Positions 1-57,712 of a stretch of 57,712 bases of DNA are shown here, piece by piece. How positions within the stretch are numbered: the first letter of the stretch is position 1; every line of letters begins with the position of its first letter. This stretch comes from an uncultured Desulfuromonadales bacterium (GTDB taxonomy: Bacteria > Desulfobacterota > Desulfuromonadia > Geobacterales > CAIOGM01): contig CAIYUY010000277.1 of assembly GCA_903929485.1 (NCBI GenBank), positions 1-57,712 on the forward strand, read 5' to 3'. Position numbers and translations under genes: made by a program. The notes beneath the pieces were generated by a model that had not been told where the DNA came from, did not search any database, and saw only the letters and a program-made list of their open reading frames with translations.

Positions 1-472
1 ACGGTTGAGCGGCAATTGACAGTGCGGAGGATGCTTGAGGCATGCCCCCTTCTATACACGAATACTATCGATGTGTCCCGTTATTTCATTTTAAGGGAAT
101 GTGGGTAGGGACACCTACGGGGTTAACCGAATATTTACAGCGAAGCAATCCAGTATCTCTCTAACATCATGAAACTACTGAGATTGCTTCGTCGCTTCGC
201 TCCTCGCAATGACGTCTTAAAAGAGAATTTGCGAGAGCATCAGATTTGATCCGCGTTCCATTGCCTTTGACTTGGTTTTTCCTGTTTGGTTCCGGCTTGT
301 CCGGCTTAGGTTGCACCCCTTTGCCGATAACAGCTTGCCTTGCGGATCGCAAAAATGGTAGTGTTGGAAAAATTTATCTAACTAGAATCGTGAATGATCA
401 GGCTCAGGTAGACTCGGTATGGACAGTCATTGATTCGAAAGCTTTGAACCCGCGCATCAGGGGAGCGGATAA
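1..472. other. Left-edge region without a supported gene
   Basis: No convincing gene is seen here. A short inverted pair (GTGTCCC at 73-79, GGGACAC at 108-114) and a truncated palindromic repeat (139-241) occupy the first half. A 76-codon open frame at 246-476 has no recognisable domain, no ribosome binding site at its start and overlaps the repeat tail, so it is not called. The last 12 bases hold the GGGAG ribosome binding site of the PIN gene. Confidence 0.6.
139..241 (+). repeat. Truncated copy of MITE-like palindromic repeat
   Basis: The right part matches the complete element at 50151-50285 in the same orientation: the block with GATTGCTTCGTCGCTTCGCT, then GCAATGACGTCTT, then the terminal AGAGAATTTGCGAGAGCATC. 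The left terminal repeat seen in the complete copy is missing; similarity starts at GCGAAGCAATCC (139). It is a non-coding mobile or REP-like element in a 5'-truncated state. Confidence 0.75.
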
Positions 473-970
473 ATGAAACGAACTATTTACATCGAAACCA
501 GTGTCATCAGTTATCGAGTGGCACGACCGAGCCGTGACATTATCGTGCTTGCCCGCCAGGAAATAACCGCGGAATGGTGGGACAGCGTACTTCCTCATCT
601 TGATGCATATGTATCACCAGTCGTACTTGATGAAATTTCAGGAGGAGACCAACAAGCACAGAGATTACGACTGCAACTTGTAGCAAATATGCCTGCGCTC
701 GCAGTAGATGAACGCATTATCTCTCTTGCGGAGGCAATCTGTGAAGAAATCCGCCTGCCGGAGCGAGCACAGGCTGATGCCTACCATATCGCTATACCTT
801 CCGTGCATGCAATTGATTATCTGGTGACCTGGAATTGTAAACATATCGCCAACGCTTTTATGCTAAGAAAAATCGAACAGATTATACGAGCAAAGGGTTA
901 CACAATGCCGGTCGTATGCACCCCAGAGGAACTAATGGAGGAAATTCAAGATGAAAGATCCGATAGTTGA
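473..970 (+). CDS. PIN-domain protein, VapC-like toxin candidate
   Basis: A 165-residue PIN-domain protein, predicted to be a metal-dependent RNase. The N-terminus IYIETSVISY carries the first acidic position as Glu (ETSV), which I recall as usual in this subfamily. A second acidic region (LDEISGGD) lies near residue 55, and the distal acidic motif is in ERAQADAYHIA near residue 101, followed by LVTWNCKHIAN. The ATG is preceded by GGGAG at good spacing. The last 20 bases overlap the 58-codon gene at 951-1127, so the two are probably co-translated as a toxin-antitoxin-like pair. The family is clear; the cellular target and toxicity are inferred. Confidence 0.8.
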   Translation: MKRTIYIETSVISYRVARPSRDIIVLARQEITAEWWDSVLPHLDAYVSPVVLDEISGGDQQAQRLRLQLVANMPALAVDERIISLAEAICEEIRLPERAQADAYHIAIPSVHAIDYLVTWNCKHIANAFMLRKIEQIIRAKGYTMPVVCTPEELMEEIQDERSDS

Positions 971-1127
971 GGAAGTCAGGCAAATACGCCTTAAAATTGA
1001 GCAAGATTGTGTGAAATCAGGAACTTCTTACAAGAGCCATCTTTTGGCTATTCAAAAACAATATGAAAATCGTTTGGTCTCACCTCCGACCAATCACGCC
1101 CCAAGAAAAATTGGAAAATGTGCATAG
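951..1127 (+). CDS. Small protein overlapping the PIN gene (candidate antitoxin)
   Basis: A 58-codon frame starting at the ATG inside the 3' end of the PIN gene and ending at TAG 1125-1127. It begins MKDPIVEEVRQIRLKIEQ and is charged and probably helical. Small proteins beginning with a similar D-P-I-V-E-E-V-R motif are, as far as I recall, often found overlapping the 3' end of PIN genes with ETSV-type N-termini. An upstream GGAGG (937-941) inside the PIN gene is a fair ribosome binding site. Toxin-first order would be unusual for classical VapBC, so the antitoxin role is an inference from position. Confidence 0.6.
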   Translation: MKDPIVEEVRQIRLKIEQDCVKSGTSYKSHLLAIQKQYENRLVSPPTNHAPRKIGKCA

Positions 1128-1347
1128 GGGGTAGTTGCAAAAAAATATAAGGTTATTCGCGCCAAAGAACATACCACCAACCGGACGAATCTATTAAGCC
1201 TTCCTGGGAGCACGGACATCCTGTCCGTATTCAATCGGCTGTATCGCTTGAAAAGCCTTTGACGACATGACAAGAGTATATGTTGACCTTCAACCCTGGA
1301 TGTGAGAATTTCCGTAAGTAGCTCGTGGACATTCATGGGAGGTCAAG

Positions 1348-3363
1348 ATGATTTTCTTGAGAGAGAGCCTTTCTCCCGCCGCGCTACTCGTCGTAGTCGG
1401 CATGCTGCTGTCTACCTGCTCCGGTTTTCCTGCTCTTTTGTATCCTCGACGCGACGGAAGGGGTCAGAAGGTGGCCACGCTGTTCATGATCGTCGGATCG
1501 GTGGCTGGGTGCGCCGGCGCGCTGATGATTCTCCTGGCCGGGAGTTCCCAGCGGTATGTCATTGATGGCGGATTCTTCCTGGGGGGGAGCGAGTGGGGAG
1601 TCGATCCACTCTCGGCGTTTTTCCTCATTCCTCTCTTCCTCATGGCCGGTTGCTGTTCACTGTATGCCGTGGGATATTTTCCCCAGGCGAAACATCCGTC
1701 TTCAGCGCCGCGGCTCACCTTTTTCCTGGGTCTCCTGGTCGCGTCGGTGGCTCTGGTCTTCACGGCCCGTGACGGCATTCTCTTCCTGGTGGCGTGGGAA
1801 ATCATGGCGCTGGCCTCTTTTTTCGCCATGACCACTGAAGATCAAAAAAAAGAGGTTCAGGAGGCGGGACTTCTTTTTCTGGTCGCCGCCCATATGGGAA
1901 CACTTTTCCTCTTCGCGCACTTCTCCCTGCTCAAGGGGGAGGGCGCCACATTCGCCTTTCCCGGGCCGGCCACCCTTGACGCCGGAACCCTGTCGGCCAC
2001 GGCGCTTTTTCTTACCGCCCTGGCGGGGTTTAGCTTCAAGGCCGGGATCATGCCGCTCCACATCTGGCTCCCCTCGGCCCATGCCGCGGCTCCCAGCCAC
2101 GTCTCGGCGCTCATGTCAGGCGTCATTATCAAGACCGGCATCTACGGCATGGTTCGGGTTACCACCTTTTTTTATCACCTTCCAAACTGGTGGGGGATGA
2201 TGCTCCTGACGCTGGGGATCGTTTCAGCCGTGGTGGGGGTCCTTTTCGCCCTCGGCCAACACGATCTGAAGCGACTCCTTGCCTACCATAGCATTGAAAA
2301 CATCGGGATCATCGTCATGGGGGTGGGGCTTGCCCTCCTGGGGAGGAGTTCAGGAAATATCCCGCTGCAACTCCTGGGGATGGGTGGAGCGCTTCTTCAC
2401 CTTCTCAATCACGCCATCTTCAAGGGGCTTCTTTTCCTGGGGGCCGGGTCGGTGATTCATGCCGCCGGGAGTCGGGAGATTGACCTCATGGGAGGGCTGG
2501 CCAAGCGGCTCCCCTTCACCGCTACCTTCTTTCTCGTGGGGGCGGCGGCCATCTGCGGGTTGCCGCCGCTTAACGGTTTTGTTAGTGAATATCTCATCTA
2601 CATGGGGCTGTTTCGTGGTGTCATCGAGGTGGGTGGTGGGGCGACCGCCGCCGTTTCACTCATGGCTTCGGCGGTCCCGGCCCTGGCGTTGGTGGGAGCC
2701 CTGGCCCTTGCCTGCTTCGTGAAAGCCTACGGAATTGTTTTCCTTGGGTTGCCCCGTCGGGAATCCGTGACGCAGCCCCACGAGGCGGGACTGGTCATGC
2801 TTCTCCCCATGGGATTGCTGGCTCTGCTCTGCATCCTCTTGGGGCTCTTTCCTCAGGGTGTTGTTCGGCTTCTGGGGCCGGCGGTGGCCGGTGGGCTTCC
2901 CGGTTCCAGCCAAGCGGTCGCCGAGCTGACGCTCCTGGCCCCCTTGGGGTGGATCACCGTCATGGGGCTCGTTCTGCTCCTGCTGGTCGCCTTCATCTCC
3001 ATTTTTTCTCTCCGACGGCGTCCCGGCGGCGTTGTTACCGCGGTCACCTGGGACTGCGGCTACCTTCATTCGACTCCCCGGATGCAGTACACAGCCTCCT
3101 CCTTTGCCGCTCTGCTGGTGGATCTGTTCGGCGGAATCCTCCGTCCCCGGCGTCATGGGCCGAAGGTTACGGGCCCGTTCCCGGCGCCCTCCAGCTATTC
3201 CAGCCACGTCCCCGAGGCGGTGCTGGAGCTGATATATCTGCCGATTCTCAAGTGGGGGAACGAGCTCCTCATGCCGCTGAGAAAACTTCAGCATGGCCGG
3301 ATACCGCTCTATATCCTCTACATCTTCGTCACCGTCATCGTCCTGTTGGCCCTGGCGCCGTGA
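1348..3363 (+). CDS. HyfB/NuoL-like proton-translocating membrane subunit
   Basis: A 671-residue polytopic membrane protein of the Mrp/NuoL/HyfB antiporter-like family, the ion-pumping arm of complex I-like enzymes. The hallmark segment with KAGIMPLHIWLPSAHAAAP lies near residues 231-249 (TM lysine, then H-x-W-L-P-x-A-H), and LLAYHSIENIG near 310 carries the second conserved patch. About 15 hydrophobic segments run the full length; a Lys-rich stretch and a last TM close the protein. The ATG follows GGGAGG. It is the first gene of an Ehr-type cluster continuing at 6513, but is separated from it by ccdAB, a binding protein and a kinase. The 220 bases upstream show no clear promoter. Role in a redox-driven ion pump is by family. 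Confidence 0.85.
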   Translation: MIFLRESLSPAALLVVVGMLLSTCSGFPALLYPRRDGRGQKVATLFMIVGSVAGCAGALMILLAGSSQRYVIDGGFFLGGSEWGVDPLSAFFLIPLFLMAGCCSLYAVGYFPQAKHPSSAPRLTFFLGLLVASVALVFTARDGILFLVAWEIMALASFFAMTTEDQKKEVQEAGLLFLVAAHMGTLFLFAHFSLLKGEGATFAFPGPATLDAGTLSATALFLTALAGFSFKAGIMPLHIWLPSAHAAAPSHVSALMSGVIIKTGIYGMVRVTTFFYHLPNWWGMMLLTLGIVSAVVGVLFALGQHDLKRLLAYHSIENIGIIVMGVGLALLGRSSGNIPLQLLGMGGALLHLLNHAIFKGLLFLGAGSVIHAAGSREIDLMGGLAKRLPFTATFFLVGAAAICGLPPLNGFVSEYLIYMGLFRGVIEVGGGATAAVSLMASAVPALALVGALALACFVKAYGIVFLGLPRRESVTQPHEAGLVMLLPMGLLALLCILLGLFPQGVVRLLGPAVAGGLPGSSQAVAELTLLAPLGWITVMGLVLLLLVAFISIFSLRRRPGGVVTAVTWDCGYLHSTPRMQYTASSFAALLVDLFGGILRPRRHGPKVTGPFPAPSSYSSHVPEAVLELIYLPILKWGNELLMPLRKLQHGRIPLYILYIFVTVIVLLALAP

Positions 3364-3407
3364 CCATCTTAACGACACTATCGGAGAAGACACTGTCAAA
3401 TATTTAG

Positions 3408-3436
3408 TTGTGATTCGGCATGGATGCGGATATCAT
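3408..3436 (+). promoter_or_regulatory. Sigma-70-type promoter for ccdAB
   Basis: TTGTGA (3408-3413), 17-base spacer, TATCAT (3431-3436), 34 bases upstream of the ccdA start. It gives the toxin-antitoxin pair its own transcription inside the hyf-like cluster. Found by eye. Confidence 0.5.
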
Positions 3437-3469
3437 GTGCGCATGGAGAATACACATAAGGAGATCGCA

Positions 3470-3718
3470 ATGCAAACCGGTTTTTTTGATCACCGTGCTC
3501 CCAAAAAATCAGCCAACCTTAGCATTAACAGTGACTTGCTCCGTCAGGCCAAGGAACGGCACATTAACCTTTCTCAGACACTGGAGTTGCAGCTTGCCGA
3601 GTTACTGCGGGAGGAAAAGCGTCGTACATGGCAGGAGGAGAACGGAGAGGCTATTGAAGATTATAATCGCCGGATAGAAGCTTGCGGCACGTTCAGTGAC
3701 GGCTTGAGGCGTTTCTGA
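3470..3718 (+). CDS. ccdA: CcdA-type antitoxin
   Basis: An 82-residue CcdA-family antitoxin. The N-terminal part (KKSANLSINSDLLRQAKE, residues 12-29) is the ribbon-helix-helix DNA-binding region, and the C-terminal part with W54-QEENGEAIEDYNRR is the CcdB-binding tail that ends in GTFSDGLRRF, as in the family. The ATG at 3470 has AAGGAG just upstream; the longer upstream reading frame lacks any such signal and would run through the promoter. The stop overlaps the ccdB ATG by one base, so the pair is translationally coupled. It should repress its own promoter at 3408-3436. Confidence 0.9.
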   Translation: MQTGFFDHRAPKKSANLSINSDLLRQAKERHINLSQTLELQLAELLREEKRRTWQEENGEAIEDYNRRIEACGTFSDGLRRF

Positions 3719-4032
3719 TGGCGCAGTTCGATGTCTATCTGAATTCAAACCCTGAAACAAAACAGTCCGTTCCCTATTTACTTGATCTGCAAGCGGATTT
3801 ACTGATTAACCTGACAACGCGTGTTGTTGTCCCCTTGGTTGCCACCTCCGCCATGGGCAAAGTTGCCAAGCACCTCAACCCTCAATTTAAAATTAAAGAA
3901 ACCTCCGTGGTTATGTCAACTGTTGAACTGGCCGGCGTCAATCTGCATCTTCTGGGTGAAAAAGTTTGCTCACTCAAGGAAATGCGCAACGAGATTATTG
4001 CTGCGCTTGATTTTTTGTTCATCGGTTTCTAG
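3718..4032 (+). CDS. ccdB: CcdB-type gyrase-targeting toxin
   Basis: A 104-residue CcdB-family toxin, expected to poison DNA gyrase when CcdA is lost. The fold is marked by VPYLLDLQADLL near residue 18, RVVVPL near 35 and the C-terminal RNEIIAALDFLFIGF. The E. coli toxin ends in a Trp-Gly-Ile triad that contacts GyrA; here the Trp position is Ile (F-I-G-F). Some known homologues also lack this Trp, so activity is not excluded. The gene sits between hyfB-like and the binding-protein/kinase pair, an insertion into an otherwise contiguous cluster. Confidence 0.9.
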   Translation: MAQFDVYLNSNPETKQSVPYLLDLQADLLINLTTRVVVPLVATSAMGKVAKHLNPQFKIKETSVVMSTVELAGVNLHLLGEKVCSLKEMRNEIIAALDFLFIGF

Positions 4033-4070
4033 GGCTCAAGTCCACATCAGCGTACCCGCGGGATTAAACG

Positions 4071-4916
4071 ATGATTGTCAAACTTTGCAACTACGTTTCA
4101 GCGATTATGATTTTCTGCGCCTTCGCCCTGTTTCATCTCTGCCATGCTCCACCCGCATCCGGAGCCGATTACACCTTCGGAATCGTCCCTCAGTATGATC
4201 AGAGGCAGATGTTCGCCACCTGGAAACCGATTCTGGATGAACTGGAGAAAAAGACAGGGCTTTCCTTCAGACTGGTTTTTGCCCCCACCATTCCGGTTTT
4301 TGAAAAGGAATTTCTTAAAGGGGCTTACGACTTCGTCTACCTGAACCCGTACCACCTGCTGAGAGCCAATAAATCAGCCGGTTACCTCCCCATTGTCCGC
4401 GACCGCGCCAATCTTCGCGGCGTACTGGTAGTCCGCAAGGATAGCCCCATCAAAAGCCCAACCGAGTTGAATGGTAAAACTGTCGTCTTTCCCGCTCCCA
4501 ACTCCATGGGGGCGTCTCTTCTCATGCGCGCGGATCTCTCCAATCTGTTCCATATTCATTTTACCCCGCTGTATGTGACATCTCACGATTCCGTGTACCT
4601 TCACGTGGCGAAAGGGTTGGCGGAGGGGGGAGGTGGCGTGGAAAAGACGTTGCAGGAGCAGGAAAAGGCGGTAAAGGAGAGCCTGAAGGTCATCCATGAA
4701 ACACGTCCCATTCCGTCTCATCCCGTGGCTTCCCATCCCAGAGTCGTCGCCGCCATTACCGAAAAGGTCCGAAGAGCCTTCATGGAGATGGAAACGACAG
4801 CCGGCGGCCGGGAGCTGTTGGCGAAAATACCCATGAATCATCCCGTATCCGCGGCGCTCAAGGATTACGCACCCATGATGAAGTGGGGTTTGGACGCCTT
4901 CTGGGTGAAGGAATAA
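4071..4916 (+). CDS. PhnD-like phosphate/phosphonate-type substrate-binding protein
   Basis: A 281-residue periplasmic binding protein of the PhnD/PtxB family. A signal peptide spans about residues 1-31 (hydrophobic stretch IMIFCAFALFHLCHA, then GA-DYTFG). The mature part starts with FGIVPQYD and carries KGAYDFVYLNPYH near residue 90 and SPTELNGKTVVFPAPNS near 129-145, both typical. No ATP-binding or permease genes follow. Instead a histidine kinase starts 5 bases after the stop, so it probably works as a ligand-sensing partner of the kinase, like other binding protein-kinase pairs. The ligand is unknown; phosphonate or phosphate is only the family default. The start has a weak ribosome binding site. 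Confidence 0.8.
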   Translation: MIVKLCNYVSAIMIFCAFALFHLCHAPPASGADYTFGIVPQYDQRQMFATWKPILDELEKKTGLSFRLVFAPTIPVFEKEFLKGAYDFVYLNPYHLLRANKSAGYLPIVRDRANLRGVLVVRKDSPIKSPTELNGKTVVFPAPNSMGASLLMRADLSNLFHIHFTPLYVTSHDSVYLHVAKGLAEGGGGVEKTLQEQEKAVKESLKVIHETRPIPSHPVASHPRVVAAITEKVRRAFMEMETTAGGRELLAKIPMNHPVSAALKDYAPMMKWGLDAFWVKE

Positions 4917-4920
4917 GTGC

Positions 4921-6513
4921 ATGGGGTTAAGAGTTAAAATTTTCCTCCCTATTTTTCTGGCAAGCATCATCCCGGCTGCCTATCTGACCGCCGTCTGGAT
5001 ACCTCGATGGCGGTCGGGGGTGGAAGCCATCTACCAGGAGTCGGAGAAAAGACATCTTGACAGCGTGGCCGAAGGTCTCGTCCCGTTGCTGCTGGGAAAC
5101 CAGCTGGACGGAATCTACGGCACTCTTGACGCTCTCCTGAAAAAGAACGGTAACTGGCTGGAAATCCGGTTGTTCGATTCAAAGGGAAGAGTGCTGTATC
5201 CTCTTGCGGTCGGACGTCTCTCCAAGGGGCATGAAGCGGATGAGCTCAGGATTCTGTCCCGGGAGATTCAGTATTTGGGCTCCAGGTTGGGTAAGCTGGA
5301 GGTAAAGGTGGATCTCACCAGGCAGTTGAACGGGATCAGTAAGTGGTGCTCGAATCTTCTGACCATGCTGCTCATCGTAACGCTCCTCTTTCTCCTCTCC
5401 ACTGTTGTCGTTCTTGAACAGATGGTAAGAAAACCGATACGCTCTCTCTCCGAAGCAGCCAAAAGATTGGCCGATGGTGATTACCATGAGCCGTTGCCGC
5501 AGCCGAAAAACGATGAGGTGGGAGTACTCATTAAAAGCTTTGCCGCCATGCGTGACGCCCTGGGATCCCATGCGGAAAGGCTTTCCCGTGCGAACAAACA
5601 ACTGGAGCGGTTGAATGAGACTCTAGAACAGCGCGTTCAAGATCGAACCGCGGAGCTGAATGAAAAAAATTTCGAAGTGCGGCAGGCCTATGACGACCTG
5701 AAAACAGCTCAGGGGCGACTCCTTCAGCAGGACAAACTGGCCTCCATCGGACAACTGGCCGCCGGCGTGGCCCATGAGATAAATAATCCCATGGCGTTCA
5801 TTACGAGCAATCTTGGTGCTCTTGACGAGTATGCCGGAACCATCCACCGATTCTGCACGTTTCTCCTTGATATGGTTGGAAAAAACTCCAGTGAAGCAGA
5901 GCTCGGTTTGCTGAGGGATGAAATGGAGAGGGAGGATGTCGAATCCATCCTGGAGGATCTTGGCCCGCTCATCGCGGAATCCAAAGAAGGAGCCGATCGA
6001 GTCAGGCGAATAGTTCTTGATCTGAAGGATTTCGCCCGCGCGGAAGAGAGCGGTTTTGAGCTGACGGACTTGAATGAGTGTATCCGCGTCACCGTCAACA
6101 TGGTCGGCAATGAGATAAAGTATGTCGCCGATCTTGACCTGCAACTGCATGAAATTCAGAAAATAAGCTGTTCTCGCCATCAGATCAACCAGGTGCTGGT
6201 CAACTTGCTGGTCAATGCGGGGCAGGCCATTGAGACGCATGGTGTTATAGCCGTGACTTCGCGGCAGGAAGATGAGCAGATCATTCTGACCGTCAGTGAT
6301 ACCGGTCGCGGCATGACGGAGGAGATCAGCAGGCGGGTTTTCGATCCTTTCTTCACGACCAAGAAGGTGGGGGAAGGAACCGGTTTAGGGCTCAGCATCA
6401 GTTATGGTATCATCAAAAAACATGGCGGCGAAATCACGGTGGCAAGCGAGCCGGGAAAAGGTACGATATTTACCGTCAGGCTGCCCATGAACGGGGGAGC
6501 CGTACTCTCATAA
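4921..6513 (+). CDS. Membrane sensor histidine kinase (HAMP, HisKA, HATPase)
   Basis: A 530-residue transmembrane kinase. TM1 is about residues 7-27, a periplasmic sensor region of about 110 residues follows, TM2 is about 142-167, then HAMP (168-220), a coiled coil (KQLERLNETLEQRVQDRT), and the catalytic core. H-box GVAHEINNP has the phospho-acceptor His near 284; N-box HQINQVLVNLLVNAGQA near 420; G1 DTGRGM, F-box FDPFFTTK and G2 GTGLGLSIS complete the ATPase. GAAGGA precedes the ATG. No response regulator is nearby. The stop overlaps the hyfC-like ATG in a TAATG junction, so kinase and membrane complex are translationally coupled. It is likely tied to the preceding binding protein. Confidence 0.9.
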   Translation: MGLRVKIFLPIFLASIIPAAYLTAVWIPRWRSGVEAIYQESEKRHLDSVAEGLVPLLLGNQLDGIYGTLDALLKKNGNWLEIRLFDSKGRVLYPLAVGRLSKGHEADELRILSREIQYLGSRLGKLEVKVDLTRQLNGISKWCSNLLTMLLIVTLLFLLSTVVVLEQMVRKPIRSLSEAAKRLADGDYHEPLPQPKNDEVGVLIKSFAAMRDALGSHAERLSRANKQLERLNETLEQRVQDRTAELNEKNFEVRQAYDDLKTAQGRLLQQDKLASIGQLAAGVAHEINNPMAFITSNLGALDEYAGTIHRFCTFLLDMVGKNSSEAELGLLRDEMEREDVESILEDLGPLIAESKEGADRVRRIVLDLKDFARAEESGFELTDLNECIRVTVNMVGNEIKYVADLDLQLHEIQKISCSRHQINQVLVNLLVNAGQAIETHGVIAVTSRQEDEQIILTVSDTGRGMTEEISRRVFDPFFTTKKVGEGTGLGLSISYGIIKKHGGEITVASEPGKGTIFTVRLPMNGGAVLS

Positions 6514-7421
6514 TGGTTGACATGATTATCCATCTCCTTCTCGTCTGCACCATGCCGCCGCTCCTCTTGGGGATCATCGGCAAGAGCAAGGCCGCCTTCG
6601 CCGGGCGGAGCGGCCCACCCTATCTTCAATCGTACTACGACCTGGCCCGTCTGTTCCGGAAGGGGATGGTTTTAAGTGGCACAACCACCTGGCTTTTCCG
6701 GGCCGGTCCCATCATCACCCTGGCTACGACCCTGGCGGCCTCACTCCTCATCCCCTTGGGAAACCATCCCCCCCCCGTCTCCTTCCAGGGTGATATGATC
6801 CTCTTCGCCTATCTCCTGGCCCTGGGGCGTTTCGCCACGATTCTGGCGGCGCTGGATACCGGCTCCAGCTTTGAGGGGATGGGTTCCGCCAGGGAAGCGA
6901 CCTATGCGTGTCTCACCGAGCCGACTCTCTTCTTCTCCCTGATCGTTTTGGCGCGGCTTACCGGTTCTCTCTCCCTTGCCGGCATGTTGACCGGCCCCCT
7001 GGGGGCGGTCTGGGCGACCTCCGGTGCATCACTCCTTCTGTTGGTGGCCGCCCTCTTCATACTCCTCCTGGCGGAGAACTGCCGAATTCCCTTCGACGAC
7101 CCCACTACCCACCTGGAGCTTACCATGATCCACGAAGTCATGACTCTTGATCACAGTGGGCCGCTCCTGGGGTGCGTACAGTACGGGGCGGCCCTCAAAC
7201 TCTTCGTCCTGGGAGCCTTCTTCATTCAGATTGCCCTGCCGTTAAGGAGCGGCGACGGGATGACCGACTGGGGGCTTTTTATTGCCTCCATGTTTCTCCT
7301 GGCAATCGTCATCGGCACGGTGGAGTCCACCATGGCGCGGCTCCGGTTGACCAGGGTTCCTCAACTCCTCATTGGGGGGAGCATATTGTCGGCTTTCGCC
7401 CTTCTCCTCATACTGAGGTAA
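6513..7421 (+). CDS. HyfC/NuoH-like membrane subunit
   Basis: A 302-residue membrane protein of the NuoH/HyfC family, which links the redox arm to the ion-pumping arm in complex I-like enzymes. Conserved loops are visible: SGPPYLQSYYDLARLF near residues 30-46, DTGSSFEGMGSAREA near 114-128, and ENCRIPFDDPTTHLELTM near 188-205. About eight TM segments. Its start overlaps the kinase stop (TAATG), and the hyfE-like gene begins 3 bases after its own stop. Function in an Ehr-type complex is inferred from family and neighbours. Confidence 0.85.
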   Translation: MVDMIIHLLLVCTMPPLLLGIIGKSKAAFAGRSGPPYLQSYYDLARLFRKGMVLSGTTTWLFRAGPIITLATTLAASLLIPLGNHPPPVSFQGDMILFAYLLALGRFATILAALDTGSSFEGMGSAREATYACLTEPTLFFSLIVLARLTGSLSLAGMLTGPLGAVWATSGASLLLLVAALFILLLAENCRIPFDDPTTHLELTMIHEVMTLDHSGPLLGCVQYGAALKLFVLGAFFIQIALPLRSGDGMTDWGLFIASMFLLAIVIGTVESTMARLRLTRVPQLLIGGSILSAFALLLILR

Positions 7422-7424
7422 GTA

Positions 7425-8069
7425 ATGAATTCGCTCATCGATCAGCTCCTTGTCCTCGTGATGCTTCTTAATTTCCTCGGCCTCGCCACGAGCCGGATGC
7501 ATCTCGCCATCCGGACCGTCGCCTTTCAGGGGGTAATCCTGGGGCTCCTGTCGGGGATAACCCACTCATTGACACTGCATTTGGCGCTCATCACCGGGGG
7601 GATCATCTTCGCCAAGGGGTTCTTCATCCCCTGGCTCCTCTTCAGGGCCATGCGCAGGGTGGAGATCAGGGAGGAGGTTGAGCCGTTTTTGAGCCATACC
7701 GCCACGCTCCTCCTGGGCGCCATCGCCACCGCCCTGGCCTTCGCCTTCGCCGCCAAGCTCCCCCTGATCCCGGAGCATCAGGGACTTCTCTTTGTCCCCG
7801 CCGCCATCGCAACCATCATCACCGGTTTTCTCGTCCTGACCACCCGGAAGAAGGCGATTACCCAGGTCATCGGCTACCTGATCCTGGAGAACGGGATCTT
7901 CATCTTCGGCCTCCTTCTTTCCGAGGTCATGCCGGTCATGGTGGAAGCCGGGGTGCTCCTGGACCTCATCGTGGGGATCTTTGTCATGGGGATCATCATC
8001 AACCAGATCAGCCGGGAGTTCTCCTCCATGGATACCTCGCGGCTCACGGTGCTTCGGGAGGAACAGTGA
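7425..8069 (+). CDS. HyfE-like membrane subunit
   Basis: A 214-residue protein with about six to seven TM helices, matching the hydrogenase-4 component E family (NuoK-like C-terminal part). Short charged loops such as TTRKKAITQVIGYLILENG (about residues 138-156) carry the conserved Glu of the NuoK-type helix. It lies tightly between hyfC-like (3-base gap) and hyfF-like (GTGA overlap of 4 bases), so the three are one translational unit. Expected to form part of the ion path of the complex. Confidence 0.85.
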   Translation: MNSLIDQLLVLVMLLNFLGLATSRMHLAIRTVAFQGVILGLLSGITHSLTLHLALITGGIIFAKGFFIPWLLFRAMRRVEIREEVEPFLSHTATLLLGAIATALAFAFAAKLPLIPEHQGLLFVPAAIATIITGFLVLTTRKKAITQVIGYLILENGIFIFGLLLSEVMPVMVEAGVLLDLIVGIFVMGIIINQISREFSSMDTSRLTVLREEQ

Positions 8070-9505
8070 TCTATCTTCTCCTGCTTCTGGTTCCTCTTCT
8101 GGGCGCCTTCATCTCCTGGTACATCCGGTCGAATCTGCGACGGCCCCGGATTCTCCCTCTGTTCGGTATCGCCCACTTCATCCTGACCCTGACGGCGTTA
8201 TCCCTCCGGCCTGCTCCGGCTTTTTCCGGGTGGATCGCCCTGGACCCCCTGGGGATGGTGGTGCTGCTCAGCATCAGCACCCTGTATCTTGCCTGCTCGC
8301 TGTACGCCGCGGGATACCTCCCTTCCCGTCACGAACGTTCCAACCAGGTTCTCTGTTTCGGCACGCTCCTCTGCCTCTCGGCCATGACCCTGGTCACGCT
8401 GGCTCATCATCTGGGGCTTCTCTGGGTGGCCATGGAGTCCACCACCCTGAGCATGGCTCCGCTGATCTATTTCAACCGGAACGCCCGCTCCATCGAGGCC
8501 ACCTGGAAATACATGATCATCTGCTCCGTGGGGATCGCCCTGGCGCTTCTGGGGCTCTTCTTCCTGGCCTACGCCACCCTGGTGGCCGGCAAGGAGGCTA
8601 CCCTCCTCCTGGAGCCGCTCATTGCCGGGGCGCGAAACCTTTCCTCCGTCTGGCTGAACGCCGCCTTCATCTTCCTCCTGGTGGGCTTCGGCACCAAGAT
8701 GGGGCTGGCGCCGCTCCATACATGGAAGCCGGACGCCTACGGCGAGGCGCCCGGTCTCGTGGGGGCGCTCCTGGCCGGGGGACTCGTTAACTGCGCCCTC
8801 CTGGGGGTGATCAGGGTCTATCAGATCTGCATGGCCTCCGGTGATATCCGTTTCTATCAGCGGACATTGGTGGGGATGGGGCTCCTCTCCATGGCCTTCG
8901 CCGCCGTTTTCATGCTCCGTCAGTCCGACTTCAAGCGGATGTTGGCTTACTCCAGCGTGGAACATGTGGGGATACTGGTCATCGCCCTGGGGGTAGGCAA
9001 GGGGGCTCTTTGGGGGGCGCTCTTCCATGTCATCAACAACGGGCTGACCAAGGGGGTTCTTTTTCTTGCCGCCGGAAATATTCACCGCTCCTACGGGACC
9101 AAGAACGCCGACAGGGTTCGGGGGCTGCTTCAGAGGCTTCCGCTCTCCGGCGGGCTTTTTCTCGCGGGGTTCTTCGCCATTACCGGTTCCCCCCCCTTCA
9201 GCCCTTTTCTCAGCGAATTCGCTCTTATAACCGGGATCTTCGGCGCGGGACATCCCCTGGTGGCGTCACTTCTTCTCCTTTTTCTTGCGGTCATCTTCAT
9301 GGGGATGGCCAACACGGTTCTCCCCATGATGATGGGGAGTGCTCCCCGGGAGGCCGGCAGGGTTGTGGGGTATCGCGACCAGTTCTTCACCGTCGCCCCT
9401 CCCCTGGCGCTGATGGGTGTTATCCTGCTCCTGGGGGTATGGCAGCCGGCGCCGCTGCGGCGGCTGCTGACGGACGCCGCCCGACTCCTGGAGGCAGGGT
9501 TATGA
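8066..9505 (+). CDS. HyfF/NuoN-like proton-translocating membrane subunit
   Basis: A 479-residue antiporter-like subunit, second of two such pumps in the cluster. GFGTKMGLAPLHTWKPDAYG (residues about 207-226) has the conserved TM Lys and the H-x-W-x-P-D-A pattern; LAYSSVEHVG lies near 294; ESTT near 122 carries the TM5-type Glu. The start is GTG at 8066, overlapping the hyfE-like stop as GTGA, with GGGAGG upstream. The stop overlaps the start of the large-subunit gene (ATGA). No fused domains. Confidence 0.85.
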   Translation: MIYLLLLLVPLLGAFISWYIRSNLRRPRILPLFGIAHFILTLTALSLRPAPAFSGWIALDPLGMVVLLSISTLYLACSLYAAGYLPSRHERSNQVLCFGTLLCLSAMTLVTLAHHLGLLWVAMESTTLSMAPLIYFNRNARSIEATWKYMIICSVGIALALLGLFFLAYATLVAGKEATLLLEPLIAGARNLSSVWLNAAFIFLLVGFGTKMGLAPLHTWKPDAYGEAPGLVGALLAGGLVNCALLGVIRVYQICMASGDIRFYQRTLVGMGLLSMAFAAVFMLRQSDFKRMLAYSSVEHVGILVIALGVGKGALWGALFHVINNGLTKGVLFLAAGNIHRSYGTKNADRVRGLLQRLPLSGGLFLAGFFAITGSPPFSPFLSEFALITGIFGAGHPLVASLLLLFLAVIFMGMANTVLPMMMGSAPREAGRVVGYRDQFFTVAPPLALMGVILLLGVWQPAPLRRLLTDAARLLEAGL

Positions 9506-11007
9506 ATCTCTCCGCCAGTGTCAAGACCCTCCACAACGGCGGCGCCATCCATCTTGCGGATATTCCGCTTCTGAATGTGGACGATCTCTGTGAAACGATC
9601 CTGGAAGCCACCGATCACGGCTGGCGGGTGGCCTCCTACTTCGGCGTCCCCGAGGGAGATGAGGTGACCCTCTATGCGGTTCTTGGGTACAGGGAGGAGG
9701 GGATCATAGCGTTGCTCCGGAGCAGGGTGCGGGAGAGCTTTCCCTCTCTGGCGACTCTCGCCCCCCAGCTGCAGCTCTTCGAGCGGGAAATTTGGGAGCA
9801 GTGCGGGATCACGCCGGAAGGGCACCCCTGGCTTAAGCCGCTCCGCTTCCTACCCCATCCCCGCACGGGGAAGCGACCATTGCCCGGAGCCATGGAGCAG
9901 TACCGGGTGGAGGGAAACGAGATTCATGAAGTGGCGGTGGGACCGGTGCATGCGGGGATCATCGAGCCGGGACATTTCCGTTTTCAGTGTCATGGCGAGG
10001 AGATCTTTCACCTGGAGCTATCCCTGGGGTACCAGCACAGGGGGATCGAGGCGGGGGTGGTGGGGGGACCGCATCCGGCGACTCTGTCCCGGATGGAGAC
10101 GGTGGCCGGCGACAGCACGGTGGGGCACACCCAGGCTCACTGCATGATCATGGAGTCTCTCGCCGGGCGCCGGGTTCCGGAGAGGGGGGAGGCGCTCCGG
10201 GGAATCGCCCTGGAGTTGGAGCGGCTGGCCAACCATACGGGTGATCTTGGCGCCATTGCCGGTGATGTGGGGTACCTCCCCACCGCCTCCTTCTGCGGTC
10301 GGATCAGGGGCGATTTTCTCAACATGACCGCGCTCCTCTGCGGCAGCCGTTTCGGTCGGGGCCTGCTTTGTCCCGGCGGGACGAACTTCGATCCGGGGGA
10401 GCGGCAGCAAGGTGACCTGCTGCTGCGGGTCGCCTCCGTGCGAAAGGAGCTGACTGATGCGGTGAATCTTCTTTGGTCGACCCCGTCGGTCATGGCGAGG
10501 CTGGAGAAGTGCGGCGCCGTTTCCCTCGGGGATGCCCATGAGCTTGGTCTTGTGGGCCCGGTGCTGCGGGGGTGCGGTGGGGGGGGAGACGTTCGGCAGG
10601 AGCACCCCTTCGGAATTTACCGGAAGAAGAAGATTCCCGTGGCCACCGCCATCGGCGGCGATGTTCACGCCCGGGCGATGGTGAGATGGCTGGAAATTGA
10701 ATATTCGCTCAATTTTATCCGGGAGCTGCTGGAGCAACTGCCGGGAGGGGCGACTCGCAGCCACCCTCATGCCGTATCCCCCTTGGCTCCGGAGACGCTG
10801 GCCGTGGCTTTTACCGAGGGGTGGCGCGGCCGAATCTGTCATGTGGCTCTTACCGATCTCCAGGGCCGTTTTCGGAAGTACAAGATCACTGATCCGTCGT
10901 TTTTTAACTGGTCCGGTCTCGCCCGTGCGCTGCGTAATCAGCAAATTTCCGACTTTCCTCTCTGCAACAAGAGTTTTAATCTCTCCTACTGCGGGTTCGA
11001 TCTGTGA
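9502..11007 (+). CDS. HyfG-like large subunit lacking the nickel ligands (Ehr type)
   Basis: A 501-residue protein with a NuoC-like N-terminal domain (about 1-160, with REIWEQCGI) and a NuoD/HycE-like domain (about 165-501, with LELSLGYQHRGIE). True group 4 [NiFe] hydrogenases bind nickel by two C-x-x-C motifs. Here the first site reads V-A-G-D-S (Ala202, Ser205) and the C-terminal site reads N-L-S-Y-C-G (Ser495, Gly498), so by my alignment all four Cys are replaced; Cys497 is one place off. This fits Ehr (energy-converting hydrogenase-related) complexes, not hydrogen evolution. The start at 9502 (ATGA overlap) is preferred; the frame is open further upstream but would run through hyfF. No NuoB-like small subunit is adjacent. 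Confidence 0.85.
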   Translation: MNLSASVKTLHNGGAIHLADIPLLNVDDLCETILEATDHGWRVASYFGVPEGDEVTLYAVLGYREEGIIALLRSRVRESFPSLATLAPQLQLFEREIWEQCGITPEGHPWLKPLRFLPHPRTGKRPLPGAMEQYRVEGNEIHEVAVGPVHAGIIEPGHFRFQCHGEEIFHLELSLGYQHRGIEAGVVGGPHPATLSRMETVAGDSTVGHTQAHCMIMESLAGRRVPERGEALRGIALELERLANHTGDLGAIAGDVGYLPTASFCGRIRGDFLNMTALLCGSRFGRGLLCPGGTNFDPGERQQGDLLLRVASVRKELTDAVNLLWSTPSVMARLEKCGAVSLGDAHELGLVGPVLRGCGGGGDVRQEHPFGIYRKKKIPVATAIGGDVHARAMVRWLEIEYSLNFIRELLEQLPGGATRSHPHAVSPLAPETLAVAFTEGWRGRICHVALTDLQGRFRKYKITDPSFFNWSGLARALRNQQISDFPLCNKSFNLSYCGFDL

Positions 11008-11042
11008 TACAGTGCCGTTCACTTTTCATCGGGAGGTTTTAG

Positions 11043-13028
11043 ATGTCCGTTTTGCCGCAGCCCCAGCCCCAGCCAGGCCCGGTAAGGCCGAAGCTCTCCA
11101 TAGCCCATAAGATTTTGTTTTTCACCACCCTCTCCATTGTCGCCGGTCTCCTCATGGTGGGGGGGGCGGCGCTTTTTCTGGCAAAAAAAGAGCTGGTCTC
11201 CCTGCAGAAAAAAAACAGTATGAACTATGCAGTGATGATCGCCGAGGATATCCGGGGGGTCATGCTGGCGGGAAACGCCCGACTGCTGGATGAGAAGATC
11301 TCCCAGGAGGTGACCGAACATGGGGGGGCCGTCTCGCCCGTACTCTACAACAGCCGGGGAGTGGCGCGACGGAGCGGGGAGGCGGGAAATTCCACAGTCG
11401 CCTTGGCTCTCCGGAGCGGTCTGCCTCAAGTCGAGGAGAAAGTGGAAAAAGGGATTCACGTACTGGAAACCTATTTTCCTCTTGTCAACGAACTCCGCTG
11501 CCGGAAGTGCCACGACAGGGGGGTGCGGGTCAACGGCGTGCTAAGACTGACCAGCAGCATCGAGCAGGCGTACGACGCCACGAAAAACTCGGCGCTGCTC
11601 CTCTCCATCTGTGGCGTGGCGTCGCTGATCGCAAGCATCATCATGCTGACGATAGTCCTCAGAGTCATGGTGTTGAGAAAGATTAACGACTTTGTCGCCC
11701 AGATAGCCAATCTCTCCCACGGAGACGGTGATCTGACCCGGCGACTGGACAGTTCGGGTAATGACGAGCTTGCCGAGGCGAACCGACAGTTCAATCACTT
11801 TTTGGACAGGCTGGACACGTTGATCTCATATGCGGCGCTGACGGCGGTACATGTCGCCGGTTCGGCCGGGATCATTCAGGCCTCTTCCCAGAGTTTGTCC
11901 AGGGTCGTGGGAGATGCCGCCGCCCAGGCCACGTCAGTGGCCACCGCGGGAGAGGAGATGTCCGCGACGTCCAACGACATTGCCCGCAGTTGCGCCTTGG
12001 CCGCGGAGAGTTCCCAGCATTCCAACCAGCTCGCCTTTGAGGGGGGAGAGGTTATCAACGCCACCATTCAAGGGATGATGCGAATTGCCGATCGGGTGAA
12101 GGAGACGGCGACGGTGGTGGAAAACCTCGGGCGGCGTTCCGATCAGATTGGCGAGATCATCGGGACCATCGAGGATATTGCCGATCAGACCAACCTCCTG
12201 GCCCTCAACGCCGCCATCGAGGCGGCCCGGGCGGGTGAGCAGGGGCGGGGTTTCGCGGTGGTTGCCGATGAGGTCAGGGCGCTGGCTGAGCGGACGACTA
12301 TCGCAACCAGGGAGATCGGCGGGATGATCAAGCTGATCCAGAATGAAACAAGGGTCGCCGTGACCTCCATGGAGCAGGGGGTTGCGGCGGTTACCAGGGG
12401 GACGGAAGAGGCGGCCAGGTCGGGAGAGGCGTTGCAGGGGATTCTTCGTCAGGTGGATGGGGTGACGCTGCAGATTCATCAGATCGCCACCGCGGCCGAG
12501 GAGCAGTCGGCGACCACGAACCAGATCAGTTCGCATATCCATGCCATTAATGATGTGTTTGTCAACACCGAGCAGTCGGCGAGAAACAGCTCCTCGGAAG
12601 CGGAAAAGCTGAACCGTCTCTCCACGGATCTTCAGGAGGCGGTGGGAAAGTTTAAGACAAAAGAGAGTGATATTCTGATGCTGTCGGTTGCGGCCAACGA
12701 CCACAGGATGTTCGTCAACAGGATCCGGGCAGCGGTGCAAGGTGATATTTTCATCGAAGTCGCCTCACTGCCGGATCATCATGGCTGCCGTTTCGGTATC
12801 TGGCATGACGGTGATGGTCATCGATCCTGTGGCGATCTGAGCTCATTCAAGGCGATTGCTGCGCCCCATGAACGGATCCATCTCCTTGCCACGAAGGCGA
12901 TTGACGCGGCCAACACCGGTGAACGGACCAAGGCGCATCAACTGATGCAGGAGATCGAGCAGACCTCCCACGTGATCATGGCGCAACTGGAAAAAATCAA
13001 GCAGGAGTATCGTGGGGGGAAGGGATAG
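11043..13028 (+). CDS. Methyl-accepting chemoreceptor with c-type heme motif and CZB domain
   Basis: A 661-residue chemoreceptor. TM1 is about residues 24-47, the periplasmic domain about 48-182, TM2 about 184-209, followed by HAMP, the coiled-coil signalling region with its conserved hairpin ([19 protein letters not shown] near 380) and a C-terminal zinc-binding CZB domain ([24 protein letters not shown]). The periplasmic domain has C153-R-K-C-H157, a C-x-x-C-H heme c attachment motif, as in heme-bearing Geobacter chemoreceptors. It begins 35 bases after the large subunit with GGGAGG, so co-transcription with the Ehr-like genes is likely, and it ends at a terminator. Redox or gas sensing is inferred. 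Confidence 0.88.
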
Positions 13029-13048
13029 AGACGGGCTGCTCAAATAAA

Positions 13049-13076
13049 AAAAGCCCCGGATTACTCCGGGGCTTTT
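13049..13076. terminator. Bidirectional rho-independent terminator
   Basis: Stem AAAAGCCCCGGA / TCCGGGGCTTTT with a 4-base loop (TTAC). A/T tracts flank both sides, so it can end the chemoreceptor transcript on + and the cspA transcript on -. Confidence 0.9.
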
Positions 13077-13098
13077 CGGCGCCTTTACGGAAGGATCG

Positions 13099-13299
13099 TT
13101 ACACCCTGGACACGTTCGCGGCTTGAAGCCCTTTCGGACCCTTGACTACGTCAAACGTTACCCTATCGCCCTCAGCAAGGGATTTGAAACCATCTCCCGT
13201 TATTGCGGAGAAATGAACAAAAACATCATCTCCGTTTTCCTGCTCCAAAAAACCAAACCCCTTGCTGTCATTGAACCATTTTACCGTACCCTGTGCCAT
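13099..13299 (-). CDS. Cold shock protein (CspA family)
   Basis: A 66-residue single-domain cold-shock protein. Both RNA-binding motifs are present: KGFGFL (RNP1, about residues 13-18) and DVFVHFSAI (RNP2, about 25-33), with the GTVKWFN start. It binds single-stranded nucleic acid and acts as an RNA chaperone in the cytoplasm. Length equals the family norm. The ATG has a GAGAAGG site upstream. A promoter is seen 65-93 bases upstream, giving a leader of about 60 bases. It converges with the chemoreceptor at a shared terminator. Confidence 0.95.
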
Positions 13300-13364
13300 G
13301 TTCTTTACCTTCTCCCAATCTTTCGTGTAGTTGATTATTTGAGATCACTCTCAAACGTTATCCG

Positions 13365-13393
13365 ACCATATCAGTTCGGTTCGGATAAAGCAA
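13365..13393 (-). promoter_or_regulatory. Sigma-70-type promoter for the cold shock gene
   Basis: Reading the - strand: TTGCTT, 17-base spacer, TATGGT. The start site would fall near 13358, leaving a leader of about 60 bases before the ATG. Found by eye. Confidence 0.4.
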
Positions 13394-13403
13394 GCGTATA
13401 ATT

Positions 13404-13910
13404 TCAGGAGTTGGCGCCCGAAACGGAATTCCCAGGTGATTTCTTTGATGCGAGATGACTTTCCTTCATCATCCGGGTTAACGTCCGGTCCAGGGCCGAG
13501 GCGAACCGCTGGCGATCGGTGAGTCCCAGTTGGGCCGGTCCCCCCCGGATTTCCCCGGTTGCCCGGAGCTCCTGCATCAGGTCACGCAGGGAGAGCCGCT
13601 CTCCCACGTTCTCCTCCGTGTAGAGCTCTCCCCGAGGATCAAGAGCTATTCCGCCATGGGCCACGATACGCGCCGCCAGGGGGATGTCGGCGGTAATTAC
13701 CAGATCTTTCGCCGTTGCGTGCAGGACGATGTAATCGTCGGCGGCGTCGAACCCTTCGGTTACCATGACGGAGCTGATCAGTTCTGAATGGTGCTTGGAG
13801 AGCCCGGTGTTGGCCACAAGGCGGACGGGAAGTCGAAGCCGTTGGGAAGCCTTGAAGACGATCTCCTTGACGATCCTGGGGCAGGCGTCCGCGTCGATCC
13901 AGATGGTCAT
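13404..13910 (-). CDS. UPF0178 (YaiI/YqxD) family protein
   Basis: A 168-residue member of UPF0178, a small PIN-like fold family of unknown function. Diagnostic are the N-terminus IWIDADACP, the KHHSELISS segment, DAADDYIV near residue 57, the acidic [12 protein letters not shown] near 72-83, and [22 protein letters not shown] site precedes the ATG. It is upstream of cspA in the same direction, but cspA has its own promoter starting 11 bases before this stop. The nuclease-like acidic residues are visible, but no activity is established for the family as far as I know. Confidence 0.9.
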
Positions 13911-13943
13911 GATTTCTACCTCGCTACGATTTTTTGAGAGCTC

Positions 13944-14531
13944 CTATCGGTACGCCACGGCCCCCATCATGGCGGCGGTAATGATGATGAAGACCGGGTT
14001 GATTCTCGTAAACGTCAGGATTGCAAAGGCCACGAAAACAATGAGCAGTTTATCCCATCCCGCCGCCGAAGCGCCGCCCCAGCCCAGTTTTCCTACTCCG
14101 AAGACGGAATAGGCCATGTCGTAGGCCGTCCAGAGAAGGAGGCCGACCACCACGGGTCGAACCCCCTTGAGCATGGAGTGAACCGCACTGCTATCCTTGA
14201 TCCGGAAGAACCAGACTACCATGATCAGCATCAGGATTGTGGTGGGGAGGACTGTCCCAGCCGCCGCGGCCATGGCGCCGGGGAGACCGGCCATCTTGTA
14301 CCCCACATAGGCGGAGACCTGGGGAGCGATGGGGCCGGGGAGGGCATTGCCCACCGCCACGGCGTCGGCGAACTCGTCGGGGCTTACCCAAGGGGTCAGG
14401 GTCGTTCCGCCGGGGGGAATCCAGAGAGCTGTGGTGGATTCCCGCTGCATGAGCGCCAGGGACGCGGGGCCGCCTCCCCAGGAGAAGAGGGCGACGCGGG
14501 TGAAGAGGACGAATATTTTCCAGAGCAGCAT
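13944..14531 (-). CDS. Chromate transporter, short single-domain (CHR) type
   Basis: A 195-residue membrane protein of the CHR family, proposed to export chromate. It holds one CHR domain: SWGGGPASLALMQRE near residue 17, VGNALPGPIAPQVSAYVGY near 60-78, and four to five further TM segments. Short CHR proteins usually occur as adjacent pairs that together equal the long two-domain form; here no partner lies on either side (UPF0178 downstream, an AsmA-like gene divergent upstream). Either it forms homodimers or the partner is lost or elsewhere. GAGG precedes the ATG. Confidence 0.85.
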   Translation of the reverse strand: MLLWKIFVLFTRVALFSWGGGPASLALMQRESTTALWIPPGGTTLTPWVSPDEFADAVAVGNALPGPIAPQVSAYVGYKMAGLPGAMAAAAGTVLPTTILMLIMVVWFFRIKDSSAVHSMLKGVRPVVVGLLLWTAYDMAYSVFGVGKLGWGGASAAGWDKLLIVFVAFAILTFTRINPVFIIITAAMMGAVAYR

Positions 14532-14710
14532 GATGAAGCCTCAAAATAAAAATTTACAGAGATGAACGGGCGGGACGGGCAAGTGTAATCCATCGGCTAT
14601 TTGATGCAAGGAAATTCTTGACGTTCGGCGCTGGGGTGCAATTGAAACTGTTGATTCATACCCTGTCCAGCTTAAAGTTTCGGATCAGGGATCTGCCGGT
14701 CAAACAGAAG

Positions 14711-14738
14711 CAGATTCTTCGCTTTGCTCAGAATGACA
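14711..14738 (+). repeat. Short intergenic repeat motif
   Basis: AGATTCTTCGCTTTGCTCAG followed by AATGACA resembles the core of the MITE-like element (GATTGCTTCGTCGCTTCGCT...CAATGAC) but has a different central sequence. It lies in the gap before the AsmA-like gene and supports placing that gene's start downstream of it. Only one copy is in the window. Confidence 0.35.
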
Positions 14739-14794
14739 ACCATTTGTATCCTGCATGCGATAGCATGTTGAAACAAACGAGAAAGAGACGTATC

Positions 14795-15946
14795 ATGCCT
14801 CCCATGAATATTATTCCCAAGTCACGCGCTCTTCGTCTTTTTCTGCTGTCGTCTCTCACCATCCTTCTCTTGGTGGTGGGGGCTCTTTTCTGGCTTTCCC
14901 GCAATCTGACACATCTTGTGGAACAGGGGTTGCGTCGGACCTATGGGGCCGAGTTCTCTCTGGGGAAAATCGAGAGTGGTTGGAACCGGGTGGTTCTTCA
15001 TGACGTCCGCCTGAGGCGCCCGGGAGGGGGACCGATCAGAGACCGGATCAACATCGGGGAGGTGATCCTGACTCCGCGGTTTAAGGCGCTCCTTTCCAAG
15101 CGGATTGAAATTGACCTGGTTCGCCTGGAGAATCCCAAGATACTCGTGGAGATCGCCCCGGACGGCTCAGTTGTCTCTCCCTTGGCTTCCCGGCCGGTGG
15201 CGACTTCGGTGAGTGGCGCGGGGAGTCCTCCGTTCTCCCTGACCATCGGTCGCATGGAGATAGATAAAGGCGAGCTTATTTTTCTTGACCGTAGCAGCGA
15301 GCGGCTCAGGATGCCCGGTGTCAGTAACGGTCGTGAGGGGTTTCATCTGCTCCGTTTGACCGACATCTGGTTTCATGGCGGTCACCTGGAGTTCCCCCTG
15401 AAGCCGGCCCCCTTGCCGGTTACCCTTTTTCTGGCGGCGCCGGGACCGGGGAGTCTGAGAGTTTCCGGAACGTTTGATCCCGTCACCCTGGATGCCGGCC
15501 TGAAGATTACCCTGCGTCACTGGGATCTCACTACGTTACGTCCCTACTACCTCAAACCCGAGAGTCTTGATGTCATTGGTGGCTTCCTGGATGGCGACGC
15601 CACTGTCGCCATTGCCGGGAAAAAACTGCATGCGCCGGGAGAGATCAGGATCAAGGGGCTTGAACTGGAGCGAGGCCGCAGGCAGGGGATGTTTCTGGGG
15701 ATGTCGGCCAAGGCGTTTCTCTCCGTTATGAAAAATGAAAAAGGGGAGATCGTTGCCTCCTTCCTCCTGGACGGCGACCTGAATAATCCCCTGTTCAAGG
15801 TGCGCCAGTCCCTGGTGGAGCAGATCGGGGGGGGGATGGCGCGCAAGCTGGGGATGCCGGTCATTTCCGATGTGGGGAGCGGGATCATCAACCTGGGGAA
15901 AAAGGGGGTCAGGGGGATCAGGAACCTTTTCGGCGGGGGGAAGTGA
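14795..15946 (+). CDS. AsmA/DUF748-like membrane-anchored protein
   Basis: A 383-residue protein with one N-terminal TM (about residues 9-33, LRLFLLSSLTILLLVVGALF) and a large exported part rich in beta strands. LGKIESGWNRVVLHDVRLR and the GEVILTPRFKALL block resemble the AsmA/DUF748 group of envelope proteins, some of which move lipids between membranes. The frame is open back to 14618, but that stretch contains an intergenic repeat motif, so the ATG at 14795 with GAAAGAGA upstream is chosen; ATG 14804 is the alternative. It ends 78 bases before rlmN. The exact role is unknown. Confidence 0.7.
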   Translation: MPPMNIIPKSRALRLFLLSSLTILLLVVGALFWLSRNLTHLVEQGLRRTYGAEFSLGKIESGWNRVVLHDVRLRRPGGGPIRDRINIGEVILTPRFKALLSKRIEIDLVRLENPKILVEIAPDGSVVSPLASRPVATSVSGAGSPPFSLTIGRMEIDKGELIFLDRSSERLRMPGVSNGREGFHLLRLTDIWFHGGHLEFPLKPAPLPVTLFLAAPGPGSLRVSGTFDPVTLDAGLKITLRHWDLTTLRPYYLKPESLDVIGGFLDGDATVAIAGKKLHAPGEIRIKGLELERGRRQGMFLGMSAKAFLSVMKNEKGEIVASFLLDGDLNNPLFKVRQSLVEQIGGGMARKLGMPVISDVGSGIINLGKKGVRGIRNLFGGGK

Positions 15947-16024
15947 TGGCCTGTCATCATGAGCGTTTGCATTTTCCGCCTCCCTGTGGTAGGAAATCTT
16001 ACGTTATTCGTGGCAAGGAGTGGT

Positions 16025-17080
16025 ATGGCAAAGATCGACCTGAAAAATTTTACACTTCCGGAGCTGGAGATATTTCTTTCCGGACAGGGGAAAGAGCGGT
16101 TTCGGGCGACCCAGCTCTTCAAGTGGCTCTACCAGAAGGATGCCCGAAGTTTTGGGGAGATGACCAATCTCTCCAAGGATCTGCGGGCGGAACTGGAGAC
16201 CACTGCCTGCATCAGCACTCTTGAGCCGGCCACCGTGGAGGTGGGGAGCGACGGCACCCGCAAATATCTCTTTCTGCTGGAGGATGGCGCCGGTGTGGAA
16301 TCGGTCATCATCCCCGACGAGGGGCGCAACACCCTCTGTATCTCCTCCCAGGCGGGGTGCGCCATGGGGTGCGAATTCTGTCTCACCGGGACCTACAACC
16401 TGACCCGCAACCTGACCACGGCGGAGATCATCGGTCAGGTTTGCGCCATCAAACGGGAGGTGGAGATCCGCAACGTCGTCTTCATGGGGATGGGGGAACC
16501 GCTGCACAATTTGGACAACGTCATTCGGGCGATCAAGATCATGGTTGACGGCAACGGTCTTCAGCTCTCCAACCGACGGGTGACGGTCTCCACCTGTGGC
16601 CTTGTCCCCGAGATGGCCCGTCTGGGACGGGAGGTTATCTCTAACCTGGCCATTTCTCTTAACGCCACCACCGACGAACTGCGTGACCGGATCATGCCGG
16701 TGAACCGCCGTTATCCGCTGCATCAGCTGTTGCAGGCCTGCCGGGAGTTCCCTCTCCCTTCCCGCCGGAAGCTGACTTTTGAGTATGTCCTTCTGGGGGG
16801 GGTCAACGACTCCCTGGCCGATGCGAAACGGCTCCTGAAGCTGATCCACGGCATTCCCTGCAAGGTGAACCTGATACCGTTCAACGAGCATGAAGGATGC
16901 GATTTCGTCGCCCCCACCCGTGCGGCCATCGACATTTTTCACGCCCATCTCCTGGCCCACAACGTGACGGTCATCACCCGTGACAGCCGGGGTGGGGATA
17001 TCTCCGCAGCCTGCGGACAGCTCAAGGGAAGATTGGAAAGCCGGGAGTGGGGAGTGGGAAAGGCGAAGGGTGAAACGTAG
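16025..17080 (+). CDS. rlmN: 23S rRNA (adenine-C2) methyltransferase RlmN
   Basis: A 351-residue radical SAM enzyme that methylates C2 of A2503 in 23S rRNA and A37 in some tRNAs. The Fe-S motif C112-A-M-G-C116-E-F-C119 is of the C-x3-C-x2-C type. [36 protein letters not shown] and [11 protein letters not shown] follow in family order, and the C-terminal catalytic Cys lies in [10 protein letters not shown]. The frame extends to 15959, but ATG 16025 has AAGGAG at good spacing and gives the usual MAKIDLKNF start. The stop codon TAG lies inside a perfect 28-base palindrome (17077-17104). Confidence 0.95.
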
Positions 17081-17104
17081 GGGCGACGCATGCGTCGCCC
17101 CTAC
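17077..17104. repeat. Perfect 28-base palindrome at the rlmN stop
   Basis: GTAGGGGCGACGCA and its exact reverse complement TGCGTCGCCCCTAC abut without a loop. The rlmN TAG is bases 2-4 of the palindrome. GTAGGGGCGACGCATGCGTC-type sequences are, from memory, common intergenic repeats in many genomes. It could act as an mRNA-stabilising 3' hairpin. Confidence 0.8.
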
Positions 17105-17139
17105 TACAACCCGTTTTCACTCCCTTTGGCATGTAACAG

Positions 17140-17175
17140 AAGAGGCCGGACACATGGGTGTCCGGCCTCTTTGCT
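17140..17175. terminator. Terminator between convergent rlmN and rhlE-like genes
   Basis: Stem AAGAGGCCGGACAC / GTGTCCGGCCTCTTT with a 4-base loop (ATGG). The + side is followed by a short T-rich stretch; the - side has a weaker tail. Confidence 0.7.
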
Positions 17176-17217
17176 TAGTGCTGCCACGTTCCCCTTAACC
17201 GGGCAACGCCTTGATTA

Positions 17218-18573
17218 TTACTGGGTGCGGCGACTCCGGTATTCCACCACAACCGGACCGTGCCCTCTTTCGGCGGGACGGGCTGACCGGTCGTCCCGGC
17301 CATGCCACGGTTTTTCCTGGGGTTTGGCCGATCCTCCCGGACCGTTGCTCCGCGGAGCGAATCCCTTGCCGCGGCTGGGAGGAGCCGAAGCCCCCTTGCG
17401 GCCGTAGCCGTTGCCCGAGGAGGGACGGTGGAGAGAGGAGACCGGCTCCAGTCCCGGGATGGTGTGTACCGGGACCTTGTTGCCGATGAAGCGCTCGATC
17501 TTGTCCAGGTAAGCCCGCTCCGATGGTGAGACGAAGGAGATGGCGATGCCGTTGACTCCGGCGCGGCCGGTACGACCGATGCGGTGAACATAATCCTCGG
17601 CGAACCGTGGGATATCGAAGTTGATGACGTGGCTGACGCCGGTGACGTCCAGGCCGCGAGCCGCCACGTCGGTGGCAACCAGGATACGGAGTCGCCCCCC
17701 TTTCATCCGGGCGATGGTCTTGTTCCGCGCATTCTGATTCATGTCGCCATGAAGGGCCGCCACGGCATGACCTTCACCATGCAGTTCGCGGGCCAATTCG
17801 TCGGCATCCTTTTTGGTGGCCGAGAAGATGATGGCCCGGGTAAGGCTGTCGTCGGCGATGAGATTCCGGAGCAGTTCCTTCTTGTGGCTGAGATTGTCGG
17901 CCACGTGAAGGCGCTGTTCGATAAGTTCCTGGGCAGGCTGGTCACCGGAGAGCTCGATCCGTTGCGGGGATTTGAGCATTCTTTGGGAGAGGCGCGCCAA
18001 GGTGGAGTCCATGGTGGCGGTAAACAGGAGTGTCTGACGCTCTTTCGGCGCGGCGGCCACAATGGCGTCCACGTCGTCGCTGAACCCCATATCCAGCATC
18101 CGGTCGGCTTCGTCCAGGATCAGGAGCTCCAGGCGGTTGAACGCAACGCTCCCCCGCGCCATATGGTCGACAAGTCGTCCCGGGGTGGCCACGAGAATGT
18201 CCAGCGGTCCGGCCAGGAGCTTGAACTGTTCCCGGTAGGGCATTCCTCCCACGATGGCGCCGCAGCGTAGTTTCATCCCCTTGCCGTAGTTGCGCGCCGC
18301 TTCCATGACTTGACTGGCCAGCTCACGGGTGGGGGTCAGGACAAGTATCCGGGGACCGTTACCGGGGAGCGTGGAGCGAATTGCAAGCCGCTCCAGCGCC
18401 GGGAGGACGAAGGCCGCGGTCTTGCCTGTGCCGGTGCGGGCCGTGGCGATAAGGTCATGGCCGGCCATGGCCAGGGGGATTGCCTGCTCCTGGATGGGGG
18501 TAGGGGAGGTGTAGCCACAGGCGGTCACCGACGCAAGGATGGCCGGGTTGAGTCCGAGTTCTGCAAATGTCAT
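17218..18573 (-). CDS. DEAD-box RNA helicase, RhlE-like
   Basis: A 451-residue ATP-dependent RNA helicase. Q-motif [14 protein letters not shown], Walker A ARTGTGKT (about residues 44-51), [15 protein letters not shown] (DEAD), SATM, then the second RecA domain with [20 protein letters not shown] and HRIGRTGR. The C-terminal tail from about 375 is basic and low complexity (Gly/Arg/Ser/Pro rich), typical of RhlE-type RNA-binding tails. AAGGAA precedes the ATG. The leader holds a promoter and a terminator-like hairpin (18742-18824), suggesting attenuation. Probable roles are ribosome assembly and RNA decay in the cold. A second helicase of the type is at 47335. Confidence 0.92.
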   Translation of the reverse strand: MTFAELGLNPAILASVTACGYTSPTPIQEQAIPLAMAGHDLIATARTGTGKTAAFVLPALERLAIRSTLPGNGPRILVLTPTRELASQVMEAARNYGKGMKLRCGAIVGGMPYREQFKLLAGPLDILVATPGRLVDHMARGSVAFNRLELLILDEADRMLDMGFSDDVDAIVAAAPKERQTLLFTATMDSTLARLSQRMLKSPQRIELSGDQPAQELIEQRLHVADNLSHKKELLRNLIADDSLTRAIIFSATKKDADELARELHGEGHAVAALHGDMNQNARNKTIARMKGGRLRILVATDVAARGLDVTGVSHVINFDIPRFAEDYVHRIGRTGRAGVNGIAISFVSPSERAYLDKIERFIGNKVPVHTIPGLEPVSSLHRPSSGNGYGRKGASAPPSRGKGFAPRSNGPGGSAKPQEKPWHGRDDRSARPAERGHGPVVVEYRSRRTQ

Positions 18574-18740
18574 GCAATTTCCTTATGATTGGTGTCGGGA
18601 AAGACGTGCGCGACCGCGGGGCCATGAAAAGGTGGCCCTAGGGAGAAGCGGAGTGACGCAGGCAGGCTGTACGGAAAATCTTCGCCTGCCGAGCGTACTG
18701 CACTATCGTGAGGAGATAGCAGGGGGCGGGAAGCGATGAT

Positions 18741-18772
18741 CAAAAGAAAACAGCGGACACCGTACCGCTGTT
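18741..18772 (-). terminator. Terminator-like hairpin in the rhlE leader (attenuator candidate)
   Basis: On the - strand: AACAGCGG, 8-base loop, CCGCTGTT, then TTCTTTTG. It starts only about 17 bases after the predicted transcription start and lies about 170 bases before the rhlE start codon. No other - strand gene lies upstream that it could end, so it either attenuates rhlE or ends a tiny RNA of about 50 bases. Confidence 0.6.
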
Positions 18773-18795
18773 CATGTGGTTACAGTCCATCAAAC

Positions 18796-18824
18796 AGCAT
18801 ACCGGCTTGTTTTTGAAAATGCAA
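18796..18824 (-). promoter_or_regulatory. Sigma-70-type promoter toward the rhlE-like gene
   Basis: On the - strand: TTGCAT, 17-base spacer, TATGCT. Predicted start near 18789, giving an rhlE leader of about 215 bases that first passes the hairpin at 18741-18772. Confidence 0.5.
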
Positions 18825-18855
18825 GGAATAAATTTTGCGCTGCGCCCTTTTTTGG

Positions 18856-18884
18856 TTGAACTTTGCCGGTGAAATACGTAAAGT
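18856..18884 (+). promoter_or_regulatory. Sigma-70-type promoter for mtnP
   Basis: TTGAAC, 17-base spacer, TAAAGT, start expected near 18891, a leader of about 85 bases. Diverges from the rhlE promoter 32 bases away. Confidence 0.4.
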
Positions 18885-18975
18885 TATTTTTCATCCTTCG
18901 ACTTGCGCTCAGGGCGCCGCCTTTCACCCTTCACCCTTCACCATTCACCTTTCACACGGTTTCCCGGGAGTTCTC

Positions 18976-19839
18976 ATGTCCTTACCTACCATCGGCGTTA
19001 TCGGCGGCAGCGGTCTCTATGAAATGGAAGGGATGAGCGATATCAGTTCCGTCACGGTGGAGGGTCCCTTCGGCCCGCCGTCCGACGAGTACATTACCGG
19101 TATTCTTGACGGGGTGCGCCTGGTCTTTCTTCCGCGGCATGGCCGCGGACACCGGTTCCTCCCCTCGGAGATCAACTACCGGGCCAATATCTGGGGGATG
19201 AAAAAACTCGGCGTTCAGCGGATTATTTCGGTTTCGGCGGTGGGGAGCATGAAAGAGGAGATAGTTCCCGGTCATATCGTCATTCCGGATCAGTTCATCG
19301 ACCGGACCAAGGGGCTCCGAAAGGATACTTTTTTCGGCGAAGGAGTCGTGGGTCATGTCCAGTTCGCCGATCCGCTCTGCGCCGACCTTTCCCGGTTGCT
19401 CCATGACGCGGCGGTGGATGCGGGGGCTACGGTGCATGGGGGCGGGGCATACGTCTGCATGGAAGGGCCGGCTTTTTCCACCCGCGCGGAGTCATTCATG
19501 TATCGCTCCCTGGGCGCATCGGTCATTGGCATGACGAATCTCACCGAGGCGAAGCTGGCTCGGGAGGCGGAGATCTGTTATGGAACCATTGCTCTTTCCA
19601 CGGACTATGACTGCTGGCACGAAACCCACGACGACGTCTCCATCGAGGCGATCATGGCAATCATCAGCAGCAACGTGTCCATGGCCAAGAGCATCATCCG
19701 TCATGCTGTCGGCGCTATCGGTCTTGGCCGATCCTGTCCCTGCGTTTCAGCGCTTCAGCACGCGATCATCACCGACCGGAGCATGATTCCGGCGGCGACC
19801 AGGGAGAAGTTGGAAATAATCATAGGAAAATATCTTTAG
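18976..19839 (+). CDS. mtnP: S-methyl-5'-thioadenosine phosphorylase
   Basis: A 287-residue member of the MTAP/PNP family; it splits methylthioadenosine with phosphate to adenine and methylthioribose-1-phosphate in methionine salvage. IGVIGGSGLYEMEG at the N-terminus, FLPRHGRGHRFLPSEINYRANIW (about residues 53-75), SAVGSMKE, the substrate segment YVCMEGPAFSTRAES near 157-171 and GMTNLTEAKLAREAEICY identify it. The frame is open to 18835 but ATG 18976 follows GGGAG and matches the family start. The pfkB-type kinase begins 12 bases after the stop, so they form an operon. Confidence 0.92.
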   Translation: MSLPTIGVIGGSGLYEMEGMSDISSVTVEGPFGPPSDEYITGILDGVRLVFLPRHGRGHRFLPSEINYRANIWGMKKLGVQRIISVSAVGSMKEEIVPGHIVIPDQFIDRTKGLRKDTFFGEGVVGHVQFADPLCADLSRLLHDAAVDAGATVHGGGAYVCMEGPAFSTRAESFMYRSLGASVIGMTNLTEAKLAREAEICYGTIALSTDYDCWHETHDDVSIEAIMAIISSNVSMAKSIIRHAVGAIGLGRSCPCVSALQHAIITDRSMIPAATREKLEIIIGKYL

Positions 19840-19851
19840 GAGCATGATGCT

Positions 19852-20790
19852 ATGAGCATAGTCGTTGTCGGCACCGTTGCCTTTGATACCGTGGAAACTC
19901 CTTTCGGCCGTGGAGAAAACGTTCTGGGTGGTTCGGCCACCTATTTTTCCACCTCGGCCAGCTTTTTTACCGATGTGAGCTTGGTGGCGGTGGTGGGAGA
20001 GGATTTTCCCGAAGAGCACGTGGCCTTTCTCAAGTCCCGGGAGATCGATACCGCCGGGTTGACCCGGATTCCCGGTAAGACCTTTCACTGGAGCGGTAAA
20101 TACGGGTATGACCTTAATGAAGCTCAGACCCTGGATACCCAACTCAACGTCCTGATGGAATTTCGCCCCGACCTTCCCGAGAGCTATCGTGACGCGGAGT
20201 ATCTCTTCCTGGCCAATATTGATCCCGATTTGCAACTGGAGGTCCTGAGTCAGGTCCGCAAGCCCCGGTTGGTGGCCTGCGACACCATGAACTTCTGGAT
20301 CTCCTCCAAGCCGGAGGCGCTGCGTGAGGTGCTCCGGAAGGTAGACATCGTGGTTATTAACGAGGGGGAGGCGCGCCAGTTCACCGGTGAGGCCAATCTT
20401 GTCAAAGCGGCTCGTCGGATTATCGAGCTGGGGTGCAAGCGCCTGGTCATCAAACGGGGCGAATACGGAGTTCTCATGTTTACCGCGGATTCTCTCTTCG
20501 CCGCGCCGGCCTACCCGTTGGAGGAGGTCTTCGATCCCACCGGCGCCGGCGATACCTTTGCGGGGGGCTTCATGGGGTATCTTGCCAACACAGGGAATAT
20601 CTCCGAAGAAGGGTTCCGGCAGGCCATCGTCTTCGGAAGTGTCATGGCCTCGTTCAATGTGGAGGATTTCAGCCTCAACCGGATGAAGCGGCTCTCCTAT
20701 CCGGAAATTGAAACCCGATACCGGAGTTTCAAGGCGTTGACCCATTTCCAGGAACTCCCTGACGGTCCATGGTTGGGTAAGGTTGGCTAG
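19852..20790 (+). CDS. PfkB-family carbohydrate/nucleoside kinase
   Basis: A 312-residue sugar kinase of the ribokinase/PfkB family. The first signature region is VLGGSATYFSTSASFF (about residues 24-39) and the second, DPTGAGDTFAGGFMGY (about 226-241), carries the catalytic Asp and anion hole. AGGAG sits upstream of the ATG. It follows mtnP directly; a substrate linked to methylthioadenosine or nucleoside salvage is an attractive inference but not shown by the sequence. The first 20 residues look like a nucleotide-sugar Rossmann start (VVVGTVAFDTVETPFG), typical of a subgroup of unknown specificity. Confidence 0.85.
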   Translation: MSIVVVGTVAFDTVETPFGRGENVLGGSATYFSTSASFFTDVSLVAVVGEDFPEEHVAFLKSREIDTAGLTRIPGKTFHWSGKYGYDLNEAQTLDTQLNVLMEFRPDLPESYRDAEYLFLANIDPDLQLEVLSQVRKPRLVACDTMNFWISSKPEALREVLRKVDIVVINEGEARQFTGEANLVKAARRIIELGCKRLVIKRGEYGVLMFTADSLFAAPAYPLEEVFDPTGAGDTFAGGFMGYLANTGNISEEGFRQAIVFGSVMASFNVEDFSLNRMKRLSYPEIETRYRSFKALTHFQELPDGPWLGKVG

Positions 20791-20854
20791 GTTGACTTCA
20801 TGAAATATGTTTGTTATGCTGTGTGCCGGTAGATTCCGGACAATCAGGAGAATA

Positions 20855-21598
20855 ATGAAACCAGGTCGTATGGGCTCCCTTCTGTTTGTGCTGCTGATAG
20901 CCGGTTGCGGCGCCAACGATAAGGTGAAAAAGGATGCGTCCTATCATTATCAGATGGGGGCGTCCTTTCTCCAGGAGAGGAACTATACTTCCGCTCTCAC
21001 CGAGCTGACCGAGAGCGACAGGCTTACTCCTGACGAGCCGGAACTTCTCTTTAATCTGGGTTTGGCGTATTATTATAAAAATCAGTACCAAGCAGCCGAA
21101 CAGCGTTTTCTGAGGGCTCTGGATCTTCGGAAGGAATTTTCCCAGGCTCGCAACTATCTGGGTGATACCTACTTGAGGATGCAGCGTTGGGATGAGGCCA
21201 TCGTCCAGTTTACCATTGTCAGCGAGGATCTTTTCTCCACTGAACAAGAAAATGCCGGGATTAACCTGGGAATGGCCTATCTGGGCAAGGGGGAGACCGC
21301 CATGGCCCTGTCCGCGCTTCGCCCGCGGGTCATCGCAAATCCCCGGAATCCCACGGCGCACCTGTTTCTGGGACGGGCCTATTTCGCCGACGGCAAGCTC
21401 AAGGCGGCCATGGCCGAGTACCTGGAGGCGCTGCGGATTGTACCTGATTATGCCGAGGTTCAGTATTATCTTGGCCTTGCCTGTCTGAAGGCTGGTCTGC
21501 CTCGTGAGGCTAACATCGCCTTTGGCGAGGTGGTTCGTCTTGCTCCGTACTCCGAGCTGGGCAGGCTTTCCCGGGAGAAGTTGGACGGTGAGAAGTGA
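20855..21598 (+). CDS. TPR-repeat lipoprotein
   Basis: A 247-residue protein with a lipoprotein signal (LLFVLLIAGCG, lipobox Cys about residue 18) and at least five tetratricopeptide repeats from about residue 30 (e.g. ELLFNLGLAYYYKNQYQAAEQ, then ARNYLGDTYLRMQRWDEAI, AHLFLGRAYFADGKLKAAM). This architecture is like PilF/PilW pilotins of type IV pili and like NfrB- or BamD-type scaffolds; the context gives no decision. ATG 20855 has CAGGAG upstream; the frame open to 20807 would spoil the signal peptide. It is followed at once by the RodZ-like gene, so co-expressed. Confidence 0.8.
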   Translation: MKPGRMGSLLFVLLIAGCGANDKVKKDASYHYQMGASFLQERNYTSALTELTESDRLTPDEPELLFNLGLAYYYKNQYQAAEQRFLRALDLRKEFSQARNYLGDTYLRMQRWDEAIVQFTIVSEDLFSTEQENAGINLGMAYLGKGETAMALSALRPRVIANPRNPTAHLFLGRAYFADGKLKAAMAEYLEALRIVPDYAEVQYYLGLACLKAGLPREANIAFGEVVRLAPYSELGRLSREKLDGEK

Positions 21599-21600
21599 AC

Positions 21601-22410
21601 ATGACGCAGCCCGCAAGGTTATCTGATGTTCTGACGCCGGGGGGAGAGTTGCGGGTCGCGCGGGAAGGACGGGGAATGTCCCTGGACGACGCGGCCCGGG
21701 AAACCTGTATCGGCGTCTCATATCTGGAGGCGTTGGAAGCCGACCGATATGAGCAGTTGCCGAGTCCTGCCTATGTCAAAGGGATCATCAGGAGTTATGC
21801 GCGAATCCTTGGGATTGCGCCTGGGCCTCTCGTCGATCGCTACGCGCAGGGGGCGGAACCGAAAGAAGAGGACGAGGAACATGCCGGGAGAGGTCTCGTC
21901 TTGCTGGGCCAAAAGTTGTGGCTTCAGCTGCTGATCATGGGAGTGGTCATCTGTGTCGGCTATCTGCTGACCCAGCGGGACGCCGGTCATGATCTGACGC
22001 CGGTTCCCGCCGGACAGATGGTGACCGCCGCTCTCCCCTTGCAGGCGATTCTGCCGCCTCGGTCCTCCCCTGTCCGTGTCGCTTCTCCCACGGTCGTTCC
22101 GGCGGCAGTTTCGCAAAGCGAGGAGCTTTCAGTGGAGAGCAAGGCGACGCCGGTAACCCGTAAGTCGGTTCTCAAGGCGAAGATTCTTTCCCCTTGCCAA
22201 TTGACCATGATTATTGATGATATGCCGTCTCAGCTGTACGATCTGAAACCTGGAGACCAGGTGGAGTGGATCGGTGAGCGTTATTTCGCCCTGGAGATGA
22301 CCGACGCAGGGGCCATGGAAGCGGAACTGAACGGCAGGCCACTCCCCCCCCTGGGAAAAAGCGGCGCCGCGACGACGGTCGTGGTGACGGCTGACGGTCA
22401 AATCCAGTAA
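21601..22410 (+). CDS. RodZ-like helix-turn-helix membrane protein
   Basis: A 269-residue protein with a cytoplasmic Cro-type helix-turn-helix (about residues 16-80: GMSLDDAARETCIGVSYLEALE, then LPSPAYVKGIIRSYARILGI), one TM (about 102-121, WLQLLIMGVVICVGYLL), a Pro/Ser-rich linker and a C-terminal periplasmic beta domain of the DUF4115 type. This is the RodZ layout, a protein linking MreB to cell shape. GTG 21595 is an alternative start overlapping the previous stop; ATG 21601 is chosen. Paired with the TPR lipoprotein; an envelope-assembly role is likely. Confidence 0.82.
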   Translation: MTQPARLSDVLTPGGELRVAREGRGMSLDDAARETCIGVSYLEALEADRYEQLPSPAYVKGIIRSYARILGIAPGPLVDRYAQGAEPKEEDEEHAGRGLVLLGQKLWLQLLIMGVVICVGYLLTQRDAGHDLTPVPAGQMVTAALPLQAILPPRSSPVRVASPTVVPAAVSQSEELSVESKATPVTRKSVLKAKILSPCQLTMIIDDMPSQLYDLKPGDQVEWIGERYFALEMTDAGAMEAELNGRPLPPLGKSGAATTVVVTADGQIQ

Positions 22411-22472
22411 TTCAAGCCCCCCTCCGGCCGTTTAAGGGGGATTACAAAAAATGCAGACCCGGGAGGAATATT

Positions 22473-22925
22473 ATGAAACCGATTCACACCATTCTCTTCG
22501 CCACCGATTTCACCGAAAACTGTGAACATGCTTTTCAGTACGCCCTTGGGTTCGCCAAACAGTTCGGATCGAGGCTTATCATCATGCATGTCATTAATGA
22601 GCCGGTAGATCTGCGGGGGTTCTATGTTCCGCACATCTCCTTCGAGTCGCTGGAAAAAGAGATCGCCGAAGGGGCTGACGCCATGATGCAGAAGTTTTGC
22701 CGCATGCAGATGGGGGAGTTTACCGATTTCGAGTCCTGTCTTGCCACGGGAGTTCCCTACGAGGAGATCCTCAAGAAGGCTCGGGAGGTGAGCGCCTCGT
22801 TGATCGTCATGGGAACCCAGGGACGAACGGGACTTGATCACCTTCTCTTCGGGAGCACCGCGGAGAGTGTTTTCCGTCGAGCCACCTGTCCGGTGATGAC
22901 AGTTCGCTTACCGGAAACCGTGTAG
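22473..22925 (+). CDS. Universal stress protein (UspA family)
   Basis: A 150-residue single-domain Usp. The N-terminal HTILFATDFTENCEHAFQYA and the C-terminal nucleotide-binding motif G-T-Q-G-R-T-G, nine residues, G-S-T are present, so it is of the ATP-binding type. GGGAGGA precedes the ATG. Such proteins modulate stress survival in the cytoplasm; partners are unknown. Stands between the RodZ-like gene and an FAD dehydrogenase without overlap. Confidence 0.93.
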   Translation: MKPIHTILFATDFTENCEHAFQYALGFAKQFGSRLIIMHVINEPVDLRGFYVPHISFESLEKEIAEGADAMMQKFCRMQMGEFTDFESCLATGVPYEEILKKAREVSASLIVMGTQGRTGLDHLLFGSTAESVFRRATCPVMTVRLPETV

Positions 22926-22944
22926 CCGGCGTCTCCACCATAAC

Positions 22945-24543
22945 ATGCCGATACTGATCCGCGACCTCATCCTTACCCCCGGCGAGTCGGAAGAGCTGCT
23001 TCGTGGGGAGATTCTTCGCCGCTTCTCCCTGGACTCCTCCGATCTTCTGGCATTCCGGGTGGTCCGGAGCGGGATCGATGCCCGGAAGAAGTACCGTATC
23101 CGTCTGGTTTGCACGGTGGAATTCTCCCTTGCGGACGAGGTCGCTTTTCTGGCCAGGTATGCCGGGGAGCCGGATGTTATTTTTGCGCCTCTCCTGACGC
23201 CTCGACTATTCCCCAGGATAGAGGAGAAAACTCCCATCGTCATTGTGGGGGCCGGACCAGCCGGACTCTTTGCCGCCCTTCGTCTGGCGGAGTACGGGCT
23301 CACCGCCACGCTTCTGGAGCGGGGGAAGCCGGTTCAGGAGCGATTGGCCGATGTGCAAAGCTTCTGGAGCCGGGGAGAGCTGGACGAGGGTAGTAACGTT
23401 CAGTTCGGGGAAGGGGGAGCCGGGACTTTTTCCGACGGCAAGCTGACGACCCGGGTGAGGGATGTCAACATGGCCTGGGTTCTGGAAAAACTGGCCCGGT
23501 TCGGCGCTCCCCCCGAGATTCTGATTCAGGCCAAGCCCCACATCGGCACCGACCGGCTTCGTCAGGTGGTGGTGGCGTTGCGGGAGGAGCTGACAGCTTC
23601 CGGTTTCACTGTCCGTTTCGGCGCCAAACTCACCGGGTTTGGGGTCAGGGAAGGGTGCGTGGCGACGGCCATGGTTAACGGACGCGAGGAGCTGCCATGC
23701 GACCATCTGATCCTGGCGCCGGGGCACAGCGCCCGGGACACCTATGGGATGCTGGCGGATCATGGGGTCAGGATGGAGCCCAAACCCTTTGCCGTGGGGG
23801 TTCGGGTGGAGCACCCCCAGGAGTTGATCAACCGAATCCAGTACGGCCATCCCGCCCCCGCGCAGCTCCCCCCCGCCGATTACGCCGTGACTTACAACAA
23901 CCTGGCCAGTGGCCGTTCCGCTTACTCTTTCTGCATGTGTCCCGGAGGGGTAGTCATGGGGGGGAGTTCCGAGAGGGGTGGGATCGTCACCAACGGGATG
24001 AGCAATCATCTCCGCAATTCCCCCCATGCCAACAGCGCCCTGGTGGTCAACGTGGCTGTCCGTGATTTTCCCGGCGATGGTCCCCTGGCAGGGATCAGGT
24101 TCCAGCGGGAGCTGGAGCGTTCGGCCTATGCCGCGGGCGGGGGGGATTACCGCGCCCCGGGGCAGAACCTCATGGACTTTCTGGAAATGCGGACCGGGCG
24201 CCGCTACGCCTCTTCCTATCAGCCCGGTGTCCGGGAGTGCGACCTGGGAGCACTCCTCCCCGGCTTCGTCACCGAGACCCTTCGTGAAGGGATTCGCGCC
24301 TTTGACCGGAAGATGAAAGGTTTCGTCACCGAGGCCGCCACCCTCACCGGCGTGGAGAGCAGAACCTCCGCTCCCTTGCGCATCGTCCGGGGGGACGACT
24401 GCCACTCCGTGACGTTTCGGGGGCTCTATCCGGCGGGGGAAGGGGCCGGTTATGCCGGCGGCATCATGAGCGCCGCCCTTGACGGCATCCGGGTGGCGGA
24501 CGCCATTGCGAAGGAATTACACCGTACTGGGGGAGTGTCATGA
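22945..24543 (+). CDS. FAD-dependent dehydrogenase, COG2509 type
   Basis: A 532-residue flavoprotein. An N-terminal ferredoxin-like domain (about 1-90) precedes the FAD-binding motif IVIVGAGPAGLFAALRLAEYG (residues about 97-117; G-x-G-x-x-G), then the long family block with NVQFGEGGAGTFSDGKLTTR near 150-169 and PGHSARDTY near 258. The C-terminal GLYPAGEGAGYAGGIMSAA closes the FAD site. Substrate and partner are unknown for the family. No clear ribosome binding site lies before the ATG, so a different start is possible. Its stop overlaps the next start (ATGA). Confidence 0.85.
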   Translation: MPILIRDLILTPGESEELLRGEILRRFSLDSSDLLAFRVVRSGIDARKKYRIRLVCTVEFSLADEVAFLARYAGEPDVIFAPLLTPRLFPRIEEKTPIVIVGAGPAGLFAALRLAEYGLTATLLERGKPVQERLADVQSFWSRGELDEGSNVQFGEGGAGTFSDGKLTTRVRDVNMAWVLEKLARFGAPPEILIQAKPHIGTDRLRQVVVALREELTASGFTVRFGAKLTGFGVREGCVATAMVNGREELPCDHLILAPGHSARDTYGMLADHGVRMEPKPFAVGVRVEHPQELINRIQYGHPAPAQLPPADYAVTYNNLASGRSAYSFCMCPGGVVMGGSSERGGIVTNGMSNHLRNSPHANSALVVNVAVRDFPGDGPLAGIRFQRELERSAYAAGGGDYRAPGQNLMDFLEMRTGRRYASSYQPGVRECDLGALLPGFVTETLREGIRAFDRKMKGFVTEAATLTGVESRTSAPLRIVRGDDCHSVTFRGLYPAGEGAGYAGGIMSAALDGIRVADAIAKELHRTGGVS

Positions 24544-24920
24544 GCAGATACGGCGATGTTGCTGTGCGAGCGGTCACGATAGTTGCCGAGGACAATGTCT
24601 CCCCAAAAAGCGCCTGGGAAAAAGCTGTCAGAGAGTTTTATCCGTCAAGTGAGTCCTCTCAGTGGAAGGCCTGCCCTCGAAATACTTTTTTAGGATTGTG
24701 TGAAGACGGAATTATAGATGGAGTTAAGAACGGAGATTATTGTCGATCAAAGAACAACAAAGAGTACGCCTTGCGGGCAGTGGCTCTCCTTACGAAAAAT
24801 CCGGAGCTTGCTCTTGATGAAAAAGAACTTTGGAGCAGGGTAGGAGGAACGACCACTCCAAATTCTCAAATGGATATCGTCATATCACTTTGGAACGCGG
24901 GGTTGATTTGTGACGGATAA
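24540..24920 (+). CDS. Conserved hypothetical protein
   Basis: A 126-residue soluble protein that I do not place firmly; it resembles, by memory only, small proteins of the DUF6979 type (start S-R-Y-G-D-V-A-V-R-A). Visible: a helical N-terminus, KACPRNTFLGLCEDGIIDGV near residue 45-64, and YALRAVALLTKNPELALDEKELW near 79-101, suggesting an all-helical, winged-helix-like fold. The ATG overlaps the stop of the FAD dehydrogenase, but its base composition is more A/T-rich, as if acquired. Repeats follow it. Confidence 0.65.
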   Translation: MSRYGDVAVRAVTIVAEDNVSPKSAWEKAVREFYPSSESSQWKACPRNTFLGLCEDGIIDGVKNGDYCRSKNNKEYALRAVALLTKNPELALDEKELWSRVGGTTTPNSQMDIVISLWNAGLICDG

Positions 24921-24963
24921 GTCTTGCACCTACAAATAACCATTTCCCGCTGATTACGCTTTT

Positions 24964-25056
24964 AACCCCATCCCCACCCTAACCCTCCCCTTGAAAGGGA
25001 GGGGATTTTTAGGCTCCTCCCCTTTCAAGGGGGAGGCTGGGAGGGGGATGGGGTCA
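24964..25056. repeat. Large imperfect palindrome (C-rich/G-rich arms)
   Basis: The left arm AACCCCATCCCCACCCTAAC, continuing CCTCCCCTTGAAAGGGAGGGG, pairs with the right arm CCTCCCCTTTCAAGGGGGAGG...GGGATGGGGT. The ACCCCATCC / GGATGGGGT ends are exact complements. This CCCATCCCC-type element is, from memory, a frequent intergenic repeat in several phyla. No coding potential. Confidence 0.75.
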
Positions 25057-25116
25057 CGGTGGCGATGGATCAAATTTTGATTGTACTGTGCCAATTTATT
25101 TGTTTGCTGAAGAGTG

Positions 25117-25195
25117 GTAGGTCAGGTCAGGCGTCAGGCGTAACCCGACGATTTGGAGGTGTAGGGTCACGCGATGAGGCCGCTAACCGACCTAC
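25117..25195. repeat. Degenerate palindromic element with GTAGGTC ends
   Basis: Ends GTAGGTC (25117-25123) and GACCTAC (25189-25195) are inverted; inner GCGTAACCC (25138-25146) pairs with GGGTCACGC with one mismatch. It resembles widespread GTAGGTCGGGTTA-type intergenic repeats and lies just before the small gene at 25216. Confidence 0.55.
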
Positions 25196-25215
25196 GACTG
25201 AAAAGAGGATTTAAA

Positions 25216-25440
25216 ATGTCTATCACCGAAAGAGTTGACGATCTATTCAGGAAAGCAATTGGTTGCAATCATTGCTTCGAACAAAACTGGGTACAACATG
25301 CACAAATCAAATATGAGGCGAAGATATCCACTATCCTGCCTGATGCTACGATAGTTACTACACTGAATTATGCCCATAGAAAATCAAATCAGGAGCAATC
25401 TGAGGAGATTTGTCGATTGCAAAAAATAATTGCTCAGTGA
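25216..25440 (+). CDS. Small hypothetical protein upstream of hicB
   Basis: A 74-residue protein without a recognised domain. It starts MSITERVDDLFRKAIGCNHC and has a Lys/Gln-rich helical end. AGAGG lies before the ATG at 25216; the frame is open back to 25174 through the repeat end, which is less likely. The stop is 18 bases before hicB, so the two may be one operon. It does not show the HicA double-stranded-RNA-binding-like pattern, so if it is the partner of HicB it is not a classical HicA. A/T-rich compared with neighbours. Confidence 0.5.
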   Translation: MSITERVDDLFRKAIGCNHCFEQNWVQHAQIKYEAKISTILPDATIVTTLNYAHRKSNQEQSEEICRLQKIIAQ

Positions 25441-25458
25441 ATGATTTGAGGGTAGGAC

Positions 25459-25794
25459 ATGGCACAAAAAGATGACAACTACATGTATCGCGTGACCTGG
25501 TCCGAAGAGGATTCCGAATACGTCGGTGCTTGCGCCGAGTTCCCTAGCCTCAGTTGGCTGGCCTCTACTCCTGAGGCTGCGCTGAAGGGAATACGTAACC
25601 TTGTCGGTGAGGTCATTTCCGATTTGCACGCCAATAAAGAACCGGTGCCCGAACCGATTTCCGTTAAACAGTTCAGCGGCAAGTTCATGGTGCGCATCCC
25701 CCCCGATGTTCATCGTAATCTTGCTATCCAGGCAGCCGAAGCCGGAGTTAGTCTGAACCGACTTGCCAGCGCAAAGCTCAGCCACTCCGCTTGA
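25459..25794 (+). CDS. HicB-family antitoxin-like protein
   Basis: A 111-residue protein with the HicB partial RNase H-like N-terminal domain (YRVTWSEEDSEYVGACAEFP, then SLSWLASTPEAALKGI) and a C-terminal ribbon-helix-helix (FMVRIPPDVHRNLAIQAAE, then AGVSLNRLASAKL). Such proteins neutralise HicA and repress their promoter. No hicA is seen on either side. GAGGGTAGGAC precedes the ATG. The last bases sit within 30 bases of the exonuclease start, so that gene may be read from the same mRNA. Confidence 0.85.
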   Translation: MAQKDDNYMYRVTWSEEDSEYVGACAEFPSLSWLASTPEAALKGIRNLVGEVISDLHANKEPVPEPISVKQFSGKFMVRIPPDVHRNLAIQAAEAGVSLNRLASAKLSHSA

Positions 25795-25822
25795 TTCCGT
25801 TTTCTCTACCAAGGAGCACCCC

Positions 25823-26947
25823 TTGACCAAGATATTCGTAAAAGAGATCCACGACCGGGACCTGGTGGCTTCGGTCTTCCTCGTGAAAGACAAGATCACC
25901 GCCATGGCCAAGAACGGCAAGCCGTACCTGACGGTCCGGCTCATGGATAAGTCCGGAGAAATCGAGGGGCGGGTCTGGGACAACGCCGACGAGGTGGCGG
26001 CGACCTTCGGCAAGGACGACTTCATCGCCATCCGGGCCAAGGCCAGCGTCTATCTGGGGAAGATGCAACTTATCATCGCACAGCTCAAGCAGGTTCCCGA
26101 CGCTCAGGTGAATCTGGCGGATTTTCTCCCTGAGTCCCCCCGCTCCCTGGAGGAGATGTGCGGCCAGTTGGACCTTCTGCTGGAAAGTATAAAAAATCCC
26201 TGGCTCCGTCGTCTCATGGCCCTCTTTCGGGAGGATGAACCGTTCATGGCGCTCTATCGGAGCGCACCGGCGGCCAAGGGGATGCACCATGTCTACCTGG
26301 GGGGGCTCCTGGAGCACTCCCTTTCCGTGGCGAAACTGGTGGAGCTGATGGTTCCCCAGTATGAGCGGTTGAATCGCGACCTCCTGGTTGCCGGGGCGCT
26401 GCTTCACGATGTGGGAAAGGTGCGGGAGATGGCCTATGCCCGGGCCTTCGACTATACCGACGAGGGGAAACTCCTGGGGCATATCACCATCGGCGTGGAG
26501 ATGATTCACGAGAAGATCATCCGGATTGACGGTTTTCCACGGGAACTGGGGCTGCTGCTGAAACATATGATCCTTTCACACCATGGTCAGTACGAATACG
26601 GTTCTCCCAAGCGCCCCAAGACCATCGAGGCTACCGTGCTCAACTATCTGGACGATATGGATTCCAAGATCAACGGCATCCGGACCCACATGAACAAGGA
26701 GCTGGATAACGGCGCCCGCTGGACCGGCTACCATAAGCTCTATGATCGCTACTACTTTCGTGATAACTGCCGGGAAGAAGCGGATTCTTCACCCGTGGCG
26801 GTTTACGCTCAGGGAGCGCCCGACGTCGTCCGGGAGCCCGAGCCGGAGATCACGCCTACCTCGCCGCCACCTGTTCCTTCCCAGCATCGGGAGCCGCGGC
26901 CATCGTTTCAGAACAGCCCCTTTGCCGCGCTGAAGGAAAAAGTGTAG
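25823..26947 (+). CDS. YhaM-like 3'-5' exoribonuclease (OB fold plus HD domain)
   Basis: A 374-residue protein. An OB-fold nucleic-acid-binding domain covers about residues 8-95 (KNGKPYLTVRLMDKSGEIEG), and an HD phosphohydrolase domain follows with HHVYLGGLLEHS near 155, GALLHDVGKVRE near 191 and MILSHHGQYEYGS near 249. This layout equals YhaM/CBF1-type exonucleases that trim RNA. The start is TTG 25823, supported by AAGGAG six bases upstream; the in-frame ATG at 25763 lies inside hicB. The last 50 residues are Pro-rich and disordered. A terminator follows at 27010. Confidence 0.85.
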   Translation: MTKIFVKEIHDRDLVASVFLVKDKITAMAKNGKPYLTVRLMDKSGEIEGRVWDNADEVAATFGKDDFIAIRAKASVYLGKMQLIIAQLKQVPDAQVNLADFLPESPRSLEEMCGQLDLLLESIKNPWLRRLMALFREDEPFMALYRSAPAAKGMHHVYLGGLLEHSLSVAKLVELMVPQYERLNRDLLVAGALLHDVGKVREMAYARAFDYTDEGKLLGHITIGVEMIHEKIIRIDGFPRELGLLLKHMILSHHGQYEYGSPKRPKTIEATVLNYLDDMDSKINGIRTHMNKELDNGARWTGYHKLYDRYYFRDNCREEADSSPVAVYAQGAPDVVREPEPEITPTSPPPVPSQHREPRPSFQNSPFAALKEKV

Positions 26948-27009
26948 CGGATGGTTTTTGAGGGGCGGGTGGGACAGAAACAATAAGTTTGTAGCGATCA
27001 TAACCGAAG

Positions 27010-27046
27010 CCGCCCGGCAACATCATGCTGCCGGGCGGTTTTCTTT
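27010..27046 (+). terminator. Rho-independent terminator after the exonuclease gene
   Basis: Stem CCGCCCGGCA / TGCCGGGCGG with a 9-base loop, followed by TTTTCTTT. Confidence 0.9.
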
Positions 27047-27061
27047 AGGTGTTGCGAGGAA

Positions 27062-27169
27062 TTGAGTCGTCCCCATTTTGGATACACTGAAATCGCCAAG
27101 GCTACTTTCAGGCTCACCCCGGCGGAGCACAAGGAGTTGAAAGGGGTGAGCCGCGAAAATGATTGTTGA
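27062..27169 (+). pseudogene. Gene remnant resembling a Bro-N/antirepressor-type protein
   Basis: A 35-codon piece reads LSRPHFGYTEIAKATFRLTP, continuing AEHKELKGVSREND before a stop. The R-L-T-P-x-E-H-K-x-x-K-G-x-x-R-x-N pattern recalls the C-terminal half of phage antirepressor-like (Bro-N) proteins, in which it is followed by L-R-D-H-M. That continuation is absent here. There is no start signal. Match is from memory, hence low confidence. Confidence 0.3.
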
Positions 27170-27246
27170 AAGGAGAACAAGATGCTGACCATGGCAAACC
27201 TGAGGGAAAAAATCGACGGGTTTTTTTGTTTTGTTCTCAAGAGGAT

Positions 27247-27762
27247 ATGGATTACTTCAGAATCAGGATTCCGCCACCGGAACCGAATTTCAAGTTTCGT
27301 TTTCTGGAGTATGAACTGTTTTCGATGATTGAGCTGCTGTTGTTCTTTACCTTTGGTCGGCAGATTGTCATGCAGTTGAATCCCACCGCTACGTCGGTGA
27401 AGGAATTTCTCGGCGTATCCGGCAAGAATGGGATGCTCTCATTTCACTTTATCTGCGCCGCAACCGGCGCCATGATCAGCTCTTTTACCGATGTGGATGG
27501 CGAGCATCCGGAGTGGCTCAAGAGGAATCATCTTCGGTCGTCACAAATGAAAACCATACCTGAGGGGATATTCTCCGTTGCCTCAAGGGCCATGGCCGAG
27601 GGATTCAAGAGTAATCAGAGGGCCTATGCGTTAGGGAAAAAAAGTAAGCCGGCAAGGAAAGAAAAAAACGGAGATTGTTCAGGGTTAAGATGCGTGCCGC
27701 TGATTGCCCTGGATACCAGAGGAGTCGCCGACAGTTCGCGGAGATTTGCCGGAGTTCCCTGA
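27247..27762 (+). CDS. Hypothetical protein, possibly frameshifted at its 5' end
   Basis: A 171-residue protein of unknown family. It starts MDYFRIRIPPPEPNFKFRFL; a short hydrophobic run IELLLFFTFG (about residues 25-34) is followed by a globular part with VKEFLGVSGKNGMLSFHFIC. The last 40 residues are basic and low in order and run to 66 bases before the MBL gene. The ribosome site for ATG 27247 is poor (AAGAGG only 2 bases away). A far better site (AAAGGAG) stands before ATG 27182 in another frame, and a T7 run at 27221-27227 between them could be a frameshift joining the two. Confidence 0.45.
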   Translation: MDYFRIRIPPPEPNFKFRFLEYELFSMIELLLFFTFGRQIVMQLNPTATSVKEFLGVSGKNGMLSFHFICAATGAMISSFTDVDGEHPEWLKRNHLRSSQMKTIPEGIFSVASRAMAEGFKSNQRAYALGKKSKPARKEKNGDCSGLRCVPLIALDTRGVADSSRRFAGVP

Positions 27763-27827
27763 GTCCGCCATTGACTGAACGGAGCTTGCAAGGGTATAGT
27801 GCCGATAAACTTGGAACGGGAGGAATC

Positions 27828-28454
27828 ATGACTTTCGATATCATCGTGGTGGGGCATCTGGGGGTTAACTGCTTCGTTTTGGGGTGCGAGCAAACCGGAG
27901 CGGGGGTGGTAGTGGATCCGGGGGCCGACGGGGAAGAGATCTTGGCGTTGGTTGCAAGACGGGGGCTGAAGATCGAAAAGATCATTAATACCCACGGCCA
28001 TTTCGATCATATCGGCGCCAATAAGTTGCTGAAGGATGTTACCGGGGCGGAACTGCTCATTCATGACCACGATCTCCCCTACTTGAGCCGCGCGGCTGAT
28101 GCCGCGAAGATGTATGGCCTCCGCGCCGACAACTCCCCCATGCCGGATACTCTTCTCACCCATGGGCTGGAACTGACCTTCGGTGAATGCCGGATGATCG
28201 TTATCCACACGCCGGGACATACGCCGGGAGGTTGCTGCCTTTACTTCCCCCTGGAGGGTAAAGTCATTACCGGTGACACTCTCTTTGCCGAATCCGTGGG
28301 ACGAACCGATCTCCCCGGCGGCTCATCGGAGACTCTCATCGCCTCCATCAGAACCAAACTCCTGCCGCTCCCCGAGGCGACCATCGTCTATCCCGGCCAT
28401 GGCCAGGAGAGCAGCATCGGGCACGAGAAGCGGCACAACCCGTACCTGGCATAG
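27828..28454 (+). CDS. MBL-fold metallo-hydrolase, glyoxalase II-like
   Basis: A 208-residue metallo-beta-lactamase-fold hydrolase. The zinc motif T-H-G-H-F-D-H-I-G (about residues 58-66) is intact, with HTPGHTPGG near 126-134, GDTLF near 150 and the final YPGHG near 193, giving the full metal set. It belongs to the YcbL/hydroxyacylglutathione hydrolase-like group that cleaves thioesters; the actual substrate is unknown. GGGAGG precedes ATG 27828; the longer frame from 27675 overlaps the upstream gene. Confidence 0.9.
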   Translation: MTFDIIVVGHLGVNCFVLGCEQTGAGVVVDPGADGEEILALVARRGLKIEKIINTHGHFDHIGANKLLKDVTGAELLIHDHDLPYLSRAADAAKMYGLRADNSPMPDTLLTHGLELTFGECRMIVIHTPGHTPGGCCLYFPLEGKVITGDTLFAESVGRTDLPGGSSETLIASIRTKLLPLPEATIVYPGHGQESSIGHEKRHNPYLA

Positions 28455-28461
28455 AACCGGG

Positions 28462-28592
28462 TTATCCGCAGATGACGCAGATTTTTTAGAGTCATAACAG
28501 CCTTCTTGGCTTAGAAAAGTGTCTTGCGCTGGTTGTCGTCACTTGTGGAGCCTGTTTTGCTTATATCTGCGTAATCCGCGAAATCCGCGGAT
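28462..28592. repeat. Inverted repeat pair of ATCTGCGT...CGCGGAT type
   Basis: TTATCCGCAGATGACGCAGA at 28462-28481 is the inverse of ATCTGCGTAATCCGCG at 28565-28580 plus GCGGAT at 28587-28592, with about 80 bases between. This is a frequent form of intergenic repeat by memory. The remaining bases show no gene. Confidence 0.55.
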
Positions 28593-28602
28593 GGGGGTCC
28601 TT

Positions 28603-29805
28603 ATGCTGAACGGAAAAATCATCGTCCTGGGTGTCTCTGGAGGCATCGCCGCCTACAAGGCCGTGGAACTCCTTCGTCTTCTCACCAAGGCCGGAGCCGA
28701 CGTCCATGTCATCATGACCAGGGCCGCCCAGGAATTCGTCACCCCACTCACCTTCCAGACCCTTTCCCGCAACCCGGTTCACACCGATCTGTTTGAACTC
28801 ATGGCTCAGGGGGATATTGGACATATCTCTCTGGCGGACAGGGCCGACCTCTTCGTCATTGCCCCGGCCACCGCCAATATCATCGGCAAGCTGGCCTGCG
28901 GCATTGCCGATGACATGCTCACCACCACCGCCATGGCCACCAGGGGAACCGTCCTGCTGGCCCCGGCCATGAATGTTAATATGTACGGAAACGCCATCTA
29001 CCAGGAAAACGAGGAGCGACTCCGCCGGCATGGCTATCTCTTTGTAAACCCGGTTAAGGGGGATCTTGCTTGCGGCTGGGAGGGGGAGGGGAAGCTTCAG
29101 ACTCCGGAGATCATCTTTCAGGAGGTATTGAAAGCATTGACCCCCTCGGATCTTGTGGGGGAACGGCTGCTGGTGACCGCCGGCCCCACCCGGGAGGAGA
29201 TCGATCCGGTCCGTTACCTGAGCAACCATTCGTCGGGAAAGATGGGGTACGCCATTGCCCGAGCCGCCTGGCGTCGCGGCGCCCAGGTGACCCTCGTTTC
29301 CGGCCCCACGGCTCTTCCGATGCCATGGGGTGTGACGTTCGTGCCGGTGGAGAGCGCCGGGGAGATGTACGACGCGGTCATGGCGTTGGTCGGGGAGTGC
29401 AGTGTCGTCATCAAGGCCGCGGCGGTGGCCGATTACCGTCCCGTTGTTCGCGCCGGGGAGAAGCTCAAGAAGCGGGGGGACGCCATGACCCTGGAACTGG
29501 TGAAAAATAGGGATATCCTTAGGGAGCTGGGGAAGGAAAAGGGGAGCAGGCTCCTGGTGGGGTTCGCGGCGGAGACCACGGAGCTGCTGTCCAACGCCAG
29601 GAAAAAGCTGGCGGAAAAAAACGTGGATCTGCTGGTGGCCAATGATGTCACCGAAGCGGGGGCAGGGTTCTCCGTGGAAACCAATATCGTCCATCTCCTG
29701 TATCGCGACGGTCGGGTTGAAGCGCCGGGAATTCTCTCCAAGGAGGCGGTGGCGAATCTGATCCTGAACCGGGTGGCTGCACTGCGAAGTGAACAGGAGG
29801 GGTGA
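28603..29805 (+). CDS. coaBC: Bifunctional phosphopantothenoylcysteine synthetase/decarboxylase
   Basis: A 400-residue two-domain enzyme of coenzyme A synthesis. The N-terminal CoaC flavin domain has GVSGGIAAYKAVELLR (about residues 9-24), HISLADRAD near 73 and PAMNVNMYGN near 123. The C-terminal CoaB ligase domain has VTAGPTREEIDPVRYLSNHS near 191-210 and SGKMGYAIA, AAAVADYRP near 272 and the KNRDIL motif near 303. ATG 28603 is taken because the frame further upstream lies in a repeat; ATG 28591 is the alternative. The Uma2 gene starts one base after the stop. Confidence 0.95.
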   Translation: MLNGKIIVLGVSGGIAAYKAVELLRLLTKAGADVHVIMTRAAQEFVTPLTFQTLSRNPVHTDLFELMAQGDIGHISLADRADLFVIAPATANIIGKLACGIADDMLTTTAMATRGTVLLAPAMNVNMYGNAIYQENEERLRRHGYLFVNPVKGDLACGWEGEGKLQTPEIIFQEVLKALTPSDLVGERLLVTAGPTREEIDPVRYLSNHSSGKMGYAIARAAWRRGAQVTLVSGPTALPMPWGVTFVPVESAGEMYDAVMALVGECSVVIKAAAVADYRPVVRAGEKLKKRGDAMTLELVKNRDILRELGKEKGSRLLVGFAAETTELLSNARKKLAEKNVDLLVANDVTEAGAGFSVETNIVHLLYRDGRVEAPGILSKEAVANLILNRVAALRSEQEG

Positions 29806-29806
29806 G

Positions 29807-30331
29807 ATGGGACCGTTGGCGCTGAAATTGGAAGAAAGGTACAGCTACGGCGACTACCTGACCTGGAATGATGACCAACGGTGGGAATTGATCGACGGGA
29901 TACCCTACAACATGTCCCCCGGGCCCAATCGAAGGCATCAGGGGATATCCATGGAGCTATCGCGGCAGCTTTCCACATACCTGCTGGGCAAACCGTGCAA
30001 GGCGTATCATGCTCCCTTTGATGTCCGCCTCCCTGAAGGGGATGAGTCCGATGAAGAGACCTGCACCGTGGTCCAGCCGGACCTGGTGGTGGAGATCCTC
30101 TCCCCTTCCACTTCCGGCAGGGACCTGAAGCTGAAGCTTAACCTCTACGAGGGGCGGGGGGTACGTGAGTACTGGGTCGTGGACCCGATAGGCGCCACGG
30201 TGATGGTCTTCAGTTTGGGTGGAGATGGGCGTTACGGCAGACCGGCAGTCTATACTGGGGAGGATATTGCTCCGGTGGGAATCTTCACGGAGCTCACCAT
30301 CGACCTGCGTACGCTCTTTGCTCCGGATTAG
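29807..30331 (+). CDS. Uma2-family protein with internal deletion
   Basis: A 174-residue Uma2 (DUF820) protein, a PD-(D/E)xK nuclease-like family with many accessory copies. ERYSYGDYLTWNDDQRWELIDG and SPGPNRRHQGIS are typical of the N-terminus, and VREYWVVDP of the C-terminus. The core reads VVQPDLVVEILSPSTS: the Asp and the Glu are 4 residues apart, whereas in the second copy at 40989 they are about 24 apart. About 20 residues between two P-D motifs seem deleted in frame, which should harm the active site. AGGAGG precedes ATG 29807; co-transcribed with coaBC. Confidence 0.85.
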   Translation: MGPLALKLEERYSYGDYLTWNDDQRWELIDGIPYNMSPGPNRRHQGISMELSRQLSTYLLGKPCKAYHAPFDVRLPEGDESDEETCTVVQPDLVVEILSPSTSGRDLKLKLNLYEGRGVREYWVVDPIGATVMVFSLGGDGRYGRPAVYTGEDIAPVGIFTELTIDLRTLFAPD

Positions 30332-31293
30332 ATGAGGACCGGCCCCCTTTTTTTACGGACAGTTTTCAGCGCCACCGGGTGCTCATCCTCGGCGGAGAGG
30401 ATCTCCAGGAGCTTTTCAGGTTCCCAGATGGCGCTCCTGAGGCGCGGTTTAAGTTCCCGAAGCTGTTCCGCGGCCTGTTTCTTGGTGATCTTTCGGGTCA
30501 GGTAGCGGGTCCGGAAATTTCTTCGGACAGTCTCGGCGGCGGCCAGCGCTCGTTCACCGGTGGGATCGGCGAGGAATGCGTGGGATTTTTCCTCCCCCGA
30601 CAGAAAGTCGAAGACTGCTTCCCGGGTCAGGTTCATGTACTCCTCCCGGTCGCTTTCCGGGAGGAGATAGCGCGAGGCGCCGGTGAATGAGCGGCTTACC
30701 TGCTGCCACTTTTCGAAACGGCTCAGGAGCAGGATGGAATTAAAAATCCGTTTGTTGGTGCTGAAGGAGAAGATGGTGTCGGAGAGTACCCGACTCAGGA
30801 GGAGATCATTGCCCCGGAAATGTTCCTTTGCCACCTTTTTCCCCACGTCCCAGGTGCCGCGCTCCACGAAGGTCTCGAACCGCATCTCCCAGTAGGTATG
30901 CTTAAGGGTGAGGCTGGAAAAACTCATCATCAGCTTGTAGGGGACGTAGTAGTTGTGGGCGATGGTGTCGGCTGCCAGGTGGGAAAGATAGCCGTAGGCG
31001 CAGGCGCGCTGAGCATCGGTCTCGGCCTGCTCCAGCACCTTGAGTCCCATATGCCAGCGGTGGCAGTGGAGGAGGTAGTGGGTGAATTTCTTGCCGATGG
31101 TAATGTCGGCGGCGATGCAGCCGTAGAGGTAGTCGAAGGGGTAGGCGCCGATGACGGCAGCCACGGCAGGTCGGACCGCTGGAAGGTTTTTCAGCACCGC
31201 GGAGCCGATCTGCAGGTGAATACCGCTCCCCCAAGCAAAGGCGTCATGGGGGAAGAGAAAAAGCGCCAAAACGGTGCAGAACAGAACAATCAT
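30328..31293 (-). CDS. Zinc-dependent phospholipase C-like exported protein
   Basis: A 321-residue protein with a short signal peptide (FCTVLALFLFPHDAFA, cleavage before W21) so the mature N-terminal Trp and WGSGIHLQIG are placed as in the zinc-dependent phospholipase C/S1-P1 nuclease fold. Further metal ligands are likely in FTHYLLHCHRWH near 70-81 and GYLSHLAADTIAHNYYVPYK near 101-120. The C-terminal third is charged and helical. Substrate is not shown by the sequence. No clear ribosome binding site; an in-frame stop lies six codons upstream, so the start is firm. Its stop overlaps the Uma2 stop by 4 bases, convergent. Confidence 0.8.
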   Translation of the reverse strand: MIVLFCTVLALFLFPHDAFAWGSGIHLQIGSAVLKNLPAVRPAVAAVIGAYPFDYLYGCIAADITIGKKFTHYLLHCHRWHMGLKVLEQAETDAQRACAYGYLSHLAADTIAHNYYVPYKLMMSFSSLTLKHTYWEMRFETFVERGTWDVGKKVAKEHFRGNDLLLSRVLSDTIFSFSTNKRIFNSILLLSRFEKWQQVSRSFTGASRYLLPESDREEYMNLTREAVFDFLSGEEKSHAFLADPTGERALAAAETVRRNFRTRYLTRKITKKQAAEQLRELKPRLRSAIWEPEKLLEILSAEDEHPVALKTVRKKRGPVLI

Positions 31294-31339
31294 GGACGGT
31301 ACGTTAGTTCATTGTGACAAAAATGTAAAGGGGTTGTAC

Positions 31340-32116
31340 ATGGATCTCCCTGATGCACTGGAACTGATTGCCTCCCTGGAAGGGTACCTGCACGATCTCC
31401 GGGATACGGGGGTTGAAGGGCTTCCCTTGGGAAGCGTTATCTCTCCACACAAGGCGGCTGCGCCTTTGGCGGCAGCCGTGCGCCCTTCTCCGGCGCCACC
31501 AAAGCCGGTGGTGTTGGAGCCTTCCGTCGTTTCCGTCGCCGCCGATCAGGGGGGAGGGATTAAGGCTGTCAGGGAGGAGCTGGGTGATTGCCGCCGCTGC
31601 TCGCTGGGAGCCACCCGGACCAAGCTGCTCTTTGGGGCAGGGAACCTGGCGGCGCGGCTGGTTTTCGTGGGGGATGCCCCCGGTGGAGAGGATGAGCAGC
31701 AGGGGATTCCCTTTGCCGACGAGGCGGGGGAACTTCTCACGAAGATCATTCAAGCCATGGGTTTTCGTCGTGACGAGATCTACCTCTGCAACGTAATCAA
31801 GTGCCGCCCCCCCCATGACCGGGATCCCCAGCACGACGAGATCCGGGAGTGCTACCCCTTTCTCCTCAAGCAGCTTCAGGCCATAGGGCCGGAGGTGGTT
31901 GTGACACTGGGGACCTTTGCGTCTCAGACCCTGCTCCGGACCAAGGAGCCGATCTCAAAACTCCGCGGTGTTTTTCATGATTACCACGGCATGACCATCA
32001 TGCCGACCTTTCATCCCGCCTATCTGCTCCGGAACGGGGCGATGAAACGGGAAGTCTGGGCGGATATGCAGAAAGTCATGAAGCGGTTGGGAGTGGAAGC
32101 GCCGGTGAAACGATAG
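31340..32116 (+). CDS. Uracil-DNA glycosylase, family 4 (Fe-S type)
   Basis: A 258-residue DNA repair enzyme that removes uracil. An N-terminal region of about 75 residues, Pro-rich, precedes the catalytic part: LGDCRRCSLGATRTKLLFG with the first two cluster cysteines, FVGDAPGGEDEQQGIPF near 115-131 (motif G-x-x-P-G-x-x-E-D), LCNVIKCRPP with two further Cys near 156 and 161, and MPTFHPAYLLRN near 225-236. The long N-terminal linker is typical of this group. ATG 31340 has AAAGGGG upstream. The 3' end overlaps miaA on the other strand by 41 bases. Confidence 0.92.
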   Translation: MDLPDALELIASLEGYLHDLRDTGVEGLPLGSVISPHKAAAPLAAAVRPSPAPPKPVVLEPSVVSVAADQGGGIKAVREELGDCRRCSLGATRTKLLFGAGNLAARLVFVGDAPGGEDEQQGIPFADEAGELLTKIIQAMGFRRDEIYLCNVIKCRPPHDRDPQHDEIRECYPFLLKQLQAIGPEVVVTLGTFASQTLLRTKEPISKLRGVFHDYHGMTIMPTFHPAYLLRNGAMKREVWADMQKVMKRLGVEAPVKR

Positions 32117-33020
32117 CAACGATCTTTAGCGCTTCCGGCAGAGGGTCGGCGCCGTCCAGCCAGTGAATGGGTGCGCCGTGGCGCTCCATCCGCCGAAACC
32201 AGTTTTCCTGTTTTTTTGCGAAGTCGTGGATGGCGCTGTTCAGCTTCTGGAACAGGTCGTTCCTGGTCAGCTCTCCCTGGAGGTGACGCGCCACGTAGCG
32301 GTATTCCAGGCCGTAGAACTCCAGCTGTTCCCAGGAGGTCCCTTCGTCATGGAGCCGCGCTACTTCCTCCAAAAGCCCTTCGCCCAGTCGTTGCCGCAGC
32401 CGGAGGGTGATCCGCTCCCGCAGCAGGGAACGTTCCCAGCGGATTCCCAGAATGAGAGGATGAAACTCCGGCAGCGGCTCCGGAGGGGTGCTTTCCTTGA
32501 ACTCGGCGATCTCGATGGCCCGTACCAACCTCTGTCGATCCAGCAGGTCGGTGCTGTTATGCAGTCGCGGGTTCGCTTCCCTTAGTCGGTTGGCCAGAAA
32601 CTCCAGGGGGAGCTCCGCCAGTTCTTTCCGCAGCAGGGGATTTTCGGGGACCGGAGTCAGACGGTAGCCGTTGAGGATGGAATCCAGGTAGAGACCGGTT
32701 CCCCCAACCAGGAGCGGCAGTTTCCCGTGCCCCCTGATGGCCCTGTCAGCCTCCAGGAAGCGGCGCTGAAACTGAAATACGTTGAATTCGTATCCCGGAT
32801 CGACGATGTCCATGAGGTGATAGGGGACGTCGCCGTACTCCGCCAGATCCTTGCCGGAGCCGATGTCCATCCCCCGGTAGACCTGACGGGAGTCGGCGGA
32901 AATGATCTCGCCGTTGAGCTGTCGGGCCAGTTCCACTCCGAGACGGGTCTTGCCCGAGGCGGTGGGGCCGAGGATGACGAGGAGATTTCGTTCATCAGCT
33001 CCCTTTACCTTCAGTTCCAT
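32076..33020 (-). CDS. miaA: tRNA dimethylallyltransferase, divergent MiaA
   Basis: A 314-residue member of the MiaA family, which adds an isoprenyl group to A37 of tRNAs reading UNN codons. P-loop GPTASGKT (about 18-25), DSRQVYRGMDIGSGK (usual form has M-Q and T-A-K), VGGTGLYLDSIL near 104 and the C-terminal KKQENWFRR are visible. The commonly conserved A-I-G-Y-K-E block is replaced by FYGLEYRYV, so it is a divergent type, perhaps a second paralogue besides a canonical gene elsewhere. AAAGGAG precedes the ATG. Convergent overlap with the glycosylase gene. Confidence 0.85.
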   Translation of the reverse strand: MELKVKGADERNLLVILGPTASGKTRLGVELARQLNGEIISADSRQVYRGMDIGSGKDLAEYGDVPYHLMDIVDPGYEFNVFQFQRRFLEADRAIRGHGKLPLLVGGTGLYLDSILNGYRLTPVPENPLLRKELAELPLEFLANRLREANPRLHNSTDLLDRQRLVRAIEIAEFKESTPPEPLPEFHPLILGIRWERSLLRERITLRLRQRLGEGLLEEVARLHDEGTSWEQLEFYGLEYRYVARHLQGELTRNDLFQKLNSAIHDFAKKQENWFRRMERHGAPIHWLDGADPLPEALKIVAIVSPALPLPTAS

Positions 33021-33221
33021 CTCATGGCTCCTTTTCCGTATCCGTCTGTAAAAACTTCGCTCGCTTGCCCATGAATTTAAGAGCGTCTCAAGAGTACTGT
33101 AAATTTTTCAATTGACAGTGGCAAGAAGAAAGTCAAAGTTGGGGATAAGAAAAAGATGTCGGCGATGAGTTTGGAACTTGCAGGGCTAACAGCATATGGT
33201 GATATTCCAGGGGTAAGTTAA

Positions 33222-36200
33222 ATGGCATTTTCATTTGATGACACAATAAAGAAACTTATGGACACAGGAAGAGGCAAGGAAGCATCCATGTATGGTCCCA
33301 TCCGCGACCTCTTTATTCAAGTGCTGAAGTATCCTGCCGCCGACGTTGATATTGACACCACCGGTGAAGGCGGACGTCCTGATATCACCGCGCGCGCTCC
33401 ATCCGGCCTACGTGACGCGAAGAATAAACCGTCTCGGATAGACTGGATTGTGGTTGAAGCAAAAGACGAGCGAGGCTGTTTTCGTGATCCTATCAGTCGT
33501 GAAAAGATATTCGCCGTTAAATCGAAATACATCGGCGCCAATACCGCTTGGTTCATTATGGTGGAACCGGAGATTATCATTGCTCGTCAGGTCACAGGTA
33601 AAGATTTTGCCACCACTAATGATATCGAAATGCCCCTGCATGGCATGACAAAGCATGATTTTGAACAACGTCTGGCGCTATTGAAACATGACGTTGCCGG
33701 TGTTCCTTACCAACTGGAGCAGTTCAGAAAGGGGAATATTTCCTTTATAGCCTCTGAAAAACTTGATAAGCCTGATCCGGCGCTAGCTTCAATCCGGGTA
33801 CAAAACCGCTACCGAGTGACGCGCCGACGCTTCTTTGAGAGCGTTCGAGAAGTAACCGCCTATCTCCAGAGCGCCACTCGTAACGCCCTGGAGAAACAGT
33901 GGCCGCAGCTAGAGCAATACCGTGCGCTGGCAAACGACTTCGGCGAAAAATACAAGGAACGGGAACGGGACAAAGTCACATGGAAGTTTAACCCGCATAC
34001 CCTCACTATTGAAGCAAAACCACAGGGGCCGGATGCCACACGGCAACACTATAAAGATGCCCTTGTGCTACGTCAGGAGTTTAAGAAGAACCCTGCCGTT
34101 GCCCGACTAGCGCTTGATGACCTGCCCAATTTTCAGGCTCGCACCGGCGCGAAGGATGAAGACCTTGCGGAATTATTCAGCATTGAATCGGCAAATCTAA
34201 TCTTGGCGCGTATCCTTTTGCTCCGTTTTTTTGAAGACAACGGTTTTTTCGGACCAATTAAATACGTCTGTAATGGCGGTGTTGAGGCTTTCCAGAAAAT
34301 GCGCACCTACTTCCATTCCAGCTATACCCGCCTGTTGGAAGAGGCATACCGTAACGCCAGTCGTTTATATGCCGCTGCCTTCGATGAAACCGAAATGGAC
34401 TGGGTGCTCGGTATCAGCGACCAGGGGCTTTCAAACTCCATAGAATGGGCCATGTATCAGCTATCCCGTTATGACTTCACTACCATCAAAGGTGATATAC
34501 TTACGGGGATCTATGACCGTTTCATGGATCGCGCACAGCGCAAAAAGTTGGGAGAATTCTATACTCCCCCTTCAATTGCCCGTTACATCATCAAGCAATG
34601 TGGCGTCAACCGTGAAAGCCGGGTACTTGATCCCGCATGCGGTTCCGGTACGTTCCTGATTGAAGCCTATCGCGCCATGATCGGCAATGACATCGACCGT
34701 GGAGCTGCCGAATATGCTGACGCCCTAGATGCTCTGACCAGAATCGCCGGAAATGACCTGAACACATTTTCATCGGTACTGGCGCAAATTCAGTTGTTAT
34801 GGCAAGTGCTCGGTATGCGCAAGGCGATAGAGGAACAAGGTTTTCCGGACATCTCTGTAACCGGAAAAGTTAATTCATTGGTAAAGCTCGATCAGTATAC
34901 TTTGTTGGAGCGGTTCGGTGAGCTTGACCACCCTGTTTATGACGCGGTAATCGGTAACCCGCCTTACGTTCGTTCAGAGCGGAGCGCACAAGAACTCGAT
35001 AAAGTAACCATGGATGAATTTGAACATGGCCGGAACGGGTATGGGGGTATTTCCGCTAAAAAGAACGCTTATACGCTCTTTATCTATCGAGCTCTGAGTT
35101 CCTGGTGTAAACCATTGGCGGAAGATGGCAGCGTCGGCAAGCTAGGTTTCATCATCCCGGTATCGCTGTTCGATGCAAATGAGACCGAAGATTTGCGGCG
35201 ACTCTTCAAGATCGGCGGACGATGGACGATCTGTGAAATTATAGACCTGGAAATAATATACAAACAAATATTCGATGCTGATGTTCTCCCGGCGATCATC
35301 ATCTGTGAAAATAGACCGGCTACCGTTGATGATACGGTGTCGCTTCGTTTGGCTTCCCACGATTGCGTCATCCGTGACCACAGTGGAGCATTACCGGAGT
35401 TCGATCTTGAAGGACTTCCGGAGCAACATATACCCTATGCAGACCTATTTACCCCCGATGGCCGTATCATGACTCGCCTGACCCCTGCACGTCTGGCAAT
35501 AATCCGCAAGCTCTGGATCTGTGGCGGTACTCTGCGTGATGCTGCAAAAACCTACTGGCGTGGCAGTTCTCGCGCTGCTCAAGGCAAGTACACGGAGAAG
35601 AGACCGGAACAGCTAACTGATTGGGCTGAACGCCAAATGCTTACACGAGGTATCGTGTTCCGTAATCAGAGAGCCTACAAACCCGAAGGCTATACCGTTT
35701 ATAAAGGTGAAAACATAATTTCAGCTGAGTTACAGGGTGATCCCGTAGAGAGGGGGATTGACTTAGATGGAATCAGCGACAATTCGCTCTGGTCAATCGG
35801 CAGTATCCTCCCCAAGCGCGGTCTTGCTGTGGCTGGTGTAGCGCACAGTATCAATGCGGTAACCTTTGATTCAGAGAAAGAGACTTTTACCGATACCGCC
35901 ACGCTCTTTTTTCCCCGAGAAGAACTGAATACGTTCCCCTTTGATCTCTTGTTTCTATCAAACACCTACGTCTTTTTCCATGCATTGGCTGCACGTATGG
36001 GAATATTAAGAACATTACGAAGCCATATTTATCCGACGAATCTTGCGCTCATGCCCTGGAGCGATACCCTGGCGACTAAAACAGCCGAGATTGAAGCGCT
36101 ACGACAGCCGATACTTGATGCCTGCCACCGTCGCTTCCAGGCTCGAAAAGCGCTGAGCGAAGCCCTGACTGCTCTCAACTTGGCGACTCTCAAACACCAC

Positions 36201-36716
36201 ATGAAACACGACACCGCCACCCGCCTGACGTGGAGTGATGTCTTTGATTCATCAAGTTCTGAAGTAGAGATTGCCCGGCCACGGCTTGAAACCAGAGCTG
36301 ATAAAGAGATACAGATATTTCTTACCGATAACCTGCTTGACTGGCTAGAGATTACCAGATTAGACTTGGCGGAGGGTTTGCATATCGCCCTTCTGCAACG
36401 TGAGGGAGAAACACTTAGTAAAAGTGCAATCCTCAATATGTCGATTCCGGTGAGCGAAGCAGAACGGCATGTGTGGTATTCTGCTTTAGCGGAACATCAA
36501 GAAGAACGGCTTATTTCAGACATGGAAGCGAGACTTGATGATCTGGATAGTATTGTCGGTTCATGTCTTGGACTAGAACCGGAAGATACAGCTTTTATCA
36601 AGCATGAACTGCGGGATGATCCTTTTTTAAAGGGTATTCGCCCACGCTATCCCGGCACTGTTACCAGGAAACAAGGATTCAGGACTGGTCTTAATTCTAG
36701 CGAGCGATATCAGTAA
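33222..36716 (+). CDS. Type IIG-like restriction-modification enzyme
   Basis: A single 1164-residue polypeptide combining cleavage and N6-adenine methylation. The N-terminal nuclease site is of the PD-(D/E)xK type: GRPDIT near 50-55 and IVVEAKDERG near 75-84. The methyltransferase has GEFYTPPSIARYI near 441, SAM motif LDPACGSGTFL near 468-478 and catalytic NPPY near 578-581. The C-terminal third (from about 740) should be the target-recognition part. No partner R, M or S genes flank it. The gene is visibly more A/T-rich than its neighbours and lies alone between miaA and gabD, suggesting horizontal transfer. A 22-codon frame (33156-33221) in the same frame ends directly before its ATG. Ribosome site is weak. 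Confidence 0.85.
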   Translation: MAFSFDDTIKKLMDTGRGKEASMYGPIRDLFIQVLKYPAADVDIDTTGEGGRPDITARAPSGLRDAKNKPSRIDWIVVEAKDERGCFRDPISREKIFAVKSKYIGANTAWFIMVEPEIIIARQVTGKDFATTNDIEMPLHGMTKHDFEQRLALLKHDVAGVPYQLEQFRKGNISFIASEKLDKPDPALASIRVQNRYRVTRRRFFESVREVTAYLQSATRNALEKQWPQLEQYRALANDFGEKYKERERDKVTWKFNPHTLTIEAKPQGPDATRQHYKDALVLRQEFKKNPAVARLALDDLPNFQARTGAKDEDLAELFSIESANLILARILLLRFFEDNGFFGPIKYVCNGGVEAFQKMRTYFHSSYTRLLEEAYRNASRLYAAAFDETEMDWVLGISDQGLSNSIEWAMYQLSRYDFTTIKGDILTGIYDRFMDRAQRKKLGEFYTPPSIARYIIKQCGVNRESRVLDPACGSGTFLIEAYRAMIGNDIDRGAAEYADALDALTRIAGNDLNTFSSVLAQIQLLWQVLGMRKAIEEQGFPDISVTGKVNSLVKLDQYTLLERFGELDHPVYDAVIGNPPYVRSERSAQELDKVTMDEFEHGRNGYGGISAKKNAYTLFIYRALSSWCKPLAEDGSVGKLGFIIPVSLFDANETEDLRRLFKIGGRWTICEIIDLEIIYKQIFDADVLPAIIICENRPATVDDTVSLRLASHDCVIRDHSGALPEFDLEGLPEQHIPYADLFTPDGRIMTRLTPARLAIIRKLWICGGTLRDAAKTYWRGSSRAAQGKYTEKRPEQLTDWAERQMLTRGIVFRNQRAYKPEGYTVYKGENIISAELQGDPVERGIDLDGISDNSLWSIGSILPKRGLAVAGVAHSINAVTFDSEKETFTDTATLFFPREELNTFPFDLLFLSNTYVFFHALAARMGILRTLRSHIYPTNLALMPWSDTLATKTAEIEALRQPILDACHRRFQARKALSEALTALNLATLKHHMKHDTATRLTWSDVFDSSSSEVEIARPRLETRADKEIQIFLTDNLLDWLEITRLDLAEGLHIALLQREGETLSKSAILNMSIPVSEAERHVWYSALAEHQEERLISDMEARLDDLDSIVGSCLGLEPEDTAFIKHELRDDPFLKGIRPRYPGTVTRKQGFRTGLNSSERYQ

Positions 36717-36807
36717 CTTAATGCCTCTGAAATTGTAAAGAGTGAAGTTGTTGTAGACTGACGTGTGTGAAGTAATTCGTAAGCGCTAACATCATTGGAG
36801 GTGTGCC

Positions 36808-38262
36808 ATGTTCACCCTGAAAGATCCCTCGCTGCTCCGTTCCCAATGTTTCATCAACGGCCAATGGTGCGATGCCGACTCACGCGAAACGATCACCGTC
36901 ACCAATCCCGCCACCGGCGAAATTATCGGCGCCGTCCCCAGGATGGGGGCCGACGAAACGAGGCGGGCCATCGAGGGGGCTAATGCGGCCTTCCCGGCTT
37001 GGCGGGCGAGAACCGCCGGCGAGCGCTCCATGGTTCTGCGTCGCTGGTTCGAACTCCTTCTGGAGAACCAGGAGGATCTGGCGACAATCATGACCGCTGA
37101 GCAGGGGAAACCGCTGGCCGAGGCCCGGGGGGAGATCGTCTATGCCGCCTCCTTTATCGAGTGGTTCGCCGAAGAGGGGAAACGGGTTTATGGCGACACC
37201 ATCCCCCAGCATCAGCGGGACAAACGTATTGTTGTGCTCAAGGAACCTATCGGTGTCTGCGCCGCCATCACCCCTTGGAACTTCCCGGCTGCCATGATCA
37301 CCCGCAAGGCCGGACCGGCCCTGGCCGTGGGGTGTCCCATGATCGTCAAGCCCGCCTCCCTGACCCCTTTTTCCGCCCTCGCCTTGGCCGAACTGGGCAT
37401 CCGCGCCGGTCTACCTGACGGGGTCTTCAGCGTGGTCACCGGCGACTCCGGCGCCATCGGCGGGGAGATGACCGCAAACCCCATCGTCCGGAAACTCACC
37501 TTTACCGGTTCCACCGAGATCGGTAAAAAGCTCATGAGGCAGTGCGCCGGCACGGTGAAGAAACTGGCGCTGGAGCTGGGGGGGAACGCCCCGTTCATCG
37601 TCTTCGATGATGCTGACCTGGATGCGGCGGTGGAAGGGGCCATCGTCTCCAAGTTTCGCAACACCGGTCAGACCTGCGTCTGCACGAACCGTTTCCTGGT
37701 GCAGGAGGGGGTGTATGAGGCCTTCACTGAAAAACTGGTGGCGGCCGTATCGCGGATGAAGGTGGGGGACGGGTTGCGGGGAGAGTTCCAGCAGGGACCG
37801 CTCATGGACATGAACGCGGTGGAAAAGGTGGAAGAGCATATTGCCGATGCCGTCGGCAAGGGGGCGCGGGTCGTCTGTGGCGGAAAACGGCATGAGCTGG
37901 GACGGAGTTTTTTCCACCCCACGGTGTTGGCCGACGTGACGGCCGAGATGATGATCGCCAGGGAGGAGACCTTCGGTCCGGTGGCGCCCCTCTTTCGGTT
38001 CAGTACCGAAGAGGAGTCGATCCGGATGGCGAACGACACCCAGTTCGGCCTTGCCGCCTATTTCTATACCCGTGATATCGGTCGGGTCTGGCGGGTGGCC
38101 GAGGGGGTGGAGTACGGCATCGTGGGGGTCAATACCGGTCTGATTTCCACGACGGTTGCCCCTTTCGGGGGGGTGAAGGAGTCCGGTTTCGGTCGCGAAG
38201 GGTCAAAGTACGGGGTGGACGACTTCCTGGAGATCAAGTACCTTTGCATGGGGGGAATCTAG
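36808..38262 (+). CDS. gabD: NAD(P)-dependent succinate-semialdehyde dehydrogenase
   Basis: A 484-residue aldehyde dehydrogenase of the GabD group that oxidises succinate semialdehyde to succinate. ITPWNFPAAMITRKAGPAL near residue 151-169, KPASLTPFSALAL near 180, GSTEIGKKL near 234, LELGGNAPFIVFDDADLD near 254 with the general base Glu, and NTGQTCVCTNRF near 285 with the catalytic Cys (C-V-C pair as in GabD) are all intact. GGAGG precedes the ATG. Full family length. It may feed the TCA cycle from 4-aminobutyrate or other semialdehydes; no gabT is near. A promoter for lysA follows. Confidence 0.92.
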   Translation: MFTLKDPSLLRSQCFINGQWCDADSRETITVTNPATGEIIGAVPRMGADETRRAIEGANAAFPAWRARTAGERSMVLRRWFELLLENQEDLATIMTAEQGKPLAEARGEIVYAASFIEWFAEEGKRVYGDTIPQHQRDKRIVVLKEPIGVCAAITPWNFPAAMITRKAGPALAVGCPMIVKPASLTPFSALALAELGIRAGLPDGVFSVVTGDSGAIGGEMTANPIVRKLTFTGSTEIGKKLMRQCAGTVKKLALELGGNAPFIVFDDADLDAAVEGAIVSKFRNTGQTCVCTNRFLVQEGVYEAFTEKLVAAVSRMKVGDGLRGEFQQGPLMDMNAVEKVEEHIADAVGKGARVVCGGKRHELGRSFFHPTVLADVTAEMMIAREETFGPVAPLFRFSTEEESIRMANDTQFGLAAYFYTRDIGRVWRVAEGVEYGIVGVNTGLISTTVAPFGGVKESGFGREGSKYGVDDFLEIKYLCMGGI

Positions 38263-38280
38263 GGGGAACGAGCTAACTCT

Positions 38281-38310
38281 TTGACACTTTCCCGTTTTAC
38301 ATGGTATACA
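38281..38310 (+). promoter_or_regulatory. Sigma-70-type promoter for the lysine operon
   Basis: TTGACA (38281-38286), 18-base spacer, TATACA (38305-38310), 70 bases before the lysA ATG. The best consensus promoter in the window. Confidence 0.65.
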
Positions 38311-38380
38311 TGACCACTTTATGCGTGCTGAACGGACTGTCCGATCCGTTGCTCCCCCATCACACCGTCAGGAGGAAGAG

Positions 38381-39634
38381 ATGAACCATTTTAACTACAA
38401 AAATAATGAACTCTACGCCGAGGATGTGGCGTTGAAGGATATCGTTGCTCAGGTCGGCTCTCCTGTCTATGTCTATTCCCATGCCACCCTCACTCGCCAT
38501 TTCAAGGCCTTCGACGACGCCTTTGCCGCCATGCCCCACACGCTCTGCTACTCCATGAAGGCGAACTCCACCCAGTCGGTGTTGAAGACCTTCTTCAACC
38601 TGGGGAGCGGGGTGGACATCGTCTCCGGCGGAGAGCTCTGTCGGGCGCTGAAGGCGGGGGTCGATCCGAAAAAGGTGGTCTACTCCGGCGTGGGGAAGAT
38701 GGACGATGAGATAGAGTACGCCCTGAACACCGGTATCCTCATGTTCAACGTGGAGTCGGAGCAAGAGCTGACCCGGATCTCGGAAATCGCCGCTCGCACC
38801 GGGAGTAGGGCGGGAATCGCCATTCGGGTCAATCCGGATGTGGACCCGGGGACCCATCCCTACATCACCACCGGCCTGAAGAACGCCAAGTTCGGCATCA
38901 CCATCGATCGGGCCATGGAAGAGTATGCCCGGGCCGCGACCCTGCCGGGGATAGAGGTCATCGGCATCGACATGCATATCGGCTCCCAGCTCACCAAGGT
39001 TAACCCTTTCGTGGATTCCATCGAGAAGCTGAAGGTGATGATCGGCAATCTCCGGAGTCAGGGTATCTCGCTGAACTATTTCGACTGCGGCGGCGGACTT
39101 GGGATCCAGTACAACGCCGAAGAACCACCACTTCCCGCCGACTACGGGAAAGAGATCGTTGCCGCCACCAAGGATCTGGGGATGCACCTGATCTTCGAGC
39201 CCGGGCGCAACCTGGTGGGGAACGCCGGCATTCTGGTGGCGAAAACCCTTTATACCAAGGCGAGGGACGAAAAGAATTTCATCATGATCGACGCAGGGAT
39301 GAACGACCTGGCCCGGCCCGCCCTCTATGATTCGTTCCACGGGGTCCAGGCGGTGACCCTGGATCAGGACGGGATGATCGTGGCCGATATTGTCGGCCCC
39401 ATCTGCGAGTCGGGTGATTTTCTGGTGAAGGGGCGGGAGGTTCCCATGTTCAAGCAGGGGGATCTGGTGGCCTTCATGTCCGCCGGCGCCTATGGCTTCG
39501 CCATGTCCAGCTCCTACAACAGCCGCCCCAGGGTGGCAGAGGTGATGGTCAAGGGGGAGAAGTTCGAGGTGATTCGCGACCGGGAGACAGTTGCTGATCT
39601 GGTTAAGGGTGAGAAGATCGCCACCTTTCTGTAG
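38381..39634 (+). CDS. lysA: Diaminopimelate decarboxylase
   Basis: A 417-residue PLP enzyme catalysing the last step of lysine synthesis, meso-diaminopimelate to L-lysine. CYSMKANSTQ (about residues 53-62) has the PLP-binding Lys; HIGSQ near 202, the glycine loop FDCGGGLGIQY near 235, EPGRN near 272 and the active-site CESGD near 342 are present. ATG 38381 follows AGGAGG. It opens the cluster lysA - CAP gene - dapA - uma2 - dapB - DUF2281/vapC - dapL. The CAP-domain gene begins 3 bases after the stop. Confidence 0.95.
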   Translation: MNHFNYKNNELYAEDVALKDIVAQVGSPVYVYSHATLTRHFKAFDDAFAAMPHTLCYSMKANSTQSVLKTFFNLGSGVDIVSGGELCRALKAGVDPKKVVYSGVGKMDDEIEYALNTGILMFNVESEQELTRISEIAARTGSRAGIAIRVNPDVDPGTHPYITTGLKNAKFGITIDRAMEEYARAATLPGIEVIGIDMHIGSQLTKVNPFVDSIEKLKVMIGNLRSQGISLNYFDCGGGLGIQYNAEEPPLPADYGKEIVAATKDLGMHLIFEPGRNLVGNAGILVAKTLYTKARDEKNFIMIDAGMNDLARPALYDSFHGVQAVTLDQDGMIVADIVGPICESGDFLVKGREVPMFKQGDLVAFMSAGAYGFAMSSSYNSRPRVAEVMVKGEKFEVIRDRETVADLVKGEKIATFL

Positions 39635-39637
39635 CCC

Positions 39638-40087
39638 ATGAAAAAGTTAGTTCGACTCACCGCCGGCGTCGCGTTGCTGTTGTTCGCCGGGATTGCCGTT
39701 GCCGGCGATTTCGAGGAGCAGACACTGCAGCTGATCAACAGCTACCGGAGCGCCAACAAACTCAAGCCGTTGGATAGCTCCTCGTTCTGCGGTGAGCTGG
39801 CCCGGCAGCACAGCCGGGAGATGCAGGAGCGGCAGGAGATGAATCATGACGGCGCCGACAACCGTTTTCGCCAGGCCGTCGCACAAGGGGCCGGCGGTTG
39901 CGTGGAGAATGTCGCCTGGAACATGGATACGCCGCAAAGGCTCTTTCATGCGTGGCGACAGTCACCCGGCCATGACCGTAACCTGCTCAACCGCAGGACG
40001 AACGGAGGCGGGATCGGCAAGGTCGGTGAGTATGTAACCTTTTTCGCCTGTGAGATACCGATAAAATCAACCCCCCAGAGGAGGTAG
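39638..40087 (+). CDS. Secreted CAP-domain (SCP/PR1-like) protein
   Basis: A 149-residue exported protein. Signal peptide about residues 1-22 (LTAGVALLLFAGIAVAG). The CAP domain has LQLINSYRSANKLKPL (about 30-45), ELARQHSREMQERQEMNHDG near 53-72 with the conserved His, and HAWRQSPGHDRNLLN near 104-118 with the second His motif. Function of bacterial CAP proteins is mostly unknown. It sits between lysA and dapA with only 3 and 5 bases to its neighbours and has no clear ribosome site of its own, so translation is probably coupled to lysA. Confidence 0.85.
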   Translation: MKKLVRLTAGVALLLFAGIAVAGDFEEQTLQLINSYRSANKLKPLDSSSFCGELARQHSREMQERQEMNHDGADNRFRQAVAQGAGGCVENVAWNMDTPQRLFHAWRQSPGHDRNLLNRRTNGGGIGKVGEYVTFFACEIPIKSTPQRR

Positions 40088-40092
40088 TTGCC

Positions 40093-40965
40093 ATGTTCAA
40101 GGGAAGCATCGTCGCCATCGTCACCCCGTTCAAGAACAATGCCGTGGATTATGAAAAGCTGCGGGAACTGGTGGAGTTCCAGATTGAGGGGGGGACCGAC
40201 GCCATCGTCCCGTGCGGCACCACCGGCGAATCCTCCACGTTGGATAACGACGAGCATATCCTGGTGGTGAAGACGGTGGTGGAGCAGGTTAACAAGCGGA
40301 TCCCGGTCATCGCCGGTACCGGCTCCAACTGTACCGCCGAGGCCATCGAGCTCTCCCAGAAGGCCAAGGAAGCGGGTGTTGACGGCGTGCTCCTGGTTAC
40401 CCCCTACTACAACAAGCCGACCCAGGAGGGATTGTTCCGGCACTACACCGCCATCGCCGATGCCGTGATCATCCCCCAGATCCTCTACAACGTGCCGGGG
40501 CGGACCGGGGTCAATCTCCTTCCCGAGACCGTGGCGCGGTTGTCCTTTCATGAAAATATCGTCGCTATCAAGGAAGCCACCGGCTCTCTTCAGCAGGCCT
40601 CCGAGATTCTGTCGCTCTGCGGCGACCGGATCGACGTCTTCTCCGGCGACGACTTCATCACCTTTCCCATGATGGCCTGCGGCGCCAAGGGGGTCATCTC
40701 GGTTCTGGCCAACATCATGCCCAAGGCTGTGGGGGATCTCGTGGACGCCTTCTTTGCCGGCGACCTGGAGACGGCCCGCCGTATTCATCTGGAGACCCTT
40801 AAAATCAGCAATGCCATGTTCATGGAGAGCAACCCCACGCCGGTGAAGTGTGCCTTGGGGCTCATGGGGAAGTGCTCCGACGAGGTTCGTCTTCCCCTCT
40901 CTCCCCTGAGTGACGCCAACAAGGCCAAGCTGGCCGGGATCATGAAGGAGTACGGGCTGATCTGA
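40093..40965 (+). CDS. dapA: 4-hydroxy-tetrahydrodipicolinate synthase
   Basis: A 290-residue class I aldolase-fold enzyme joining pyruvate and aspartate semialdehyde at the entry of the diaminopimelate path. VAIVTPFKNNAVD at the N-terminus, CGTTGESSTL near 42-51, the Tyr in LLVTPYYNKPTQEGLFRHY near 102-120, NVPGRTGVNL near 136 and the Schiff-base Lys in VAIKEATG near 162 are all intact. AGAGGAGG precedes the ATG, a strong site. Second biosynthetic gene of the operon. Confidence 0.96.
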   Translation: MFKGSIVAIVTPFKNNAVDYEKLRELVEFQIEGGTDAIVPCGTTGESSTLDNDEHILVVKTVVEQVNKRIPVIAGTGSNCTAEAIELSQKAKEAGVDGVLLVTPYYNKPTQEGLFRHYTAIADAVIIPQILYNVPGRTGVNLLPETVARLSFHENIVAIKEATGSLQQASEILSLCGDRIDVFSGDDFITFPMMACGAKGVISVLANIMPKAVGDLVDAFFAGDLETARRIHLETLKISNAMFMESNPTPVKCALGLMGKCSDEVRLPLSPLSDANKAKLAGIMKEYGLI

Positions 40966-40988
40966 GGGAGTTGGGGAACGGAGGCCGG

Positions 40989-41564
40989 ATGGGAAAGGGA
41001 ACCGTAAAAATGACCATGACCCCCGATGAGTTCCTTGGATGGGAAATTCTTCAGGATGACCGGTATGAGTTCGTTGGCGGTGAACTTTTTTGCCATTCCG
41101 GCGCCAGGAAGAGTCATAATCTGGTGGCGGGTAACATCTTTGGCGCGCTGCACACGTTCCTGAAAGGCTCTCCCTGCAAGGCGTTTATCTCGGAAATGAA
41201 GCTGCAGGTCACCGCTGCCGATGCTTTTTTCTACCCTGATGTCATGGTCTCCTGCGATGAGCGGGACGCTCGGGCTGATCTGCAGTTGGAACACCCCTGT
41301 CTCATCGTGGAGGTTCTTTCCGACTCCACCGCAGCCTATGATCTGGGGCGTAAATTCGAATATTATCGCCTCATCCCCGAGTTGCGGGAATACGTGGTCA
41401 TCGAGCCTGGGCGGCAGCGGATCTATCGTTACCTGAAGAACAGGGAGGGGGACTGGCTGCTGCGCGACCTCCTTCCGGGCGAACCGTTGTCCCTTTCCAG
41501 TGTGGGGTGCGCCATCGGCCAGGATGACATCTTCGAGGGAGTTCCGGTTCCGGAAGCAGTCTAA
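40989..41564 (+). CDS. Uma2-family putative endonuclease
   Basis: A 191-residue Uma2 protein with the complete nuclease-like core: YEFVGGELF near 24-32, SHNLVAGNIFGALHTFL, then FFYPDVMVSCDERD near 79-92 and LIVEVLSDSTAAYDLGRKFEYYR near 102-124, giving Asp, Glu and the following Lys at normal spacing. GGAGG precedes ATG 40989. It lies between dapA and dapB with 23 and 78 bases to each, an accessory gene inside a biosynthetic cluster. Activity of the family is predicted, rarely shown. Compare the deleted copy at 29807. Confidence 0.88.
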   Translation: MGKGTVKMTMTPDEFLGWEILQDDRYEFVGGELFCHSGARKSHNLVAGNIFGALHTFLKGSPCKAFISEMKLQVTAADAFFYPDVMVSCDERDARADLQLEHPCLIVEVLSDSTAAYDLGRKFEYYRLIPELREYVVIEPGRQRIYRYLKNREGDWLLRDLLPGEPLSLSSVGCAIGQDDIFEGVPVPEAV

Positions 41565-41642
41565 CGTAAATAATAAAACTCATTGGTGGAGGAGTTGTTC
41601 CTCCAGCTCTCCGTACATCCCTTTACAAAAATGAGGTTTTTT

Positions 41643-42443
41643 ATGATCAAGATTGCCGTCTGCGGCGCCGCCGGGCGCATGGGGCAGAGAATCATCGTTG
41701 CAGTCAAGGAGGCCGGCTGCCTGCTTTCCGGCGCGCTGGAGCGGCCGAGGCACGAAATGGTGGGGCAGGATGCCGGACTTCTCGCCGGCTGCGGCCTGTT
41801 GGGGGTGACAATCACCGACGACCTGAACGAAGTGGTGGAGGGGTGCGACGTCCTCATCGACTTCACCACCCCCAAGGTCTCCCTGAAGAACCTGGAGCTC
41901 TGCGGCCTGAAGAAAAAGGCCATCGTTATCGGCTCCACCGGCTTCACTCCGGAGGAGCGGGAGCTGGCGGCGGAGTTGGCCAAGGATATCCCGGTGATCA
42001 TCGCCCCCAACATGAGCGTGGGGGTCAATGTCTGCTTCAAGATCCTGAAGGATATTGCCAGGACCCTGGGGGACGACTTCGACGTGGAGATCGTGGAGCT
42101 GCACCACAACAAGAAGAAGGATGCTCCCAGCGGCACCGCCGTCAGGATGGGGGAGGTGGTGGCCGAGGCTTTGGGGCGCGACTACAACCAGGTCGCCCGT
42201 TGTTCCCGCGAAGGGATCGTGGGGGAGCGGACCAGGGAAGAGATCGGGATGCAGACCGTTCGGGGCGGCGACATCATCGGCGAGCATACGGTCTACTTCA
42301 TCGGCATGGGGGAGCGGATTGAGCTTTCCCATCGGGCCATGACCCGGGATATGTTTTCCCGCGGTTCGGTGAGGGCCGCCAAGTGGGTGGTGGGGCAGCA
42401 GCCGGGGATCTACGACATGCAGGATGTGCTGGGGCTGCGGTAA
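41643..42443 (+). CDS. dapB: 4-hydroxy-tetrahydrodipicolinate reductase
   Basis: A 266-residue NAD(P)H-dependent reductase, next step after DapA. CGAAGRMGQRI (about residues 7-17) is the dinucleotide-binding loop; VLIDFTTPKVS near 75, GSTGFTPEE near 99, APNMSVGVNV near 121 and the catalytic block ELHHNKKKDAPSGTA near 151-165 are intact. ATG 41643 with GAGG upstream is chosen over the frame start at 41583. The antitoxin-like gene follows after 11 bases. Confidence 0.95.
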   Translation: MIKIAVCGAAGRMGQRIIVAVKEAGCLLSGALERPRHEMVGQDAGLLAGCGLLGVTITDDLNEVVEGCDVLIDFTTPKVSLKNLELCGLKKKAIVIGSTGFTPEERELAAELAKDIPVIIAPNMSVGVNVCFKILKDIARTLGDDFDVEIVELHHNKKKDAPSGTAVRMGEVVAEALGRDYNQVARCSREGIVGERTREEIGMQTVRGGDIIGEHTVYFIGMGERIELSHRAMTRDMFSRGSVRAAKWVVGQQPGIYDMQDVLGLR

Positions 42444-42454
42444 AGGAGCGCTCA

Positions 42455-42691
42455 ATGGCAATCACCTTTCGTGATAAATTACTGGCGGATATTAACGAAG
42501 TTCCTGAGTCGATGCTTCCTCAGTTATATGCGATTGTGCATACCATTAAGGAGCAGATGTTTATGGATATTCCTCTGAAAAAAAAAGCAGTTATTGTCCG
42601 ACAGCTTGGCAGCGCCAAGGGGCGGATATGGATGTCTGACGATTTCAATGAGCCGCTCCCTGAAGAAATCGTCGCTGAGTTCTATAAATGA
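42455..42691 (+). CDS. DUF2281-like antitoxin
   Basis: A 78-residue small protein. The C-terminus GSAKGRIWMSDDFNEPLPEE is the typical DUF2281 tail found with PIN toxins, and the N-terminal half is helical. AAAGGAG precedes the ATG. Its stop overlaps the vapC start (ATGA), so the pair is coupled. It should bind and neutralise the PIN protein. Inserted between dapB and dapL. Confidence 0.8.
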   Translation: MAITFRDKLLADINEVPESMLPQLYAIVHTIKEQMFMDIPLKKKAVIVRQLGSAKGRIWMSDDFNEPLPEEIVAEFYK

Positions 42692-43074
42692 AATGTCTGC
42701 TGGATACTCATGCTTTCATTTGGCTAAGCACCGATGATGAGCGGTTATCGGGAAAAGCGCGAAACGCTATTCTGGACATAAGAACAAGTTTATTTCTGAG
42801 TAGCGCCAGCATCTGGGAGATGGTGATTAAAACAGCACTGGGCAAGTTGAAACTCCCGGATCACCCGGAAACCTTCATTCGGAAACAGTTGGTTCTTGCG
42901 CAAATTCACGAACTACCCGTAACGTTCAAACATGCCTTTTCCCTGCAACAGTTACCGACGTATCACAAAGACCCGTTTGACCGGATGCTGGTGGCGCAAG
43001 CATCGGTTGAGAAGTTAACCATCTTGACAATCGATCCATTGATTGCCCAATATGCGGTTAAAACCCTTTGGTAA
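42688..43074 (+). CDS. PIN-domain toxin, VapC family
   Basis: A 128-residue VapC-type RNase toxin. Acidic residues sit in [10 protein letters not shown] (Asp6), [10 protein letters not shown] (Glu near 44) and [12 protein letters not shown] (Asp near 95 and 98), followed by [11 protein letters not shown]. This is the VapC group that pairs with DUF2281 or Phd-type antitoxins. The stop lies 28 bases before dapL, so toxin-gene transcription and dapL expression are linked. Targets in this group are tRNA or rRNA; not known here. Confidence 0.88.
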
Positions 43075-43102
43075 CATATTCCTCAAGGAGCAACTACTCG
43101 TA

Positions 43103-44335
43103 ATGGCACAGATCAACGACAACTACCTTAAACTGAAGGCCGGCTACCTTTTTCCCGAGATCGGCCGGCGTGTCCGCGCCTTTGCCGCGGAGAACCCCAC
43201 CGCCAAGGTGATTCGCCTGGGGATCGGTGACGTGACCCGTCCCCTGGCCCCGGCGGTCATCAAGGCGTTCCATGACGCCGTGGACGACCTGGCCGGCATC
43301 GACCATTTTGCCGGCTACGGCCCGGAGCAGGGGTACGACTGGCTCATCAACGCCATCATCGAGAAATCCTACAAGCCGCTGGGGGTCGAACTGAAGACCG
43401 AGGAAATGTTCATCTCCGACGGCTCCAAGTGCGACTGCGCCAACATCCTGGACATCTTCGCCCTGGAGAACGTGGTGGCCATCGGCGACCCGGTCTACCC
43501 GGTCTACAACGACACCAACGTCATGATCGGCCGCACCGGCGAGGCGGACGAGAAGGGGTACTACGAAAATATCGTCTACCTCCCCTGCACCGAGGAAAAC
43601 GGCTTTATCCCGGCTCTTCCCACGGGGAAGGTGGATATCATCTATCTCTGTTTTCCCAACAACCCCACGGGGACCGTGGCCGGCAGGGAGGAGCTGACAA
43701 AGTGGGTGGAGTACGCCCTGGCCAACGACGCAGTTATCTTCTTCGACGCCGCCTACGAGGCGTTCATCACCGATCCCGAGATTCCCCACTCCATCTACGA
43801 GATAGAAGGGGCCAAGCAGTGCGCCATCGAGTTCCGCTCCTTCTCCAAGACCGCCGGCTTCACCGGGGTCCGCTGCGGCCTGGTGGTCGTGCCGGAAGGG
43901 GTCATGGGGACGACGGGCACGGGAGAGCGGTACAGCTTCAACAAGCTCTGGCTCCGCCGCACCACCACCAAGTTCAACGGCGCCTCCTACCCGGTGCAGC
44001 GGGCCGCCGCCGCGGTCTACTCGGAAGAAGGGTGGGCTCAGACCAAGGAAGTCATCGATTATTACATGGAAAACGCCCGGATTATTCGAGAAGGGTTGCA
44101 GGAAGCCGGTTTCACGATTTTCGGCGGGATGAACGCTCCCTACATCTGGCTCAAGACCCCCGGCGGTCTCACCAGCTGGGAGTTTTTCGATAAACTCCTC
44201 AACGAATGCAACGTGGTGGGAACCCCCGGATCCGGCTTCGGTCCCAGCGGTGAAGGGTACTTCCGGCTCTCTGCCTTCGGCCACCGGGAGAATGTGGTCG
44301 AGGCGGTGGAAAGGATCAGGAAGAACTTTAAATAG
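43103..44335 (+). CDS. dapL: LL-diaminopimelate aminotransferase
   Basis: A 410-residue class I/II PLP aminotransferase that converts tetrahydrodipicolinate to LL-diaminopimelate in one step, bypassing the acyl routes. [18 protein letters not shown] at the N-terminus, [10 protein letters not shown] near 41, [10 protein letters not shown] near 75, CFPNNPTGT near 182 and the PLP Lys in [14 protein letters not shown] near 249 identify the DapL type. AAGGAG is 12 bases upstream, a long spacing, perhaps because vapC was inserted. It ends the operon before a terminator. Confidence 0.96.
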
Positions 44336-44345
44336 AGTCAACCGG

Positions 44346-44372
44346 AAAGGGCGCCGTTGCGGCGCCCTTTTT
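44346..44372 (+). terminator. Terminator of the lysine operon
   Basis: Stem AAAGGGCGCC / GGCGCCCTTT with a 5-base loop, followed by a T5 run in total. Confidence 0.9.
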
Positions 44373-44391
44373 AATGGCAAGGAATCTCATC

Positions 44392-44913
44392 ATGAAAATC
44401 CAGAAACTGTCGGTGGAGAACAGAGCCAGGGTCTACGCGCTCCTCCCGCTCGCCTTTCCCCATGGCAAGTCCGAAATCGGGCTGGTGCAGAAGTTACATG
44501 AGAACGGCAGAGTCATGCACGAATGGATCTGCATTCATACCAGCAGGGTCATCGCCTATATCGCCTTTACCAACGCCTACCAGGGGAAGGAGCTCTGCGG
44601 GCTGCACCTGGCCCCCCTGGCCGTCTCCCCCGAATTTCAGGGTCAAGGGGTGGGGGCGGAGCTGCTCCATTTTGCCCTGCGGCAGGACGCCATCAAGGAG
44701 CAGACACTCTTTGTCCTGGGTGAGCCGGGCTACTTCCAGCGGTTCGGTTTCGAGCCCTGCCGTGCTCCTGTCTGCACCTTTGACAAGGAGAACACCCATT
44801 TCCTCAGCTTGCGCAACAGCGTCGGAGCCGGCTTCAAGGTGGGGTATGAGCCGGAGTTCAAGGCCGCCGGGACCCCCTCCACCTTGTTGAGCAAGAAGCG
44901 CCGAGGAAGGTGA
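44392..44913 (+). CDS. GNAT-family N-acetyltransferase
   Basis: A 173-residue acetyltransferase. The acetyl-CoA motif lies in LAPLAVSPEFQGQGVGAELL (about residues 78-97; Q-G-x-G-x-G/A type), followed by FVLGEPGYFQRFGFEPC near 111-127, as in YhbS-like members. Substrate is unknown. ATG 44392 with AAGGAA upstream is preferred, because the earlier ATG at 44374 directly follows the terminator's T run. Confidence 0.87.
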   Translation: MKIQKLSVENRARVYALLPLAFPHGKSEIGLVQKLHENGRVMHEWICIHTSRVIAYIAFTNAYQGKELCGLHLAPLAVSPEFQGQGVGAELLHFALRQDAIKEQTLFVLGEPGYFQRFGFEPCRAPVCTFDKENTHFLSLRNSVGAGFKVGYEPEFKAAGTPSTLLSKKRRGR

Positions 44914-44970
44914 TCGGACGAGATCTGTTTTCAGCCGCTGTTGCAGTAACTATGAATCCGGAGAGTGCAC

Positions 44971-46233
44971 GTGGATAAGAGAAAACGAATTCTGGTCAGA
45001 AACAAGAGGATAGCCACTGGATTGATGATGGGGGCGGCCCTGCTGTTTCTGGTCGCCCGCTCCCGCAAGGGAGACGGCGCCTGGGAGTGGCTCGCCGCCT
45101 TTGCCGAAGCGGCCATGGTGGGGGCCTTGGCGGACTGGTTCGCCGTTGTGGCGCTCTTTCGCCACCCCATGGGGATACCGATTCCCCATACGGCCATCAT
45201 AAAAAACAAGAAGGAGGTCATTGCCGCGAATCTGGCGCTCTTTATTCGCGAGAAGTTTCTTGCCGGCAATACGCTCATCGCCAAGCTGAGGGAGTATAAT
45301 CCCGCCGGGCACCTTGCCGTCTACCTGATGTCGCACAAGAATGCCGAGGCTCTGGCCAATGGGTTGACCCGTGTCTGCGCCGATTCCCTTCATTTCCTGG
45401 ATGACGAGCGGGTGCGGCAACTGCTCCGAACCGCCCTGAGTAACCGGATCGAAGCCTTCGACCTGGCCGGTTCCGCCGGAGCGATCCTTCATACCCTCGG
45501 AAAAGATAATCGCCACCAGATTGTTCTGGATGACCTGTTGCACCGCCTGGCCGGATGGCTGGGAACCGCGGAAGCACAGATGAAGCTGGCAGGCGCCATA
45601 GACGCCATGTGCACGAAGGAGTATCCGCTCCTGGTTGCCTTCATTCCAAATCGGGAACAGTTTTCCAAGGGGGCGGGAGAAAAGGTTGCCGCCAGGATCA
45701 ATGCCTTCATGCAGGAAGTCAGTGATGATCCCAATCACGAGGTCCGCCGGAAGTTTGACAACGCGGTGATGAATTTTGCCGACCGGCTGAAGTCCGATGA
45801 ACTCTTGCGGAACAAGGTGGAGGCGATCAAACTTGAGGTTGTTCATAACCAGGCAATAGCCGATTACGCGGCGAACATCGCCAACGACCTGAAGAGCTGG
45901 CTGAAGAGTGATCTGCAACATCCCCGGTCAAAGGTGCGGGAGAAAATTTCGGCGGCGGTTGCCGGTCTCGGCGCTACCCTGTCGGCCAATGAGGGGCTGA
46001 AAGAGTCGTTGAATGAACACCTTGAATCACTGATACTGCAGTACGGGGACAGGGCGCGGGGCGCCATCGCCGGACATATTTCCGGTACCATGAAACAGTG
46101 GGAAAGCGAAGAGTATACCAACGAGATCGAGCTGAGCATCGGTTCCGACCTGCAGTTTATCAGGATGAACGGCACCCTGGTGGGAGGGGTGATCGGCCTC
46201 CTGCTGCATGCGGTCTCGTTGCTGCTGGCGTAG
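44971..46233 (+). CDS. DUF445 family membrane protein
   Basis: A 420-residue protein of DUF445 (YjiN-like). TM segments lie near residues 15-31 and 42-60 (AAFAEAAMVGALADWFAVVALF, with the typical D-W-F-A-V-V-A-L-F-R-H-P motif), a long helical region with GKDNRHQIVLDDLLHRLAGWL follows, and a last TM is at the C-terminus (GGVIGLLLHAVSLLLA). Function unknown, presumably in the envelope. GTG 44971 with CGGAG at good spacing is chosen; GTG 44965 is the alternative. Confidence 0.85.
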   Translation: MDKRKRILVRNKRIATGLMMGAALLFLVARSRKGDGAWEWLAAFAEAAMVGALADWFAVVALFRHPMGIPIPHTAIIKNKKEVIAANLALFIREKFLAGNTLIAKLREYNPAGHLAVYLMSHKNAEALANGLTRVCADSLHFLDDERVRQLLRTALSNRIEAFDLAGSAGAILHTLGKDNRHQIVLDDLLHRLAGWLGTAEAQMKLAGAIDAMCTKEYPLLVAFIPNREQFSKGAGEKVAARINAFMQEVSDDPNHEVRRKFDNAVMNFADRLKSDELLRNKVEAIKLEVVHNQAIADYAANIANDLKSWLKSDLQHPRSKVREKISAAVAGLGATLSANEGLKESLNEHLESLILQYGDRARGAIAGHISGTMKQWESEEYTNEIELSIGSDLQFIRMNGTLVGGVIGLLLHAVSLLLA

Positions 46234-46247
46234 CCGTGGTGAATAAA

Positions 46248-46276
46248 TTGCCCCAGGAAAGGTAACGTGCTATACT
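46248..46276 (+). promoter_or_regulatory. Sigma-70-type promoter for rsgA
   Basis: TTGCCC, 17-base spacer, TATACT, start near 46283, about 70 bases before the rsgA start codon. Found by eye. Confidence 0.5.
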
Positions 46277-46351
46277 TCGCGCCGTCCAAAGCCACAGACA
46301 GAGGCACACCCTCCCGTGGTTTTTTGCTGGCCTAGAATGAGAGAGCCCCCC

Positions 46352-47317
46352 ATGAAATCCGCAGGATCTTCGTCATCCCGCTCCAAATCCCCACGGCTTA
46401 AAAAGCCGGATTCCCCCGGAGACGGCCAGGGATGCCGCGGGCTGATCACCGCCCACCATGGCGTCGAGGTGGAGGTGGCCTTCGCCACCGGCAAGCGTCG
46501 CATGGTGCGGGTCAAGCGGAGTTCCGGTCATGTGGTGGGGGATGAGGTGGAGGTGGCGGGGGAGATCCTGATCCGGTTGCCCCGTCGCACCGAGCTCCGC
46601 CGACGTGACGGCGGCGGGGGAATCCATCTGGTTGCGGCGAATCTGGATGTGCTGGGGATCGTGGTGGCCCCCAATTCACAGGCCGGATTCATCGACCGGG
46701 CTATTGTTGCGGCGCGGGTAGCGGAACTGCACCCCTTCGTGGTGGTGAACAAGTGCGATCTGGAGGAGACCTCCCTGCTCTGGGCCGGCTTGAGCCGGGT
46801 TTATGCCGGTTCGGTCCCCGTTTTCCCCTTAAGCGCCGTGAATCGCACCGGCCTGGAGCCTCTGGTGGCGTACCTGAGTCAGGGACACCGTGGGGTCTTC
46901 GTGGGGGCCAGCGGTGTGGGGAAGAGTTCGCTTTTAAACGCCCTCTGCCCGGCCATCGATCTCAAGGTGGGAAAGCTCAGCGAACAGAGCGGTCTGGGGC
47001 GACACACCACCACCGTTTCTACTCTTCATGCCCTTTCCGGCGGAGGCGAACTGGTGGATACCCCCGGGTTCAGGGATTTCGGCCTGGTGGATATTCTGAC
47101 GGACGAGTTGGCCACCCATTTTCCCGGCTTCGAGGAGCATAATGATCTCCGCTGTCACTTCCGCGACTGCCGTCATCGCACCGAGCCGGGGTGCGCCGTC
47201 ATCAAGCTGGTGGAACAGGAATTGATCCCCGCCGACCGTTACGCCGTTTATCTGGAGCTGCTGGGAGAGGTGGAGAGCGATCAGCGCGAGGCCCGGAGCA
47301 GAGGGTGGAAAAATTAG
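46352..47317 (+). CDS. rsgA: Ribosome small-subunit GTPase RsgA
   Basis: A 321-residue circularly permuted GTPase that checks late 30S subunit assembly. An OB-fold N-terminus (about 25-95), G4 motif VVNKCDL near 131-137 ahead of G1 [11 protein letters not shown] near 186-196, G3 DTPGFRDF near 235, and a zinc site [14 protein letters not shown] near 268-281. The permuted G4-G1-G3 order is diagnostic. ATG 46352 is chosen; 46337 is possible. The DEAD-box helicase follows after 17 bases, and both are linked to ribosome assembly, so a functional operon is likely. Confidence 0.94.
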
Positions 47318-47334
47318 TCACAAGGAGTTACTTC

Positions 47335-48648
47335 ATGTCTTTTGAATCTCTCGGCCTGCGGCCGGAACTGCTCAGCGCCATTGCAACCCTGGGGTATACG
47401 TCGCCGACCCCCATCCAGAGTGGGGCGATCCCGTTGATCTTTGATGGGGGGGATCTGCTGGCCGGCGCCCAGACCGGCACGGGGAAGACTGCCGCCTTCG
47501 CCCTCCCCATCGTGCAGCGGTTGGGCGAGAAGATCCCCCCGCAAAAACGGCGGGCTCCCCGGGCTTTGGTTCTTGTTCCCACCCGGGAGCTGGCGGCCCA
47601 GGTCAGCGAAGAGATGAACAATTATGCCCGCCGCCTCTCCTTGCGCTCCACCATGATCTATGGCGGAGTGACTATTCAGGCCCAGATTGAACGGTTGCAA
47701 CGGGGGGTCGATATCGTGGTGGCGACCCCGGGGCGGCTCCTGGATCATGCGGAACGGGGGACAATCAACCTTTCCCGTATTGAGGTGCTGGTGCTGGACG
47801 AGGCCGACCGGATGCTGGATCTGGGGTTTATTGACGATATCAAGCAGGTGGCGACCTATCTGCCGGCCAAGCGTCAAACCCTCCTCTTTTCCGCCACCTA
47901 TTCCAAGGAGATCAAAAAGCTTGCCGACCAGCTGCTGGATAATCCGCGGCGCATCGAGGTGGAGCGCCGCAATATTGCCGCCGACGCGGTGACTCAGGCG
48001 GTCTATGAGGTGGAACGGAGCCGGAAGAGGGAGATGATCTCCTTCCTTATTCGCCAGGGGGGATGGAACCAGGTGCTGGTTTTCGCCCGGACCCGCTACG
48101 GCGCGGACAAGCTCACGGAAGAGCTTCTCTTCGACAACATCAAGGCTGCCGCCATCCATAGCAACAAGAGCCAGTCCATCCGGACCCGGACTCTGGCGGA
48201 GTTCAAGCGGGGTGAATTCCGTGTCCTGGTGGCCACTGATGTGGCGGCGCGGGGGCTGGATATCCAGCACCTTCCCCATGTGATCAACTATAATCTCCCC
48301 CAGGTTCCCGAGGATTACGTGCATCGCATCGGCCGCACCGGTCGCGCCGGGGAGGAAGGGATCGCCATCTCGCTGGTCTGTCCGGAGGAAAAGCCGCTCC
48401 TGGCTGCCATCGAGAAGCTCCTTACCTATTCCATCCCGCGCAAAAATCTGGATGAATTTCCCCAGCTGGCGCCTAAAAGAAGCATGCAGGTGAAGGAGTT
48501 CAAGAAAGCGGCCCTTCCCCCCAAGAGCAGAAAGCCCCAGCTGCGGGGTGCAAAAGCCCCGGCAACGGCGGCGGCTCCCCGACGGGGAAAGCCGGTGGCC
48601 GAACGCCCTCTCCCCAAGACCGGACGGCGGGGGAGTCGGTCCAAGTAG
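47335..48648 (+). CDS. DEAD-box RNA helicase, RhlE-like (second copy)
   Basis: A 437-residue ATP-dependent RNA helicase. [14 protein letters not shown], Walker A AQTGTGKT near 46-53, [40 protein letters not shown] and [10 protein letters not shown] are in order. The C-terminal 70 residues are basic and Ala/Pro-rich. AAGGAG lies seven bases before ATG 47335; the frame is open to 47191 inside rsgA. Related to, but not identical with, the helicase at 17218. Downstream of rsgA, so a role in ribosome assembly is inferred. Confidence 0.93.
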
Positions 48649-48656
48649 AGAGTCAA

Positions 48657-48710
48657 CGCTTCGACTTCGCTCAGCGCACGGGTTGATCCCTTAAGCGGAG
48701 CCGAAGGGGA
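48657..48710. repeat. Small inverted repeat of CTTCGACTTCGCTCAGCG type
   Basis: CGCTTCGACTTCGCTCAGCG at 48657-48676 and AGCGGAGCCGAAGGGG at 48694-48710 are loosely complementary. A TTCGACTTGCGCTCAG variant is at 18898. By memory a common intergenic repeat type. Confidence 0.4.
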
Positions 48711-48747
48711 CTGACGTCGCCCGGAAACTGCATACGGAGGATGAGAT

Positions 48748-48990
48748 ATGGTTGTTGATCTGAAATTGCTGAAAAATATGCTGAGTAAGCGGGGTGAAGA
48801 GCTGGAAAAGAGCGTGGAAGGTACCGGCTATCTGCTGAAAACCGTCATGGGGGTCGCCACGTTCCTGATGGATAACGAGGGGGATCTTGATCTTCTCTCT
48901 TCAAAACAAACGGTTACCTATGAACGGTTTATTCTGCCGCTTCTTCCCTCCTCCTCAGGGAATATCCGGAAGCAGGTGCGGCATTCATGA
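48748..48990 (+). CDS. Small hypothetical protein
   Basis: An 80-residue protein without a recognised family. It is helical at the start (VDLKLLKNMLSKRGEELEKS) and has a hydrophobic middle (YLLKTVMGVATFLMDNEG). A good GGAGG site lies before the ATG, and codon use is like that of neighbouring genes, so it is probably real. It stands between the second helicase and a repeat region and has no clear functional link. Confidence 0.55.
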   Translation: MVVDLKLLKNMLSKRGEELEKSVEGTGYLLKTVMGVATFLMDNEGDLDLLSSKQTVTYERFILPLLPSSSGNIRKQVRHS

Positions 48991-49133
48991 CTAAGCCCCG
49001 ATTCTTTGAGGCGGGTGACGAACTTCAATGTGTCAAACGTTATTGTTGCCATACGTTCCCTCTCTCTCTGTACATCTCTTGGCAGAGTAGCAAGCAACGG
49101 CGGGGTCTGTAAAGAGATACTTTCCGGCGTTTA

Positions 49134-49191
49134 GTCGTAGGGTGCGCACGGTTCAGGGTGAGCACCATGAATCCGGTGCATACCCTACGAC
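49134..49191. repeat. Palindromic intergenic element with GTCGTAGGGT ends
   Basis: GTCGTAGGGTGCGCAC (49134-49149) and GTGCATACCCTACGAC (49176-49191) are near-exact inverted arms around 26 bases. GTAGGGTGCGCAC-type elements are widespread by memory. A CTCCGTGTCTCCGTGCC tract follows at once, another common intergenic motif. The rest of 48991-49233 shows no gene. Confidence 0.65.
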
Positions 49192-49233
49192 TCCGTGTCT
49201 CCGTGCCTTCGTGGTGGGCTGCTCTTTCTCTGT

Positions 49234-49504
49234 TTATTCCAACCTGTACCCCTCACCGGCATACTGGATGTTGGCCGGGTCGCTGCTGCGTGGGGGGGAG
49301 ACGGCATGAATCCCCCCGCATGCCGGACAGGCGCCCACGAAGGTCGCGAGGGTGACATCCCTGGCGGAGTGTCGCCAGCCCGCCTCCGGGAATCTGTTTG
49401 GTTCTTATCTCGCCGCCATGGGCCGCGGCGACAAACTCTACCAGTTCCCTCCCCTGGGCAAAAGGTCCTGCTCCGGTGGCGTGGCCGCATCCGCGGTTTG
49501 ACAT
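49234..49504 (-). pseudogene. Frameshifted small zinc-ribbon protein gene
   Basis: ATG 49504 has a perfect AAGGAG eight bases upstream and opens MSNRGCGHATGAGPFAQG...GGEIRTKQIPGGG. That frame then turns unlikely (Arg/Pro rich). The +1 frame takes over near 49375-49388 as SARDVTLATFVGACPACGG, then IHAVSPPRSSDPANIQYAGEGYRLE and TAA. The C-P-A-C-G-G zinc knuckle lies in the second part. The 271-base span is one base over a multiple of three, as for a single insertion (or a two-base loss). It is a recently broken gene or a sequencing error; family not recognised. Confidence 0.6.
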
Positions 49505-49622
49505 GGTTGAAACTCCTTGTCTGAAGTTGCCTGAGGCAGGGTAATTTCTGCCAGGAAGTCAGCAGGATAACCGCTGCGCGTCATGGTCGCCATGACTCAG
49601 GTCAAGAATCTTGTGGCAGGAA

Positions 49623-50111
49623 TCATCTTCCGGGAATGGTGATACAGAGACATTTTCCTTCGGCATAGAGCGTGTCGCCATGGAAAAGCCGGCCATGAAC
49701 CATGATCTTGCGCCCCTCCACGGAGATGACCTCGCTTTCCAGCGTTACTACCTTCTCCAGGGGGAGCATGTTACGGAAGTTTACGTTGAGGTTTCCCACC
49801 ACGATAGGATAGCCGGCGGCCCACGCAGCCAGACCAAGCGCCTCATCCATCACCGCGGCAACAGCGCCGCCGTGGGCATGACCGGGGGGGCCGCCGGTTT
49901 CGGGGCCGAACCAGAGCTTGGCGTGCAGATGTTTGTTTTCGTCGCGGTAGTAGCGAACCCGGAAGCGATCGCCCTCCGGATCGCCGGAGACGAAACGGAG
50001 CGATTCCCCCACCAGCGACGGCGCGTCGAAGGGCTCCCAGTCCGCTTCTCCCTCCAACGCCACGGTGGGACGGAGTGAGGAAATCTGTTTTTCTGTAGTT
50101 GCTGTTGACAC
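49623..50111 (-). CDS. PaaI-family hotdog-fold thioesterase
   Basis: A 162-residue acyl-CoA thioesterase-like protein. The hotdog core has GGPPGHAHGGAVAAVMDEAL (about residues 73-92), with the H-G-G and Asp/Glu of the 4HBT/PaaI active site, then NLNVNFRNMLPLEKVVTLES. An N-terminal extension of about 40 residues is longer than in the smallest members. Start is GTG at 50111 with AAAGGAGG upstream. Substrate is not predicted. It lies next to the MITE-like element. Confidence 0.88.
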   Translation of the reverse strand: MSTATTEKQISSLRPTVALEGEADWEPFDAPSLVGESLRFVSGDPEGDRFRVRYYRDENKHLHAKLWFGPETGGPPGHAHGGAVAAVMDEALGLAAWAAGYPIVVGNLNVNFRNMLPLEKVVTLESEVISVEGRKIMVHGRLFHGDTLYAEGKCLCITIPGR

Positions 50112-50150
50112 TGTACCTCCTTTTATACCTGATTATTTTCAATCATTTTT

Positions 50151-50285
50151 GATGCTCTCGCAAATTCTGTCATTGCGAGCGAAGCGAAGCAATCCAGCAT
50201 CTCGCTAACATACTAAAACTACTAAGATTGCTTCGTCGCTTCGCTCCTCGCAATGACGTCTTGAGAGAGAATTTGCGAGAGCATC
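50151..50285. mobile_element. Complete MITE-like palindromic element
   Basis: A 135-base element with perfect 18-base terminal inverted repeats, GATGCTCTCGCAAATTCT at 50151-50168 and its complement at 50268-50285. Subterminal arms with TTGCGAGCGAAGCGAAGCAATC and GATTGCTTCG...CGCAATGAC are also inverted around a 30-base centre. No coding capacity. The right end abuts the stop codon of the TIM-barrel gene (TGA read from 50284-50286). A truncated copy is at 139-241. No matching transposase is in the window. Confidence 0.75.
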
Positions 50286-51060
50286 ATTTTTTCAGGATCT
50301 GCTCCAGGCTGACCAGCGCCCGCTCCAGCTTGTCCCGGGTATGGGCCTCGATGGTCTTGATGGCGTTGGGAGCGTACCGGTCCAGAAGGGAGAAGACCAG
50401 CCGACCGTTTATCTCCCCTTCGCCCAAGGGGAGGTGCTCGTCCCTCTCCCCATGGTTGTCATGGATATGGGTCTCGGCCATGAATGGACCCAGCACCGAA
50501 AACCACTCCTCCAAACTGATTTTTTTGAATAAATTCCAATGTCCCATGTCGAAACAGTGCCGCAGTCGGGGGGAGTTAACGCAGGTGATCAGGTCAAAAA
50601 GGGTGGAGGGCTCTTCCTCGAAGATGTTTTCCACGGCGATGATGCAATCGCACTCATCGCCCCGCTCCACCATCTCCTGCCACAACGGAATGCTCTCCGC
50701 CAGCCACCGGTCCCGGGTTTCACCGTAGCGCCACTTGTCGTAGCCGGGGTGAAAGACCACCACCCGGGGGCGAAGGGTCGCCGCCACATCCATGACCTGA
50801 TGGAAGCGGCGCTGGGTAATTTCTCGCAACAGCGGCTCGAAGGAGCCGGGGCTTAGATCCATGAACGGAGCATGAATCGTTCTCCTGATCCCTGCGTCGT
50901 CCAGGCGCGCCACTGAGGAGGCGAGCTGCTCCGGGGTCAGCCCGTCCAGGGTGTCGGCGGAGAAAAAGAGTTCCACGTTGAGCCGCCGCTCCACAAGGAA
51001 GGGGAGGGCTCCGTCCAGCTGAGGGTAGGGGACGTGGACATGGAGAGTGTTGTCATGCAT
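50284..51060 (-). CDS. TIM-barrel sugar phosphate isomerase/epimerase-like protein
   Basis: A 258-residue protein of the xylose isomerase-like/AP endonuclease 2 fold. TIHAPFMDLSPGSFEP near 65-80, VVFHPGYDKWRYGE near 101, CIIAVENIFEE near 140, CFDMGHWNLF near 165 and ETHIHDNHGERDEHLPLGEG near 195-214 carry the metal-binding Glu, Asp and His. The substrate is not known. ATG 51060 with AAGGAAGAG upstream is chosen; it overlaps the channel gene's stop by 8 bases, so they form an operon. Its stop codon lies at the end of a MITE-like element. Confidence 0.82.
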   Translation of the reverse strand: MHDNTLHVHVPYPQLDGALPFLVERRLNVELFFSADTLDGLTPEQLASSVARLDDAGIRRTIHAPFMDLSPGSFEPLLREITQRRFHQVMDVAATLRPRVVVFHPGYDKWRYGETRDRWLAESIPLWQEMVERGDECDCIIAVENIFEEEPSTLFDLITCVNSPRLRHCFDMGHWNLFKKISLEEWFSVLGPFMAETHIHDNHGERDEHLPLGEGEINGRLVFSLLDRYAPNAIKTIEAHTRDKLERALVSLEQILKK

Positions 51061-52090
51061 GGCGGCTCTTCCTTGGGGAATGTCCCCCATGGGGGGTGTG
51101 GCGGATCAGGTCTTCCAGTTTGAGAACTGCGCTGGGCTGCCCCAGGACGATGAGGGTATCCTTCGCTTCCAGGGTTGACTTCGGCTCGGGGTTGAAGACC
51201 ATTCGGCCGTTCAGCTTCTTGATCCCGACGATGATGACCCCCGTCTCCCTCCGAAAGCCGGAGGTGATGAGGTCTTCGCCCACGAAGGCGGAGTGATCGG
51301 GGATCTCGATCTCTTCCATCTGGAGTTCCAGGTGTCCGCGACCGGTAGCGATCTCGATGAAGTCCACCACATTGGGACGGAGAATAGCCTGGGCCATCCG
51401 GTTGCCGCCGATGGTGTAGGGAGAGATGACCTTGTTGGCTCCGGCCCGTTGGAGTTTGAGCTCGGACCCCTCTTCGCCGGAGCGGGCCAGGATATAGAGT
51501 TCCGGGTTGAGGCCGCGGGCCGTCAGGGTGATATAGACGTTCTCCGTGTCCGAGGTGACGGCGGTGATCAACCCCTTGGCTTCCTTGATTCCCGCATGAA
51601 GGAGGGTTTCGTCGGCGGTGGCGTCGCCGTGAATGACCAGATAGACGTCGGAGAGCCGTTCGGCGATCTGCTGGTCCTTTTCCACCACCACGAAGGATAG
51701 CGGCTTGGCGGCGAACTCCTTGCAGATGAGGCTGCCGATGCGACCGTAACCGCAGATAATGTAGTGGTTTTTCAGAGACCTGATCCGGTTTTCCACCTTC
51801 TTCCTCCCGATGATCCGCTGGAACTGCCCTTCGAACATGATCTGGGCCAGACTCCCGACGATATACCCCAAGACGCTGACGCCAACGATAATGAGGGCTA
51901 TGGTGAAGAGCTTTCCCGCATCGCTCAGGTCGTGGACCTCCTTGAAGCCGACGGTCCCCAGGGTGATGACGGTCATGTAGAGGGCATCCAGGGGACGCCA
52001 TCCCTCGATGGTGATATATCCTACTGTCCCGACGGTGACCAGCAGGGTCAGGACCAGGAGGGAAACTTTCAGGTGGCGGACGGGGTCCAT
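51053..52090 (-). CDS. Potassium channel with RCK (TrkA) domains
   Basis: A 345-residue ion channel with two TM helices (about 7-27 and 62-87), between them the pore helix and filter T-L-G-T-V-G-F near 43-49 (a variant of T-V-G-Y-G), then a TrkA-N/RCK domain starting YIICGYGRIGSLICKEF near 110 and a TrkA-C domain near 240-330. It resembles MthK-like channels gated by ligands in the cytoplasm. GGGAG precedes the ATG. It is followed by the TIM-barrel gene with 8-base overlap, and its promoter diverges from selA. Confidence 0.9.
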   Translation of the reverse strand: MDPVRHLKVSLLVLTLLVTVGTVGYITIEGWRPLDALYMTVITLGTVGFKEVHDLSDAGKLFTIALIIVGVSVLGYIVGSLAQIMFEGQFQRIIGRKKVENRIRSLKNHYIICGYGRIGSLICKEFAAKPLSFVVVEKDQQIAERLSDVYLVIHGDATADETLLHAGIKEAKGLITAVTSDTENVYITLTARGLNPELYILARSGEEGSELKLQRAGANKVISPYTIGGNRMAQAILRPNVVDFIEIATGRGHLELQMEEIEIPDHSAFVGEDLITSGFRRETGVIIVGIKKLNGRMVFNPEPKSTLEAKDTLIVLGQPSAVLKLEDLIRHTPHGGHSPRKSRHA

Positions 52091-52111
52091 GTCATTGTTC
52101 TCCCGCTGGGG

Positions 52112-52140
52112 ACTCTACGTGGTCTCGACGGAAATTTCAA
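52112..52140 (-). promoter_or_regulatory. Sigma-70-type promoter for the K+ channel gene
   Basis: On the - strand: TTGAAA, 17-base spacer, TAGAGT, ending 22 bases before the start codon. Found by eye. Confidence 0.4.
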
Positions 52141-52170
52141 CCCTAGAAAAAGCAGTTCACCAGTGATTCC

Positions 52171-52198
52171 TTGACATCGGCTCCCTGTTAACTACAAT
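52171..52198 (+). promoter_or_regulatory. Sigma-70-type promoter overlapping the first selA ATG
   Basis: TTGACA (52171-52176), 16-base spacer, TACAAT (52193-52198). The -10 box covers ATG 52197, so transcription should begin near 52205, at the next in-frame ATG (52206). Confidence 0.5.
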
Positions 52199-52205
52199 GC
52201 CGGTC

Positions 52206-53585
52206 ATGAATAGCTGCGCTTCCATCCCAAAGGTTGATCGAATGCTGCTCTGGCCGGCTGTGACCGCCGCGCTCAGGGAACATCCTCGTCCCGTGGTTCT
52301 GGCCGCGCTCCGGTTGGTGCTGGCTGTCGCCAGGAAGGGGCTTCTTCGGGGAGAGGTGGTTCCTCTTGACGAGGATACTCTGTCGCATCGCTTCCGGAGC
52401 GCCTTGGACGCCGCCATTTCTCCCTCCCTGCGCAAGGTCGTCAACGGCGCGGGAATCGTTATTCATACCAATTTGGGGCGGGCGCCGCTATCCCGCGCCG
52501 TTGCTCCCTTCCTGGATGATGTCGCCTACGGCTATTCGACCCTGGAGTACGATCTCGCCACCGGTGAACGGGGGGATCGTCTGGAGCACGTGGCCGGGCT
52601 CCTCTGTCGGCTTACCGGGGCGGAGGCGGCTCTTGTGGTAAACAATAACGCCGCGGCGCTCCTCCTTGCTCTTACAACTCTCTGCACCGGTCGTGAAGGG
52701 ATCGTCTCCCGGGGTGAACTGGTTGAAATCGGCGGGGCGTTCCGTATTCCCGATATCATGGGTCAGAGCGGCGCCATCCTTCGGGAGGTGGGGAGCACCA
52801 ATCGGACCCATCTCCGGGACTACGAAGGGGCGATTTCTCCCGCCACCGGGCTCCTCCTCAAGGTACACCCCAGCAACTTCGCCATGGTGGGGTTTACCGC
52901 GGAGGTAGCCCCCGCCGATCTGGCCTCTCTCGGAAAAAAATATGCCCTCCCCACCATGGTGGATGCCGGAAGCGGTTGTCTCATGGATCTGACACGCTTC
53001 GGCATCAGCGGCGAGCCGACGGTGGGAGAATTTATCCGCTGGGGGGTGGATTTGGTTACTTTCAGCGGGGACAAACTCTTGGGTGGGCCCCAGGCGGGGA
53101 TCATCGTCGGTGGGGAGGAGTTTCTTCGCCCCATGAGGAATCATCCGCTCCTGCGGGCGCTCCGGCTGGACAAGCTGACCCTGGCGGCGCTGGAAGGAAC
53201 CTTGCGTCTCTATCTGGACCAGCGGCAGGCCTTGGCGGAGATTCCGGTTCTCAGGATGCTCTCCGTTTCCGCGGCGGAACTTCGGAGCCGTGGCCGGAAA
53301 CTGCTCCGGAGAGTCCGGAAATCCCTTCCGGTGGGAATCTCCCTGGAGTTGACCGACGGCCTCTCTTCTCCCGGTGGCGGCTCTTATCCGCTCCTTGCTC
53401 TCCCCACGATCCTCCTCACCATCTCCCGTGACGGTATGTCGCCCCAGGAAATTCAAATGCGGTTTCGCAACGCTCCGGTGCCGGTCATCGGGCGGATCTC
53501 GTCCGGTCGTTTTTCCCTGGATCTCCGGACCGTGGCGGAAGAAGAATTTTCCTATCTTGTTTCCGCGCTACGCACCCTGGACTGA
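52206..53585 (+). CDS. selA: L-seryl-tRNA(Sec) selenium transferase
   Basis: A 459-residue PLP enzyme converting Ser-tRNA(Sec) to Sec-tRNA(Sec), implying selenoprotein synthesis in the host. The N-terminus IPKVDRMLLWPAV is of the SelA type. VVNGAGIVIHTNLGRAPLS near 78-96, EYDLATGERGDR near 113, VVNNNAAALLLAL near 143 and the PLP Lys in TFSGDKLLGGPQAGII near 282 are intact. ATG 52197 would give three more residues, but lies in the promoter -10 box and has no ribosome site; ATG 52206 fits a leaderless start. No selB or tRNA-Sec is in the window. Confidence 0.92.
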   Translation: MNSCASIPKVDRMLLWPAVTAALREHPRPVVLAALRLVLAVARKGLLRGEVVPLDEDTLSHRFRSALDAAISPSLRKVVNGAGIVIHTNLGRAPLSRAVAPFLDDVAYGYSTLEYDLATGERGDRLEHVAGLLCRLTGAEAALVVNNNAAALLLALTTLCTGREGIVSRGELVEIGGAFRIPDIMGQSGAILREVGSTNRTHLRDYEGAISPATGLLLKVHPSNFAMVGFTAEVAPADLASLGKKYALPTMVDAGSGCLMDLTRFGISGEPTVGEFIRWGVDLVTFSGDKLLGGPQAGIIVGGEEFLRPMRNHPLLRALRLDKLTLAALEGTLRLYLDQRQALAEIPVLRMLSVSAAELRSRGRKLLRRVRKSLPVGISLELTDGLSSPGGGSYPLLALPTILLTISRDGMSPQEIQMRFRNAPVPVIGRISSGRFSLDLRTVAEEEFSYLVSALRTLD

Positions 53586-53626
53586 TCAGTCGACCGGCGT
53601 TGTCGCACCTTCTCCGCGCTTTCCGA

Positions 53627-56600
53627 TCAGTATGCCTCGATTTCAACAATTCTGCTGTAGCTAGCCAGAGAGGCATTGACCGTTACCCGGATCTGGTTCG
53701 TGGTAACTGCCGGGAAGGTAATCTTTTGCCAGACCAGATTGCTGTTGGCGACGCTCTGCAGTGTCACCCAGGTTGTCCCGTTCCAGTACTGGACGTCGAA
53801 GGCGGTAATGCCGTTGACCGTGAAGGTCGTAGCCGCCGTGGGTTGGGTCGTGTCGGTCAGGATGTCCTGGGCGGTGAAAATATCAATTTCGGAGATTGTC
53901 TTTTGACCATTGAAGGTTATCTGGATCCAGTCGGGCCAACTGTTAGCGCTCGTGTCGCGCCAGAAGCCGTTACCGGTGGCGCGGTTGCCGTCGATTACCT
54001 TGGACGGTGGATTGGTGATCAAATATGAAGAGGCTGACGCCACCCCGCCATTGGTCGCCAGGGCGACGTTGATGCGTGTTGTGGCGGCGGTGACGGCGAG
54101 GCTTCCCGTGGCGCTGCCGCCGGCGGTGGTGACGGTGATGGTCCCTACTCCCACGGTGGTCCCGGTGATGGGGATGACCAGGGATGTGGCGGTGGCCGTC
54201 GTGGCGGTTCCAACTGTGCCGTTACCGTAGGTGACGGTGGCGCCGGTGAGATTGGTCCCGGTGATCGTGACGCTGGTGGCGACCCCCTGGACAGCGCTGG
54301 TGGGGGAGATGCTGGTAACCGTCGGCGCCGGAGTGACGGCGGCGGTGACGGCGAGGTTTCCCGTGGCGCTGCCGCCGGCGGTGGTAACGGTGACGATCCC
54401 TGCTCCCACGGTGGTTCCGGTGATGGGGATGATCATGGAGGTGGCGGTGGCGATGGTGGCGCTCCCCACGGTGCCGTTACCATAGGTGACGGTGGCGCCG
54501 GTGAGGTTGGTCCCGGTGATCGTGACGCTGGTGGCGACCCCCTGGACGGCGCTGGTGGGGGAGATGCTGGTGACAGTCGGTTGTGGCGTTACCACCATGG
54601 CGGCGGTTCCGTAGGCTTCGATCTCGACGATTCTGCTGTAGCCACCCAGGGACGCGTTCACCTGTATCCGGATCCTATCGGTGGTGACCGCCGGGAAGGT
54701 GATGGCGCGCCATACCAGGTTGTTGGCGATGCTCTGCAGTGTCACCCAGGTCGTCCCGTCCCAGTACTGAACATCAAAGGAGGTGATGCCGTATTTGGTG
54801 AAGGTCATGGTGGAGGTCGGGGTGACGGCCAGGGTCAGGGCATCCTGTACGGTGAAGAGATCAATCTCATTGATTGTTTTCTGTCCGTTAAAGGTAATCT
54901 GTGCCCAGTCAGGGTAGACGTTATTGGTGGCGTCGTTCCAGCCGCCGCCGGCGCCCCATTTTGCCCCAATCCGGTCGCCGTCATTCAGCGCCGCGGTGGG
55001 ATAGGTCGTTGCATTAATGGTCGAAGACGCCGTGGCTACTCCGCCATTGGTCGCCAGGGCGACGTTGGTGCGGGTTGTGACGGCGGTGACGGCAAGGTTT
55101 CCCGTGGCGCTCCCGCCGGCGGTGGTGACGGTGACGGTCCCTGCTCCCACGGTGGTTCCGGTGATGGGGATGACCATGGAGGTGGCTGTGGCGATGGTGG
55201 CGGTCCCCACGGTACCGTTACCGTAGGTGACTGTTGCGCCGGTGAGGTTGGTCCCGGTGATGCTGACAGTGGTGACGACCCCCTGAACGATGCTGCCTGG
55301 GCTGACGCTGCCGACCGTCGGCGCCGGGGTGACAGGCGCGGTGACGGCGAGGCTTCCCGTGGCGCTGCCGCCGACGGTGGTGACGGTGATGGTCCCTGTT
55401 CCCACGGTGGTTCCGGTGATGGGGATGACCATGGAGGTGGCTGTGGCGATGGTGGCGGTTCCAACTGTGCCGTTACCATAGGTGACGGTTGCGCCGGTGA
55501 GGTTGGTCCCGGAGACAGTGACGCTGGTGGCGACCCCCTGAACGATGCTGCCTGGACTGACGCTGCCGACCGTCGGCGCCGGGGTGACAGGCGCGGTGAC
55601 GGCAAGGTTTCCCGTGGCGCTGCCGCCGGCAGTGGTGACGGTGATGGTCCCTGTCCCCACGGTGGTCCCGGTGATGGGGATGACCAGGGAGGTGGCTGTG
55701 GCGATGGTGGCGGTTCCAACTGTGCCGTTACCGTAGGTGACGATGGCGCCGGTGAGGTTGGTCCCGGTGATCGTGACGCTGGTGACGACCCCCTGAACGG
55801 TGCTGGTCGGGGCGATACTGCTGACTGTCGGTTGTGGCGTTACCACCATGGCGGCGGTTCCGTACGCTTCGATCTCGACGATTCTGCTATACCCCCCCAG
55901 CGAAGCATTTACCTGCACCCGGATCCTATCGGTGGTGACCGCCGGGAAGGTGATGGCGCGCCATACCAGGTTGTTGGCGACGCTCTGTAGTGTCACCCAG
56001 GTCGTTCCGTCCCAGTACTGAACATCAAAGGAGGTGATGCCGTACTTGGTGAAGGTCATGGTGGAGGTCGGGGTGACGGCCAGGGTCAGGGCATCCTGTA
56101 CGGTGAAGAGATCGATCTCATTGATTGTTTTCTGTCCGTTAAAGGTAATCTGTGCCCAATCAGGGTAGACGTTATTGGTGGCGTCGTTCCAGCCGCCGCC
56201 GGCGCCCCATTTTGCCCCAATCCGGTCGCCATCATTCAGCGCCGCGGTGGGATAGGTCGTTGCATTAATGGTCGAAGAGGCCGTGGCTACTCCGCCATTG
56301 GTCGCCAGGGCGACGTTGGTGCGGGTTGTGACGGCGGTGACGGCAAGGTTCCCCGTGGCGCTGCCGCCGGCGGTGGTAACGGTGACGATCCCTGCTCCCA
56401 GGGTGGTTCCGGTGATGGGGATAATCACGGAGGTAGCGGTGGCCGTGGTGGCGGTCCCCACGGTGCCGTTACCGTAGGTGACTGTGGCGCCGGTGAGGTT
56501 GGTCCCGGTGATCGTGATGCTGGTGGTGACCCCCTGAACGGTGCTGACCGGAGCGATGCTGCTGACCGTCGGCGCCGGGGCGGTGACGGCAAGGTTCCCC

Positions 56601-57712
56601 GTGGCGCTGCCGCCGGCGGTGGTAACGGTGACGATCCCTGCTCCCAGGGTGGTTCCGGTGATGGGGATAATCACGGAGGTAGCGGTGGCGATGGTGGCGG
56701 TCCCCACGGTGCCGTTACCGTAGGTGACTGTGGCGCCGGTGAGGTTGGTCCCGATGATCGTGATGCTGGTGGTGACCCCCTGAACGGTGCTGACCGGAGC
56801 GATGCTGCCGACCGTCGGCGCCGGGGTGGTGACGGCGAGGCTTCCCGTGGCGCTCCCTCCGGCGGTGGTGACGGTGACGGTTCCCGCTCCCACGGTGGTT
56901 CCGGTGATGGGAACGACCAAGGAGGTGGCGGTGGCCGTGGTGGCGGTCCCCACGGTGCCGTTACCGTAGGTGACTGTGGCGCCGGTGAGGTTGGTCCCGG
57001 TGATCGTGATACTTGTGGTGACCCCCTGGACGGTGCTGACCGGAGCGATGCTGCCGACCGTCGGCGGATTGGCGGCGATAATTACACTGTCCGTTCCGTA
57101 TGCCTCGATCTCGACGATTCTGCTGTATCCCCCCAAGGAAGCATTCACCTGCACCCGGATCCTATCGGTGGTGACCGCCGGGAAGGTAATGGTGCGCCAG
57201 ACCAAGTTGTTGGCGACGCTCTGCAGCGTCACCCAGGTCGTTCCGTCCCAGTACTGAACATCAAAGGAGGTGATGCCGTACTTGGTGAAGGTCATGGTGG
57301 AGGTCGGGGTGACGGCCAGGGTCAGGGCGTCCTGTACGGTAAAGAGATCGATCTCATTAATTGTTTTCTGTCCGTTAAAGGTAATCTGCGCCCAGTCAGG
57401 GTAGACGTTATTGGTGGCGTCGTTCCAGCCGCCGCCGGCGCCCCATTTTGCCCCGATCCGGTCGCCGTCGTTCAGCGCCGCGGTGGGATAGGTGGTGGCA
57501 TTGATGGTCGATGATGCCGTGGCTACTCCGCCATTGGTCGCCAGGGCGACGTTAGTACGGGGAGCTATGCCGGCGGTGACGCTCAGGGAGACCGTTGCGG
57601 TGACGCCGTTATAGTTGGCGCTATCGGTGGGGGTGAAGGTTGCGCCCAGGGATTGAGTTCCCGCGCTGCTCATGACCGTCCCGGCCAGGGGGGTATAAAC
57701 GAAGGTTCCCCC
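53627..57712 (-). CDS. Giant repeat protein with discoidin-like and IPT/TIG domains (N-terminus outside window)
   Basis: At least 1361 residues, open through the right window edge, so the start and any signal peptide are unseen. The visible part begins with an MBG/Ig-like segment (PTDSANYNGVTATVSLSV), then D-I-I-I-D-I-I-I-D-I-I-D, where D is a domain of about 157 residues (TNVALATNGGVATASS to YSRIVEIEAYG, like galactose-binding F5/8-type discoidin folds) and I is an IPT/TIG-like unit of about 85 residues (SxxQGVxTSVTITGTNLTGATVTYGNGTVG). It ends with VEIEAY after the fourth D, without sorting signal or TM. D1-D3 are nearly identical, D4 is divergent. Predicted cell-surface or secreted adhesin or glycan-binding protein. 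Confidence 0.85.
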   Translation of the reverse strand, partial: GGTFVYTPLAGTVMSSAGTQSLGATFTPTDSANYNGVTATVSLSVTAGIAPRTNVALATNGGVATASSTINATTYPTAALNDGDRIGAKWGAGGGWNDATNNVYPDWAQITFNGQKTINEIDLFTVQDALTLAVTPTSTMTFTKYGITSFDVQYWDGTTWVTLQSVANNLVWRTITFPAVTTDRIRVQVNASLGGYSRIVEIEAYGTDSVIIAANPPTVGSIAPVSTVQGVTTSITITGTNLTGATVTYGNGTVGTATTATATSLVVPITGTTVGAGTVTVTTAGGSATGSLAVTTPAPTVGSIAPVSTVQGVTTSITIIGTNLTGATVTYGNGTVGTATIATATSVIIPITGTTLGAGIVTVTTAGGSATGNLAVTAPAPTVSSIAPVSTVQGVTTSITITGTNLTGATVTYGNGTVGTATTATATSVIIPITGTTLGAGIVTVTTAGGSATGNLAVTAVTTRTNVALATNGGVATASSTINATTYPTAALNDGDRIGAKWGAGGGWNDATNNVYPDWAQITFNGQKTINEIDLFTVQDALTLAVTPTSTMTFTKYGITSFDVQYWDGTTWVTLQSVANNLVWRAITFPAVTTDRIRVQVNASLGGYSRIVEIEAYGTAAMVVTPQPTVSSIAPTSTVQGVVTSVTITGTNLTGAIVTYGNGTVGTATIATATSLVIPITGTTVGTGTITVTTAGGSATGNLAVTAPVTPAPTVGSVSPGSIVQGVATSVTVSGTNLTGATVTYGNGTVGTATIATATSMVIPITGTTVGTGTITVTTVGGSATGSLAVTAPVTPAPTVGSVSPGSIVQGVVTTVSITGTNLTGATVTYGNGTVGTATIATATSMVIPITGTTVGAGTVTVTTAGGSATGNLAVTAVTTRTNVALATNGGVATASSTINATTYPTAALNDGDRIGAKWGAGGGWNDATNNVYPDWAQITFNGQKTINEIDLFTVQDALTLAVTPTSTMTFTKYGITSFDVQYWDGTTWVTLQSIANNLVWRAITFPAVTTDRIRIQVNASLGGYSRIVEIEAYGTAAMVVTPQPTVTSISPTSAVQGVATSVTITGTNLTGATVTYGNGTVGSATIATATSMIIPITGTTVGAGIVTVTTAGGSATGNLAVTAAVTPAPTVTSISPTSAVQGVATSVTITGTNLTGATVTYGNGTVGTATTATATSLVIPITGTTVGVGTITVTTAGGSATGSLAVTAATTRINVALATNGGVASASSYLITNPPSKVIDGNRATGNGFWRDTSANSWPDWIQITFNGQKTISEIDIFTAQDILTDTTQPTAATTFTVNGITAFDVQYWNGTTWVTLQSVANSNLVWQKITFPAVTTNQIRVTVNASLASYSRIVEIEAY
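53630..54081 (-). repeat. Discoidin-like repeat D4 (divergent, C-terminal)
   Basis: Same layout as D1-D3 but with clear changes, e.g. SSYLITNPPSKVIDGNRATG in place of STINATTYPTAALNDGDRIG, and shorter. Probably the ancestral or fixed end unit. Confidence 0.7.
54082..54607 (-). repeat. Two IPT/TIG-like repeats (7-8)
   Basis: Two units of about 255 bases each, beginning P-x-P-T-V-T-S-I-S-P-T-S-A-V-Q-G-V and ending G-N/S-L-A-V-T. Confidence 0.75.
54608..55078 (-). repeat. Discoidin-like repeat D3
   Basis: 471-base unit nearly identical in DNA to D2 and D1. Confidence 0.8.
55079..55858 (-). repeat. Three IPT/TIG-like repeats (4-6)
   Basis: Three units of about 255-260 bases; two share the variant S-V-S-P-G-S-I-V-Q-G-V. 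Confidence 0.75.
55859..56329 (-). repeat. Discoidin-like repeat D2
   Basis: 471-base unit nearly identical in DNA to D3 and D1. Confidence 0.8.
56330..57094 (-). repeat. Three IPT/TIG-like repeats (1-3)
   Basis: 765 bases, exactly 3 x 255 (85 codons each), with long identical stretches between units. Confidence 0.78.
57095..57562 (-). repeat. Discoidin-like repeat D1
   Basis: About 470-base unit nearly identical in DNA to D2 and D3; preceded in the protein by the Ig-like segment at the window edge. Confidence 0.8.

Follow-up and report, generated by a model that had tools for sequence, protein, structure and literature searches.

The stretch of DNA analysed here (the window, 57,712 nucleotides) is the entire contig C277 of a draft genome of an uncultured Desulfuromonadales bacterium (5.36 Mb in 369 contigs). 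It carries a gene cluster for an Ehr-type complex in the order hyfB-ccdA-ccdB-phnD-kinase-hyfC-hyfE-hyfF-hyfG, as an earlier note had read it from the letters alone and as coordinates and Pfam matches bear out:

1348..3363, plus strand: hyfB, EhrA-type antiporter-like subunit of the NuoL/HyfB family (PF00361, E 7e-51)
3470..3718, plus strand: ccdA antitoxin, in the insertion (PF07362, E 4e-27)
3718..4032, plus strand: ccdB toxin, in the insertion (PF01845, E 1e-33)
4071..4916, plus strand: PhnD-like periplasmic binding protein, phosphonate-binding type (PF12974, E 9e-56)
4921..6513, plus strand: HAMP histidine kinase paired with the PhnD-like protein (HisKA/HATPase_c)
6513..7421, plus strand: hyfC, EhrB-type NuoH-like subunit (PF00146, E 8e-34)
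7425..8069, plus strand: hyfE, EhrC-type NuoK-like subunit (PF00420, E 2e-4, a weak match below the cut-off)
8066..9505, plus strand: hyfF, second antiporter-like subunit (PF00361, E 4e-51)
9502..11007, plus strand: hyfG, encoding EhrL, a fused NuoC-NuoD-like large subunit (PF00346 and PF00329)
11043..13028, plus strand: methyl-accepting chemotaxis protein (MCPsignal, Mcp40H-20 sensor, CZB)

Membrane subunits of HyfB, HyfC, HyfE and HyfF type, by which an Ehr complex is recognised, were all found. The best NCBIfam model for hyfB is hydrogenase 4 subunit B and the match for hyfF is hydrogenase 4 subunit F, each below the model cut-off; orthologues in the congeners are 75-79% identical for hyfB (three congeners) and 86-93% for hyfE. 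On the upstream side the PIN pair of the earlier note did not hold up, the 165-aa ORF at 473-970 being without a match to any Pfam or NCBIfam model. In G002 and G001 (L077, L078) the transcription terminator gene rho adjoins hyfB; in the present genome that side holds this ORF and the contig end instead. The downstream chemoreceptor was confirmed, and its gene occupies the position of ehrS in relatives, that is, 3' of hyfG. Both it (86% identical) and the yaiI-like gene that follows it recur in G002, equally far from hyfG, and both are absent from that place in G003.

The earlier note saw no small subunit beside the cluster and offered two explanations, a subunit encoded elsewhere or a module that works without one. 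For the contig the observation stands, since no PF01058 (NuoB/HyfI) match was found across the whole of C277; for the genome it does not. The genome-wide profile search that the note had proposed returned four PF01058 proteins. On C158 lies a hydrogenase small subunit of HybO type, its N-terminus signal-like and its neighbour gene of HybA type, on C235 the NuoB of a nuo locus that also holds the only further PF00361 and PF00346 matches of the genome, and on C102 a group-3-type small subunit adjoining its own NiFe large subunit. The fourth is a stand-alone fusion of HycF+HycG type on C89 (21,039-21,797, minus strand, counted from the conserved ATG). Its C-terminal half matches MbhJ (E 8e-33) and HycG (E 4e-30), its N-terminal half, with eight cysteines, matches HycF (E 2e-13), and all four congeners (the present genome and G001, G002 and G003) retain the 8 + 4 cluster cysteines. 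By these features the C89 protein is of EhrS type, and it is orthologous to the ehrS genes that reside in Ehr clusters.

In the four congeners ehrS and the large-subunit gene stand on separate contigs. A contig break as the cause of the split was ruled out: ehrS is interior to C89, hyfG lies 9.5 kb from the nearer end of C277, and the split recurs in four assemblies. The same observations exclude that ehrS lies just outside a misassembled junction, which the earlier note had named as a refutation. In G025, a control for contig breaks, hyfG and ehrS each lie about 200 bp from a contig end, and there the two genes only looked split. Adjacency of ehrS and hyfG is a habit of gene order and does not define the Ehr complex.

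As a habit it is widespread. In 76 of 80 named EhrL loci, which span Geobacter, Planctomycetes, Verrucomicrobia, Acidobacteria, Spirochaetes and Elusimicrobia, ehrS lies directly 3' of hyfG; of the four others, L103, L174 and L178 are situated near contig ends, and L175, from a Geobacter genome, lacks both hyfB and ehrS within reach, as do the split genera g12 and g19 described below. A strong EhrL was found in 85 of 97 related genomes, 82 of which also have a strong EhrS. The remaining three are G027 and G042, where hyfG is broken by contig ends, and G093, where no ehrS lies near hyfG. That the module works here without a small subunit, through another electron partner, is therefore most improbable in our view, even though C277 lacks a NuoB-type gene and G093 has hyfG without a detectable ehrS: EhrS accompanies EhrL almost throughout, two of the three genomes that depart from this owe it to contig breaks, and an intact, conserved EhrS orthologue is present in this genome and in all congeners.

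The descent of the two subunits agrees. In trees of EhrL and of EhrS (43 sequences each, with moderate branch support) the four congeners group together, beside the same six relatives in both (G088, G078, G090, G015, G032 and G012), and EhrL and EhrS distances over 28 Geobacterales rows correlate with a Mantel r of 0.63, which 0 of 5000 permutations reached. Vertical descent alone predicts such agreement, so it shows that the protein encoded on C89 is the original EhrS orthologue, relocated, and not that it continued to bind EhrL. Continued function is argued for by selection: pN/pS between congeners is 0.21-0.28 for ehrS and 0.24-0.30 for hyfG, so that both genes are under equally strong purifying selection, with all cluster cysteines kept. 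Every hyf and ehrS comparison that involves the present genome gives a low pN/pS (the dN/dS of larA with G002 was left out because of a clearly faulty alignment).

The new surroundings of ehrS are the same throughout the genus. In relatives the order is hppA / larA-glcD-glcF-xre, with mobB elsewhere in their genomes (the larA match is missing in G005 and the xre match in the G043 stretch), whereas four of four congeners have hppA / larA-glcD-ehrS-mobA-mobB. Here ehrS stands exactly where relatives carry glcF, and glcF-xre is intact at another place in all four congeners (glcF 78-79% identity). Because this gene group is common to all four and unlike that of the relatives, we conclude that ehrS left its place after hyfG and joined the glcD-glcF junction, together with mobA and mobB, once, in the ancestor of the genus. 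In G001 and G003 some tens of bases separate glcD from ehrS. In L005 (9900-10080), repeats of the GCAAAGACGCAAAG kind lie in a glcD-ehrS gap of about 350 bp; such repeats could have had a part in the rearrangement. In G002 an extra gene separates glcD from ehrS (L080:5373-7340); its product is a histidine kinase that shares 47% identity over 312 aa with the one inserted in the window. Both halves of the split Ehr have thus taken up kinase genes.

Food for speculation is whether the position after glcD has a meaning for electron transfer. EhrS could have been recruited in place of GlcF, with the oxidation of a 2-hydroxyacid (D-lactate or glycolate) by GlcD feeding Ehr directly, and the order of the genes in the four congeners, with ehrS where relatives have the Fe-S partner of GlcD, would suit this. 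We nevertheless regard it as unlikely. The intact glcF in all four genomes could still serve GlcD, and neighbourhood alone is a weak guide where mobAB joined the same gene group and where a kinase parts glcD from ehrS in G002. In addition, the donor potential would lie above what is usual for such pumps. That the glcF position gave the genus a new electron input, from GlcD through EhrS into the Ehr ion pump, appears to us similarly improbable.

The relocation of ehrS is shared by the genus; the interruption of the cluster is not. In G001, G002 and G003 hyfB and hyfC are about 30-110 bp apart with nothing inserted, and among the four congeners only the present genome has the 3.15 kb insertion of ccdAB, phnD and the kinase gene, as emerged from the comparison with relatives that the earlier note had suggested. 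The note called these four genes foreign, which fits one pair and not the other. CcdB has its closest copies in another family (84% and 81%, against 66% and 64% for the congener copies) and the GC content of the ccdAB stretch is 0.43-0.50, compared with 0.60-0.63 for the hyf genes; because of both, ccdAB looks like a mobile module. For PhnD and the kinase, G001 has a pair with 82% and 74% identity and G002 one with 75% and 56%, at another place in both genomes. Since an orthologous pair is present in two sister species, phnD-kinase is, on this evidence, a native pair of the genus rather than a foreign one, and the insertion appears to have two separate origins.

One might ask whether the insertion is real. 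In a draft of 369 contigs, with hyfB directly before hyfC in three congeners and phnD-kinase elsewhere in two of them, an assembly chimera with a true order hyfB-hyfC has to be considered. We judge it to be rather improbable: a search for repeats at both junctions found none that was convincing, hence neither shows a repeat able to explain a misjoin, and the stop codon of the kinase gene overlaps the preserved start of hyfC (TAATG), which looks like a natural operon fusion. If the chimera were real, the conclusion on ehrS would be unaffected.

The large subunit itself has an altered active site. The best solved relative of EhrL is HycE of E. coli (7z0s_E, E 5e-62), and in profile alignments, from which all EhrL positions were read, the CxxC pairs of HycE correspond to A202/S205 and S495/G498, so that all four NiFe-ligand cysteines are replaced. 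The 13 diverse EhrL relatives that were aligned all lack cysteine at the four sites. EhrL accordingly has the large subunit without NiFe-binding cysteines that is used to define the Ehr family (PMC6349859; PMC4378227) and lacks the RxCGxC and DPCxxC motifs of group 4 [NiFe] hydrogenases. As the four ligand positions are without cysteine, it should not be a NiFe hydrogenase. The Nqo4 residues His38 and Tyr87, which bind the quinone head group and mark a quinone-reducing complex I (NuoD), align with I154 and G203, and in this alignment the canonical complex I quinone residues are absent.

In published work, which uses the name Ehr for the family, ion pumping was suggested, with a formate dehydrogenase as partner in some lineages (PMC6349859). 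High abundance of the Ehr subunits during growth on formate was reported for G. sulfurreducens PCA, in a study which states that their physiological role there had never been investigated (PMC7894505). More recently (2026), the Ehr of G. sulfurreducens KN400 was held to be non-functional for want of a NiFe site (PMC13194489). We would argue against this view because the substituted cavity is conserved in 13 diverse EhrL and pN/pS is low in the genus. A related question is whether the cluster is decaying in the present genome, the insertion having broken the operon so that Ehr is no longer made. The insertion, confined to this genome, does part hyfB from hyfC-G, and the verdict on KN400 would fit such a fate. 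We hold this to be unlikely, given that every reading frame is intact, that hyfC keeps its start, overlapping the kinase stop, that pN/pS remains low in all hyf and ehrS comparisons with this genome, and that the subunits are abundant in strain PCA.

Comparable systems help to place the cluster. It shares with the Ehr of Geobacter (GSU0739-45, EhrA/B/C/L/S) the subunit set by family, a large subunit without NiFe ligands and a small subunit of HycF+HycG type, and its closest named loci are those of Geobacter, Geomonas and Pelobacter; it differs in that ehrS lies outside the cluster, in larA-glcD-ehrS-mobA-mobB, and that hyfB occurs only once, with ccdAB and phnD-kinase between it and hyfC. Formate hydrogenlyase-1 / hydrogenase-3 of E. 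coli (Hyc; 7z0s) provides in HycE the best solved relative of EhrL and in HycG and HycF some of the best solved relatives of the two EhrS halves, but the present cluster has no NiFe ligands, no formate dehydrogenase gene and two antiporter-like subunits. With MBH/MBX of Pyrococcus and respiratory complex I it has in common the large subunit, the N2-type Fe-S subunit, the NuoH-like subunit and antiporter-like subunits; unlike these, it has no NADH module, and its EhrL has neither the NiFe ligands nor His38 and Tyr87 of Nqo4.

Taken together, we are confident that this is a known Ehr complex whose small-subunit gene has moved and was not lost, and into whose cluster ccdAB and phnD-kinase were inserted later, in this lineage only; of the two explanations in the earlier note, that of a subunit encoded elsewhere is the one borne out, its context being conserved in four congeners, and the other finds no support next to an intact orthologue. 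After the move in the genus ancestor, mobile ccdAB and the genus's own phnD-kinase would have come between hyfB and hyfC. The complex is probably a ferredoxin- or dehydrogenase-fed ion pump with a putative acceptor. EhrS, made from its remote operon, would dock on EhrL and receive electrons from a low-potential donor, which might be ferredoxin in its reduced form or a molybdenum dehydrogenase, for instance formate dehydrogenase. These would pass along two HycF-like [4Fe4S] clusters and the HycG-like [4Fe4S] cluster of EhrS to an acceptor in the EhrL/EhrB cavity, putatively menaquinone as the likeliest, and the products of hyfB and hyfF, the two antiporter-like subunits, would then move ions across the membrane.

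The donor could be sought among molybdenum enzymes. In G078 a 647-aa molybdopterin oxidoreductase is encoded between hyfG and ehrS, with an IclR-like regulator gene before it (L084:13854-15797), and is a candidate electron-input enzyme for Ehr. This gene and the company of ehrS with mobAB in the present genus hint weakly at a molybdenum-enzyme donor. The present genome was found to hold no orthologue of it, only distant paralogues (~26% identity), and no molybdenum enzyme beside its Ehr cluster.

Split Ehr loci occur beyond this genus. Genera g12 and g19, which belong to another family, have hyfC-E-F-G without a nearby hyfB or ehrS, and ehrS lies alone elsewhere (L085/L086 in G054, L091/L092 in G075, and L181-L188); in G054, a single-contig genome, EhrL is encoded at 3.24 Mb and EhrS at 0.49 Mb. 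This split apparently arose independently of the one described here. Besides its split locus, G075 retains another Ehr cluster that is complete; in G062 there is a second EhrL-EhrS pair, with the two genes adjacent. In G093 (L279, G093:C201, ~4514-5880) the last 19 codons of hyfG are duplicated with a 390-aa ORF between the copies and no ehrS, which may reflect either a genuine loss of the small subunit or a fault in the assembly.

What we describe is a known but uncharacterised complex with its genes in a new arrangement. It also carries a caution, namely that a subunit absent from a cluster on a draft contig is not thereby absent from the genome. With ehrS relocated, the two halves of Ehr could come under separate genetic control. 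Ehr complexes are widespread, and a lineage whose electron-input subunit has come to be encoded within a metabolic gene cluster gives a natural clue to their partners.
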